A stretch of DNA of 43,659 nucleotides, taken from the NCBI RefSeq assembly GCF_023256325.1, contig NZ_JAGDXI010000023.1, forward strand, positions 1 through 43,659, read 5' to 3'. The notes beneath the pieces were generated by a model. It was not told the DNA's origin. It was given only the letters and a program-made list of their open reading frames with translations, and made no database searches. Shown in pieces: positions 1-43,659 of the stretch. The translations under genes and the position numbers were made by a program. The stretch is from Caldisphaera sp. Its GTDB lineage: Archaea; Thermoproteota; Thermoprotei_A; Sulfolobales; Acidilobaceae. Numbering within the stretch: the first letter of the stretch is position 1; every line of letters starts with the position of its first letter.

Positions 1-40
1 CGCCTTGTAAAGGCGAGGCTTGTCATTCTTTTTGTCAAAC
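1..40 (+). repeat. Hairpin-bearing terminal repeat, left copy
   Basis: Bases 1-40 recur in reverse complement at 43620-43659 with 38 of 40 identical, including an unbroken run of 36 (bases 5-40). Homology stops at base 41, so the repeat unit lies at the window edge and may continue outside it. Bases 1-6 and 10-15 form a hairpin (CGCCTT, loop GTA, AAGGCG). A subterminal hairpin followed by about 25 bases and a TCAAAC-like edge would fit an IS200/IS605-type element end. It could equally be any multicopy repeat at which an assembly broke. Confidence 0.8.
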
Positions 41-104
41 ATATATTAGAATTTTTGATATAATAGCAACATTGTAATCAAGCATAATTTTATAACTTTA
101 GGGG

Positions 105-120
105 CAGAATATATATTCTG
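105..120. promoter_or_regulatory. Perfect 16-base palindrome before the ATPase gene
   Basis: CAGAATATATATTCTG is its own reverse complement. It is embedded between two copies of GGGGCAGAAT (101-110 and 120-129) and ends ten bases before the chosen TTG start of the next gene. Its centre is TATA-like, so it may be a TATA box within an operator, or the remains of a transposon end. Function is inferred from position only. Confidence 0.4.
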
Positions 121-129
121 GGGCAGAAT

Positions 130-1182
130 TTGCTATTTGATGAAAGACCAAAGACAGAAAAGAAAGATTTATTTGATAGAGAAAAAGAACTGAATGAAAC
201 CATTTCAAATTTACATAGACCGCTAGTCCTTCTTACTGGAGTTAGAAGAATTGGAAAAACTTCCCTTCTCCTTGTTACTTTAAATGAAACTAGAGTTCCT
301 TTCATATTAATTGATGCTAGAAAACTAAAGCAAAATTATGGATTGAAAGATCTGTATATGCTTATTTCAGAATCTCTTTCATCTTCCATTGATAAATTAG
401 GAGATATATTAAAAAAAATTAGAGGTGTTGAGATTTTTGGAATTTCTGTTGAGCTTTCATGGAAAGGAAGAAAATACGTCTCTTTATCGGATCTTTTCGA
501 TCATCTAAATGAAAAAAGGGTTATAATAGCAATAGATGAAGCCCAAAAACTAAGGGGGCCTCTATCAAAAGAAATTAAAGAATCAATAGCACACGCCTAT
601 GATTATGATAGACGCTTGACTTTTGTTTTAACTGGATCTGAAATTGGCTTACTTTATGATTTCATTGGAAGAGAAAATGAAAAATCTCCTTTATATGGCA
701 GATATTATCACGAAATAAAAGTAAATAGATTTTCAAAAAATGAGAGCATAGATTTCTTAAAAAAGGGTTTTAATGAATATAATAGGAAAATTAATGATAA
801 TATAATTGAAGAAGTTGTTGATTTCTTTGATGGGATTCCTGGTTGGTTAACTTTAGCTGGAAACTATTTGGTATCAGGTAAAAGCTTTGAAGAAGTTAAA
901 GAAATTAGCATTAAAATAGCTTTAAATGAAATCATTAATTTAATTGAAAACAAAAAGAAAGTTTCAGAAATAGCTGCTAAAAGATATAGACATGTTTTGA
1001 AATGCATATCGGAAGGAGCAAATAATTGGAGTAGTCTTTATGAATGTCTTATAAGAAAAGATGGATCAACAGTTTCATCAAGCGTTTTACATAATATTTT
1101 ATACCAACTTGAAAACATGAGCATAATTTCAGAATATAAATTCTTGGATTCAATTTATGAAAAGGCGGCAGCAAAATTATAA
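130..1182 (+). CDS. Archaeal AAA-type ATPase with C-terminal winged-helix-like region
   Basis: A 350-residue P-loop ATPase of the archaeal ATPase group (Pfam Arch_ATPase type). Walker A is GVRRIGKT at residues 37-44 and Walker B is VIIAIDEAQ, with the acidic pair at 136-137. A sensor-1-like LTGSE follows near 175. The last 100 residues are helical and resemble the winged-helix tail usual in this family. Such ATPases are multicopy in crenarchaea, often near mobile elements, and their substrates are mostly unknown. The chosen start is TTG, the only start codon before the conserved REKEL segment. An ATG at 140 is out of frame. No ribosome-binding site is seen, so the mRNA may be leaderless. It is bordered on the left by a repeat and a palindrome, which fits a mobile-element-associated locus. 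The gene stands alone and faces the next gene tail to tail. Confidence 0.8.
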   Translation: MLFDERPKTEKKDLFDREKELNETISNLHRPLVLLTGVRRIGKTSLLLVTLNETRVPFILIDARKLKQNYGLKDLYMLISESLSSSIDKLGDILKKIRGVEIFGISVELSWKGRKYVSLSDLFDHLNEKRVIIAIDEAQKLRGPLSKEIKESIAHAYDYDRRLTFVLTGSEIGLLYDFIGRENEKSPLYGRYYHEIKVNRFSKNESIDFLKKGFNEYNRKINDNIIEEVVDFFDGIPGWLTLAGNYLVSGKSFEEVKEISIKIALNEIINLIENKKKVSEIAAKRYRHVLKCISEGANNWSSLYECLIRKDGSTVSSSVLHNILYQLENMSIISEYKFLDSIYEKAAAKL

Positions 1183-1370
1183 ACAATAAATGATAACAAA
1201 CGTTGTTTTTATGTAAATGCTTAAAACAAAATAAATTCTTGTGTTATATTCATTAATAGGTTAAAAAAGACAAACTAAAAATTGAACCCTTGAGTTAAAT
1301 AAATAATATTTCAATTTATATAACTTTTCTTGTTATGTAACAAAATACTTTTTTAATCTTTTATATTAGC

Positions 1371-2165
1371 TTACAATTTTTTTATATATTCATAGTCATC
1401 ATCTGTTAGACTAAAACCAATTGATCCCATTATTTCCTCAATATGATTTTTATTTGCAGATTTGGGTATAGGAATAGAATTTCTAATTAAATAGTTTAAT
1501 GCGATCTGTACACTAGTTTTTCCATATTTCTTCCCTATTTCTTTTAGTTTCTCATCATAATACACTCTTCCTTTACCTAAAGGAGAGTATGCAATTATTT
1601 TAACACCGTTTTTATTTGCAAAAGGTATTAAATCTTTTTCGGCCCATTTATTATAAACATTATACTCTATTTCATTGGCAACAATTTCATATTTTTTAGT
1701 TGAATTTATAGCATCGTTTAAAAGATCAACATCAAAATTACTGACACCCATGCACCTTATAATTCCTTTATCTATAAGATACTCCATAGCTTTTATCGAC
1801 TCTTCTATTTTTACATTTTTATTTGGCCAATGAATTAAATAAAGATCTATGCTCCTTATCTTTAGCCTTTCCCTGCTCTTTATTGCAGACTTAATTAAGC
1901 TATCATAATATAAATGGTTTGGCCATACTTTAGAAATGATAAACACTTTTTCTTGGTAGTCTTTTAATGCTCTTCCAATTAGTTCTTCTGCGTGTCCATT
2001 TCCATACATTTCAGCGGTATCAAATAAATTAATACCTTTCTCATATGCAAATAACAATATATCTATATATTTATTATCCTCAGAATAATCTTCACTCCAA
2101 TATCCTCCACCGAAACCCCAAGTACCTAAACCTACTAAGCTAACTTCCTTATCACAAATCTTCAT
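1371..2165 (-). CDS. Aldo/keto reductase
   Basis: A 264-residue NAD(P)H-dependent aldo/keto reductase, a cytosolic TIM-barrel enzyme that reduces aldehydes or ketones. The catalytic tetrad is visible: Asp49 and Tyr54 in FDTAEMYGNG, Lys79 in IISKVWP and His112 in LIHWP. The C-terminal IPIPKSANKNHIEE segment is the NADP phosphate-binding motif. The length matches compact prokaryotic members. An in-frame ATG lies 12 bases upstream, but the GGGG within that stretch is a good ribosome-binding site for the second ATG, which I chose. The physiological substrate cannot be read from the sequence. It is divergent from threonine synthase and separated from the ATPase gene by an AT-rich gap of about 190 bases with T-runs suited to termination. 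Confidence 0.9.
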   Translation of the reverse strand: MKICDKEVSLVGLGTWGFGGGYWSEDYSEDNKYIDILLFAYEKGINLFDTAEMYGNGHAEELIGRALKDYQEKVFIISKVWPNHLYYDSLIKSAIKSRERLKIRSIDLYLIHWPNKNVKIEESIKAMEYLIDKGIIRCMGVSNFDVDLLNDAINSTKKYEIVANEIEYNVYNKWAEKDLIPFANKNGVKIIAYSPLGKGRVYYDEKLKEIGKKYGKTSVQIALNYLIRNSIPIPKSANKNHIEEIMGSIGFSLTDDDYEYIKKL

Positions 2166-2258
2166 TTTATTCCCCATATTAATATTATGATCAAAAAATT
2201 TATGGTTTGTTATAATTTGAGCTATTGCAAACCTTAGATTTTAAACGAAAAAGAAAGA

Positions 2259-2266
2259 TTTATAAA
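2259..2266 (+). promoter_or_regulatory. TATA box for threonine synthase
   Basis: TTTATAAA matches the archaeal TATA consensus. Placing initiation about 27 bases downstream gives a short leader before the ATG at 2316, with GAGGGT just upstream of the start. Confidence 0.5.
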
Positions 2267-2315
2267 TCGAGTAAATTTACAAGATTTTGGTGAGATTATT
2301 GACAAGCGAGGGTAT

Positions 2316-3482
2316 ATGAGATGCCTTTCTTGTGGGGCATCCTTTAATATAGACCAAAAATTAATTGTCTGTCCCATTTGTGGTGGATTGCTTGAAATAA
2401 TTAATGAATTTCAAGATATTAATAAAAATAGTTTAAAAGGGAGAGGAGTATGGAGATATAAAGAATTAATACCAGGAAATTACAAAAAAATAGTTTCATT
2501 AAATGAAGGAAACACCCCTCTAATAAATTCAAAGAATTATGAAAACTTATACTTAAAGTTTGAAGGGCTTAATCCTACTGGCAGTTTTAAAGATAGAGGA
2601 ATGACTGTAGCAATTAGTTCTGCGTATTCATTAGGATATAAAATTGTTGTAGCAGCATCAACTGGAAATACTGCTGCATCTGCATCAGCATACTCAGCAA
2701 GGGCAGGCATAAAGACTCTATTATTTTTACCGAAAGGTAAGGTAGCTAAAGGAAAGATGTTTCAATCAATATTACATGGGGCAGTAATAGTTGAGGTCGA
2801 CGGTAGTTTCGATAACGCTATGAGCAGGGTAAGAAAAGTATTTAACGAAGACAAGGATATCTATCCTGTTAACTCATTTAACCCATGGAGATTAGAGGGA
2901 CAGAAAACAATAGCATATGAAATATATGAAGACATAGGAAGCCCAGATTTTGTTATAGTTCCAACAGGTAATGCTGGTAATATTTATGCTATATGGAAAG
3001 GGTTTAAAGAGTTAGAAAATTTGGGTATTATAGATAAAATGCCTAAAATGATAGCTGTCCAAGCAGAAGGTGCTTCCCCAATAGCAGATTTTATAAATAA
3101 AAATCAGAATGAAATGAAATTTGTTGAAAATCCAGAAACCGTAGCAACAGCTATTAGAATAGGAAAGCCCGTTAACTACATGAGAGCCATAAAAGCTATC
3201 AAGGATTCAAAAGGAACAGCATTAAAAGTAAGCGATGATGAAATATTGTACGCTCAGATTTATCTTGCAAGAGAAGAAGGAATCGGAGTTGAACCAGCTT
3301 CTGCATCAACCATGGCAGCTTATAAAAAACTCTTAGATAATGGTTACATAGATAAAAAGGATAGAGTAGTTTTAATTTTAACAGGTCACGCTCTAAAAGA
3401 TCCCAATATAATGGTTAATACTGAAATCCATAGCGTATCTCAAGATAATATAGAAATACTAATAAATAAATTAAAGATCTAA
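2316..3482 (+). CDS. thrC: Threonine synthase
   Basis: A 388-residue PLP enzyme converting O-phosphohomoserine to threonine and phosphate. The N-terminus carries a zinc-ribbon of two CxxC pairs (Cys3/6 and Cys19/22), typical of archaeal threonine synthases. The PLP lysine is Lys92 in [10 protein letters not shown]. The phosphate-binding loop ASTGNTAAS follows, then PTGNAGN and, near the C-terminus, [11 protein letters not shown], which is diagnostic of threonine synthase rather than threonine dehydratase or cysteine synthase. Length fits the short archaeal class. The ATG is chosen because the zinc-ribbon begins at once. The following DNA glycosylase gene starts 25 bases downstream on the same strand and is probably cotranscribed. 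No other threonine genes are nearby. Confidence 0.95.
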
Positions 3483-3507
3483 AAGCATATTTATCTTAGG
3501 GTTAAAA

Positions 3508-4167
3508 TTGGAAAGTTTAAAAGATATACAAGAGGAAATAATAGCTTGTAGAAAGTGCCCAAGATTAATCAAATACATTAACGATGTAGGTAAAAATCCA
3601 CCAAAAAGATTTAAAAATTGGACCTATTGGGCTAAGCCTGTACCGAGCTTTGGAGATGAAAATGCAGAAATTGCAATAGTTGGATTAGCGCCAGCAGCCA
3701 ATGGGGGCAATAGAACAGGCAGGGTTTTTACGGGAGATCATTCTGGAGATTGGCTATTTAAAGCCTTATATGAAGTAGGATTAGCCAATAAGGCTACAAG
3801 CGTTAATAGAGATGATGGATTAAGAGTAACAAACGTATACATAACAGCTGTTATACATTGCGCTCCACCTCAAAATAAGCCAAGCAGAGACGAAATCAAT
3901 AATTGTTTACCTTATCTCATTAAAGAGCTAAAATTATTGAAAAACCTAAAAGTTATAATAGCTTTAGGGAAGATAGCCTTTGATACTATTTTGAACATTT
4001 ATAAAGTTAAATACGAATTCAAGCACTTAGCTATTTATAAGCTCCCCGATAACAAAAAATTAGTAGCAAGCTACCACCCTAGTGCTAGGAACACAAACAC
4101 AGGTTTAATGAAGTGGGAAGAATGGGTAGAAGTGTTTAAAAAAGCAAAAGAAATAATTGGTGAATAA
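3508..4167 (+). CDS. Uracil-DNA glycosylase, family 5 (UDGb)
   Basis: A 219-residue FeS uracil-DNA glycosylase that excises uracil and other deaminated bases from DNA. Motif 1, GLAPAANGGNRTGRVFTGD (residues 59-77), is the family 5 form: it lacks the catalytic Asp/Asn at the position used by other families. Motif 3 is SYHPSARNTNTG (His190). Four cysteines, Cys14, Cys17, Cys118 and Cys133, are placed as the 4Fe-4S ligands. The start is TTG, supported by AGGGT six to eight bases upstream. The stop overlaps the ribosome-binding site of the next gene, so the two are translationally close. Deamination repair is a heavy task in thermophiles, and crenarchaea usually carry both family 4 and family 5 enzymes. 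Confidence 0.92.
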   Translation: MESLKDIQEEIIACRKCPRLIKYINDVGKNPPKRFKNWTYWAKPVPSFGDENAEIAIVGLAPAANGGNRTGRVFTGDHSGDWLFKALYEVGLANKATSVNRDDGLRVTNVYITAVIHCAPPQNKPSRDEINNCLPYLIKELKLLKNLKVIIALGKIAFDTILNIYKVKYEFKHLAIYKLPDNKKLVASYHPSARNTNTGLMKWEEWVEVFKKAKEIIGE

Positions 4168-4168
4168 A

Positions 4169-4663
4169 ATGGTAGGAGTTCCAGCAGAAATAATTAATAA
4201 TTTGTATGCTGGACCTGGTTGCATAGATTTAAGAAAACATAACATAAGCCCTGATATAGTAATTACATTAGACCCTGGTTGCACAATCAAAGGAGATAGT
4301 AATAGAATAGTTTTGCCAATAGAAGATTTTAGTGTAGAGCCTATAAAAAATATAGGAAGAGCTGTTGAAGTGATAGAAAATAATTTAAAATCAAATAAAA
4401 AAATTTATATTCATTGCCATGCAGGCTGTGGAAGAACAGGTACCGTTGTAGTTTCATACTTAATCTTATATAAAGATTTTCATTTAAACCAAGCATTAGA
4501 TTTATTTTACAGCAAAAGACGTTGTGGGCCTGATTCAATGCCGCAGGAATTATTTCTAGAAAGTCTTTACAAGCTTAAGAAAGAAATTAAATCGCCAAAT
4601 CAAATCATTAAAAACTTAATAAGATCTGAAACCCTAGATGATTTTCTAAACTATTTAAGGTAA
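4169..4663 (+). CDS. Dual-specificity-type protein tyrosine phosphatase
   Basis: A 164-residue cysteine phosphatase. The signature HCHAGCGRTG puts the nucleophile at Cys83 and the phosphate-binding arginine at Arg89. The likely general acid is Asp53 in PIEDFSVEP. The length and lack of extra domains match small archaeal PTPs such as the Sulfolobus enzyme, which removes phosphate from tyrosine and other residues. The start is the ATG one base after the glycosylase stop. GGTGA, which spans that stop, is the ribosome-binding site, so a more upstream TTG or GTG is not needed. It forms a tight thrC-udg-ptp-citG-like run, though no shared pathway is obvious. Substrates cannot be deduced. Confidence 0.9.
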   Translation: MVGVPAEIINNLYAGPGCIDLRKHNISPDIVITLDPGCTIKGDSNRIVLPIEDFSVEPIKNIGRAVEVIENNLKSNKKIYIHCHAGCGRTGTVVVSYLILYKDFHLNQALDLFYSKRRCGPDSMPQELFLESLYKLKKEIKSPNQIIKNLIRSETLDDFLNYLR

Positions 4664-4668
4664 TAAAT

Positions 4669-5508
4669 TTGAACTGCAAGTTAATACCAATTTTATCCAT
4701 GGGTTTATATGTTGAGCCAAGTCTCTATCCAAAGCCAGGTGGTATTACTCCATTTAACCGCGACGATAAAAACTATTTTGATTTCTTAATTCACGCTTCA
4801 TTAACTGCAAAAATAATGCAGGAAACTTGCAAAAGATTTGAAAAAAAGGAAAGAGGAATTATAGCTAAGGCTTTAAATGAATATAGGAATTATTTATTAA
4901 ATTATGATAGGAAAAACATAGCTTTTGGAGAATTTTTACTCCACATACCTTTGTCTATAGGTCTTGCAATATCATCAAATATTAAAGAAGTTGCAATAAA
5001 TTCTTCTAAATATGTTATTGAAGAAACTGGAGAATATGAAGGGAAACTATATTACGAAATTCTGAAAATACTATCTCCTTCGTATTTAGGAAAATATGAA
5101 GGTTTAATGCCTGACATTTTTTCTTCATATCCCAAAAGTTTATATGAAGTTTTAAGTGCTTATAGTTGGGATTTAGTTAATAGAGAAATGATTAATGGAT
5201 ATCAGATATCTTTAGAGACTATCGAATATATAAAAAGATTTGACAACTTAAATGAGGCTTTTCTCAAAGGGTTATTATATATAATTTCAAGATATGGCGA
5301 TACTTTAACTGCAAAAAGGAACGGTTTTCATTTTTATAAGAAGATGATTAATGATGCCAAAATAGGTCTATATATATCTGAAAAATATGGCATTAATTAT
5401 GCAATTAATTATTTAAAAGGTATTTGGGGGGAAAATATAAGTCCTGGATCAGCATTAGATGTATTATCTTCATCTATTAGCCTTTATTTTTTAGATCTTT
5501 ATCTTTAG
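4669..5508 (+). CDS. Triphosphoribosyl-dephospho-CoA synthase-like (CitG family)
   Basis: A 279-residue all-helical protein of the CitG/MdcB superfamily. In bacteria this family makes the triphosphoribosyl-dephospho-CoA precursor of the prosthetic group of citrate or malonate lyase. Family marks are YPKPGGITPF near residues 20-29, a following Asp-rich DFLIHAS segment, GEFLLHIPLS near 87, RYGDTLTAKRNG near 206 and a C-terminal SPGSALDVLSSS. No citrate lyase or malonate decarboxylase gene is in the window, so the archaeal member probably makes a different nucleotide-sugar or cofactor intermediate. The start is TTG with AAGGTAA upstream, five bases after the phosphatase stop. Its last 32 bases overlap the opposing membrane-protein gene. 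Confidence 0.72.
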   Translation: MNCKLIPILSMGLYVEPSLYPKPGGITPFNRDDKNYFDFLIHASLTAKIMQETCKRFEKKERGIIAKALNEYRNYLLNYDRKNIAFGEFLLHIPLSIGLAISSNIKEVAINSSKYVIEETGEYEGKLYYEILKILSPSYLGKYEGLMPDIFSSYPKSLYEVLSAYSWDLVNREMINGYQISLETIEYIKRFDNLNEAFLKGLLYIISRYGDTLTAKRNGFHFYKKMINDAKIGLYISEKYGINYAINYLKGIWGENISPGSALDVLSSSISLYFLDLYL

Positions 5509-5875
5509 CTATTAAAACATATTCTATAACTTTTCCTCCTTCCAATTTAATCACCAATACGTTAAACTTCCTAAGAGAGTCTGCTGAAATATATATTGAA
5601 TATAAAGAAGCAATTAGTATAGCAAAAAGAGATAAAGATAACGCAAATTGTAATCCTGCATTTAACCCATAAAACTTCCATGGTGGTAAATAGTATATAA
5701 TTGATATAGATAAAAATGAAAATAATATAATAGATATTATTGGTTTTAACACGTTTATCCTTTTACGTTTAATTTCAATTTGGGCATTAGTATATTTAAT
5801 TGATTTTCCATTAGCTAGGTTTACAATAACATTATTATCTTCCTTATTAAATGATAAGGCAACTCCATTTACCAA
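5477..5875 (-). CDS. Small two-span membrane protein, function unknown
   Basis: A 132-residue protein that I do not recognise. A hydrophilic N-terminus of about 40 residues rich in beta-type sequence is followed by two hydrophobic segments (about 44-64 and 77-97), a short linker holding PPWKFYG, and a charged C-terminal tail of about 35 residues. Both tails would lie on the same side of the membrane, probably the cytoplasm. The start is TTG with GAGGTAG upstream. It lies just downstream of lplA on the same strand with a five-base gap, so it may be cotranscribed with lplB-lplA. Its 3' end overlaps the CitG-like gene tail to tail. Confidence 0.6.
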   Translation of the reverse strand: MVNGVALSFNKEDNNVIVNLANGKSIKYTNAQIEIKRKRINVLKPIISIILFSFLSISIIYYLPPWKFYGLNAGLQFALSLSLFAILIASLYSIYISADSLRKFNVLVIKLEGGKVIEYVLIAKDKDLKNKG

Positions 5876-5880
5876 AAGAA

Positions 5881-6705
5881 CTACCTCTCATTACATATAT
5901 TATTTATTTGTTCCTCCAATTGTTTGAACTTGGAATGACTAACTCTATTAAAATTCCATTCTTCTTTACTGTATTTTTCATCATATAGCAAATTTGCTAA
6001 TTCTATTTCTTTTCTATTTGGTATAGAATAATAAACATCATCATAACTTAGCAATTCCTTATACGAATTAACAAATGCCTTTATTATATCTTCCACACTT
6101 ATGTTATTATTAATTTCAAATAAGTTGGTTACTCTATATTTTACGCTGCTAACACCCTTATCTATAAGCTTTTTCTGGGATATCTTCAAAACAGATGAAA
6201 GTCTTTCCATATCTGTATTTAAAAGCATAGCACCATGGAAAAATAAAGCATTCCAAGAAGTACTTGCAGCAGTCCCGCTTACCTTTCTATTATTCACAAC
6301 AATATCATTAATGTTCTCTAGTTTTGTATCAAATCCTAAAGAATTTAACGCATTAATAGGGCCTTTAATCAATTCACTAAATATATAATCAACAGGACTT
6401 ATATATTTTGATCTATTATTTGAGACAGCTATAGAATAATTTAAGTTTCCTAAATCATGATAAACTGCTCCCCCTCCTGTGGGTCTTCTAATTAGCTGTG
6501 CGTCTATTTTCTTTAAATAATCTAAATTAACTTCTTCCTCAGCCTTTTGGAAATACCCAATTATCACTGCGTTTTTATTTCTGAAAAATCTCAAAGTATC
6601 ATCAATTAAATTACATCCTTTAGCTCTTGCTAGCGCTTCTTCAAATGCTATATTAAAATAGCCATCGTGAGGAGTCTCAAACATTATAACCCTTAACTTA
6701 CTCAT
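5881..6705 (-). CDS. lplA: Lipoate-protein ligase, catalytic subunit
   Basis: A 274-residue catalytic domain of a two-part lipoate ligase, which activates lipoate with ATP and transfers it to a lysine of lipoyl-domain proteins. The binding loop RRPTGGGAVYHD lies at residues 73-84, and the catalytic lysine is in the NNRKVSGTA segment. AFEEALAR near 20-27 is also typical. The accessory C-terminal domain of bacterial LplA is absent and is encoded by the adjoining upstream gene, as in Thermoplasma acidophilum. The chosen ATG has GGTGA five bases upstream and starts just past the lplB stop. No 2-oxoacid dehydrogenase, GcvH or lipoate-binding protein gene lies in the window, so the target is unknown. 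Confidence 0.92.
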   Translation of the reverse strand: MSKLRVIMFETPHDGYFNIAFEEALARAKGCNLIDDTLRFFRNKNAVIIGYFQKAEEEVNLDYLKKIDAQLIRRPTGGGAVYHDLGNLNYSIAVSNNRSKYISPVDYIFSELIKGPINALNSLGFDTKLENINDIVVNNRKVSGTAASTSWNALFFHGAMLLNTDMERLSSVLKISQKKLIDKGVSSVKYRVTNLFEINNNISVEDIIKAFVNSYKELLSYDDVYYSIPNRKEIELANLLYDEKYSKEEWNFNRVSHSKFKQLEEQINNICNER

Positions 6706-6706
6706 T

Positions 6707-6979
6707 TTATTCACCCTTCAATGAACATATTATTACATCTACAAAATCATTAATTGTTGAACCCAAAAGTTTTGCTTTGGATAAGTGCTTTGTAACTATT
6801 TCATTAATAAACTTTTCATTTATCTCAACTCCCAATAAATCTTTCTCAAGTTCCCAAATAACATCTTCAGGAAAAACCATGAAATCTCCTGTTATAGATA
6901 TGTTCTTTATTTTACCATTATATTGTTCTGATGATACTCTTATTAATCCTTTTTTCGCCTTTAGCTCACAATATCCCAT
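6707..6979 (-). CDS. lplB: Lipoate-protein ligase accessory subunit
   Basis: A 90-residue protein equivalent to the C-terminal domain of bacterial LplA. It forms the separate LplB chain that Thermoplasma-type ligases need for lipoate adenylation. Family features are a KGLIRVS segment near the start, KIKNISITGDFMVFPED in the middle and a helical C-terminus. It is immediately upstream of lplA, and lplA begins one base beyond its stop, so the subunits are coexpressed. An ATG 12 bases upstream is in frame, but the GGGG between them is better read as a ribosome-binding site for the ATG chosen here. The upstream AT-rich region also holds the opposing 5S rRNA promoter. Confidence 0.88.
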   Translation of the reverse strand: MGYCELKAKKGLIRVSSEQYNGKIKNISITGDFMVFPEDVIWELEKDLLGVEINEKFINEIVTKHLSKAKLLGSTINDFVDVIICSLKGE

Positions 6980-7034
6980 TTTATTCCCCATTTTATTTAT
7001 TTATTTTATAGTTTAAAACTTTAAAACCATAAAG

Positions 7035-7043
7035 TTTATATTT
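7035..7043 (+). promoter_or_regulatory. TATA box of the 5S rRNA gene
   Basis: TTTATATTT is centred about 28 bases before the first base of the 5S rRNA, the expected archaeal spacing, and an A-rich BRE-like stretch lies just upstream. It shows that 5S has its own promoter. Confidence 0.7.
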
Positions 7044-7066
7044 GTAAACCGAGATACTGAATTATT

Positions 7067-7192
7067 GCCTGGCCCGGCCATAGCTGCCGGGCAACACCCG
7101 GACTCGTATCGAACCCGGAAGTTAAGCCGGCCGCGTTGAAGTTGCCAGTGAGTTCCGAAAGGGCTCGCAGGCGCTTCAAGCCGGGGCCAGGC
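7067..7192 (+). rRNA. rrf: 5S ribosomal RNA
   Basis: A GC-rich island of about 126 bases in AT-rich DNA. The 5' end GCCTGGCCC pairs exactly with the 3' end GGGCCAGGC to form helix I. The internal CCGGAAGTTAAGCC is a hallmark of archaeal 5S rRNA loop regions, and GTATCGAACCCGG precedes it. The gene stands alone, away from any 16S or 23S gene, as is usual in Crenarchaeota. A short T-run directly after the gene (GTTTTGCATTT) may act as terminator. Ends are set from helix pairing and may be off by one or two bases. Confidence 0.96.
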
Positions 7193-7237
7193 GTTTTGCA
7201 TTTAAGCTTTAATTGCTAAAAAAATCTTGTGAAAGAA

Positions 7238-7552
7238 ATGGATAAAGAAGTCATATATGATATTGTACAGCTAATACCCATGGGATATGTAACAACATAT
7301 AAAGCGTTAGGAAAATTCTTAGGTCTTCATCAGAGGAAAGTAGCTCAATTATTAAAAAATAACAAGAACCCTATCATAGTTCCATGCCATAGAGTTGTTA
7401 TGAGTAATGGAAAAATAGGAGGATACACACCTTACGGAAGTAATGTTAAAAAGGCTTTATTGATATCAGAAGGCGTAGAAATTATAGATAATAAAGTCAA
7501 TAAAAAACACATAATAAGAGACTTTAACGTTTTATTAAATGATTTTTACTGA
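7238..7552 (+). CDS. ogt: One-domain methylated-DNA-cysteine alkyltransferase
   Basis: A 104-residue protein covering only the C-terminal, DNA-binding and active-site domain of O6-alkylguanine-DNA alkyltransferases. The acceptor motif PCHRVV is intact (Cys50), as are the helix-turn-helix region (YVTTYKALGKFLG) and GKIGGYTPYG. Full enzymes are usually 150-175 residues with an N-terminal RNase H-like domain, which is missing here. Similarly short alkyltransferase-like proteins have Trp in place of Cys. This one keeps Cys and could therefore transfer alkyl groups. The ATG at 7238 is preferred, with a GTG nine bases upstream as the alternative. It lies downstream of 5S rRNA and overlaps the tail of the TusA-like gene by seven bases. 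Confidence 0.88.
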   Translation: MDKEVIYDIVQLIPMGYVTTYKALGKFLGLHQRKVAQLLKNNKNPIIVPCHRVVMSNGKIGGYTPYGSNVKKALLISEGVEIIDNKVNKKHIIRDFNVLLNDFY

Positions 7553-7779
7553 ACTTTTTTCTTGAAAACGAATTTTATGTCTTTTTGATTGAGTTTATCA
7601 ACTTTCATCTCTATAGATGCAACCTTAGCAAATTCGTAAGCAATCATTGTAGCACATCTCCAAGAATCCATTATAACTTCAATAGTTTCTCCTGGATTTA
7701 ATTTACTTAACAGCCTAGTTACTAAAACATATCCTTCAGGACATTCTTTCCCTCTGTAGTCATATTGTTGTGTGCTCAT
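7546..7779 (-). CDS. tusA: TusA-family sulfur carrier protein
   Basis: A 77-residue protein of the TusA/SirA/YedF family. These are small cytosolic carriers that hold persulfide sulfur on a conserved cysteine for tRNA thiolation, cofactor synthesis or dissimilatory sulfur oxidation. The N-terminal DYRGKECPEGY contains the hallmark CP (Cys13). The rest follows the two-helix, four-strand pattern, with LNPGETIEVIMDS in the middle. The proline normally after CP-x is replaced by Gly. A GTG nine bases upstream is a possible alternative start. It is near lplA, lplB and an FAD oxidoreductase, partners seen in sHdr-type sulfur oxidation, although that pathway is not shown here. Confidence 0.85.
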   Translation of the reverse strand: MSTQQYDYRGKECPEGYVLVTRLLSKLNPGETIEVIMDSWRCATMIAYEFAKVASIEMKVDKLNQKDIKFVFKKKVQ

Positions 7780-7832
7780 TCCAATCACACTTCTTTCTCT
7801 ATAGAGAATGTTTTTAAACGATAATATATAGA

Positions 7833-8177
7833 CTACGACGGAAACATTATATTATCTATTATATATTCCACAAGTCTTAGATTTTCATCACTTCTAATTA
7901 GCTTAGGTACATTAGTCAGTAAATCTCCTTTAATAATTTCTCTACAATCAGAAAAGTTAAAAGAAACATTATCCATCTCAACAAAAAATCCTGAACCTCT
8001 ATTTGTGTAGAACAAGTAATAAACCTTGCTCATGTCATTAGAAAGACCGGTCAATAACACATTAGGCATTAAAACTCTAAAGTTTTTTAGATAACTTTCT
8101 AGTTCATTAGGTAATCCTTCTTTGCATATAAGCCATTTTGATTTACAATCCTCGTTTGTTTTTTCTTGACAAGACAT
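7833..8177 (-). CDS. Small cysteine-containing protein, function unknown
   Basis: A 114-residue soluble protein that I do not recognise. It has four cysteines, three in the first 20 residues (Cys3, Cys11 and Cys18) and one near residue 79. This is followed by alternating strands and helices, with LPNELESYLKNFRVLMPNV and a DENLRLVEYIIDN tail. No membrane span or signal peptide is seen. The ATG is chosen because GGTGG lies five bases upstream. A start 24 bases further upstream is possible. It is divergent from the FAD oxidoreductase gene and on the same strand as tusA, so it may share a promoter region with the first and a transcript with the second. Confidence 0.6.
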   Translation of the reverse strand: MSCQEKTNEDCKSKWLICKEGLPNELESYLKNFRVLMPNVLLTGLSNDMSKVYYLFYTNRGSGFFVEMDNVSFNFSDCREIIKGDLLTNVPKLIRSDENLRLVEYIIDNIMFPS

Positions 8178-8251
8178 TTTTCCACCTATTAAATAATTCA
8201 TTTAAGGAATTTATTAATCCCTGCCTATATTTGTTATAGCGGTGAAAAAAC

Positions 8252-9316
8252 ATGAAATTTTTAAGGTGCAAACCGGATCAAGTTCCCACAGGAGTAGGTA
8301 AAAAGGTTGCAATTATCGGCGCTGGAACAGCCGGTTTAGGTGCTGCAGGTATTCTAAGATGTAAAGGTTACCAAGTTACAGTTTATGATATGCTACCTGA
8401 GCCTGGAGGTATGTTAATATTTGGAATACATGTTTTTAGAATACCAAAGCCTCCAGTTAGAGAAGGAGTTAAGGAATTAATGGATGCAGGTGTAGAGTTT
8501 GTTTTAAATACTAAAATAAACGCAAATATAAGCTATGGTATAATGGATAAAATAATAAGTCCAAAGCAATCAATAGATCTCGAAGATATAATAAAAGAAC
8601 ATGATGCAACATTAATTGCAACAGGTACATGGGAAAGTAATAAAATGAACGTTAAAGGGGAAGATCTACCATGGGTTTTCCCCTCTATGGAATTTATTGT
8701 TGCAACTCATTTAGCAAAGTTTGGTTACAGACCATGGGATATAGTTCCTAACCTATCAGGAAAGATTTTGGTTATTGGAGGAGGATATACTGCTGAAGAT
8801 GCAGCATATATACCCATAACTTATGATGAATTTAAGAACAAGATTTCAAAAGTAGTTCTATCATATAGAAGAAGTAAAAAAGAAGCACCAATGGGAGTAA
8901 TGGAAATGAACAATATAGAAGCTGCAGGCGTAGAAATATGGGAACTAACAGTACCTACAGAGTTTAAAGAGGTTAATGGAAAAAGGATTGTAAGATTGAT
9001 TAGAAATCAACTAGTCCATGCACCTGGCGAGAAGAGACCTAAACCAGTTCCCATACCAGGCAGTGATTTTGAAGCTGAATTTAACTATGCATCAAAAGCT
9101 GTTGGAGAAAGACCCACTGCACCATTAACAAATAATTGCTGTGGAATTACATTGACAGATTGGGGAACAATTGTAACTGATAAGAATTTGATGACTACGA
9201 GAAAAGGTGTTTTTGCTGCAGGAGACGTTGTTCATGGCCCATCACAGCTTGGACCTGCACTAAAAAGTGGAATGGATGCAGCAAATGCTATAATGAAATA
9301 TTTATCTAATATCTAA
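8252..9316 (+). CDS. NAD(P)/FAD-dependent oxidoreductase, GltD/sHdrA-like
   Basis: A 354-residue flavoprotein with two dinucleotide-binding folds. The FAD site is IIGAGTAGLGAAG at residues 21-33, then PEPGGMLIFGI. The second site is VIGGGYTAEDAA near 172-184, with YRRSKKEAPM after it. The C-terminal FAAGDVVHGPSQLGPAL is the closing FAD motif. It corresponds to the flavin part of glutamate synthase small subunit but lacks the N-terminal FeS domain, which makes it about 100 residues shorter than GltD. No large glutamate synthase subunit is present. Its size and the nearby tusA and lplAB genes recall the sHdrA flavoprotein of lipoate-dependent sulfur oxidation, but hdrB and hdrC partners are absent, so that is inference. 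GGTG lies upstream of the ATG. Confidence 0.82.
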   Translation: MKFLRCKPDQVPTGVGKKVAIIGAGTAGLGAAGILRCKGYQVTVYDMLPEPGGMLIFGIHVFRIPKPPVREGVKELMDAGVEFVLNTKINANISYGIMDKIISPKQSIDLEDIIKEHDATLIATGTWESNKMNVKGEDLPWVFPSMEFIVATHLAKFGYRPWDIVPNLSGKILVIGGGYTAEDAAYIPITYDEFKNKISKVVLSYRRSKKEAPMGVMEMNNIEAAGVEIWELTVPTEFKEVNGKRIVRLIRNQLVHAPGEKRPKPVPIPGSDFEAEFNYASKAVGERPTAPLTNNCCGITLTDWGTIVTDKNLMTTRKGVFAAGDVVHGPSQLGPALKSGMDAANAIMKYLSNI

Positions 9317-10071
9317 AAAACACTATTTAATAAACCGCCATCAAAGGGGATTGATGCCCCACTTATATATGTGTTTTTACTTATTAAATAATTAACCAAT
9401 TCACCTATTTCTTCCGGTTTTGCCATTCTTTTCAAAGGTATGCCCCTTTCTATTTCATTTATTATATCTTCTTTGTTCCTTCCTTCATTTTTTGCCCTAG
9501 AATTTACAATCTCTTCAACTCTTTCCGTTTCAATCCATCCAGGCATTATCATATTTACCTTCACTCCATATTTTCCTAGCTCTTTAGCTAAACTTTTCGT
9601 TAGCCCAGCTAATGATATTCTTACAACATTGCTCAATATTAGGTTTTCTTGTGGTTCTTTTATTGCGAAGCTACTTAAATACACAAATGAACCTCTGCTT
9701 TCTTTTATGTATGGTAATGAAAATTTAGTTATCCATATAGCACTTAAAAGTAATGATCTAACAGCTTCGTCCCATGCATCTAGTTGAGTGCTTTCAAAAT
9801 TACCGGGTTTTGGTGGTGGGGCCACATAAACTAACGCATCTAACCCTTTTAATATGTTTACTGATCTATCGACTAAATTTTTAACATCATTTAGATTCCT
9901 AAGATCTGCAATTATTCCATAAACCTTACCATAATTTTTCAAGTTATTTAGGGCTTTCGTTAAATTTTCTCCATTATGGCCTGAAATTACCACTTCATTA
10001 TTATATTGCAATAAAACTTTAGAAATACCATACCCAATTCCTTTTGTTGAAGCTGTAACAATAACTTTCAT
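9313..10071 (-). CDS. Short-chain dehydrogenase/reductase-like protein without the YxxxK motif
   Basis: A 252-residue Rossmann protein of the SDR family. The cofactor loop TASTKGIGYGI is present at the N-terminus, and so is the PGWIETERVEE C-terminal region. At the active site the usual Tyr-x-x-x-Lys is replaced: aligned on the following SLAGLTKSLAKEL helix, Ser and Arg stand where Tyr and Lys are expected. The upstream catalytic serine region VYLSSFA is kept. SDR-like subgroups with this atypical pattern are known, and their reaction is uncertain. The chosen ATG has GGTG seven bases before it. Its 3' end overlaps the flavoprotein gene by four bases, tail to tail. Confidence 0.85.
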   Translation of the reverse strand: MKVIVTASTKGIGYGISKVLLQYNNEVVISGHNGENLTKALNNLKNYGKVYGIIADLRNLNDVKNLVDRSVNILKGLDALVYVAPPPKPGNFESTQLDAWDEAVRSLLLSAIWITKFSLPYIKESRGSFVYLSSFAIKEPQENLILSNVVRISLAGLTKSLAKELGKYGVKVNMIMPGWIETERVEEIVNSRAKNEGRNKEDIINEIERGIPLKRMAKPEEIGELVNYLISKNTYISGASIPFDGGLLNSVF

Positions 10072-10115
10072 TGAGAGCACCAATAAATATAACTATAAAA
10101 GAAAAATAAAAGGAT

Positions 10116-10751
10116 TTATAATATTAGTTTAGGTAATGTTAATGCTTTTTGATACCTTTTCTCTACATCATCCCAATTAACTACATCCCACCATTTATCT
10201 ACATAGCTTCCTCTATCGTTTTTATACTGTAGGTAATATGCATGTTCAAATACATCACAGGCAAGCAATGGAACTAAATTCATTGTTATTACGCTATTAT
10301 GTTTCTCTACCTGTGTTATTTTAAGATCTCCCGTAACAGGATCTAAAGCTAATATAGCCCATCCAACTCCTTCAACTAACTTAGCAGCATCGCCAAAAAC
10401 CTTCTTGAATTTTTCGAATGACCCAAAGTTCTTATTAATTGCATCAGCTATTTGACCTCCTGGAGTTCCACCACCTTTACCTGTAGGAGCCATATTTAAC
10501 CAATATAGCGTGTGAAGCACATGGCCTCCATAGTTAAATTCAAAATCTCTTGATACTGCTCTTACATCTAAAGTAGTTTCTTGACCATTTAGGTATTTCT
10601 CTAGTTTTTCTATAGCAGCATTTGCTCCATTAACATAAGCCAAATGATGCTTATCATGATGGAATGTTAATATGTCCTTACTTAATACTGGCTCTAACGC
10701 ATCATACGAATAAGGTAATGGAGGAAGTTCATATCTCTTATATGATACCAT
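10116..10751 (-). CDS. sod: Superoxide dismutase, iron/manganese family
   Basis: A 211-residue Fe/Mn superoxide dismutase converting superoxide to oxygen and hydrogen peroxide in the cytoplasm. Metal ligands are in the conserved places: the first His in TFHHDKHH, the second in GGHVLHTLYW, and the Asp and last His in CDVFEHAYYLQY. The N-terminal ELPPLPYSYDALEP is typical, and the protein closely resembles crenarchaeal tetrameric Fe-SODs. Which metal is used cannot be told safely from sequence. The ATG chosen has GAGGCG about seven bases upstream, and an ATG 15 bases further upstream is also in frame. It appears to be a separate transcription unit. Confidence 0.95.
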   Translation of the reverse strand: MVSYKRYELPPLPYSYDALEPVLSKDILTFHHDKHHLAYVNGANAAIEKLEKYLNGQETTLDVRAVSRDFEFNYGGHVLHTLYWLNMAPTGKGGGTPGGQIADAINKNFGSFEKFKKVFGDAAKLVEGVGWAILALDPVTGDLKITQVEKHNSVITMNLVPLLACDVFEHAYYLQYKNDRGSYVDKWWDVVNWDDVEKRYQKALTLPKLIL

Positions 10752-10830
10752 ACTATATCGCCTCATTTATATATATTATTCATACTAGATTTTAAGTTTT
10801 AATATAAACTTTTTCTGATTAGAATCAGTT

Positions 10831-11583
10831 TTAGAAAATGTTTGGGAAGAACATCTTCTTATCATCTAAAGAGACTTCCTTTAACTTAATTTTATATACA
10901 TCCTCTATTATTTCCTTCTTTAATACGCTCGTTGGATCACCATACGATTTAACTTGACCATTTTTTAATAACAAAATCTTATTGGAAACGTTAGCATAAT
11001 ATATTTCGTGCATTGTAAATACAACTGTTATTTTCATTTTTACTGATATATCTTTTATAAATGTAAGTATTTTTGCCTGATTAGTTATATCAAGAAAAGC
11101 CACAGGCTCGTCTAACAAAATTATCTTAGGATTCCTTGCAAAACAGCCTGAAAGCAAAACCAACCTCTGCTCTCCACTACTTAAATTACTAAAAGGAGTT
11201 TTCAAATAGTTTTTATCGAAAAAGTTAAAATACCATTTCCTAACTTTATTTATATCATCTTTGCTAATGAAGAACTTTTTATCATTACCATAAAGCTGTG
11301 CCAAAAGTATATCTTCCACGTTAGCATATGGATCTATATTTGGATTAGCTGGTAAATATGAAATGATATTTCTCGATTCTTCAGGCGGTTTACCATATAA
11401 CAACACACTTCCATAAGTTGGTTTTATTAAGCCGGCCATTATTTTAAGCAAAGTAGTTTTACCAACTCCATTAGGGCCTAATATTGCTAGTATTTCTCCT
11501 TCATTTAAGCTAAAATTTATATCTTTAATAACTTCCTTATCTTTTATGAAGTATGAGACATTGTTTACATAAATACTTTCCAT
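10831..11583 (-). CDS. ABC importer ATP-binding protein, BtuD/FecE type
   Basis: A 250-residue ATPase of the cobalamin/iron-siderophore/heme importer class. Walker A is GPNGVGKTT near residues 36-44, the ABC signature is LSSGEQRL near 139 and Walker B is ILLDEPVAFLD near 161, with the switch His in FTMHEI. It powers the permease encoded directly upstream, and the two genes overlap by one base (TAATG). It is the last gene of a binding protein-permease-ATPase operon. The solute (vitamin B12, another corrinoid, siderophore-iron or heme) cannot be fixed from these proteins alone. Confidence 0.93.
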   Translation of the reverse strand: MESIYVNNVSYFIKDKEVIKDINFSLNEGEILAILGPNGVGKTTLLKIMAGLIKPTYGSVLLYGKPPEESRNIISYLPANPNIDPYANVEDILLAQLYGNDKKFFISKDDINKVRKWYFNFFDKNYLKTPFSNLSSGEQRLVLLSGCFARNPKIILLDEPVAFLDITNQAKILTFIKDISVKMKITVVFTMHEIYYANVSNKILLLKNGQVKSYGDPTSVLKKEIIEDVYKIKLKEVSLDDKKMFFPNIF

Positions 11584-12572
11584 TATAGTCTACCTCTATA
11601 TTTTAATGCAAGATAAATTAAAACAGGTGCCCCAAAAATGCTAGTTATAGCCGTTAAAGGTGCTTCACTTGGATAAATAACAAGCCTTGCCAATATATCG
11701 CTAAAAATAGCTAAAAGAGAGCCAGTTAAAAGGCTCATAACTAACGCTTTCCCAAAGTTACTACCAACGATAAGTCTTGCCATCCAAGGTGCTGCTAATC
11801 CAATAAAGCCCACAGGACCTGCCATTGCAACTAGTGCTGCTGTTGATAAAGAAGCAGCTATTACTGATATTATTCTAATGTAAGATACTTTAACACCTAA
11901 ACTTCTTGATAAATCTTCACCTAGCATTAAAGTGTTTATAGCTTTCCAGTTATAAAACATAATTATCAATGAAATCATAACTAATACAGAACTTCTTTCT
12001 AACGTATTAAGTGTAGTAAAAGATACGCTACCGAAAAGCCAAAATAAAACGCTTGGTATTCTTGGACCTAATTTTATCATATAGATCGTTGTTAAACCGC
12101 TCAACAAATAAGATAAAGAAATCCCAGCTATAATTATAGTTGTTGAAGAAGATCTAAAAATCGCAGATATTAGTAGAACGAAACCAAGACTTCCTAGTGA
12201 ACCTACTAGTGCAACAAAATAGAGTTGATAATATGAATAATATCCAAAGTATTCTGCTATAGTTACTCCAAAAATTGCTCCAGAGCTAATTCCTAATAAA
12301 TATGGATCCGCTAACGGATTTTTCAAAGTGTATTGTAGAGTTAATCCTGACGAAGATAATCCTATACCTAAAAGCAATGCAGCTAATGTTCTCATTAGCC
12401 TATAATTCAATATATCTCTATAAGTTGATTGAAGTTTAATTCCAAAAATTGCTTGAATGACCTGATCAAAACCTACTTTTGAATAAGGACCAGTTGATAA
12501 AGATATCAAAAAAGAAATAGGCAATAAAAAAACTAAAATTATTGAAATAATGTTATTAACAGATATTTTCAT
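11583..12572 (-). CDS. ABC importer permease, BtuC/FecCD type
   Basis: A 329-residue integral membrane protein with about ten hydrophobic spans, the layout of the BtuC/FecCD type II importers. Family marks are YRLMRTLAALLLGIGLSSSG near residues 51-70, LKNPLADPYLLGISSGA near 87-103 and, near the C-terminus, the cytoplasmic coupling region GPVGFIGLAAPWMARLIVG that contacts the ATPase. The C-terminal PSEAPLTAITSIFGAPVLIYL is also typical. It follows the binding-protein gene by nine bases and overlaps the ATPase gene by one, so all three are cotranscribed. The ribosome-binding site before the ATG is weak (GGCG). Confidence 0.93.
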   Translation of the reverse strand: MKISVNNIISIILVFLLPISFLISLSTGPYSKVGFDQVIQAIFGIKLQSTYRDILNYRLMRTLAALLLGIGLSSSGLTLQYTLKNPLADPYLLGISSGAIFGVTIAEYFGYYSYYQLYFVALVGSLGSLGFVLLISAIFRSSSTTIIIAGISLSYLLSGLTTIYMIKLGPRIPSVLFWLFGSVSFTTLNTLERSSVLVMISLIIMFYNWKAINTLMLGEDLSRSLGVKVSYIRIISVIAASLSTAALVAMAGPVGFIGLAAPWMARLIVGSNFGKALVMSLLTGSLLAIFSDILARLVIYPSEAPLTAITSIFGAPVLIYLALKYRGRL

Positions 12573-12581
12573 TAAGTTCGC

Positions 12582-13814
12582 CTATTTGTTTATTGGAAAA
12601 CTCGTTGGAGAAACATTAGTGGGAACACTTGTAATGTTAAATAAGCTTGGATGTGTTATCATCATAAATAATTTGACTCCATATACAACTAATGGTCCGG
12701 GCTCATTTAAATAATCAGAATAATATCCATTTATTAAATAAACCCTATTGTATTTAATTGCAGAAATATTCATATAAGCATTACCTATTGAGCTCTGAAG
12801 CCAATTAATCAGATCCGTTTCATTTATTAAACCTCCATTACTATCAATTATAATTACACTTGGATTAGCATTTAATAATTCTTCAGGGCTTATAACTGGC
12901 CAACCAGATAGATTTGAAAATACATTATTATTTCCAGATAGCATAATCATATCATTTTGAAAGGTATTTCCTCCTGCAACATAAGTAGGATTTATCCATA
13001 ACAAATATGCAACATTTTGAGGCGTAACATTGTTTGCCAAATATCTAAAATAAGATATATTTGACGACATAGATTCTACTAAACTAACAGCTTGTTTAAC
13101 ATTACCTGTAGCTCTTCCCGCCATGATAATTGCATTATAAAGATCACCTAAGGAATTATAAGATGGCAATAATATTACAGGTATTCCATAATTTTTTAAT
13201 ATATTAGAAACTGAAGAAAATTCCCATTCATATGTTCCTATAACTAAATCGGGCCTAGCAGACAATATTTGTTCTATATTTGGTTCTGAATAAGTACTTC
13301 CTATATTAATTATTTTGCCGCTGTTATACAAATTAGTTAATTCATTTTCATATTGGGGAGGTAGATAATAAAGACTATCATTATCTACGCCAACTATTTG
13401 ATTAGTAGCATTTATTGCTAATAATATTTCTGTAGTAGCAGGATCCAACGAAACTATCCTAGTTGGATATGTTGGTATTGTAACGGTTGTATTTGTTGCA
13501 TCCAATATAGTAACAGGAAAGTTATTTTGAACTGCAAGAGAATTAATTTTCTGTTCTAAGTATAAAACTTCGCTATTTATGCTCGAATTAATATTATTCA
13601 CATTACTTTTTAAAGATCCGACTTCAACTGACAAACTAGCTATTTTTTCATTAAATGTTTCTTGCGTTTTGTTGTTATAAATTGCAAGTGTTGAATTTAA
13701 ATTATTTATCTCTTTTTGCATTTCATTATACAATAAAGCCATAGATAGTCCAAGCGCTCCAAACCCAATAATTACTATTATCAAAATTGCTATGATCAAA
13801 TTACTCGTTTTCAC
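12582..13814 (-). CDS. Membrane-anchored substrate-binding protein of the BtuF/FecB type, with coiled-coil stalk
   Basis: A 410-residue binding protein. Residues 5-28 are a hydrophobic signal anchor with no lipobox Cys. Residues of about 29-93 are rich in Asn, Glu, Leu and Ser in a heptad-like pattern, a likely coiled-coil stalk. The binding domain starts near 97 with VTIPTYPTRIVSLDPATTEILLA, which is typical of BtuF/FhuD-type proteins, and contains IGSTYSEPNIEQILSARPDLVIG. Many Asn-x-Ser/Thr sites fit an extracellular glycoprotein. The stalk would hold the domain away from the membrane, under or through the S-layer. The start is GTG with GAGGTG upstream, and a palindrome lies just before that site. 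Solute unknown, probably a corrinoid or chelated metal. Confidence 0.88.
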   Translation of the reverse strand: MKTSNLIIAILIIVIIGFGALGLSMALLYNEMQKEINNLNSTLAIYNNKTQETFNEKIASLSVEVGSLKSNVNNINSSINSEVLYLEQKINSLAVQNNFPVTILDATNTTVTIPTYPTRIVSLDPATTEILLAINATNQIVGVDNDSLYYLPPQYENELTNLYNSGKIINIGSTYSEPNIEQILSARPDLVIGTYEWEFSSVSNILKNYGIPVILLPSYNSLGDLYNAIIMAGRATGNVKQAVSLVESMSSNISYFRYLANNVTPQNVAYLLWINPTYVAGGNTFQNDMIMLSGNNNVFSNLSGWPVISPEELLNANPSVIIIDSNGGLINETDLINWLQSSIGNAYMNISAIKYNRVYLINGYYSDYLNEPGPLVVYGVKLFMMITHPSLFNITSVPTNVSPTSFPINK

Positions 13815-13824
13815 ACTTTCACCT

Positions 13825-13841
13825 CTGGATACCCTATCCAG
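13825..13841. promoter_or_regulatory. Operator-like palindrome of the ABC importer operon
   Basis: CTGGATA-CCC-TATCCAG is a perfect 7-base inverted repeat with a 3-base centre. It lies directly upstream of the ribosome-binding site of the binding-protein gene and covers the transcription start predicted from the TATA box at 13849-13861. A repressor bound here would block initiation, as metal-dependent repressors do. The identity of any regulator is unknown, and I saw no second copy in the window. Confidence 0.5.
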
Positions 13842-13848
13842 TTATTAC

Positions 13849-13861
13849 TCATTAATAAATC
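13849..13861 (-). promoter_or_regulatory. TATA-like element of the ABC importer operon
   Basis: On the minus strand this reads ATTTATTAATGAG. Its centre is about 26 bases before the middle of the palindrome, which would therefore contain the start of transcription. The divergent eIF2B-like gene begins only 35 bases away. Confidence 0.4.
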
Positions 13862-13895
13862 TTTCTTATTACTAAATATATGCAGGTGTGAGTAC

Positions 13896-14756
13896 GTGGA
13901 GAAAATTATCGAAATAGCGAATGAAGTCTCAAGAGAAAAAGTTAGAGGAGCTTCTTGGAGCGCTGAAGCTATGGCTAAAGCAGTCTACGAATTAGGTAAA
14001 GCAAAAGCAGTTTCATGTAATGATATAAACGAAATATCAAAAGTTATTGTTAATGCTAATCCAGCTATGGGAAGCCTATATAATTTATCATTAATACTTA
14101 AAAATTCATGCGATTTAAAAAAAGAATTATATCTTGCTGCACAAAAATTCTTGGAATATATGAATTTATCAAGAAATTCTATAGTTAGATATAGTAATGA
14201 ATTGTTTAGAGAAAGCGCTAATGTCTTTACTCTTAGCAATAGCAGCAATGTTTATAATGTTATTAAGGAGAACAAAGATAAAATAAACAAAGTTTTGGTT
14301 GCTGAATCTTATCCAGGAGGAGAAGGAGCTATTTTTGCAACACAAATAAAAAGCTTGGGTATAGATGTTGAATTATATCCAGATGCATCTATAAGCAATG
14401 CTATTGAAAAGTCAAGTTTTGTATTAATTGGAGCAGATACAATAACTATTGATGGATGCTTATTTAATAAGGTTGGGACTAAAAATGCAAGTATAATAGC
14501 AGGTTATTATGGAAAACCAGTTATAGCTGTTTTTGAACCCTTCAAAATTAATCCTATTATGAAATGCGATCAGGATATTGCCATAGCAAGGTCATATCTA
14601 ATACAAGGATACGGAGAGCTTTCATATAGGCTTTTTGATCATTTACCTAATAACTTACTCGATGGAATATTAAGCGTTAATGGCCTTATAGATCCTTCAG
14701 GTTCCAATTTAAGTAGGTTGCACGAATCTTTTTTAAATTGGTTTACTAACATTTAA
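13896..14756 (+). CDS. eIF2B alpha/beta/delta-family protein
   Basis: A 286-residue protein of the IF-2B fold shared by eIF2B regulatory subunits, methylthioribose-1-phosphate isomerase and ribose-1,5-bisphosphate isomerase. An N-terminal helical domain (VRGASWSAEAMAKAV near 17-31) is followed by a Rossmann-like domain with VAESYPGGEGAIFATQI near 147-163, the catalytic-type VLIGADTITIDG near 190-201 and NKVGTKNASIIAGYYGKPV. The Asp in GAD and the acidic pocket favour a sugar-phosphate isomerase over a translation factor, but the first part is less conserved than in known isomerases. The start is GTG with AGGTG seven bases upstream. It lies just before the pyr operon on the same strand. A link to nucleotide salvage is plausible but not shown. 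Confidence 0.78.
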   Translation: MEKIIEIANEVSREKVRGASWSAEAMAKAVYELGKAKAVSCNDINEISKVIVNANPAMGSLYNLSLILKNSCDLKKELYLAAQKFLEYMNLSRNSIVRYSNELFRESANVFTLSNSSNVYNVIKENKDKINKVLVAESYPGGEGAIFATQIKSLGIDVELYPDASISNAIEKSSFVLIGADTITIDGCLFNKVGTKNASIIAGYYGKPVIAVFEPFKINPIMKCDQDIAIARSYLIQGYGELSYRLFDHLPNNLLDGILSVNGLIDPSGSNLSRLHESFLNWFTNI

Positions 14757-14767
14757 ACTTTTAAACT
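14752..14767 (+). promoter_or_regulatory. Probable TATA region of the pyr operon
   Basis: Two overlapping TTTAAA-type boxes lie about 30-45 bases before the TTG start of pyrF, overlapping the stop codon of the preceding gene. The spacing would give a very short leader containing GTGGG as ribosome-binding site. Confidence 0.4.
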
Positions 14768-14798
14768 GATAAAATAGTTATTAATAAAGTGGGTTCAT

Positions 14799-15470
14799 TT
14801 GACTTTAGTTGTTGCAATAGACAGATCAAATACTGAAGATGGAAAAGATATAATAAGTATTTTAAATAATATTTGCAATATGGTTGCAGGAGTAAAGCTA
14901 GGAATGCCATTATTATTAAAACACGATCTAAACCTTTTGTCTAACATAAGGAAAATATGCAAGAATAACTTAATTATAGATTTAAAGTTAGCAGATATTG
15001 GAGAAGTTATGGTAGAGACAGTAGAACTTTTTAAAAACTATGCAGACGCTGTAATTGCTCACTCATTTATTGGCAAAAATGGCGCATTAGATAAATTAAA
15101 AAATTATCTTGATGAAAATAATATGAAATTAATACTAGTCGGTTCTATGAGTCATAAAGGATCTGAAGAAATTTATGATAAGGAAATAGATAATATAATA
15201 AAACTAATAAAAGACATAAATCCATGGGGAATTGTTCTGCCAGCAACTAGACCTGAAATTATAAAAGTATTTAGAAGAGAACTTGGAAATGAAATAAAGA
15301 TTCTTTCTCCCGGTGTAGGGGTTCAAGGAGCTAGACCAGGATCAGCACTTTGCTATGGTGCAGATTATGAAATAATAGGCAGATCAATAATGAATTCTCC
15401 AGATCCAAAAGAAGCTACAAAAGTTCTAATATATGAACAGAAAAGGGGGATGTATGAGTGCAAGAAATAA
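14799..15470 (+). CDS. pyrF: Orotidine 5'-phosphate decarboxylase
   Basis: A 223-residue TIM-barrel enzyme catalysing the last step of UMP synthesis. The catalytic array DLKLAD is visible, with Asp61, Lys63 and Asp66, and Lys33 is in GVKLG. The C-terminal phosphate-binding segment reads ILSPGVGVQGARPG, then IIGRSIMNS. Length matches archaeal PyrF. The start is TTG with GTGGG upstream. It is the first gene of the cluster pyrF-pyrE-pyrB-pyrI-pyrC, and its last 13 bases overlap pyrE. In many crenarchaea these genes lie in a comparable compact cluster. Confidence 0.96.
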   Translation: MTLVVAIDRSNTEDGKDIISILNNICNMVAGVKLGMPLLLKHDLNLLSNIRKICKNNLIIDLKLADIGEVMVETVELFKNYADAVIAHSFIGKNGALDKLKNYLDENNMKLILVGSMSHKGSEEIYDKEIDNIIKLIKDINPWGIVLPATRPEIIKVFRRELGNEIKILSPGVGVQGARPGSALCYGADYEIIGRSIMNSPDPKEATKVLIYEQKRGMYECKK

Positions 15471-16072
15471 AAAATATTGATATATTTTCTAAGGTTTTAT
15501 ATGATACCGGATCTATAAAAGTTGGAAAATTTTTGTTAGCAAGTGGAAAAAGTAGCTCAATATATGTTGATATGAGAAAATTGCTTGGAAATGCTGATGG
15601 GTTTAAAATGATAGGTAATCTATTAAGTCAAAAAGTCAATGAATTAAGTAAACATGAAAAACTAGATGTTATTGCTGGAGTTGCAACCGGTGGAATTCCT
15701 TGGGCTTCAATAATTGCATATCTAAACTCGATACCAATGGCATACATAAGGCAACCTAAAGGCCATGGAACTGATAGTAAAGTAGAAGGAGCCGATGTGA
15801 GCAATAAATACGTTTTAATAGTTGATGACGTTTCAACTACGGGAGGCAGCATAATAAATTCCATAAACACAATTAAAATGCAAAAAGGTATTGTTAAATC
15901 TTCCTTAGTTATAGTTGATAGGGGCGAAGGAGCAATTGAAAATTTAAAAAAGGAAGGAGTCGATTTACATTATCTATTTTCTTTAAAAGATATTTTAAAT
16001 AGTTTGCTTAACCAGAAATTAATTGATGTAAGTATTTATAATAGCATAATTTTTGAGCTTTATGGTGATTAA
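15458..16072 (+). CDS. pyrE: Orotate phosphoribosyltransferase
   Basis: A 204-residue type I phosphoribosyltransferase joining orotate and PRPP to give OMP, the substrate of PyrF next door. The PRPP motif VLIVDDVSTTGGS is near residues 118-130. The flexible-loop residues are in IRQPKGHGTDSKVEG, and the N-terminal FLLASGKSSSIYVDMRKL is the orotate-side motif. The start is GTG inside the end of pyrF, with GGGGGATG upstream, so translation of the two is probably coupled. Ends one base before pyrB. Confidence 0.96.
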   Translation: MQEIKNIDIFSKVLYDTGSIKVGKFLLASGKSSSIYVDMRKLLGNADGFKMIGNLLSQKVNELSKHEKLDVIAGVATGGIPWASIIAYLNSIPMAYIRQPKGHGTDSKVEGADVSNKYVLIVDDVSTTGGSIINSINTIKMQKGIVKSSLVIVDRGEGAIENLKKEGVDLHYLFSLKDILNSLLNQKLIDVSIYNSIIFELYGD

Positions 16073-16073
16073 T

Positions 16074-17003
16074 ATGGGTTGGTATAATAAAGACGTGGTG
16101 AATATTTTAGATTTTAGTAGGGAAGATATTGAACTGCTTTTTTCAAAAGCTGATGAAATGAGAGCGCAATTAAAAGATAAAAGTGTTAAGAAAACATTAA
16201 GCAATAAAATAATTGGTATTGCATTCTTTGAACCATCTACAAGAACTCGTATGAGCTTTGAAACTGCCGCAAAAAGACTTGGAGCAGATACGGTAGGTTT
16301 TACTGGAGAAGAAGGGACTAGTGTTGCTAAAGGAGAAACATTTGCAGATACAATTAAAATGATTGATTCTTATGTAGATGCTATAGTTTTAAGGCATAAA
16401 TTTGAAGGGGCAGCATTGTTCGCATCAGGTATAGCTCAAAATCCAGTTATTAATGGTGGAGATGGCAAATCCCATCATCCTACTCAGGCCATGCTTGATC
16501 TATATACTACAAAAACACTATTCGGCGAAATAGATGGACTCACATTTGCTTTAATAGGTGATTTAAAGTATTCAAGAACTGTTTCTAGTCTAATCTATGG
16601 ATTATCTATGTTTAAACCGAAAGAAATCATATTAATATCACCTCAACAACTTAAGCTGAGGGAAGAAATTAAACTGTTTGCTGTAGATCATGGATTAAAG
16701 ATTAGAGAAGAAGAAAACATTGAAGCTATTTCTGAAGCAGATATAATTTATGTAACTAGAATTCAAAAAGAAAGGTTCCCAGATCTCCAAGAGTATGAGA
16801 AAGTTAAAGGTAGTTATAAAATAAATAAAAAAATACTTGAAACACATGCTAAGAAAACTGCTAAAGTTTTGCATCCATTGCCAAGAGTTGATGAGCTAAG
16901 CCCAGATGTTGATAATACAAACTATCAAGCATATTTCTTGCAAGCAAGTCTAGGAGTTCCACTAAGAATGGCTTTATTATCTTTGGTTTTGGGAGGTGAT
17001 TAA
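16074..17003 (+). CDS. pyrB: Aspartate carbamoyltransferase, catalytic chain
   Basis: A 309-residue catalytic chain making N-carbamoyl-aspartate from carbamoyl phosphate and aspartate. The carbamoyl-phosphate motif FEPSTRTRMSFE is at residues 52-63. A second active-site block, GGDGKSHHPTQAMLDLY, is near 125-141, and the aspartate-side LHPLPRVDEL is near 264-273. The ATG at 16074 is chosen, since it begins one base after the pyrE stop and has GGTGATT upstream. The next gene encodes the regulatory chain, so the enzyme is the allosteric class-B-type complex. No carbamoyl-phosphate synthase gene is in the window. Confidence 0.97.
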   Translation: MGWYNKDVVNILDFSREDIELLFSKADEMRAQLKDKSVKKTLSNKIIGIAFFEPSTRTRMSFETAAKRLGADTVGFTGEEGTSVAKGETFADTIKMIDSYVDAIVLRHKFEGAALFASGIAQNPVINGGDGKSHHPTQAMLDLYTTKTLFGEIDGLTFALIGDLKYSRTVSSLIYGLSMFKPKEIILISPQQLKLREEIKLFAVDHGLKIREEENIEAISEADIIYVTRIQKERFPDLQEYEKVKGSYKINKKILETHAKKTAKVLHPLPRVDELSPDVDNTNYQAYFLQASLGVPLRMALLSLVLGGD

Positions 17004-17005
17004 AT

Positions 17006-17497
17006 ATGGATACGCGCAAAGATGAAAAACTCCTTGTAAGTAAAATAGAAAATGGGACAGTTATTGATCATATTAATTCTGGTCGGGCCTTAGTTGTATT
17101 AAAAATTTTAAACATAAAAGGCAACGAAGGATATAGGATAGCTATTGTTATGAATGTGCCCAGTACTACTATGGGGAAAAAGGATATAGTAAAGCTTGAA
17201 GATTACTATCCGAACTCAGAAGATCTAGAAAAAATTAGTCTAATTTCTCCAAATGCAACTATAAACATAATAAAAGATTATGAAGTTATTAAGAAATACA
17301 AAGTAGAGATACCTAATAAAATAAAAGGTACACTAAAATGTAACAACCCGACATGCATAACAAGAAAGTCTAATGAGCCAATAACAAGTAGCTTCACTTT
17401 GCTAAGTAAAGATAAGATCAAACTTCAATGTGATTATTGTGGATCAATATTAACTGAGGATGATGTAATTAAGGAGCTTATTGGCGAATCTCAATGA
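17006..17497 (+). CDS. pyrI: Aspartate carbamoyltransferase, regulatory chain
   Basis: A 163-residue regulatory chain. The N-terminal allosteric nucleotide-binding domain contains GTVIDHINSGRAL near 13-25 and a MGKKDIVKLEDYY block. The C-terminal zinc domain has the four ligands as Cys-x4-Cys (CNNPTC) and Cys-x2-Cys (CDYC). It binds PyrB and transmits CTP/ATP control. It lies two bases after pyrB with GGAGGTGA as a strong ribosome-binding site, and overlaps pyrC by four bases (ATGA). Confidence 0.96.
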   Translation: MDTRKDEKLLVSKIENGTVIDHINSGRALVVLKILNIKGNEGYRIAIVMNVPSTTMGKKDIVKLEDYYPNSEDLEKISLISPNATINIIKDYEVIKKYKVEIPNKIKGTLKCNNPTCITRKSNEPITSSFTLLSKDKIKLQCDYCGSILTEDDVIKELIGESQ

Positions 17498-18738
17498 GCC
17501 TAATAAGCTCAATTTGTGGAATGCTATATGACAGCAGAGGCTTTTTAGGAGATGGATGTGTTAATGTTAATGAAAAAGGTTTTATAGAATCTGTATCAAA
17601 GATACCAAAATCTGAAAAATCATTTAATTTTAATAAATACATTATTGGCCCAGGTTTAATAGATCTCCACGTTCACTTAAGAGGCTTAGATCTTTCTTAT
17701 AAAGAAGACGAAGAAAGTGGAACAAAATCTGCCCTTCAATCCGGAATTACTCTAGTAGTTGACATGCCAAATACAAGGCCAAGACTTGATAATCCAAAAT
17801 CTATAAAATTAAAACTTAATTCTTTAAAAGAAAAAAGCTATACTGATTATAGTGTTTATTCATCTATTCCAAAAAACACAAGTGATATAGAAGAAATATT
17901 AAAGTTACCTATTGCAGGCTTTAAGATATACCCAGAAGATTTAGGAAGTAAAATAGAAATAATCAAAGAGGTTTTAAAGTTGAATAAACTTATTATACTA
18001 CATCCTGAAATGCCCGAGGCTGAAAGAATTAACGATGAAGAAAACATTTCAAGAGGTACATTAAGAGGTTGTAATTTAGAAAGCGCTTCAGTGTATTATT
18101 TACATAAAGTAAATAATCGTGCAAAAATACATGTTACTCACGCTAGTTGCCCTTCGACTGTATTTGAGGCAAAAAAATTTGGCTATACTGTAGATGTAAC
18201 ACCTCATCATCTTTTTTATAATAGCCATAATCAAGGATGTTATTATAGAGTAAATCCGCCCCTTAGAGATGAGACTACTAGACAGAATTTGTTAAAATTG
18301 TTCTTAGATGGATATGTTGATGCATTATGTAGCGATCACGCTCCACATTCTTTAAAAGAAAAAGAAAACTTTAAAACATGCCCTTCAGGTATTCCTTGGC
18401 TAGGTACTTGGCCGTGGATTATATTTAGACTTGTAAAATATAATTTAATTAGCATACAAGGTTTCTTTTACTATATGTCTTATTCACCTTCAATAATTTT
18501 GAACCTAAAGAATTATGGGCTGATAGAAAAAGGATATAGAGGGAATATAATAGCTATTGATAAAGATAAAGTGTGGAGATTTACCAATACATTTAGCAAA
18601 GCTCCTTACTATGGCCATTTCTTAGAAGAAAATTATGGATTTGTTAAAAGCGCTTTTATTGGAGGTAAATTAGTTTTTGATGAAAACGGTTTAATAGAAA
18701 AAACTGATACAATTAATCCATTTAATAATTTTAGTTAG
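17494..18738 (+). CDS. pyrC: Dihydroorotase
   Basis: A 414-residue zinc amidohydrolase cyclising N-carbamoyl-aspartate to dihydroorotate. Metal-site residues are visible: HVH in LIDLHVHLRG near residues 54-63, the lysine in AGFKIYP, His in ILHPEM, His in IHVTHAS, and Asp in CSDHAPHS. These fit the class I (PyrC/DHO of the allantoinase-like group) rather than the short class II enzymes. It is the last gene of the operon, overlapping pyrI by four bases. Dihydroorotate dehydrogenase (pyrD) and carAB, needed to complete the pathway, are not in this window. About 140 AT-rich bases with T-runs follow before a convergent gene. Confidence 0.94.
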   Translation: MSLISSICGMLYDSRGFLGDGCVNVNEKGFIESVSKIPKSEKSFNFNKYIIGPGLIDLHVHLRGLDLSYKEDEESGTKSALQSGITLVVDMPNTRPRLDNPKSIKLKLNSLKEKSYTDYSVYSSIPKNTSDIEEILKLPIAGFKIYPEDLGSKIEIIKEVLKLNKLIILHPEMPEAERINDEENISRGTLRGCNLESASVYYLHKVNNRAKIHVTHASCPSTVFEAKKFGYTVDVTPHHLFYNSHNQGCYYRVNPPLRDETTRQNLLKLFLDGYVDALCSDHAPHSLKEKENFKTCPSGIPWLGTWPWIIFRLVKYNLISIQGFFYYMSYSPSIILNLKNYGLIEKGYRGNIIAIDKDKVWRFTNTFSKAPYYGHFLEENYGFVKSAFIGGKLVFDENGLIEKTDTINPFNNFS

Positions 18739-18880
18739 ATAAACTTGTACCTTAAATAAAAAATTAGAAAGCTATGAAATTCCTAATTATTCCATTAAAA
18801 ATCTGTATTTTACTGCATGATTCTAATCTCTAAAAACAATGATTTCTTTTAGATGTTCAATTTTACATTAAACTATCAAA

Positions 18881-19465
18881 TCAATGATTTTCTAATCCTT
18901 TTTTGACCTTTGATGACCTTTGATAAATAGTTATTGCCCCAAGTATTGCTATTACCAATACTATTATATTAGCTATTAACTTTAAATTAAAAACAGCAAA
19001 TATTGATGCTATAAACAAAAGAATTAACCTTTCACTTCTTTCCAATAATCCAACTCCTTCCATCTTAATCCCCAATAATTCACCTTTTGATCTTGCATAG
19101 CTTACAACTTCGGAAAATCCTAAAGCAATTATGGATAAGTAAGGATTGATGCCGGCAAAAATTAATGCCAAAAAGAAGAGCATGTCAGAGATCCTATCAG
19201 TCAAAGAATCTAAATATGCCCCAAATTTTGTTGTTTTATTAGTAGCCCTTGCAATAGCTCCGTCCACTACATCCATAAGCCCTGAAAGTATTATCATTAT
19301 AGGAATTGTAATATAAAGCCTATAGTACGCCAATATTGGGGCAATTATTGCAAATATAAAACCAATCAATGTAGCTCCATTAGGCGTTAAACCTATTTTT
19401 GATAAATATCTTCCAATAGTCTTTGGTAATATCTCGTTAACGTACTTTCTTAATTTTCCGAGCAA
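18881..19465 (-). CDS. CDP-alcohol phosphatidyltransferase, probably archaetidylinositol-phosphate synthase
   Basis: A 194-residue integral membrane enzyme with about six spans. The catalytic motif D-x2-D-G-x2-A-R-x8-G-x3-D-x3-D is complete in DVVDGAIARATN followed by GAYLDSLTDRISD. In archaea, members with this form join CDP-archaeol to inositol phosphate to give archaetidylinositol phosphate. The inositol-1-phosphate synthase gene lies 2.8 kb upstream on the same strand, which supports that assignment. TTG at 19465 is chosen because GAGGT lies seven to eight bases before it. An ATG 30 bases upstream would overlap the SDR gene. The last codons contain a direct repeat of TCAAAGGTCA, perhaps from slippage. 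Confidence 0.85.
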   Translation of the reverse strand: MLGKLRKYVNEILPKTIGRYLSKIGLTPNGATLIGFIFAIIAPILAYYRLYITIPIMIILSGLMDVVDGAIARATNKTTKFGAYLDSLTDRISDMLFFLALIFAGINPYLSIIALGFSEVVSYARSKGELLGIKMEGVGLLERSERLILLFIASIFAVFNLKLIANIIVLVIAILGAITIYQRSSKVKKGLENH

Positions 19466-19475
19466 AATAATTACC

Positions 19476-20225
19476 TCATGTATATCTTCCTGCATTAATG
19501 CTTAATATATGTCCAGTTATTCCTCTAGAAAGCTTTGGGTCTGAAAGGAAAAAGACTGATTCTGCAACATCTTCTGGCTTCAAAATAATTTTTAAAGGAT
19601 GTAAATCTATGATACTTTTTTTCCTGTTTTCATCTTTTAATACATCAGCGACCATATCGGTATCAACAAAGCTTGGAGCAACAGCATTAACTCTTATTCC
19701 GTATTTTGCTAATTCGTTAGAGAGCCTTTTAGTAAACCCTATAACACCTGCTTTAGCAGCCGAATAAGATACCCCTCCATAAACGCTTCCAGTCTGACCT
19801 GCGATACTTGATATATTAACTATTGAAGCCCATTCAGATTTTTTTAATAAATTTAACAAATATTTTGTAACTAAAAATACCCCAGTCAAATCAATGGATA
19901 TAATTTTATTCCATTCATCAAGCGTCATCTGTTCAAAAGGCGTATAACTAATTACACCAGCATTGTTTACCAAAACATTTACGTGATCTACTATAGAATT
20001 CACACTTTCTGCAAAATTTCTAACACTTTCTTCATTGGAAACATCAACTCTAAAACTATGTGCATTGGCAGCTCCTATTGATTTTAGTTCTTTTATTGTC
20101 TCTTCAGCTCTTTCTTGGTTGCTATTAAAAGTAATTATAACTTCATAACCTTCTTTAGAAAATCTCTTTGCTATAGCTTTTCCTATACCTCTATTTCCGC
20201 CTGTTATTATTATGACATTATTCAA
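19476..20225 (-). CDS. Short-chain dehydrogenase/reductase, FabG-like
   Basis: A 249-residue SDR with a full active site: the cofactor loop TGGNRGIGKAIAKRF, NNAGVI near 87, catalytic Ser in NISSIAGQTG and the Tyr-x-x-x-Lys as YSAAK. The C-terminal LSINAGRY ends the fold as in beta-ketoacyl reductases. Archaea lack the bacterial fatty-acid cycle, so the substrate is not 3-oxoacyl-ACP with certainty and may be a sugar, alcohol or acyl-CoA. It ends ten bases before the lipid synthase start, and the two are likely cotranscribed. Confidence 0.9.
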   Translation of the reverse strand: MNNVIIITGGNRGIGKAIAKRFSKEGYEVIITFNSNQERAEETIKELKSIGAANAHSFRVDVSNEESVRNFAESVNSIVDHVNVLVNNAGVISYTPFEQMTLDEWNKIISIDLTGVFLVTKYLLNLLKKSEWASIVNISSIAGQTGSVYGGVSYSAAKAGVIGFTKRLSNELAKYGIRVNAVAPSFVDTDMVADVLKDENRKKSIIDLHPLKIILKPEDVAESVFFLSDPKLSRGITGHILSINAGRYT

Positions 20226-20257
20226 TTTAACCCCCTATAATATTTTAAGAGTTAGAT

Positions 20258-21211
20258 TTAAATTTTTAATACAGCCCTCCCAATCAATTTTCCAGTTATC
20301 ATATCATTATATGCATTATTTATTTCATTTAAACTATATGTTTTATAAAATGGCCTTATTTTTCCTCTACCTATAACATCTATAGCTTCTTGATATTCCT
20401 TCTTTGTATAAGCAGCTGAGCCAATAATACTAATTTCATTCATTACAATAAATGCTGGTCTCATTAAGTTTATAGTTTCACCAGATATGTTACCTATTAA
20501 AATAAGTTTACCTTGTTTTTTCAGAGAAAGCATGCTTTCATTTATAGTTAAACTACCAACAATTTCAAACACTGCATCTACTTTTCCACTTCTCTTATAA
20601 AAATCAAAGGATGTAACAGGTATAACATTTAGATCCTTTAATATTTTTGCCTTTTCTTCGTTTCTAACATAAGCATAAACCTCATAAAAATCAGATAGAT
20701 ATTGAATAGCATGTATACCTACACCGCCGTTAGCCCCTGTGACTAATACCTTAGATCCCTTATCTAAGTGAGCTAAATTATTTGCATGAATTATTGTCGC
20801 AACTCCACAAGAAGCCGCGGCATATTTTTCGTAATCATTATTAGGTAATTCTATTAAATTCCAATATGGTACAGCTATTAATTCGCTATACCCACCAAAA
20901 TCTTTTTCACCTATTATAGAATAATCGTTGCAAAGATTCTCTTTCCCTTCCATTAATTCTAAACAACTCTTTCCTACTTTTGCTGGAAAAACTGCAACAC
21001 TTTTACCCTTATATTCTCCAAATATCTCATGACCTAATATCAACGGTGGCTTTAAATTCTTAAAGCCTCCTTTCCATATAACTAGGTCTCTCCCACATAT
21101 CCCAACAGCTTTTATATTTACAATAACCTCATTTTCTTTTGGTTCAATATTGATCTCTTCTATAGAAAAGGGTTTTTGAAACTCTTTTAATATTGCAGCT
21201 CTGCTTTTCAT
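20258..21211 (-). CDS. Zinc-type medium-chain alcohol dehydrogenase-like protein
   Basis: A 317-residue MDR-family oxidoreductase. Catalytic zinc ligands are present as Cys39 in GICGRD, His61 in GHE with Glu62, and a Cys in the AASCGVAT segment near 137. NAD(P) binding is in VLVTGANGGVGIHA near 156-169. The structural-zinc lobe is degenerate: of the four usual cysteines only two remain (in KSCLELMEGKENLC), so that zinc is probably lost. The ATG at 21211 is chosen since the conserved domain starts there. The longer reading frame adds only a hydrophobic AT-rich stretch. The substrate is unknown. Confidence 0.86.
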   Translation of the reverse strand: MKSRAAILKEFQKPFSIEEINIEPKENEVIVNIKAVGICGRDLVIWKGGFKNLKPPLILGHEIFGEYKGKSVAVFPAKVGKSCLELMEGKENLCNDYSIIGEKDFGGYSELIAVPYWNLIELPNNDYEKYAAASCGVATIIHANNLAHLDKGSKVLVTGANGGVGIHAIQYLSDFYEVYAYVRNEEKAKILKDLNVIPVTSFDFYKRSGKVDAVFEIVGSLTINESMLSLKKQGKLILIGNISGETINLMRPAFIVMNEISIIGSAAYTKKEYQEAIDVIGRGKIRPFYKTYSLNEINNAYNDMITGKLIGRAVLKI

Positions 21212-21293
21212 ATCTATCACATAAATAATAATTAATAAATAAAGATTATAAAAATTAAAGCTAAGAAAAATCATTATAATTTTTCACAATAAT

Positions 21294-22124
21294 TTATAAA
21301 CCTAAATGCAAAACCTTGAAAATCATATATATTCCTACAACAACTATAATTACACCATAGGCTTTTTGCAAAGTATTTTTGGGAGCTTTTACAGCTAAAG
21401 AAGTTCCAATGTAACCTCCTAGTAAGCCTCCTATCAAATATAACAAAGATATTGAAACTATTGTATCACCATAATGTAAATATAATAAACCACTTGCTAA
21501 TCCAAAGGTTCCAACACTTATTAATGAAGTTCCTATTGCCCTTGATATGCATAAAGAAGCTGAAAACATAAGCGCTGGGACTATTAAAAATCCTCCTCCT
21601 ATACCAAAATATCCGCTAACAAGACCTACAACAAAACCAAATAAACCAACTAATATTAATGATCTTGATGTTAGTTTTTTACATTTGCTAACAGATTCAT
21701 TAATTCTTGGTATTTCTTCATGAGTCCCTGCTTTTACTGCATTTCTTCCAAATCCCACATAAAATCCTAATATTATCATAGCTATTGCAAAATAAAGCAA
21801 AAGGCTGCTACCTGGGGTTATATGACCTAAATAAGTTCCTATTAAGGATCCGATAACTCCCACTCCCGCAAAAACTCCACCTATTTTTACAGCTACATTC
21901 CTTTTTCTCAAATGCATATAAGAATTTGCAAAAGCATTTAAACCAACAGCTAAAGCAGTTGTTCCCAACGCTATATGCGCTGCATTAGGCATATCGCTTA
22001 ATCCCACAAAGTAAAGCAAAAGAGGAACAGCAAGTATCGAACCTCCACCGCCAATTAAGCCAAGAGAAAAACCAACAATAACACCAGAAACTATAGATAA
22101 CATATATTGATCTAATGTTATCAT
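21294..22124 (-). CDS. TauE/SafE-family membrane exporter
   Basis: A 276-residue membrane protein with about eight spans and an internal duplication. Each half opens with a glycine-rich signature: VGFSLGLIGGGGSILAVPLL near residues 17-36 and VVGLVSGYFGIGGGFLIVPAL near 164-184. This is the TauE/SafE (DUF81) family, whose members export sulfite, sulfonates or other organic anions. A cytoplasmic loop of about 30 residues separates the halves. GTGATG lies before the ATG. The solute is not known. Sulfite would fit the TusA-type sulfur genes, but they are not adjacent. Confidence 0.88.
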   Translation of the reverse strand: MITLDQYMLSIVSGVIVGFSLGLIGGGGSILAVPLLLYFVGLSDMPNAAHIALGTTALAVGLNAFANSYMHLRKRNVAVKIGGVFAGVGVIGSLIGTYLGHITPGSSLLLYFAIAMIILGFYVGFGRNAVKAGTHEEIPRINESVSKCKKLTSRSLILVGLFGFVVGLVSGYFGIGGGFLIVPALMFSASLCISRAIGTSLISVGTFGLASGLLYLHYGDTIVSISLLYLIGGLLGGYIGTSLAVKAPKNTLQKAYGVIIVVVGIYMIFKVLHLGL

Positions 22125-22216
22125 TTTTCATCACTTTTACAAATTAAAATTAATAGATTTTAGAGGAATATAAAGTTTTATGTATTTAAAATTTATATTA
22201 AGTTTTCCGCTTAATA

Positions 22217-23368
22217 TTAAATTATGTCCCAAGATTTTAATTCTTTTATTAATTCATTATATGCAATTATTCTTGATACATTCCTTGTCCCAAGAGGACC
22301 CGGCTTTTTCATAAAGAATCTGTTTACTGATGGGTTTGTTCCTTTATAACCTCTATCTATCAAAGCTTTAGTTATTGGAATAACTGATGCCATAACTCCT
22401 CCGAGATTTGCTTTATCATTTATTCTTCCAGTAACAACTATTTCGTCTGTATATCCTCCAAAGCTTTTATATTCTATGTGCATCGCTATAAACTTCTTAT
22501 CCCCTAAGGGCTCTAAGAAACCCGTTGGCTTAATGTAATGAGGAGCATCGTAACCAAGTATATCATTTACTATGCTCCCTTTCGTATTTTCTTTAGATTT
22601 GTTCCTTTCAGGTTCTGTTAAGCTTAAGAAATCCATATTACCCCCTATATTAAATTGAACAACAGACGAAACCTTTCTATTCCTTTCAGCCATATGCTCC
22701 AATAAATCTGCAGTAAGAGGTGTTGCGCCTGTTGCGGCATCGTCTCCAAATATTAGGCCTCCAACTTTTTCATAATAAGATACTATACCAGGCGAATTAG
22801 CTAATAAAGGAGGTGTTAAATTAATAAATGAAACCTTGTTATATAACCTGCTATATTCAGCTGCTGCATATGCATAAGTCAATGAAGCTCCTCCATTACA
22901 ACTACTTGCTAGTTTTATAAATTCAGATTCATTATTTACTTGAACTTGTTTTTCTGTCGTAATTATATTAACGATTACATCTGGTTTAAGCTTATCAAGC
23001 AAAGAAATAAACTCTTTTATAGCAATATTAGGATCCCCTATTATGTCATCAAGTCCAGTAGCATCTATAGGCAAACCTGCTAGGCTCTTGCAATGTAACC
23101 CCCTTAGAATCTCAATGTCTTTTAATGAATTAGGAACATTGTTTTCGTTTAGTAATTTGCTTGTTACAGAATGCATATCAAGTCCAATTTTTTTATTATC
23201 TACCTCAAAAACGCCAACTATTTGTATATCTTCAGGCCTATAAGACTTAAATAAGTTTCCAAAGGGGATACCATAATTATCTATTTCACCCATCTTTAAC
23301 CTTTCAATTCCAGCAGCAAAGTATGCTGCACCTGGTCCAGCACCTAATAGCACAGTTCTAATTGGCAA
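22217..23368 (-). CDS. Inositol-1-phosphate synthase
   Basis: A 383-residue NAD-dependent enzyme converting glucose 6-phosphate to L-myo-inositol 1-phosphate. The NAD loop is VLLGAGPGAAYFAAGI at residues 6-21. Family blocks include IFGDDAATGATPLTADLLEH near 206-225, NIGGNMDFLSL near 242-252 and a K-rich C-terminal FMKKPGPLGTRNVSR. It supplies the head group for archaetidylinositol lipids, matching the CDP-alcohol transferase downstream on the same strand. The start is TTG with AGGTGTGAG upstream. Confidence 0.92.
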   Translation of the reverse strand: MPIRTVLLGAGPGAAYFAAGIERLKMGEIDNYGIPFGNLFKSYRPEDIQIVGVFEVDNKKIGLDMHSVTSKLLNENNVPNSLKDIEILRGLHCKSLAGLPIDATGLDDIIGDPNIAIKEFISLLDKLKPDVIVNIITTEKQVQVNNESEFIKLASSCNGGASLTYAYAAAEYSRLYNKVSFINLTPPLLANSPGIVSYYEKVGGLIFGDDAATGATPLTADLLEHMAERNRKVSSVVQFNIGGNMDFLSLTEPERNKSKENTKGSIVNDILGYDAPHYIKPTGFLEPLGDKKFIAMHIEYKSFGGYTDEIVVTGRINDKANLGGVMASVIPITKALIDRGYKGTNPSVNRFFMKKPGPLGTRNVSRIIAYNELIKELKSWDII

Positions 23369-23473
23369 CTCTCACACCTTATCTTTTTATTAATATATGG
23401 TAACAGATATAAAACCTTTCCGTTTTTGAAAGATAGTTTTTAATTATTTAATTCATAGCAATTGGTAATTCTT

Positions 23474-23746
23474 TTATTTGCTTAATGCTTCTCCTGCAGC
23501 AACTTCTGGAGTGAAGCTTATGTATTGAACCATACTTCCCCTTATGAGTATTTTTCCTATTTTGGCAATTACTTGTTTTCCATCTTTAACTTCTATAGAA
23601 TCATCTAATATCAGATTCATAGTAGAATCTGTCATCTTTAGCGTGCCTACAAACTCGCTTCCATCTTTTAGCCTAACATAAACCTGAGTATCTATGGCAT
23701 CTCTTAAATACTTCATGGGACTAACTGCTTTATTTTCTCCTGGCAT
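23474..23746 (-). CDS. Sm-like archaeal RNA-binding protein
   Basis: A 90-residue LSm protein forming a heptameric ring that binds U-rich RNA. Sm1 spans VYVRLKDGSEFVGTLKMTDS with MNLILDDS. Sm2 is IGKILIRGSMVQYI. The N-terminal ten residues and the C-terminal EVAAGEALSK tail extend the core as in crenarchaeal SmAP1. The ATG is chosen because GGTG lies eight bases upstream. The GTG of that site would be an in-frame but unlikely start. It lies between inositol-phosphate synthase and a membrane protein, apparently as a single gene. Confidence 0.94.
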   Translation of the reverse strand: MPGENKAVSPMKYLRDAIDTQVYVRLKDGSEFVGTLKMTDSTMNLILDDSIEVKDGKQVIAKIGKILIRGSMVQYISFTPEVAAGEALSK

Positions 23747-23814
23747 CTTATACACCTTTTACCATTCTCATGCTTTATTTGTAGGGGAGAATATATTAAA
23801 GCTTATATATTCCA

Positions 23815-24570
23815 TTAATTCGTTTGTTCCATTTTGCCATACTTCTTTATTATTTCATATAATCTCTTTGGATTCTTAGAATAGAACCTTAACTTAGTTA
23901 TTGTTCTTTTGCCTTCTTTTACTATTTCTACAAACCTTCTTTCTTCATTAAGATTCACATTAGTTTCATTTGGTAATGGAAAAGCTATCCCTTTTGTTGT
24001 TACCATACCTTTTATTACAATGCCTTTATCTGTAACAGTATATTGTGATGGAACATTAACCATAGGTAGTTTCTTTATCCTGCTTACAGCCCACATGGTA
24101 TTAAGCATGGTAATAGCGAAATAACCTTCGAAGTATATTAAGAAACCTAGGAATAAATCTATCCTATAATCAGCTATATAGTTTCCTAAAAACCTTGATA
24201 AATCGGGCACGTATTTAAATAACACAAAGAAGTATATTAATCCTATGAACATGCCTATTGTTGTATACATAGTGAAACGTGATTGTTCTTGAAAGTCAAG
24301 CATAATCTGCTTATCTTTAACTTGTATACTTCTTGTTTCAGGCTCATGATAAAGTCTTTTACCTTGTAGTACCTCATTGGCTTTAGTATTTTTCCCTATC
24401 GGGCTTCCACTTAAATAACTTTGTAAAAACATGCTTATTATAACAAACACTATCACTAATATAAACAACATATAATTAACTCCTATTATTGCAGCTAAAA
24501 TTGAATATACTATTATATATGCTTGATTTAACAGTGTTGATTTCCACCTTTGTTCAACGTAAAATGACAT
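23815..24570 (-). CDS. Four-span membrane protein, DUF2208-like
   Basis: A 251-residue membrane protein of unknown function. Two close hydrophobic segments at about residues 14-48 and two more at about 101-121 and 138-158 flank a hydrophilic loop (50-95) with RSIQVKDKQIMLDFQEQ. The last 80 residues are soluble and beta-rich with TVTDKGIVIKGM, then a basic helix. The pattern resembles the crenarchaeal DUF2208 family, but I name it only tentatively. GGGGGA lies upstream of the ATG. It precedes the Sm gene by about 70 bases on the same strand. The two could share a transcript, though each has AT-rich upstream DNA. Confidence 0.65.
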   Translation of the reverse strand: MSFYVEQRWKSTLLNQAYIIVYSILAAIIGVNYMLFILVIVFVIISMFLQSYLSGSPIGKNTKANEVLQGKRLYHEPETRSIQVKDKQIMLDFQEQSRFTMYTTIGMFIGLIYFFVLFKYVPDLSRFLGNYIADYRIDLFLGFLIYFEGYFAITMLNTMWAVSRIKKLPMVNVPSQYTVTDKGIVIKGMVTTKGIAFPLPNETNVNLNEERRFVEIVKEGKRTITKLRFYSKNPKRLYEIIKKYGKMEQTN

Positions 24571-24676
24571 TCTTTTCCCCCTAACTTGCTTCTACACTTA
24601 TTTTATCTTTTTCACTTTTTAAATTCAAATCAACAGATTTAAATTATTATAATTCAGCATAAAATTAGGGATCAAT

Positions 24677-25789
24677 ATGCAAATTAAAACAGGATTGGCC
24701 ATTGTTGGTGAAAACCTAGATGTAATAAACAATGTGTGTATCAATATAAACGAAGATGGAATTATTGAATCCATAGGAAAATCCAATAATTGCAATAATT
24801 ATGTTGGTAACGGAAACCTAATAGCGATTCCTCAACCGGCTAATGCGCATGTACACAGCGGAGATAACAACTTTCCAGAATATGGAGTTAAAGAAGGGCT
24901 TCATGAATTGGTAGCATTTCCTAATGGCTTAAAACATAAGCTTTTGAATTCTTTAAGTTACGAAAAACTAATAGAAGGTATATCTTCATTTTATAATACA
25001 GCCTATAACATGGGAATAGGATTACTAGTGGATTTTAGAGAAGGAGGAGGTATAGGGTGCAAAGCATCAAAGGAGGCATTAAAATATGTAAAAGATATGG
25101 ATGTAATTGTATTAGGAAGACCTGGCCCTGAATTTCCAAATAATTGTGATGGTCTTGGAATATCAAGTCCTGTTGATTATAAAGAAGATTATGTTATAGA
25201 TCTATCAAAGAAATTCAAGCCTTCTATGACTCATGTAGCGGAAGATGAAGAAACGAGAAAAAGCAATGACTTTGAGATTGCAATTAAATCAGATTTCAAT
25301 GCATTAATACATGGCCTTTATTTAAATGAGGATGATTTCGAAAAATTATCATATAAAAACATTTACTTAATATTTTGTCCTTCTAGCAACATGTGGCATG
25401 GGATGAAATTCCCCCCTATAGAACTATCTTTAAAATATAATGTGAAGTTTGCAGTAGGGAGCGATAATGCTTCTTGGTTCCTGCCAGATGTTTTTAGAGA
25501 AACATACCAGCTTCTTTTAATTTTAAGGCTAAAAAGAATCAGAGGAGAGGAAGTAGCTAAGGAATTAATGAAATCACTATATATTAATGGCTATAAATCT
25601 GTTGGCCTTGAACCAAGGTTGATAGAAGAAGGTAAACCAGCACATTTCCTACTAATAGATGGCTACAATTCTGGTATAATGAATTCAATTAATATTTATA
25701 ATTCAATAATAAAAAGAGTTCAACCTAATTTTATAAAATTTAGAGTAGATAGAAACAATATAAAAAATTTAGGTTTACTCTTTTCCTAG
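24677..25789 (+). CDS. Metal-dependent amidohydrolase of the deaminase type
   Basis: A 370-residue TIM-barrel amidohydrolase. Metal and catalytic residues are seen as HVH in ANAHVHSGD near 56-64, His in SMTHVAED near 185, His in LIHGLYL and Asp in VGSDNASW near 264. The short N-terminal beta segment and the order of motifs fit cytosine/guanine deaminase and related Trz/Atz hydrolases rather than dihydroorotase. The exact substrate, probably a purine, pterin or other amino-heterocycle, is not clear. AGGGA lies upstream of the ATG. Its 3' end overlaps the SCP2 gene by 15 bases, tail to tail. Confidence 0.82.
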   Translation: MQIKTGLAIVGENLDVINNVCININEDGIIESIGKSNNCNNYVGNGNLIAIPQPANAHVHSGDNNFPEYGVKEGLHELVAFPNGLKHKLLNSLSYEKLIEGISSFYNTAYNMGIGLLVDFREGGGIGCKASKEALKYVKDMDVIVLGRPGPEFPNNCDGLGISSPVDYKEDYVIDLSKKFKPSMTHVAEDEETRKSNDFEIAIKSDFNALIHGLYLNEDDFEKLSYKNIYLIFCPSSNMWHGMKFPPIELSLKYNVKFAVGSDNASWFLPDVFRETYQLLLILRLKRIRGEEVAKELMKSLYINGYKSVGLEPRLIEEGKPAHFLLIDGYNSGIMNSINIYNSIIKRVQPNFIKFRVDRNNIKNLGLLFS

Positions 25790-26116
25790 ACCTGTATCAA
25801 TTAATTTTTTCAAATTTACTGTATCCAAAACGTTTCCTGTAATTTTCAACTGCCTGGTCATAAAAGCCTTCATAGAGTCAAGTTCTCCACTTATTATTTT
25901 TTTCATGACTTCTGGCTTTGCTGAAAGGGTTGCTATTGGATTTTGATGTTTACCGCTTGAAATTTTTATTTTCCCTCCTGAGATTTCTACATAAAATTCT
26001 CCATCACCTTCTATAATGAACTGATAAACCTTATTCCAAGATTTAATTTCTGGTACCTTCTCAGAGGCCTTCTCATAAATTCTTTCTAATGCATCCTTCA
26101 TTTCATCTAGAGACAT
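25775..26116 (-). CDS. SCP2 sterol-carrier-domain protein
   Basis: A 113-residue protein consisting of one SCP2 domain, a hydrophobic-pocket fold that binds lipids or acyl chains. Typical features are EFYVEISGGKIKISSG near 43-58, ATLSAKPEVMKKIISGELD near 65-83 and ITGNVLDTVNLKKL near the end. The ATG at 26116 follows GGGTGA by five bases. An ATG 12 bases upstream overlaps that site. It is divergent from the thiolase gene. SCP2 and thiolase domains are fused in animal SCPx and often neighbours in archaea, so a role in handling acyl or isoprenoid substrates for the thiolase is plausible. Confidence 0.87.
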   Translation of the reverse strand: MSLDEMKDALERIYEKASEKVPEIKSWNKVYQFIIEGDGEFYVEISGGKIKISSGKHQNPIATLSAKPEVMKKIISGELDSMKAFMTRQLKITGNVLDTVNLKKLIDTGLGKE

Positions 26117-26415
26117 TTTTTCACCCATTTTTTATTTTATTTATAAGATTAATTAATGTTATCTTAATGTATTAATTCATAACAAATCATTTAGCATATT
26201 TATATATCCCTATTAATTGAGCTTACTTTTGTTTAGCAAAATTAGTTTCATTTTATATAACTATATCGACATCATTTATTGCCATACAGTTAATAAAATA
26301 TTTAAAATAAAAATTAATATAAAAGATTATAAACACCTCATATAGATTAATATTAAACATAGCAACATGAAGAATATAAACGCCCATTTAATTATTTTAT
26401 ACAGAGGTGTATAAA
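26117..26415. other. AT-rich divergent intergenic region
   Basis: About 300 bases without a gene, RNA or repeat that I can support. It must hold both promoters. Next to the SCP2 gene, CTTATAAAT on the minus strand (about 26137-26145) is a fair TATA box with a very short leader. On the thiolase side several TTTAAA and TATA-like runs lie between 26295 and 26400, and none is clearly best. Confidence 0.5.
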
Positions 26416-27606
26416 GTGGGAAGAAAGGTAGCAGTTGTAGGTATAGGCCATTCAAAATTTGGTGTTAGAAATGATGTAAATATAGCGGAGCTTGCTTGGG
26501 AGTCAATAAAACAAGCTTTTGAAAGCGCTAATTTAGAAGCCAAAGATATTGAGTACGTTTCTGTTTCAAATGTTGGAGGTTGGAGCGGGGAGCCATTACC
26601 AGCTGTAGTTGTTTCAGAATATGCAGGTCTTACTGGTAAGCCTTTGTATAGAGTTGAGGCTGCTTGTGCAAGCGGAAGTTCTGCCGTATACAACGCTTAC
26701 AATGCCGTATCATCAGGTCAAGTAGATATAGCTATGGCAGTGGGAGTAGAGAAAATGAATGAAAGTCCTACTCCTACAGTAGTTGAGTTTATTGGTAGAG
26801 CTGGGAATTATTTCTGGGAATTTGAAAACTTCGGCCTTACATTCCCTGGATATTATGCGTTATATGCAACAGCTTATATGTCAAAATATGGTGCTACAGA
26901 AGAAGATTTATGCCAGGTTGCCATAAAGAATCATTATTATGCAAGCTTTAATCCAAAGGCTCAATTCCAAAGAAAGATAGACTTACCGACTTGTATGAAC
27001 AGCAGATACATTGCATGGCCCCTTAAACTCTTTGATGCCTCGCCAATAACAGATGGAAGTGCTGCTGTTATATTAGCAAGTGAGGAGGTTGCTAAGAAAT
27101 TAACTGACTCCCCTGTTTGGATACATTCTGTTGGAGCAGCATCAGGGAGTGCAAACTTATCGAAGAGAAATGACTTCACAGGATTAGAGGCTGCAAATAT
27201 AGCTGCAAAAATGGCTTATAAAAAGGCTGGTTTAGAAAGCGAAAATACTGCAAAATTCTTTGATGTAGCAGAAGTTCATGACTGTTTTACAATTGCAGAA
27301 ATAATGGCATATGAAGATCTAGGATTTGTAAAAAGAGGTGAAGGATATAAACTAGTTAAGGAAGGGCAAACTTACATAGGAGGTCTAATACCTGTTAACC
27401 TTAGCGGCGGCTTAAAGGCAAAAGGGCATCCAATAGGAGCTACTGGCGTTAGTATGGTAGCAGAGCTATCTAAGCAATTGCTAAATAAAGCCGATAAAGG
27501 CAGACAGGCAACAATAAAGAATGGAAGAGCAATCGCTCATAATGTTGGTGGAACAGGCCATTATGCGTATGTAACCATATTGGGCTTAGATAAGCCTAAA
27601 GATTGA
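26416..27606 (+). CDS. Thiolase (acetyl-CoA acetyltransferase / SCPx type)
   Basis: A 396-residue thiolase-superfamily enzyme condensing or cleaving acyl-CoAs. The nucleophile lies in EAACASGSSA near residue 82, and the other active-site residues are in GHPIGATG near 336-343 and the terminal HNVGGTGHYA. It resembles the archaeal SCPx-type thiolases that work with a DUF35 partner, which is encoded 11 bases downstream. In many archaea this pair is joined by HMG-CoA synthase in a channelling complex for mevalonate synthesis. That third gene is not here. GTG at 26416 is chosen from the GAGGTG site six bases upstream. A GTG nine bases earlier is within that site. Confidence 0.92.
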   Translation: MGRKVAVVGIGHSKFGVRNDVNIAELAWESIKQAFESANLEAKDIEYVSVSNVGGWSGEPLPAVVVSEYAGLTGKPLYRVEAACASGSSAVYNAYNAVSSGQVDIAMAVGVEKMNESPTPTVVEFIGRAGNYFWEFENFGLTFPGYYALYATAYMSKYGATEEDLCQVAIKNHYYASFNPKAQFQRKIDLPTCMNSRYIAWPLKLFDASPITDGSAAVILASEEVAKKLTDSPVWIHSVGAASGSANLSKRNDFTGLEAANIAAKMAYKKAGLESENTAKFFDVAEVHDCFTIAEIMAYEDLGFVKRGEGYKLVKEGQTYIGGLIPVNLSGGLKAKGHPIGATGVSMVAELSKQLLNKADKGRQATIKNGRAIAHNVGGTGHYAYVTILGLDKPKD

Positions 27607-27617
27607 GGTGAAAGATT

Positions 27618-28157
27618 ATGCCTAAATCACAAAGAGAAGAAGCTATTGAAGCCTTAAAGCAAATGGAATCTTTTGCAAATACAATGAAATCAAGTATAGG
27701 ATTGCCTATGATAGTTGATCCAAAGACTAATGTAGCGATTTGGTATGATCAAAGAGAATTAACACTTAAGTTCATGATAAGTGTTGAAAAAACAAGAAAG
27801 TTCTTTGAATCTCTATCCGAAGGAAAACTACTTGCTACAAAATGTGTTAAAACAGGAGAAATACTATTTCCTCCACAAGTTGATTGCCCATCTTCATTAG
27901 ATAGTAATGTTGAGTGGATTGAACTACCAAAAGACGGAGAATTAACAACCTATACTATAATTACTACAAAACCATTTAGCTTTTCACACTATAATGATTA
28001 TACTGTAGGAATAGCTAAACTTTCAAATGGAGTTCAAGTATTAGCATGGGTTAGGGAAACGGATCCCAAAAAACTGAGGATAGGAATGAAAGTAAAGCTT
28101 GAAATAGTTAAAAGAGAGCCTGAAGGTTATTTAACTTATGAATTTGTACCTGTTTGA
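27618..28157 (+). CDS. DUF35 OB-fold protein, thiolase partner
   Basis: A 179-residue protein with the usual DUF35 order: an N-terminal helix, a rubredoxin-like ribbon and an OB fold (LTTYTIITTKPFSF to VQVLAWVRE). DUF35 proteins bind next to thiolases and help pass acyl-CoA between active sites. The ribbon normally has two CxxC pairs. Here only one cysteine of each remains (in ATKCVKTG and in VDCPSSL), so zinc binding is probably weak or lost. The N-terminal part, about 65 residues before the ribbon, is longer than in many members. GAGGTG precedes the ATG. The 3' end overlaps the PfkB gene by 22 bases. Confidence 0.88.
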   Translation: MPKSQREEAIEALKQMESFANTMKSSIGLPMIVDPKTNVAIWYDQRELTLKFMISVEKTRKFFESLSEGKLLATKCVKTGEILFPPQVDCPSSLDSNVEWIELPKDGELTTYTIITTKPFSFSHYNDYTVGIAKLSNGVQVLAWVRETDPKKLRIGMKVKLEIVKREPEGYLTYEFVPV

Positions 28158-29095
28158 TCCTTTTCATTTAACTCTTTTTGCTTTTTAATAAAATCCATAA
28201 CTTCCTCTTGAGTAGGTATTGCATTTGCACCTAACTTAGTAACCTTTAAAGCAGCCACAGCCTGAGCAAATTCTAATGATTCGACTGTTTTCATACCTTT
28301 AGTTAAACTTAACAAATATGCTGCTGCAAAGGCATCACCGCTACCAGTTGAATCTCTTATCTCTTTTACTTTAAATGCAGGCATATAACCTACAAAGTCA
28401 TTTGTATTTGCATATATTCCTTTAGGACCCATTTTAACTATAACATTCTCAGGCCCGATAGTCTTAAGAGTTTGGCTGCATTTTTCAGGATTATCAATTC
28501 CTGTTAAGTTCTTGCATTCCTGCTCATTCAACATTATTATATCAACCAGCTTTATCAAACCTCTTAAATCCTTAAGTCCCCTCATACTAAGTCTTCTTCC
28601 TGGATCCCATGAAACTAATGATTCATTTTCCTTAGCGGCAATTGCTGCCTTAATAGAGGTATCAGGTCTTAAGCTTGCTATGTGTATAATTTTTGACTTT
28701 GATATGACCTCATTGTCAATTTCTTTTGGTTCTAGTTTTTCAGCACACCCTTTAAATCCATATATTGAAATGTTCCCTGATTGATCTATCATGACTATAG
28801 AAAAACCTGTTTCTCCAAAGCATATCTTAAGTCCTGAGATATCTACCTTAGATTTCATCAAATCTTCAACTATTGATCTACCAAAAGTATCTAAACCTAC
28901 TTTAGTTAATATTGCAGAATTTCCACCTAATTTTCTCACATTTAAAGCTACATTAACAGCAGAACCGCCCGGTCCTGTTGACTGCTCTAATATATCTGCC
29001 TCTTCATCAGGACTAGCAAATTTTTCTACTATAAATCTTAAATCCATTAATGCATGGCCTACTGATGTTACATCTATCGTTTTTGAATTTGACAT
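28136..29095 (-). CDS. PfkB-family sugar or nucleoside kinase
   Basis: A 319-residue ribokinase-fold kinase. The N-terminal GGSAVNVALNVRKLGG near residues 43-58 is PfkB signature 1, and the C-terminal DSTGSGDAFAAAYL near 248-261 is signature 2 with the catalytic Asp. The substrate may be fructose 6-phosphate, as for the PfkB-type phosphofructokinase of Aeropyrum, a keto-deoxy sugar acid, or a nucleoside. The neighbour on the same strand, 65 bases upstream, is fructose-bisphosphate aldolase, which favours the first. GGGAG lies before the ATG. Confidence 0.85.
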   Translation of the reverse strand: MSNSKTIDVTSVGHALMDLRFIVEKFASPDEEADILEQSTGPGGSAVNVALNVRKLGGNSAILTKVGLDTFGRSIVEDLMKSKVDISGLKICFGETGFSIVMIDQSGNISIYGFKGCAEKLEPKEIDNEVISKSKIIHIASLRPDTSIKAAIAAKENESLVSWDPGRRLSMRGLKDLRGLIKLVDIIMLNEQECKNLTGIDNPEKCSQTLKTIGPENVIVKMGPKGIYANTNDFVGYMPAFKVKEIRDSTGSGDAFAAAYLLSLTKGMKTVESLEFAQAVAALKVTKLGANAIPTQEEVMDFIKKQKELNEKDQTGTNS

Positions 29096-29160
29096 ATTTT
29101 CTCCCTTTTAAATAGCTATTATTAAACATTTAAAAACACGTTATTCAAATAATTAATAAA

Positions 29161-29997
29161 TTATTTTTCTAATTCTTTAACTGCTTCTTCTGGGGTTTTA
29201 TTATCATGAACAACTTTCATTACTGCTTTTACCATGCCCTCTATGTTATTGCTTCTAAATACATTTCTTCCTACAGCTACTCCGCTGCCTCCTGCTAATA
29301 TAACATTATAGACATCCTCTAGAAATTCTATAGGCTTTTCTCTCACAGCCCCTCCACTCATTACTACTGGAATTCCTTGAGCCATTTCAACGACTTTTGA
29401 GAAAGTCTCTTTATTTCCAGTATAATAAGTTTTTATAAGATCCGCACCAGTTTCTGCTGCAGCTCTCGCACCATACATAACAATTTGGGGATCATACCTA
29501 TTCTTTATTGTAGAACCTCTTGGATATGCAAGCTGCAATAATGGCATTCCATAATAGTTAGCGCTCTCTTTTATTTCATACCAGCTAGATATCATTTCAT
29601 TCTCATAATCGCTGCCCCAATAAACTGTTGCTGCAACAGCATCAGCACCTAAAGATATCGCTCCTTCAACTGTACCTAAAACTGATTGCAAATAATGCTT
29701 ATCTGGTGGCCTTATATCACTTTTACCTGTTAACTTCACAATTAATGATACCCTATTAGCCCATATATCATGTGTTAGCCTTGCCATACCAGGTAAGAGC
29801 ATAATAGCATCTACTCCAGCCCTTGCAACCTTTTCCAAAATTGTTTTTGCTAAATATCTGTCCTCTTGAAAATCGCTGGGTCCATGTTCCAACCCATGAT
29901 CAAAAGCAAATATAACCACTCTATTATTTTTTAAAATTCTGCTTAATCTAACCTTTACACCTACATTAGAATAACTTATACCCTCATACTTATCCAT
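29161..29997 (-). CDS. Fructose-bisphosphate aldolase, archaeal class I
   Basis: A 278-residue Schiff-base aldolase of the archaeal DhnA/FbaB type, splitting fructose 1,6-bisphosphate into triose phosphates. The N-terminal FAFDHGLEHGPSDF near residues 31-44 and the Schiff-base lysine in ADLIKTYYTG near 193-202 are typical, as is the phosphate site VVMSGGAVRE and AVGRNVF. Length fits the T. tenax enzyme. It precedes the PfkB kinase gene, giving a possible aldolase-phosphofructokinase unit. GGGGGAT lies upstream of the ATG. Confidence 0.94.
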   Translation of the reverse strand: MDKYEGISYSNVGVKVRLSRILKNNRVVIFAFDHGLEHGPSDFQEDRYLAKTILEKVARAGVDAIMLLPGMARLTHDIWANRVSLIVKLTGKSDIRPPDKHYLQSVLGTVEGAISLGADAVAATVYWGSDYENEMISSWYEIKESANYYGMPLLQLAYPRGSTIKNRYDPQIVMYGARAAAETGADLIKTYYTGNKETFSKVVEMAQGIPVVMSGGAVREKPIEFLEDVYNVILAGGSGVAVGRNVFRSNNIEGMVKAVMKVVHDNKTPEEAVKELEK

Positions 29998-30013
29998 TTT
30001 TTAATCCCCCTAA

Positions 30014-30027
30014 ATATATATTTAAAA
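30014..30027 (+). promoter_or_regulatory. TATA region of ubiX
   Basis: ATATATATTTAAAA is centred 24-30 bases before the ATG at 30046, where transcription would begin at or near the start codon. This suggests a leaderless mRNA for the flavin prenyltransferase gene. Confidence 0.5.
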
Positions 30028-30045
30028 GGAACAATAAAAACACAA

Positions 30046-30660
30046 ATGGAGTTGTACTTAATGAGCTGTGAGAATATTAGCGTTGCGTTAACAGGCGCGA
30101 GCGGGATTATATATGGGATAAAGTTACTTGATGCTATTAATAAACTGAATATTAATATAAAAGGGATAATTTATTCTAAAGGCTCAATAGAAGTTGCGAA
30201 AGCAGAAGAAGGTATTAGCGAAGAGGATTTCATAAAAATTTTGAGAAAATTTGGTGAAATTTATGATGAAGACAACTTTAATTCACCTCTTGCTAGTTCA
30301 AGCAATATATCAAAATGCATGATAATATGTCCAGCTAGTATGAAAACGGTTGGATTAATTGCTAACGGTATCCCTATGAATTTGGTATCAAGGGCAGCAT
30401 TAGCTCATCTTAGGTTAAAGAGACCTCTAATAATTGCTTTCAGAGAAACCCCTTTGGGAACCGCAGAGCTAACAAATTTATTAAAAATATCTAGATACGG
30501 CGGTATAATAATGCCTTTGTCTCCGGGTTTTTATTCTAATAAAAGTAGTATCAATGACATGATAAACTTTATGATAGGAAAAATTTTAGATGTATTGAAT
30601 ATACAAAACAATTTTTATAGAAGATGGGACCCTAAATCTTCTTCTTTGGAAGACTCTTAA
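30046..30660 (+). CDS. ubiX: Flavin prenyltransferase (UbiX/Pad1 family)
   Basis: A 204-residue enzyme attaching a dimethylallyl group to reduced FMN to make the prenyl-FMN cofactor of UbiD decarboxylases. The FMN loop ALTGASGIIYGIKLLD is near residues 13-28. CPASMKTVGLIANG near 97-110 and RETPLG near 134-139 are family blocks. The upstream ATG is chosen because a TATA box at the proper distance implies a leaderless message. An ATG 15 bases later is the alternative. No ubiD gene is in the window. The last 29 bases overlap the Cys-rich gene, tail to tail. Confidence 0.9.
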   Translation: MELYLMSCENISVALTGASGIIYGIKLLDAINKLNINIKGIIYSKGSIEVAKAEEGISEEDFIKILRKFGEIYDEDNFNSPLASSSNISKCMIICPASMKTVGLIANGIPMNLVSRAALAHLRLKRPLIIAFRETPLGTAELTNLLKISRYGGIIMPLSPGFYSNKSSINDMINFMIGKILDVLNIQNNFYRRWDPKSSSLEDS

Positions 30661-31045
30661 ACCCTTGAGGCAAATCTATATCATTTTCTTCGCTCAACTC
30701 TTCTTCGAATGACTTCATTTTCTTTGGCTGATTTTCAACAGCAAATCCACACCTACCGTCGGGTAACATCGCCTTCTTTTCACAATATGCATATCTGCAA
30801 GATGCACCTATGCATTTATCCCCAATCCAAGCACACATTGCTACCTTTATAGGCCTACCTCTATAATGATCTGTTGAAAACCTTAATGCTTTTTGACCGC
30901 ATTTGAAAAATGGGCAAAGAGGATTGCATTTATCCCCAATTGGTCTAGGCTTAATTTCCCTGTTTTGCTGTGAATTAATATCGTTTCTATTTTGATCTCT
31001 TTGGTCATGCCCTTGCCTTGATGGGCCTGATATATTTGATACCAA
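30632..31045 (-). CDS. Cysteine-rich protein, probable metal or FeS binding
   Basis: A protein of about 137 residues. A polar, Asn/Gln/Arg-rich N-terminus of about 35 residues is probably disordered. The core holds nine or ten cysteines grouped as CNPLCPFFKC, then MCAWIGDKCIGASCRYAYC and a later CGF. The tail is acidic and then basic. The spacing suggests a zinc or FeS site, perhaps two. I believe similar proteins occur across crenarchaea, but no function is known to me. TTG at 31045 is chosen because GAGGTG lies six bases before it. GTG at 31054 is within that site. It is followed downstream on the opposite strand by ubiX. Confidence 0.7.
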   Translation of the reverse strand: MVSNISGPSRQGHDQRDQNRNDINSQQNREIKPRPIGDKCNPLCPFFKCGQKALRFSTDHYRGRPIKVAMCAWIGDKCIGASCRYAYCEKKAMLPDGRCGFAVENQPKKMKSFEEELSEENDIDLPQGFKSLPKKKI

Positions 31046-31098
31046 TACATACACCTCATATATTTATGACTAGACTTTCCAGTTTACCCTATTATATA

Positions 31099-31644
31099 TT
31101 ACGGTTTAAACCATTTAAATATTATGTATAATGTTTTATTGCTATCTTTAAGAGAAGATATTATAAAGTCCTTTTTCACGCTGTGACTTAGTCTTCCAGC
31201 TCTTACTAACTCTATTGGGTCAAATTTTTCATCTATATCATGATAATGTATTATAAATGGTGCATGCTCCAATCCTGGTCCTAATCTATATGCAACAAAA
31301 TCTGAACCATATTTAAGCCCCGATCTTACTTTTAAGTTTTTATTTCTTAAATCTCTATAAATTATATATTGCCTTTCCCTTCTATCAATTATGTTTAGAA
31401 ATTTCTTAGCTTCCTCTATGCTTTCCACTTTTTTATCATCGTAATATAAATCTATTATTCCCTTCTCCATCAAATAAAGAGCTTCAAACGCATTTAAAAT
31501 TAAAGGAGAACTAATATCAGTTTCTTCCTTGACTTTTTCAGCATTTATAGGCTTCCCAAAATATCCTGAAAAATAAATCTTCCTCGACTCTTCAATATCG
31601 TTTATAAGCACAACATTATTAATAAAATAAGCCTTAATTGGCAT
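31099..31644 (-). CDS. endA: tRNA-splicing endonuclease, catalytic subunit
   Basis: A 181-residue endonuclease cutting introns from tRNA at bulge-helix-bulge sites. The catalytic Tyr, His and Lys are present in the C-terminal nuclease domain: YGSDFVAYRLG near 116-126, HAPFIIHYH near 131-139 and VRAGRLSHSVKKDF near 151-164. The N-terminal domain is short. Crenarchaeal enzymes combine such a catalytic subunit with a second structural subunit, which is not encoded here. The start ATG overlaps the stop of the upstream unknown gene by one base. Confidence 0.92.
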   Translation of the reverse strand: MPIKAYFINNVVLINDIEESRKIYFSGYFGKPINAEKVKEETDISSPLILNAFEALYLMEKGIIDLYYDDKKVESIEEAKKFLNIIDRRERQYIIYRDLRNKNLKVRSGLKYGSDFVAYRLGPGLEHAPFIIHYHDIDEKFDPIELVRAGRLSHSVKKDFIISSLKDSNKTLYIIFKWFKP

Positions 31645-32321
31645 TATGCTAGCCCACTAAACCCTATAAGTTTTATATAAACTGATGCATTATATAGGCA
31701 ATCTATACAATCTTCTAGGTATTCAATTGTTTCTTTAAATGATATGAGCCTAGAAGGCTTGTCTGAATATTTTACTAAAACCCTCGCTAAGCCCTCCCTA
31801 TAGATAATATCGCCTCTTCCTTCTGATTCACTTATTTTATTAAACCTTTCTTCTATGATCTTTCTTTTCTCTGAGTTACCTTTAGTTCCAGTTGATATTG
31901 ATCTTAAAAGATCAACTAGTGATTGTGAGGAGCTATATATTTCTCCAATTAATCCTTCTATTGTTTTATATACTTCACTATCATCGCTTTTATCAATACT
32001 GTATGAAAGCAATAATCTATAAATACCTGCCTCTAATTTACTAATTGCGCATTCCATTTGAAGGGAAGAATTTATATAAAATTCTTTATAAGAGACTAAC
32101 TCTAATCTACCGCTCGCTAGGTAATCAAATATTCTATCTTTATTTCTAGAAATCCTATCTTTTGCAGACATTAGGTCTTGTCTATAAAATTTTTCTATAT
32201 ATTCACTTTTTGTATTTTCATGCATTCTCGTTAACAATGTTGCTGATATATTTTGAATGTCTTGCGCCATGTTTTGTAATACTTCAATTAAAGTAATTTT
32301 AGATATACTATCAATCGCCAT
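31644..32321 (-). CDS. Helical protein of unknown function, cotranscribed with endA
   Basis: A 225-residue protein that is almost all helix. It has charged amphipathic segments such as VLQNMAQDIQNISATLLTR and LEAGIYRLLLSYSIDK, a central Ser-rich stretch, and a C-terminal LEDCIDCLYNASVYIKLIG. The general look is that of PhoU/DUF47-like or other crenarchaeal helical-bundle proteins, but I cannot assign it. No membrane span or metal motif is clear. The ATG at 32321 is chosen from GGTG seven bases upstream. A longer frame reaching 32390 lacks such a site. It is joined to endA by a one-base overlap. Confidence 0.65.
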   Translation of the reverse strand: MAIDSISKITLIEVLQNMAQDIQNISATLLTRMHENTKSEYIEKFYRQDLMSAKDRISRNKDRIFDYLASGRLELVSYKEFYINSSLQMECAISKLEAGIYRLLLSYSIDKSDDSEVYKTIEGLIGEIYSSSQSLVDLLRSISTGTKGNSEKRKIIEERFNKISESEGRGDIIYREGLARVLVKYSDKPSRLISFKETIEYLEDCIDCLYNASVYIKLIGFSGLA

Positions 32322-32500
32322 GATTAGCACCCTTTTCTCTCCTTCTCTATACGTAATTTGAATTAAATAAAAATCTATCCCTAATTTCAATTAGGCTATT
32401 ATTTTGTTTTAACCAATATAGAATATTTTTCTAATAGACAATATATTAATAAAGAAATTGCTATGATGCATTAAGATAAAATTAATTAAGTTATAGCAGA

Positions 32501-32518
32501 AATTAATAATAATATAAG
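32501..32518 (+). promoter_or_regulatory. TATA-like element upstream of the GC-rich RNA
   Basis: The AT-rich run AATTAATAATAATATAAG is centred about 26-30 bases before the first base of the folded GC-rich segment, so transcription would begin at that structure. Confidence 0.4.
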
Positions 32519-32540
32519 ACAGTTGATGAAAACTTATCAC

Positions 32541-32606
32541 AGGGGACCAATTGCCTGCGTGAATTAGCCCCGCGTCACGGGGTCATGTGTGCGCAGGAGG
32601 TCCCCC
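32541..32606 (+). ncRNA. GC-rich structured RNA or mRNA leader before the GPN GTPase gene
   Basis: This 66-base GC-rich island stands out sharply in AT-rich DNA. Three nested stems can be drawn: GGGGACC (32542-32548) with GGTCCCC (32599-32605), CCTGCG (32554-32559) with CGCAGG (32592-32597), and CCCCG (32568-32572) with CGGGG (32578-32582) around a CGTCA loop. Between the last two lies an internal loop of about 8 by 9 bases. The 3' strand includes GGAGGT (32596-32601), a strong ribosome-binding sequence that would be paired. It is either a cis-acting leader controlling the GTPase-proC genes or a separate small RNA. It fits no known RNA class that I can name. Confidence 0.55.
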
Positions 32607-32619
32607 TTTGGGTGAAACA

Positions 32620-33405
32620 ATGTTTATAATATTGTTGGGCACTGCCGGTGCGGGAAAAAGCACGCTAGCAGGGGAGCTAAAATCTACTATGGAAGACACA
32701 GGAGCAAATGTTGCCATAGTAAATTTTGATCCAGCTGCAGAAAAGTTGCCATATGATGCTGATGTAGATGTAAGAGACTACGTAAAAATTGAAGATTTTT
32801 TTGATAAGGGTTTAGGACCTAATGGTTCTCTTATAAGTGCCGTAGATTCTCTAATAAATTATTCCGATAAAATAAGGGAGGAAATAGACAAAATAAATCC
32901 AGATTTTACAATAATAGATACTCCAGGACAATTAGAACTATTTGCGTATAGAATTGGCGGTCCACTAGTTTTAAACTCTATTATTTATAATGAGAAATCA
33001 GTTGTTATTTTTTTAATGGATTCCATATTTTTTGATAACCCAGCTAACATAGTCTCCATATTAACCCTTGCAAGTTCAGTAAATACAAGGTTCAGAAAAC
33101 CTCAGATAAATGTTGTTAGTAAATCAGATCTGCTTGATAAAGAATTAATTGATGAAATAATACCAAGATTACATGAAGATGGTTATTTAGAATCCCTTTT
33201 AAGGGAATCAAAGGATATAGACGGTTATACTTTAGATTTGTCATTAAGTCTAGCAAAAGCTTTGTATGCGTCTGGATATTTCGGGCATATATTACCAATA
33301 TCTATTTTTAATGAACTAAGTTTAAGGCTGCTTTATGGAAAAATTCAAGAAGTGTTAACAGAAAGTGAAGATTATAAAATTTATGATAACGAAAATAATT
33401 TGTGA
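32620..33405 (+). CDS. GPN-loop GTPase
   Basis: A 261-residue P-loop GTPase of the XAB1/GPN family. Walker A is GTAGAGKST at residues 7-15, and the defining Gly-Pro-Asn insert is in DKGLGPNGSL near 61-70. Asp in IDTPGQLELF is G3, and VVSKSDLL near 165-172 is the base-recognition motif. Archaeal GPN proteins form dimers, and the eukaryotic relatives assemble RNA polymerase II. The archaeal role is not settled. ATG at 32620 is chosen because the fold starts at once and GGTGA is four bases upstream. A TTG at 32608 with the GGAGGT site is an in-frame alternative. It overlaps proC by four bases. Confidence 0.93.
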   Translation: MFIILLGTAGAGKSTLAGELKSTMEDTGANVAIVNFDPAAEKLPYDADVDVRDYVKIEDFFDKGLGPNGSLISAVDSLINYSDKIREEIDKINPDFTIIDTPGQLELFAYRIGGPLVLNSIIYNEKSVVIFLMDSIFFDNPANIVSILTLASSVNTRFRKPQINVVSKSDLLDKELIDEIIPRLHEDGYLESLLRESKDIDGYTLDLSLSLAKALYASGYFGHILPISIFNELSLRLLYGKIQEVLTESEDYKIYDNENNL

Positions 33406-34259
33406 AAAATTTAAAAGCTTTGAATTTTAAAAAATTGTGGGAATCAAATTTGGTTGATAGATCACTAGCTATTTTAGGCGCAGGGGTTATAGGGTCATCT
33501 ATTATAAGGTCTTTAATAGGATCCGGAAAGGATTGGAAAATAATAGCAACTGCGAGAAGCGATGAATCATTAAACAAGATTAAAAAAATGGGAATTGATG
33601 CAACAAGAGACAACATATATGCTGTAAAAAACTCTGATGTAATTATTTTAGCTATAAAACCTTCTCAGCTAATAAATTTAGCAGATGAGATTTCCCCATT
33701 TGTAAAGGAGAAGTTAATAATATCAGTTGTTGCCGCAGCTCCAATAAAATGGCTATCTAAAAAGTTGACTGGAGCAAAAATAGTTAGAGCTATGCCTAAC
33801 ATAAATTCTGAGACTTCATCGAGTTTTACGGTATTATCGACAAATTCTAATATAGATGCTGCATCAAAAAAACTAGTAGAAGAAATATTTTCTTCAATAG
33901 GTTATTATGAATGGGTAGACGAAAAATACATGAATGCCTTGACTGCGTTAAGCGGAAGCGCTCCAGCATTTTTGGCAGAGATTATAGATGCATTAGCTTT
34001 AGGAGGTATTGCTTCTGGCCTACCTAGGGATTTGGCTTATAAAGCCGTGTTATATACGATGCAAGGAACAGCAAAAACTTTGCTTGAAAAAGGTTGGTCT
34101 CCACATTATATAAGAGATCTAGTAATAACTCCAGCTGGGACCACAATAAGAGGTATTATGGTATTGCAAGGAAATGGGCTCAAAAGATCAATAATGGAAG
34201 CTGTATTGGAAGCGCAAAAAAAGGCAGATGAAATAGAAAACTACCTATTCAATTCTTAG
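33402..34259 (+). CDS. proC: Pyrroline-5-carboxylate reductase
   Basis: A 285-residue NAD(P)H enzyme making proline from pyrroline-5-carboxylate. The cofactor loop AILGAGVIGSSIIRSL is near residues 23-38. VILAIKPSQL near 84-93, VRAMPNINSET near 127-137 and the C-terminal signature LVITPAGTTIRGIMVL near 246-261 are all ProC features. About 20 residues precede the fold, more than usual, so a later start is possible. The start is GTG overlapping the GTPase stop, implying coupled translation. It ends nine bases before the convergent LutB-like gene. Confidence 0.94.
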   Translation: MKNLKALNFKKLWESNLVDRSLAILGAGVIGSSIIRSLIGSGKDWKIIATARSDESLNKIKKMGIDATRDNIYAVKNSDVIILAIKPSQLINLADEISPFVKEKLIISVVAAAPIKWLSKKLTGAKIVRAMPNINSETSSSFTVLSTNSNIDAASKKLVEEIFSSIGYYEWVDEKYMNALTALSGSAPAFLAEIIDALALGGIASGLPRDLAYKAVLYTMQGTAKTLLEKGWSPHYIRDLVITPAGTTIRGIMVLQGNGLKRSIMEAVLEAQKKADEIENYLFNS

Positions 34260-34268
34260 AACTAATAA

Positions 34269-35465
34269 TTATTTGGGTTTAACATAGATATTCTTTAATT
34301 TATGTATTAAACTTGATAGCGGTATCTCTACAGGACAAGCTGCATCGCATCTCATACAGCCTAAACAAAGCTCCGAGAGCTCCGCACCTTTCTCTATACC
34401 TTCAGTTATTGCCGTCCATCCTACCCCCATCGGGCCTCCATAAACTTTACCTCCCCATTTATTAGCTGTGATGTCCCAAACCGGACAAAATATTTGGCAG
34501 TTACCGCATCTAATACACCTAAGTTGGTCCCTTAATATATCATTTTTTATAGCTTCTTTTCTTCCATTATTTAAAAGAATTAAATGCATCTCGGGAGGGC
34601 CATGAGCACCATAAACTCTTCTATGGCCTATATCACCTGTCGAACTAGGACCAGATACCATGCTGACATATGTTGGCGGGTAAAGTCCTGCATATGAAGA
34701 CTGAACTAACACAACCTTAAATGCATCTATTAATGTTGGAACAATTTTTTCAATCCCAGCAATAGCTATATGCAATGGAGGCAAAGTGGTCACAAGCCTT
34801 ATATTGCCCTCGTTTTCTATCAAAAAAATAGACCCAGAATCAGCTGATATAGCATTTGCACCGCTTATTCCTACATCTGCATTTACAAATTTTTCTCTTA
34901 GAAATGGTCTAATTTTGGCAACTATTTGTTGAGGAGTTTCATTACCCTTTAATTCAATATTAAGTTTATTTTTAACTAAATTGATTACATCATTAACTGT
35001 CATATGAATTGCAGGCGCTATTGCGTGCATTGGCTTACCTTTCTCTAATTGAATTAGTAATTGCCCTAAATCAGTTTCCCACACTTCTTTTCCAACTTCT
35101 TCCAAATGCTCTCTAATTCCTACCTCTTCAGCGACCATACTCTTAGATAGGATAATCTTATTTCTTTCCCCTATAATTTTATCTAATATGTCTAAGGCGT
35201 CATCCTTAGTTTCTGCATAATGAGGATTACCATTTATAGACTTTAATGATTCCATAGCCATTTCTATATAATAATCTATATTTGATAACACCTTATTTTT
35301 AATTTCTTCAACTTCTTTTGCAAGCTTTGGAATATCTTTATGTAGATTTAAAAAATCTAAAACCCTTTTTTCTGACATAGGTACACTGCTTTCTAATGCT
35401 TCTCTAAAATCCTTATTTTTTAAAGTTTCAGAAATGTCAACTATTATATTTTCAAGATAATCCAA
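34269..35465 (-). CDS. LutB/LldF-type iron-sulfur protein with LUD domain
   Basis: A 398-residue protein combining an N-terminal helical and LUD (lactate utilisation) domain with two 4Fe-4S clusters. The LUD core contains VNADVGISGANAISADSGS near 196-214 and RLVTTLPPLHIA. Clusters are bound by CIRCGNCQIFCP and CLGCMRCDAACP near the C-terminus. In bacteria LutB acts with LutA and LutC in L-lactate oxidation to pyruvate. Here the adjacent gene is LutA-like, but no LutC is present. TTG at 35465 is chosen because GAGGTG is six bases upstream. It starts ten bases after the LutA-like stop. Confidence 0.88.
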   Translation of the reverse strand: MDYLENIIVDISETLKNKDFREALESSVPMSEKRVLDFLNLHKDIPKLAKEVEEIKNKVLSNIDYYIEMAMESLKSINGNPHYAETKDDALDILDKIIGERNKIILSKSMVAEEVGIREHLEEVGKEVWETDLGQLLIQLEKGKPMHAIAPAIHMTVNDVINLVKNKLNIELKGNETPQQIVAKIRPFLREKFVNADVGISGANAISADSGSIFLIENEGNIRLVTTLPPLHIAIAGIEKIVPTLIDAFKVVLVQSSYAGLYPPTYVSMVSGPSSTGDIGHRRVYGAHGPPEMHLILLNNGRKEAIKNDILRDQLRCIRCGNCQIFCPVWDITANKWGGKVYGGPMGVGWTAITEGIEKGAELSELCLGCMRCDAACPVEIPLSSLIHKLKNIYVKPK

Positions 35466-35475
35466 AGATAACACC

Positions 35476-36408
35476 TCATAGCATTTCTGAAATATCATGA
35501 ACTTCTGTATTATAATTGTTAGATACTTTGCTTAAATTTATATAACATATAGGGCACATAGTAATAACTTTATTTGAAACCGTGCTTAATTCTTCCATTC
35601 TATTTTTTGCAATTGCTTTGCTTAAAGAAGGAAATATAGCTTCTATAGGACCCCCACAGCAATATGTTATACTCTTATTTCTTCTTGGCTCTTTAATTTC
35701 ATATCCCTTCTTAGATAAAAGCTTTCTAGGAACATCAATCAAAGAAAGTCCCCTTGCATATATGCAAGAATCATGTATCACAACAGGATCTTTGTTCAAT
35801 TTACTTTCATCGTTAATTTCTATTAATTCTAAATAACTATTTACCTCTAAATCAAATCCATCAATATATTTAGGATAAACATTTTTTAATATATATGTAG
35901 TATGCGGATCTACTGTTATTATTTTTTCAGCATTGGATTGTTTCAACAATTTAAAAACTTTATTTATATGAATTTTAAATTTCTCTTCATCTCCCATATC
36001 ATAAAGCAATACACCACTATATATATCATTTTCATAAAGATATGAAAAAGTTATTTTGCTTTTTAACAAAAGGTTAGCAATAGAAGTTAGGACATTATAT
36101 GACCAAGAAATTAACTTTTTATCAGGTTGAGCCAGTTTATTTATTATATCTCTTGGGATACTTCTTGCAAATTTCAATGCTATATATCCACCTTCATCGC
36201 TTTTTTCCATGGCCATTAAATATAATGATAGAGATTCTATATAAGGTATAAGCTGATATAAAGCACCTGTATAAAGAACTACCTTACCTTCTCTATTAAA
36301 ATTATATTTTAATGCCCATTTATATGAAAATCCATCAGGAACTGGAACAGGATATCCTGTTTTTATGGTCAAATCTCCCATAAAATCTATGAGTTCTCTT
36401 ATTCTCAA
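35476..36408 (-). CDS. LutA/HdrB-type CCG-domain protein with degenerate first domain
   Basis: A 310-residue protein of the cysteine-rich CCG family (LutA, GlpC C-terminus, HdrB). The C-terminal CCG domain is intact: VVIHDSC, then YCCGGP near 246 and MCPICYINL near 285. In the N-terminal copy the expected cysteines are gone: the beginning reads VVLYTGALYQ, and the CCG position reads YSGVLLYDMG. Only one FeS or heterodisulfide-type site would therefore remain. It is upstream of the LutB-like gene with ten bases between them. Together they probably pass electrons from a 2-hydroxy acid, likely lactate or glycolate, but the flavoprotein or LutC partner is missing here. Confidence 0.85.
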   Translation of the reverse strand: MRIRELIDFMGDLTIKTGYPVPVPDGFSYKWALKYNFNREGKVVLYTGALYQLIPYIESLSLYLMAMEKSDEGGYIALKFARSIPRDIINKLAQPDKKLISWSYNVLTSIANLLLKSKITFSYLYENDIYSGVLLYDMGDEEKFKIHINKVFKLLKQSNAEKIITVDPHTTYILKNVYPKYIDGFDLEVNSYLELIEINDESKLNKDPVVIHDSCIYARGLSLIDVPRKLLSKKGYEIKEPRRNKSITYCCGGPIEAIFPSLSKAIAKNRMEELSTVSNKVITMCPICYINLSKVSNNYNTEVHDISEML

Positions 36409-36479
36409 TTTTAATGCCCATTTATGTTTAAAACTATGAAATTTTTAAGTTTAACTTAATAGATTTCTATGTGATGTAT

Positions 36480-37172
36480 TTATGAACTACTGCTTAAGCT
36501 CCAAGACTTCATATCTTCATCGTAAAAAACCATTCCTTTTTTGACTAACTTGTTGAATAGTTTACCTCCGTTTTCACCAAAATCCGATGCAAGAAGATCT
36601 TCAACTTCTTTAGCATCTCTTATAGCAATAGTCATTAATTTAGACTTAAACCTATCCCAATAATCTTTATCTAAAGCGATTCTTTCATCATCAAAATAAA
36701 GAACTATAGCTCCACTGCTTTCTAATTTTTTAAAATATGCGTCAGGATTCCTTAACCATTGTACTTCATCTGAGAAAATAACTCCTTGCTCTTTTAATAT
36801 GTCTATAGCTGTTTTCTTTTTAGACTTAGCTTCCTCTTTTTGTTGTAACTGCTGTGGCTTTTCTACTTTAGTCTCTTCTATGCTTTCCACTAGGTCTGCT
36901 ATCCTTGATGATAGATCATCTATTTTTTGAGTAAAAGGGTTTAACAAATCCTGCATAAGCCTTTCTATCCTTTTTGATATGGTTTCTATTAATTCCTTAT
37001 TAATTTGGGCTTGTTCTGCATTACCTTTTTCGACTGATGAAATAATTAGCTCCCTTATGTAATCATTTGGTAAAGAATAACCCTTTGCCTTAGCTATTTT
37101 TGATAGTATTTTGTAATCTTCTTCAGGAATTTCTATTTTTATAACGACGTTTTTCTTTGAATTTATTTCCAA
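36480..37172 (-). CDS. Ribbon-helix-helix-like protein with coiled coil and C-terminal globular domain
   Basis: A 230-residue protein. The first 50 residues (VVIKIEIPEEDYKILSKIAK and the following YIRELIISSV) look like a ribbon-helix-helix DNA-binding domain. Residues of about 60-110 are a coiled coil (IERLMQDLL, IDDLSSRIADLVESIEE), then a Lys/Gln/Glu linker. The last 100 residues form a folded domain rich in Trp and acidic residues with FSDEVQWLRNPDAYFKKLES. This suggests a dimeric DNA-binding architectural or regulatory protein. I do not know a characterised relative. TTG at 37172 is preferred, with GGTGA five bases upstream. ATG at 37184 is the alternative. It stands between two unrelated transcription units. 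Confidence 0.7.
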   Translation of the reverse strand: MEINSKKNVVIKIEIPEEDYKILSKIAKAKGYSLPNDYIRELIISSVEKGNAEQAQINKELIETISKRIERLMQDLLNPFTQKIDDLSSRIADLVESIEETKVEKPQQLQQKEEAKSKKKTAIDILKEQGVIFSDEVQWLRNPDAYFKKLESSGAIVLYFDDERIALDKDYWDRFKSKLMTIAIRDAKEVEDLLASDFGENGGKLFNKLVKKGMVFYDEDMKSWSLSSSS

Positions 37173-37344
37173 GCGTTTCACCATTTAATAATTGAAAAAC
37201 AAAGTTAATAATCTAACATACTCTTTGTTCAAAAATTAGGATAGAATGTAATATTTTATTGCTACTTTTATTTATGAATAGTATACCATCGAAATATATT
37301 TTGTAATCAATCTCAATATTTAATGACATAAATCAATAAATTAA

Positions 37345-37932
37345 CTATCCTAGTAAAATATATGCCGCAGTTATTATTAAAATAGAAACGATTAAGTAAT
37401 CAATAAGATAAGGCTTCAATCTAGACAAAGCTTTAAGAAATCCCTTATTAACTAATGATGTTACAAGAGATAGAGAGATTGTACTCGTTATTATAAACAA
37501 AATTATTATTAATAGAAGAAACTGCAATCCCATAGACGACGAACTGATAATAAGAGGCAATATAGCGGGATCTGGAAGAACGCTAACAATTAAAGATGTT
37601 GCCTCAACATTTCTATTTTCCTTTACCTCTCTTAAAGAGCTTAATAAAATATAGATGCAAACAACAAATATTATTGATACAGAGAAGTATTTTATATCAA
37701 TAAAATTGAAAAAATTCAAACCAATGTAAACTAATACGAGACTCAATAAAACAGAAACAAAGCTATGAAGAAAACCCAATAAACCTGAGATTAACATAAT
37801 AGTACTATAATTAAATCTTCTTCTAATCGATAAAACATTCAAGGGAACCCAATGATCAGGAGCAATCATATGAAGAGAGGAAATTAAAATTGTAAATATT
37901 ATTATTGCTAACGGATTCAATTTCATCATCAC
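37345..37932 (-). CDS. NicO-like metal transporter / membrane protein
   Basis: A 195-residue membrane protein with about six spans. The first span carries SLHMIAPDHWVPL, matching the His-x4-Asp-His metal motif of NicO/RcnA-type nickel-cobalt exporters and of related membrane proteins. The second reads GLLGFLHSFVSVLLSL, resembling the following Gly-His-Ser motif. The His-rich loop of full RcnA is missing, so the metal is unclear. GTG (37932) or an ATG six bases later could be the start. The downstream neighbour on the same strand is a ferritin-VIT1 iron transporter, which makes metal handling plausible. Confidence 0.68.
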   Translation of the reverse strand: MMMKLNPLAIIIFTILISSLHMIAPDHWVPLNVLSIRRRFNYSTIMLISGLLGFLHSFVSVLLSLVLVYIGLNFFNFIDIKYFSVSIIFVVCIYILLSSLREVKENRNVEATSLIVSVLPDPAILPLIISSSSMGLQFLLLIIILFIITSTISLSLVTSLVNKGFLKALSRLKPYLIDYLIVSILIITAAYILLG

Positions 37933-38016
37933 TGTTTTATTATAATTGAAGCTTTTAAAATCACGTATAAAAATTTACATCTTAAATCTTTTAGTTAAAG
38001 GTTTATTTTGATATTA

Positions 38017-38910
38017 TTAGCCAATCAATGCTCTTATTCCAAATACTTTTCCAATTAAATCTCCAAAGAAAAATCCTGCAATAGCAGTTAAGAACAACAT
38101 CAACAAACTTTCTATTATTTCCCTCGAAAACCTTTGGGTATGAATTATTGAACTATAATAAGTAAATCCGCTTATCATGGCAGTTGCAAAAAATAGAGAA
38201 ATAACAAATGCTTCTATTATATTTCTCAATAGCAAGTACGGTAAAGCTAATATTACTACTGTTAACAAATAGCTAAATCCAGTTACGATTGCACCTGCAG
38301 AGGCTCTTATAGCTTTTTCCTGTTTAGCCTGCAAGTATGCAGCCCCAGCCATTGATAAAGCAGCAGAAAAGCCTACAACCAAGCCTGCAACACCAGCTAT
38401 TATGGTTTTATCTGTAGCGCCCAAGAACCCTGCATGAACTCCAGAAACTTCAACTATAGCATCAGCAAGCCCTAAAGCAACATAGCTCAGATACTTTACT
38501 CTTACATCTTTTATATCTCCAATAATTTGCCTTTCATGAGTTTCTTCATCTTGAATGATTTTTTTCAATATAGATTTTTGATAATCATTTTCAAGCTTTC
38601 CTAAAAATTGTTTATACTCATCTATTGTAGCTGATTCGTTATTTTCTAGAACTTGCAAAGTAAAAACAGGGCCAAATAATCTATATAAAACTCTAAATAA
38701 TAATCCAGGTTTTATATCAGGCTCACATTCATGACCTATTATACTTTTCCAAAAATTATAATGCTCTAATTCCTGTTCAGATAGTTTTTTCAAATCATCT
38801 TTAATTTTATTATCTTTACTATAATTTGATAGCGTTTTATACAATAAATATGTATTTATTTCATCTTTACAATATTTTTCTACTTTTTTTAAATCTTCTT
38901 TCGTTAACAT
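38017..38910 (-). CDS. Rubrerythrin/ferritin-like domain fused to VIT1-type iron-manganese transporter (MbfA-like)
   Basis: A 297-residue fusion. Residues of about 1-135 form a ferritin-like four-helix domain with metal-ligand patterns EINTYLL, EQELEHYNFW and DEETHERQI. The C-terminal half has about five spans with the VIT1/CCC1 features GLADAIVEVSGVHAG near 149-163 and the AGAAYLQAKQEKA loop. MbfA-type proteins export iron or manganese, with the ferritin domain sensing or loading metal. The ATG has CAGGTG upstream. The stretch before it contains GTAAATTTTAC (38922-38932), a near-palindrome that could be an operator, though this is weak. It follows the S9 peptidase gene by 35 bases. Confidence 0.87.
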   Translation of the reverse strand: MLTKEDLKKVEKYCKDEINTYLLYKTLSNYSKDNKIKDDLKKLSEQELEHYNFWKSIIGHECEPDIKPGLLFRVLYRLFGPVFTLQVLENNESATIDEYKQFLGKLENDYQKSILKKIIQDEETHERQIIGDIKDVRVKYLSYVALGLADAIVEVSGVHAGFLGATDKTIIAGVAGLVVGFSAALSMAGAAYLQAKQEKAIRASAGAIVTGFSYLLTVVILALPYLLLRNIIEAFVISLFFATAMISGFTYYSSIIHTQRFSREIIESLLMLFLTAIAGFFFGDLIGKVFGIRALIG

Positions 38911-38945
38911 TTATAGCACCTGTAAATTTTACCAGTAAAAAGTTA

Positions 38946-40871
38946 TTAACTTAAGTGTTTTTTAAGCCATTCAGCCATAATCTCCATATATTTTATTCTC
39001 GTTTTTGGTTTACCGCTTCTTGTAAGATCATGATTTTCTCCTGGGAATAAAGCTATTTTTGTTTCCACTCCTAGCTGTTTCAAAGCAACAAAGAATTGCA
39101 TTGCTTGTTCATATGGACATCTATAATCTTCTAACGCGTGCATTATAAGCAATGGAGTTTCTATCTTATCCGAATAAAATAATGGACTTTTTTCTTTTAT
39201 TTTATCGAAGTCTGCCCACGGATTTTTAATTTCTAATTGGTCTGATGCAAAGTGCCATCCTATATCACTAGACCCATAAAAGCTAAACCAATTACTACAG
39301 CTCCTTTCCGTTATAGCTACCTTAAACCTATTTGTTTTCGTTATAATCCAGTTAGTCATAAAACCTCCATAACTGCCTCCAGCTACAGCTCCTTTATTTG
39401 GGTCTAAAGTTTTATTTCCTTTCAATGCGTCATCGACTATACGCATCAAATCAGAAAAATCTATTGTACCATATTTTCCTCTAATATCAGCAAACTCTTC
39501 TGTATAAGAATCACTACCATGAGGGTTACCATAAACAACTGTATAACCTTGGGCTGCTAAATAATGAAATATAAAATTGAAAGAATAGCCATAAAATGTT
39601 TTGGGTCCACCATGAATATATAGTATCCAAGGAGCATTTTCTTTATTTTCGTTGGATGGCAAAACCCAATAATCTAAATTTTCTCCATCTTCAGATTTAG
39701 TTTTATAATGTTTTGCTTTATTTAATTTCTTAGAACTTAGAAATCCTTCATTAAAGCTTGTAATTTTCTTATAATTAACACCATCATATAGATAAATTTC
39801 TTTTAATTCATTATCAGACATTTGAGTATATGCAATAATAGATCCACTTTCTGATATCGAGAATTCATCTATAGAAGATTCCTCAGGAGTTATAATGCCT
39901 TTTAGTCCTCCTTTCTCATTGGCTGCATATAAATTCACTTTTCCTTGATCGCTCAACAAGAAATATATATAATTATTATGAGACCAGTAAGCAGTTTCAT
40001 TACAAGAAGGACCTCTAACATCGCTATTTATTGAATTTTCTATATTTCTGTTTAAGCCAGGCCATACTTGCTTAACTTCACCTGTTTTTAGATCATAAAA
40101 ATATAGTTTATTATGCGTTGCATATCCTTTCTCCATCTTGTTTCCAATGAACGCAATTTTATCATCTTTTGGACTCCATAATACTTGAGAAATTGAATAG
40201 TTCTTTAATATGCTTATATCCTCATCAGTTTTTAAATTTCTTATTCTAATTTCGTTCAAAAATGGTTTAAGCTCCTCATAAGAATCGACATAAGCTATTT
40301 TCTGACCATCATGAGAAAAATCAAATGAAGATACTCCAAACTTACTATTTGTTATCTGAGAAACTATTCCATCAGGGTATGAAATTAGGAATAAATTAGA
40401 TGGTCTATCATAAATAAATCCTTCTCCATTAAAATATGGAGGTATATTTTCTATAACTAATGCCTCTCTTTTACTATAATCTTTCCAATCCTTACTAGTT
40501 GCTCTTGATAAAAATCCTATATTTTTACCATCACTAGACCACATAATTTTTGATATACCCTGTTTTTGGCTAAATAATTCATATTCTTCTCCACCAATTT
40601 TTAGGATATTTAATGAAATCCTTTTCTTTCTAATCCTCAAAAATGAAATTAAATTATCAATATTAGACCAAGAAGGGCAAATGTCTTTTTCGCCTTTTGT
40701 TAGAGGATAATATTCATTATTATCATAAATCCATATGTTACTCTTTGATTTGTTTTTATCCAAGTCGTATCTTGATACTACGAAAAGAACTTTTTGCCCA
40801 TTTTTTGAAATTATAGGACTAGAAACTAAAGATAAATTAGATAAATCTTCAGGCTTTAACTTTTCACTCAA
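38946..40871 (-). CDS. S9-family prolyl oligopeptidase / acylaminoacyl-peptidase
   Basis: A 641-residue serine peptidase. The first 360 residues form a beta-propeller with repeated WS-type blades (for example MWSSDGKNIGFLSR and LWSPKDDKIAFIG) that gates access to the active site. The C-terminal alpha/beta-hydrolase has the nucleophile in GGSYGGF near 496-502, the Asp in HALEDYRCP and the His in PGENHDLT. It removes N-acyl amino acids or cuts short peptides in the cytosol. No signal peptide is present. The start is TTG with GGGGAG upstream. An M1 aminopeptidase lies directly upstream on the same strand, and the two may act in sequence on peptides from the proteasome. Confidence 0.92.
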   Translation of the reverse strand: MSEKLKPEDLSNLSLVSSPIISKNGQKVLFVVSRYDLDKNKSKSNIWIYDNNEYYPLTKGEKDICPSWSNIDNLISFLRIRKKRISLNILKIGGEEYELFSQKQGISKIMWSSDGKNIGFLSRATSKDWKDYSKREALVIENIPPYFNGEGFIYDRPSNLFLISYPDGIVSQITNSKFGVSSFDFSHDGQKIAYVDSYEELKPFLNEIRIRNLKTDEDISILKNYSISQVLWSPKDDKIAFIGNKMEKGYATHNKLYFYDLKTGEVKQVWPGLNRNIENSINSDVRGPSCNETAYWSHNNYIYFLLSDQGKVNLYAANEKGGLKGIITPEESSIDEFSISESGSIIAYTQMSDNELKEIYLYDGVNYKKITSFNEGFLSSKKLNKAKHYKTKSEDGENLDYWVLPSNENKENAPWILYIHGGPKTFYGYSFNFIFHYLAAQGYTVVYGNPHGSDSYTEEFADIRGKYGTIDFSDLMRIVDDALKGNKTLDPNKGAVAGGSYGGFMTNWIITKTNRFKVAITERSCSNWFSFYGSSDIGWHFASDQLEIKNPWADFDKIKEKSPLFYSDKIETPLLIMHALEDYRCPYEQAMQFFVALKQLGVETKIALFPGENHDLTRSGKPKTRIKYMEIMAEWLKKHLS

Positions 40872-40946
40872 AATTCTCTCCCCAAAGTTATTTTATAATA
40901 AAAGAATAATAAGTTTTCACAGAAAATATTACAATTTTTAAAAATT

Positions 40947-43274
40947 TTATTTTAATTTAGAATATACTTGTAATAATTCTAAACCTGATCTCACGCCAGC
41001 ATCGTTTGCTAAAGGACCATTTGCAAAGAACTCTTCAACTTCTTTTTCTTTATTTAAACCTAATATAGGTATAATCCACATCAGGTTTCTCCCGAATATA
41101 GCGGTTCCTTCGAATGCTTTGTTTAATAAATAAAATCCTTTTTGCTTAAACCAATCCCAAAACACTTCTTTAGCCTTATCGTTTAAAGCAGCTTGCAATA
41201 AATATAAAAGATCTTGTAACTTAACGTTAATTTCACCCCATTCTAAAGTTTTCTTTATTACTGATGGGTCAGATATATACATCATAGACCTCAAGAATTT
41301 TAGCCTTTCAGAATCTAGCTCTGCTGTCATATATTTTTTGCTAAGCGTTTCAAAATCGTTTGTAACAATAGCATAAGCTGTATATACTGCTTCTCTCATA
41401 TCGGGTTCTACTTCTTTTTCAAACATTCCTGATAACTCTTTAGCAAATGATCTATCCAAGATTGCAAGCCTTCTAGCTATTAATCCTTTCAAATATTTTA
41501 AATTGGGATCATTCTTTTTGCTTAGTTCAGAGTATTGATAGCTATGATATCTTAATGATAAATCGTTAAAAGCATCTTTATTTATTAAGCTTAATGTAAA
41601 CAACTGTGATGATATTTCATTAACAGGCAAATATGACGTTTCTTTAAAGTATTTATTTATAATCTCTAAATATCTTTCTCTATTTATTAATCCTGAAAGT
41701 AAGAAATTATAATAATCATTTACAAAACCCCATATTTCTTTTGAGTTCATATTATCAATAAGTTCATTATCAAAATTATAATATACTCTGTAAAATCCTG
41801 ACCTATCTAGGTTTAGCTTAATTGATTTTATATTATCTACTTTTATATTAGTTCTTTTTTCATCCATTAATAAATCTAGTCTTTTGCCATTTAAACTCAT
41901 AGATATTGGAATAACATACGTTAAATCATCAAGCTTCTTAGCTAAGGTAAACCTTTGTTGCTCTAATACCAACTGATTTCCATCTAAACTTACTTTAACA
42001 TATGGATAACCTGGTTGCATTATCCAACTATCCATAATTAACTTTACAGGATATGATGTAGTTGTTTGCAATGAATCCCATAAATCATTTGCCTTAGCAT
42101 TTGAAAACCTAAAATGACTTAAATAATTATTTAATCCTTTCCTAAAGGACTCTCCAAGGAAATATTCTATCATCCTTAATATGCTCGCTCCTTTTCCATA
42201 GCTTATATCATCAAATATAGCTTCTATCTCGTCAGGACTATTGACCTCTACATGTATTGGATGTGTTGTAGATAATGAATCTCTTACCATTGCACCACTT
42301 GTTTCACCACTTAGAAAATCATCCCATAAATTCCATGATGGCTCAAACGAATCTACAGCTTTAAAGCTCATGAATGTAGCAAAGCTTTCATTTAACCATA
42401 AGTCATCCCACCATTTCATAGTAACAAGATCTCCGAACCATTGATGAGCTATTTCATGAGCTACTACTTCAGCTACTCTTTTCATTTGACCTAAATCAGA
42501 ATCCTTTGGAACTAATAAGGCAGATTCTCTAAATGTTATAGCTCCCCAGTTTTCCATAGCGCCAAAAGCAAACTCCGGAACGGCTATAAGGTGCATCTTT
42601 GGTAGCATATATGGTATTTCGAAGTATCTTTCGTAAAAATCTATAGATTTTATTGCAGACCATGCGGCAAATTCTCCATTTTGAGATTTATTCGGTATTG
42701 TTGCAACAATTATTTTTCCTCTACTTAGTTCTTCCCATTTTCCAATTCCTAAATAAATTAAATATGTAGACATTTTTGGAGTCTCATAAAAGCTAACAGT
42801 CTTCTTGTTTCCTTCTATATCAATTCTTTCAATAGGCATATTAGATATAACGTGAAGATCTTTAGAAACTCTAACTTTTATCTTAAATGAAGCTTTATAG
42901 CTTGGTTTATCAACGCATGGAAACATTTTTCTTGCATGAACAGATTCGAATTGTGTGGAAATTACGTAATCACCATTATATTTTGCTTTATATATGCCAA
43001 CTAATCTTTCTAAGGCTTCACCTTCAAAACCTAATTCTAAAATTCCATTAAAGCTACCTGTCTTTATTATTACCTCATTTTCGGTTTGCTTAAAATCAAC
43101 ATCCTTTCCATTAGCTTTAACATATTTTATTTTTAATCCAACTGAATCTAAAACGACTTGATTATCAGCGCTTAGCTCAATTTTTTCTATACCATCATAT
43201 TTAGTACCGTTAAAATCCATAAATATATCATACTTATAGACTTCAAATCCTTGATAATATGCCAAGTTTTGCAC
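40947..43274 (-). CDS. M1-family zinc aminopeptidase
   Basis: A 775-residue cytosolic aminopeptidase of the tricorn-interacting-factor F2/F3 and puromycin-sensitive type. The substrate motif GAMENWG is near residue 245. The zinc site HEIAHQW with a distal Glu in LWLNESFATF follows near 280-305. The C-terminal half is helical, as in the family. Crenarchaea lack tricorn itself in most cases, and this enzyme finishes peptide breakdown. GTG is taken as start. The region upstream has no clear ribosome-binding site but has TTTAAA about 26-30 bases before it, so the message may be leaderless. The S9 peptidase gene follows after about 75 bases. Confidence 0.95.
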   Translation of the reverse strand: MQNLAYYQGFEVYKYDIFMDFNGTKYDGIEKIELSADNQVVLDSVGLKIKYVKANGKDVDFKQTENEVIIKTGSFNGILELGFEGEALERLVGIYKAKYNGDYVISTQFESVHARKMFPCVDKPSYKASFKIKVRVSKDLHVISNMPIERIDIEGNKKTVSFYETPKMSTYLIYLGIGKWEELSRGKIIVATIPNKSQNGEFAAWSAIKSIDFYERYFEIPYMLPKMHLIAVPEFAFGAMENWGAITFRESALLVPKDSDLGQMKRVAEVVAHEIAHQWFGDLVTMKWWDDLWLNESFATFMSFKAVDSFEPSWNLWDDFLSGETSGAMVRDSLSTTHPIHVEVNSPDEIEAIFDDISYGKGASILRMIEYFLGESFRKGLNNYLSHFRFSNAKANDLWDSLQTTTSYPVKLIMDSWIMQPGYPYVKVSLDGNQLVLEQQRFTLAKKLDDLTYVIPISMSLNGKRLDLLMDEKRTNIKVDNIKSIKLNLDRSGFYRVYYNFDNELIDNMNSKEIWGFVNDYYNFLLSGLINRERYLEIINKYFKETSYLPVNEISSQLFTLSLINKDAFNDLSLRYHSYQYSELSKKNDPNLKYLKGLIARRLAILDRSFAKELSGMFEKEVEPDMREAVYTAYAIVTNDFETLSKKYMTAELDSERLKFLRSMMYISDPSVIKKTLEWGEINVKLQDLLYLLQAALNDKAKEVFWDWFKQKGFYLLNKAFEGTAIFGRNLMWIIPILGLNKEKEVEEFFANGPLANDAGVRSGLELLQVYSKLK

Positions 43275-43298
43275 CCTATATTAATTATAGCATACAAG

Positions 43299-43338
43299 AA
43301 TTTAAACCTAAGGTCATAAATTTAAACCTAAGGTCATA
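43299..43338. repeat. Two-copy 20-base tandem repeat in the aminopeptidase promoter
   Basis: The unit AATTTAAACCTAAGGTCATA occurs twice without a gap. Each copy carries TTTAAA, a TATA-like element read on the minus strand toward the aminopeptidase start at 43274. The nearer copy has the right spacing for a leaderless transcript. The duplication therefore doubles a promoter-like block. Confidence 0.8.
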
Positions 43339-43619
43339 AGATCTTTTATCAATGTTTACTATTTTAATAGTATTTTTATTAAATACCAGAAATTTAATAA
43401 ACTATTAGTCGTTTCATTCCAATAAACTACTTTGTCCGTAAGGGCGGGTCTCTGGTGAAGAAGATGAAAGTGTATGGATTCCTATTCCTATGATTAACTG
43501 GAAAAGAGATGATTTCATTTTTGCATCATTCTTGAAGTAATTTGGCAACAGAAAATTCCTAATCCTTAAAAACCTAAAAAAGATAAAATTTCTAGGTTTT
43601 AATATCATGTTTATATTCA
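43339..43619. other. Non-coding right edge, possible transposase remnant
   Basis: About 280 bases with no supported gene. A GC-rich tract at 43434-43456 (GTCCGTAAGGGCGGGTCTCT and following bases) and a 32-codon open stretch at 43442-43540, ending FASFLK, recall the decayed 3' end of an IS200/605-type tnpB or its guide-RNA region. I could not match the translation to TnpB with confidence. Its position next to the hairpin repeat at 43620-43659 is the main argument. Confidence 0.25.
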
Positions 43620-43659
43620 GTTTGACAAAAAGAATGACAAGCCTCGCCTTTACAAAGCA
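43620..43659 (-). repeat. Hairpin-bearing terminal repeat, right copy (inverted)
   Basis: Reverse complement of bases 1-40 with two differences, at the positions matching left bases 1 and 4. On the minus strand both changes (C to T) turn a G-C pair of the hairpin into a G-U pair, so the stem is kept on that strand. The repeat again reaches the very end of the window. A multicopy mobile-element end is likely. Confidence 0.8.

Follow-up and report, generated by a model that had tools for sequence, protein, structure and literature searches.

Helix 69 of 23S rRNA and its pseudouridines are nearly universal and central to the joining of the ribosomal subunits. The RNAs that guide Psi1915 of this helix and have been proposed for Psi1917 as well, namely Pf7/Pab40/Afu4 and the HP2 RNA of Haloferax, are canonical H/ACA hairpins with a lower stem and an ACA, unlike the class A RNA described here. 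Both Psi1915 and Psi1917 are conserved in the archaea studied, the first being H/ACA-guided in Euryarchaea and the equivalent of the second not being made in vitro by Pab40 or Afu4 (PMC2584109). In Pyrobaculum, sR203-sR210 are atypical H/ACA-like pseudouridine guide sRNAs (Bernick et al. 2012, discussed in PMC4652768).

The class A element of this study lies at 32541..32606 on the forward strand of the window, by which we mean the whole stretch of 43,659 nucleotides analysed. Like the Pyrobaculum RNAs (PMC4652768), it has one hairpin, whose stem counts about 9-10 layers and leads up to a loop where a K-turn would lie, and single-stranded arms stand in place of a lower stem; the apparent targets are in rRNA, and several paralogues carry an NCA box. 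Unlike them, class A lacks an ANA/NCA box at about 13-15 bases 3' of the stem (a GCA in family f7 apart), its 3' arm is very long and its 5' arm very short, the loop is non-canonical in families f1, f3 and f6, and conservation extends across another order. The uridine that we propose as its target (Psi1917) neighbours, in the same rRNA helix, the one guided by Pf7/Pab40/Afu4 and HP2 (Psi1915), and no Rfam match connects those RNAs to class A. The element also resembles the archaeal L7Ae/K-turn leaders (PMC5539422) in being a hairpin with a G.A-rich asymmetric loop that, in the window, stands just 5' of a start codon; unlike such leaders, class A is not bound to one gene across families, and the loop in the window is GAA/UGU.

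A structured RNA conserved across an order of Thermoproteota

The element folds into three nested stems, exactly where the original prediction had placed them. The outer stem, P0, joins GGGGACC (32542..32548) to GGUCCCC (32599..32605), the latter occupying the position held by GGGUCACUCCCGGCC in most relatives. Within it the P1 stem joins CCUGCGU (32554..32560) to GCGCAGG (32591..32597), so that the predicted middle stem CCTGCG/CGCAGG (32554-32559/32592-32597) is extended by the wobble U60.G91. Above P1, at a K-turn-like position, the conserved bases GAA (32561..32563) face a conserved UGU (32588..32590) that is UGA or UGG in other families, and the apical P2 stem of CCCCG (32568..32572) and CGGGG (32578..32582) closes a loop (32573..32577) with the family pattern N-G-U-N-N. 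The minimum free energy of the element is -39 kcal/mol (z -2.8), equalled by 1 of 200 shuffles. Its GC content of 0.65, against 0.31 for the window, ranks second among 66-base windows behind the 5S rRNA (0.68, at 7128), which bears out its description as a GC-rich island. A TATA-like box, TAATATAAG (32510..32518), about 26 bases 5' of the base of the RNA, is a candidate promoter, and by eye an AT box stands about 25-30 bases 5' of the RNA in many relatives.

The element matches two covariance models, R1 (E 3e-13), built on 23 sequences, and R2 (E 9e-10), built on 60. A covariance search in relatives, which the original prediction had put forward as a check, gave order-wide matches with heavy compensatory change in the stems. 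Each of the 25 good genomes of the window's family yielded the RNA with R1; the nearest named relatives there are the Candidatus Hestiella MAGs (Acidilobaceae). R1 also matched across many further families of the order, E reaching down to 1e-12 outside the window's family. The RNA is spread over some 30 genera of the order, usually with one strong copy per genome; among 398 genomes of the phylum 81 match R2 at E <= 1, and the strong matches are nearly all inside the order. On the 60 sequences P1 is 97% paired with 6 of its 7 pairs double-changed, the figures for P2 being 99% and 4 of 5, so that both sides have changed in 10 of the 12 pairs. The covariation score of the whole structure is 0.318, against 0.165 +/- 0.009 when shuffled and no more than 0.13 after a shift of one to three columns; the 60-sequence alignment is fitted to the model, which favours this score, and the first MAFFT alignment agrees with it.

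Rfam 15 gave no match to the element in the window at the gathering score, nor in 10 loci up to an E of 5, and neither ARAGORN nor Rfam returned a tRNA or tmRNA, which upholds the earlier view that it is not a tRNA; we rejected a tRNA, a tmRNA or a known Rfam RNA on these grounds. The reverse strand was likewise rejected as the RNA, since a U.G wobble at the end of P1 in 14 of the 60 sequences favours the forward strand and model matches on the reverse strand are far weaker. The element belongs to a structured RNA family, not matched in Rfam, that is conserved across an order of Thermoproteota. A probable S. acidocaldarius homologue occupies 755452-755525 of G126. The RNA may already figure in the sRNA catalogues of S. 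acidocaldarius, among the sRNAs of unknown function.

Complementarity of the tail to 23S helix 69

In most genera one or two spacer bases separate the P1 stem of class A from a tail, GGGUCACUCCCGGCC, that is antisense to helix 69 of 23S rRNA and ends beside U1917. Helix 69 reads GGCCGGGAGUAACUC-U1917-G1918-ACUC, and the complement covers its 5' strand and loop, at about 1901-1916 in E. coli numbering. In genomes such as G006, G119 and G181 pairs form at 14 of the 15 tail positions, one G.U being counted as a pair and one conserved C.A as the mismatch, with 10 contiguous pairs in addition to a GGGU that pairs with 1913-1916. In f7 and f8 (G389) the rRNA has GGCCGGGGGU and the RNA CACCCCCGG. At the level of sequence the tail co-varies with helix 69: the variable base is concordant in all 27 genomes with an intact tail and both bases readable (21 A:U, 6 G:C) and was so in 0 of 100,000 permutations, a test that ignores kinship, the independent matched switches numbering perhaps only two or three. 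G397 (f2) likewise carries C in its tail; no 23S of its own was found, that of its genus mates being G-type. In the other 16 genomes, all G-type, the segment is lost or shortened; they comprise the window's genus and genomes that we take to be Acidilobus-like and Sulfolobaceae-like, a reservation that covers the Aeropyrum-like label as well. By duplex energy helix 69 was the best site in 2 of the 4 tail-bearing genomes tested and never went beyond shuffled guides. Duplex energy by itself was consequently dropped as a means of choosing the target, being undiscriminating in GC-rich rRNA, and the claim for helix 69 rests on the co-variation.

The 5' segment of the RNA (UGUACCCCGGU in the Aeropyrum-like G006, (U)GAACCCCGGU in G181) is also complementary to ACCGGGGUUCA, a 23S hairpin, perhaps helix 68, that lies some 35 bases farther upstream. 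Its variable base pairs with this hairpin in 15 of 22 genomes (permutation 0.03, kinship ignored), which is suggestive only of a helix-68 pairing. Several of the 23S genes (L222, L223, L224, L225, L230, L231 and L232) are interrupted in or beside helix 69, after A1913 and near 1927, probably by archaeal rRNA introns, and the window's own genome has one such interruption inside the helix-69 loop.

We propose a model in which the RNA consists of a hairpin (P1, the asymmetric G.A-type loop and P2) followed by the 3' tail. Pairing of the tail with helix 69 would bring U1917 alongside P1, and there an H/ACA or H/ACA-like ribonucleoprotein of Cbf5, Nop10, Gar1 and L7Ae would isomerise it to pseudouridine. 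We infer binding in cells, the proteins of the H/ACA ribonucleoprotein as partners and U1917 as the modified base. An H/ACA-like guide for Psi1917 would need, on its 3' side, a tail that ends at C1916 with U1917 left at the stem, as is the case here. On the 5' side only about 3 pairs lie beyond U1917 (GGU with A1919-C1920-U/C1921). The tandem GA/GA of a canonical K-turn is found in f8, in f11, in the Sulfolobaceae-like f4 and in most paralogues; f1, f3 and f6 have no canonical K-turn in this loop, which in f1, the window included, reads GA/UGU. The 5' arm of about 3 pairs, the lack of an ANA box and the limited occurrence of the canonical K-turn hold our confidence that class A works as an H/ACA-like guide, probably for pseudouridine 1917, at a moderate level, and we do not file it as a proven member of that class. 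A co-varying 3' arm is present in most relatives and both arms in the class C paralogues treated below, but not in the window copy, where the only ACA stands 20 bases beyond the stem. We rejected a conventional H/ACA pocket that takes P0 for its lower stem, as being too small (about 4 and 2 bases) and as having no ANA box. The earlier statement that the element is not H/ACA holds for the boxes of the window copy and is misleading for the family, where relatives carry tandem G.A (K-turn-like) loops and rRNA-complementary tails and the paralogues also NCA boxes.

The copy in the window's genus and the paralogues

The window's genus has lost the helix-69 complement or keeps only GGU + CCCCC of it. 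The tail there is AGGUCCCC, AGAUCCCC or AGGCCUCC, the 5' segment changes along with it and the outer stem always closes, P0 occurring in congeners in the compensatory versions GGGAUC/GAUCCC and GGAGGCC/GGCCUCC; in the sister genus, too, the tail has turned into a strand of a closed outer stem. As the tail is now such a strand, the window copy has probably lost its helix-69 guide or employs the hairpin in some other role. The RNA gene in this genus is directly fused to the GPN GTPase gene, ending 14-20 bases 5' of its ATG, and in the window the GPN-GTPase message probably also includes the RNA, as its first 80 bases. For this genus only, it is conceivable, though we lean against it, that a former guide now persists as a hairpin that binds a protein (an L7Ae-like site, for instance) or that stabilises the GPN 5' end, which would be compatible with an H/ACA-like guide elsewhere in the order. 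The loss of the tail and the re-forming of P0 by compensatory changes, with the P1 and P2 stems nearly unchanged, fit such a use, but the core in the genus is still GAA/UGU and not a canonical K-turn.

Several genomes hold weaker second copies (60-sequence model) with the same core, that is a stem, (G/A)A against UGA, and P2, and with other tails. In class B (f1 and f3; L117, L120-L124, L131, L140, L147, L148, L150, L156), which has no Rfam match where checked, the tail end is AGGCUCCACCCCUAGGC and its first 13 bases, AGGCUCCACCCCU, perfectly complement 16S rRNA at AGGGGUGGAGCCU. A consistent 16S pairing of the 5' arm beyond the U was not found in this class, AAGCC occurring in L148 only, and the arm does not fit an H/ACA pocket. 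In class C (L139, L149, L151) the stem is followed by UUCCGUCGGGCG and preceded by CCCU (CCU in L149), so that a right arm CCGUCGGGCG and a left arm CCCU flank the U-G of 16S CGCCCGACGG-U-G-AGGG in the layout of an H/ACA RNA; on this pairing class C is a candidate H/ACA-type guide RNA for 16S. An NCA triplet starts 13 bases after the stem in L134, L139, L149, L153, L155 and L118.

These paralogues bear on the main rival explanation, in which the RNA guides no modification and is an rRNA chaperone or an assembly or hibernation RNA, whose hairpin anchors the antisense tail so that it masks helix 69, and perhaps also the helix-68 hairpin, in free or immature 50S subunits. The helix-69 co-variation is equally expected from such a masking RNA, the 15-base tail is long and covers helix and loop, class A is without an ANA box, and the complementarity of (U)GAACCCCGGU to the upstream ACCGGGGUUCA places the two 23S sites in an order that is not an H/ACA order. 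We nevertheless consider it unlikely, as the helix-68 match is weak and ignores kinship, while the paralogues, with their other rRNA tails, their NCA boxes and, in one case, a two-armed U-G pocket, suggest modification guides.

Gene neighbourhood and significance of the RNA

Downstream of the element lie a GPN-type GTPase gene (32620..33405; PF03029, E 8e-52), neighbour of the RNA in family f1 only, and a pyrroline-5-carboxylate reductase (proC-like) gene (33402..34259; PF14748, E 1.5e-30), both on the forward strand. In f1, the window's family, the RNA stands 5' of the GPN GTPase in most genera, the exceptions being g13, where it is on contigs away from GPN, and one g5 genome with a SerRS-like gene next; anything from about 12 to more than 150 bases lies between RNA and GPN. 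In f2 the RNA is flanked on one side by a PhoU-domain regulator and, usually, on the other by a convergent gene. A ribbon-helix-helix gene (PF07878, below cut-off) precedes the RNA in f4 and f8, or faces it at inverted loci, and a convergent gene lies downstream. In f7 the next gene is usually a convergent SAM hydroxide adenosyltransferase, and in f6 (L066) the RNA sits between CysRS-like and SerRS-like genes, names that come from reading the sequences and not from a search. Constant association with one gene is thus not found, the neighbours differing, and often being convergent, in f2, f3, f4, f6, f7 and f8. In f4, f8 and f9 (L088-L110, L072) the adjoining gene encodes a small ribbon-helix-helix and coiled-coil protein, and this linkage is conserved. 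At many Sulfolobaceae-like loci (L092 after 1521, L095, L158-L163) a few to about 40 bases separate class A from a 3' AUGAUGUAGYAGGGACGUNCUGA, which resembles the 5' half of a C/D-box sRNA.

The differing neighbours, the often convergent gene downstream and the TATA-like box near -26 mark the element as an independent conserved structured RNA gene and not as a leader of the GPN GTPase; of the options in the original prediction it is the independent small RNA that has held, the same RNA standing beside differing or convergent genes across families. The signals on which the other options drew are largely where they had been described, with GGAGGT at 32596-32601, an in-frame TTG at 32608 and the ATG at 32620, and GGTGA, likely the ribosome-binding site of the GPN GTPase (AAGGTGA stands likewise before the ATG in congeners), is present at 32611..32615 and not at 32612-32616. 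The GGAGG read as a hidden ribosome-binding site is part of the conserved 3' strand of P1. An in-frame TAA between the RNA and the GPN ATG in two congeners (G012 and G013) makes a start codon at the RNA impossible there, and the alternative TTG start was rejected on this ground; a switch between TTG and ATG is not supported. A cis-acting leader of the GPN-GTPase/proC message, whether riboswitch, thermometer or start-site switch, is highly improbable: the window's genus has no space for a second promoter between RNA and GPN ATG and the GPN linkage is kept in most of f1, but the RNA adjoins unrelated or convergent genes in other families and lies away from GPN in g13, its distance to GPN varies, and the TAA of the two congeners intervenes, so that a ligand- or temperature-sensing leader of GPN-proC was rejected.

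A regulatory-looking leader can thus be a small-RNA gene that happens to precede a protein gene. For the archaeal equivalent of Psi1917 the surveyed literature establishes no guide, and class A provides a named candidate with a target. It is a doubtful further step to see in class A a kind of rRNA guide or chaperone, box-less and one-armed, that is ancestral to this order of Thermoproteota and docks on helix 69, where it would provide the universal Psi1917 or act as a check on 50S maturation; Caldisphaera-like archaea would then have turned it into a closed hairpin fused to a GTPase gene. The candidate occurs in Aeropyrum and Staphylothermus, and the covariance model finds more such guides.
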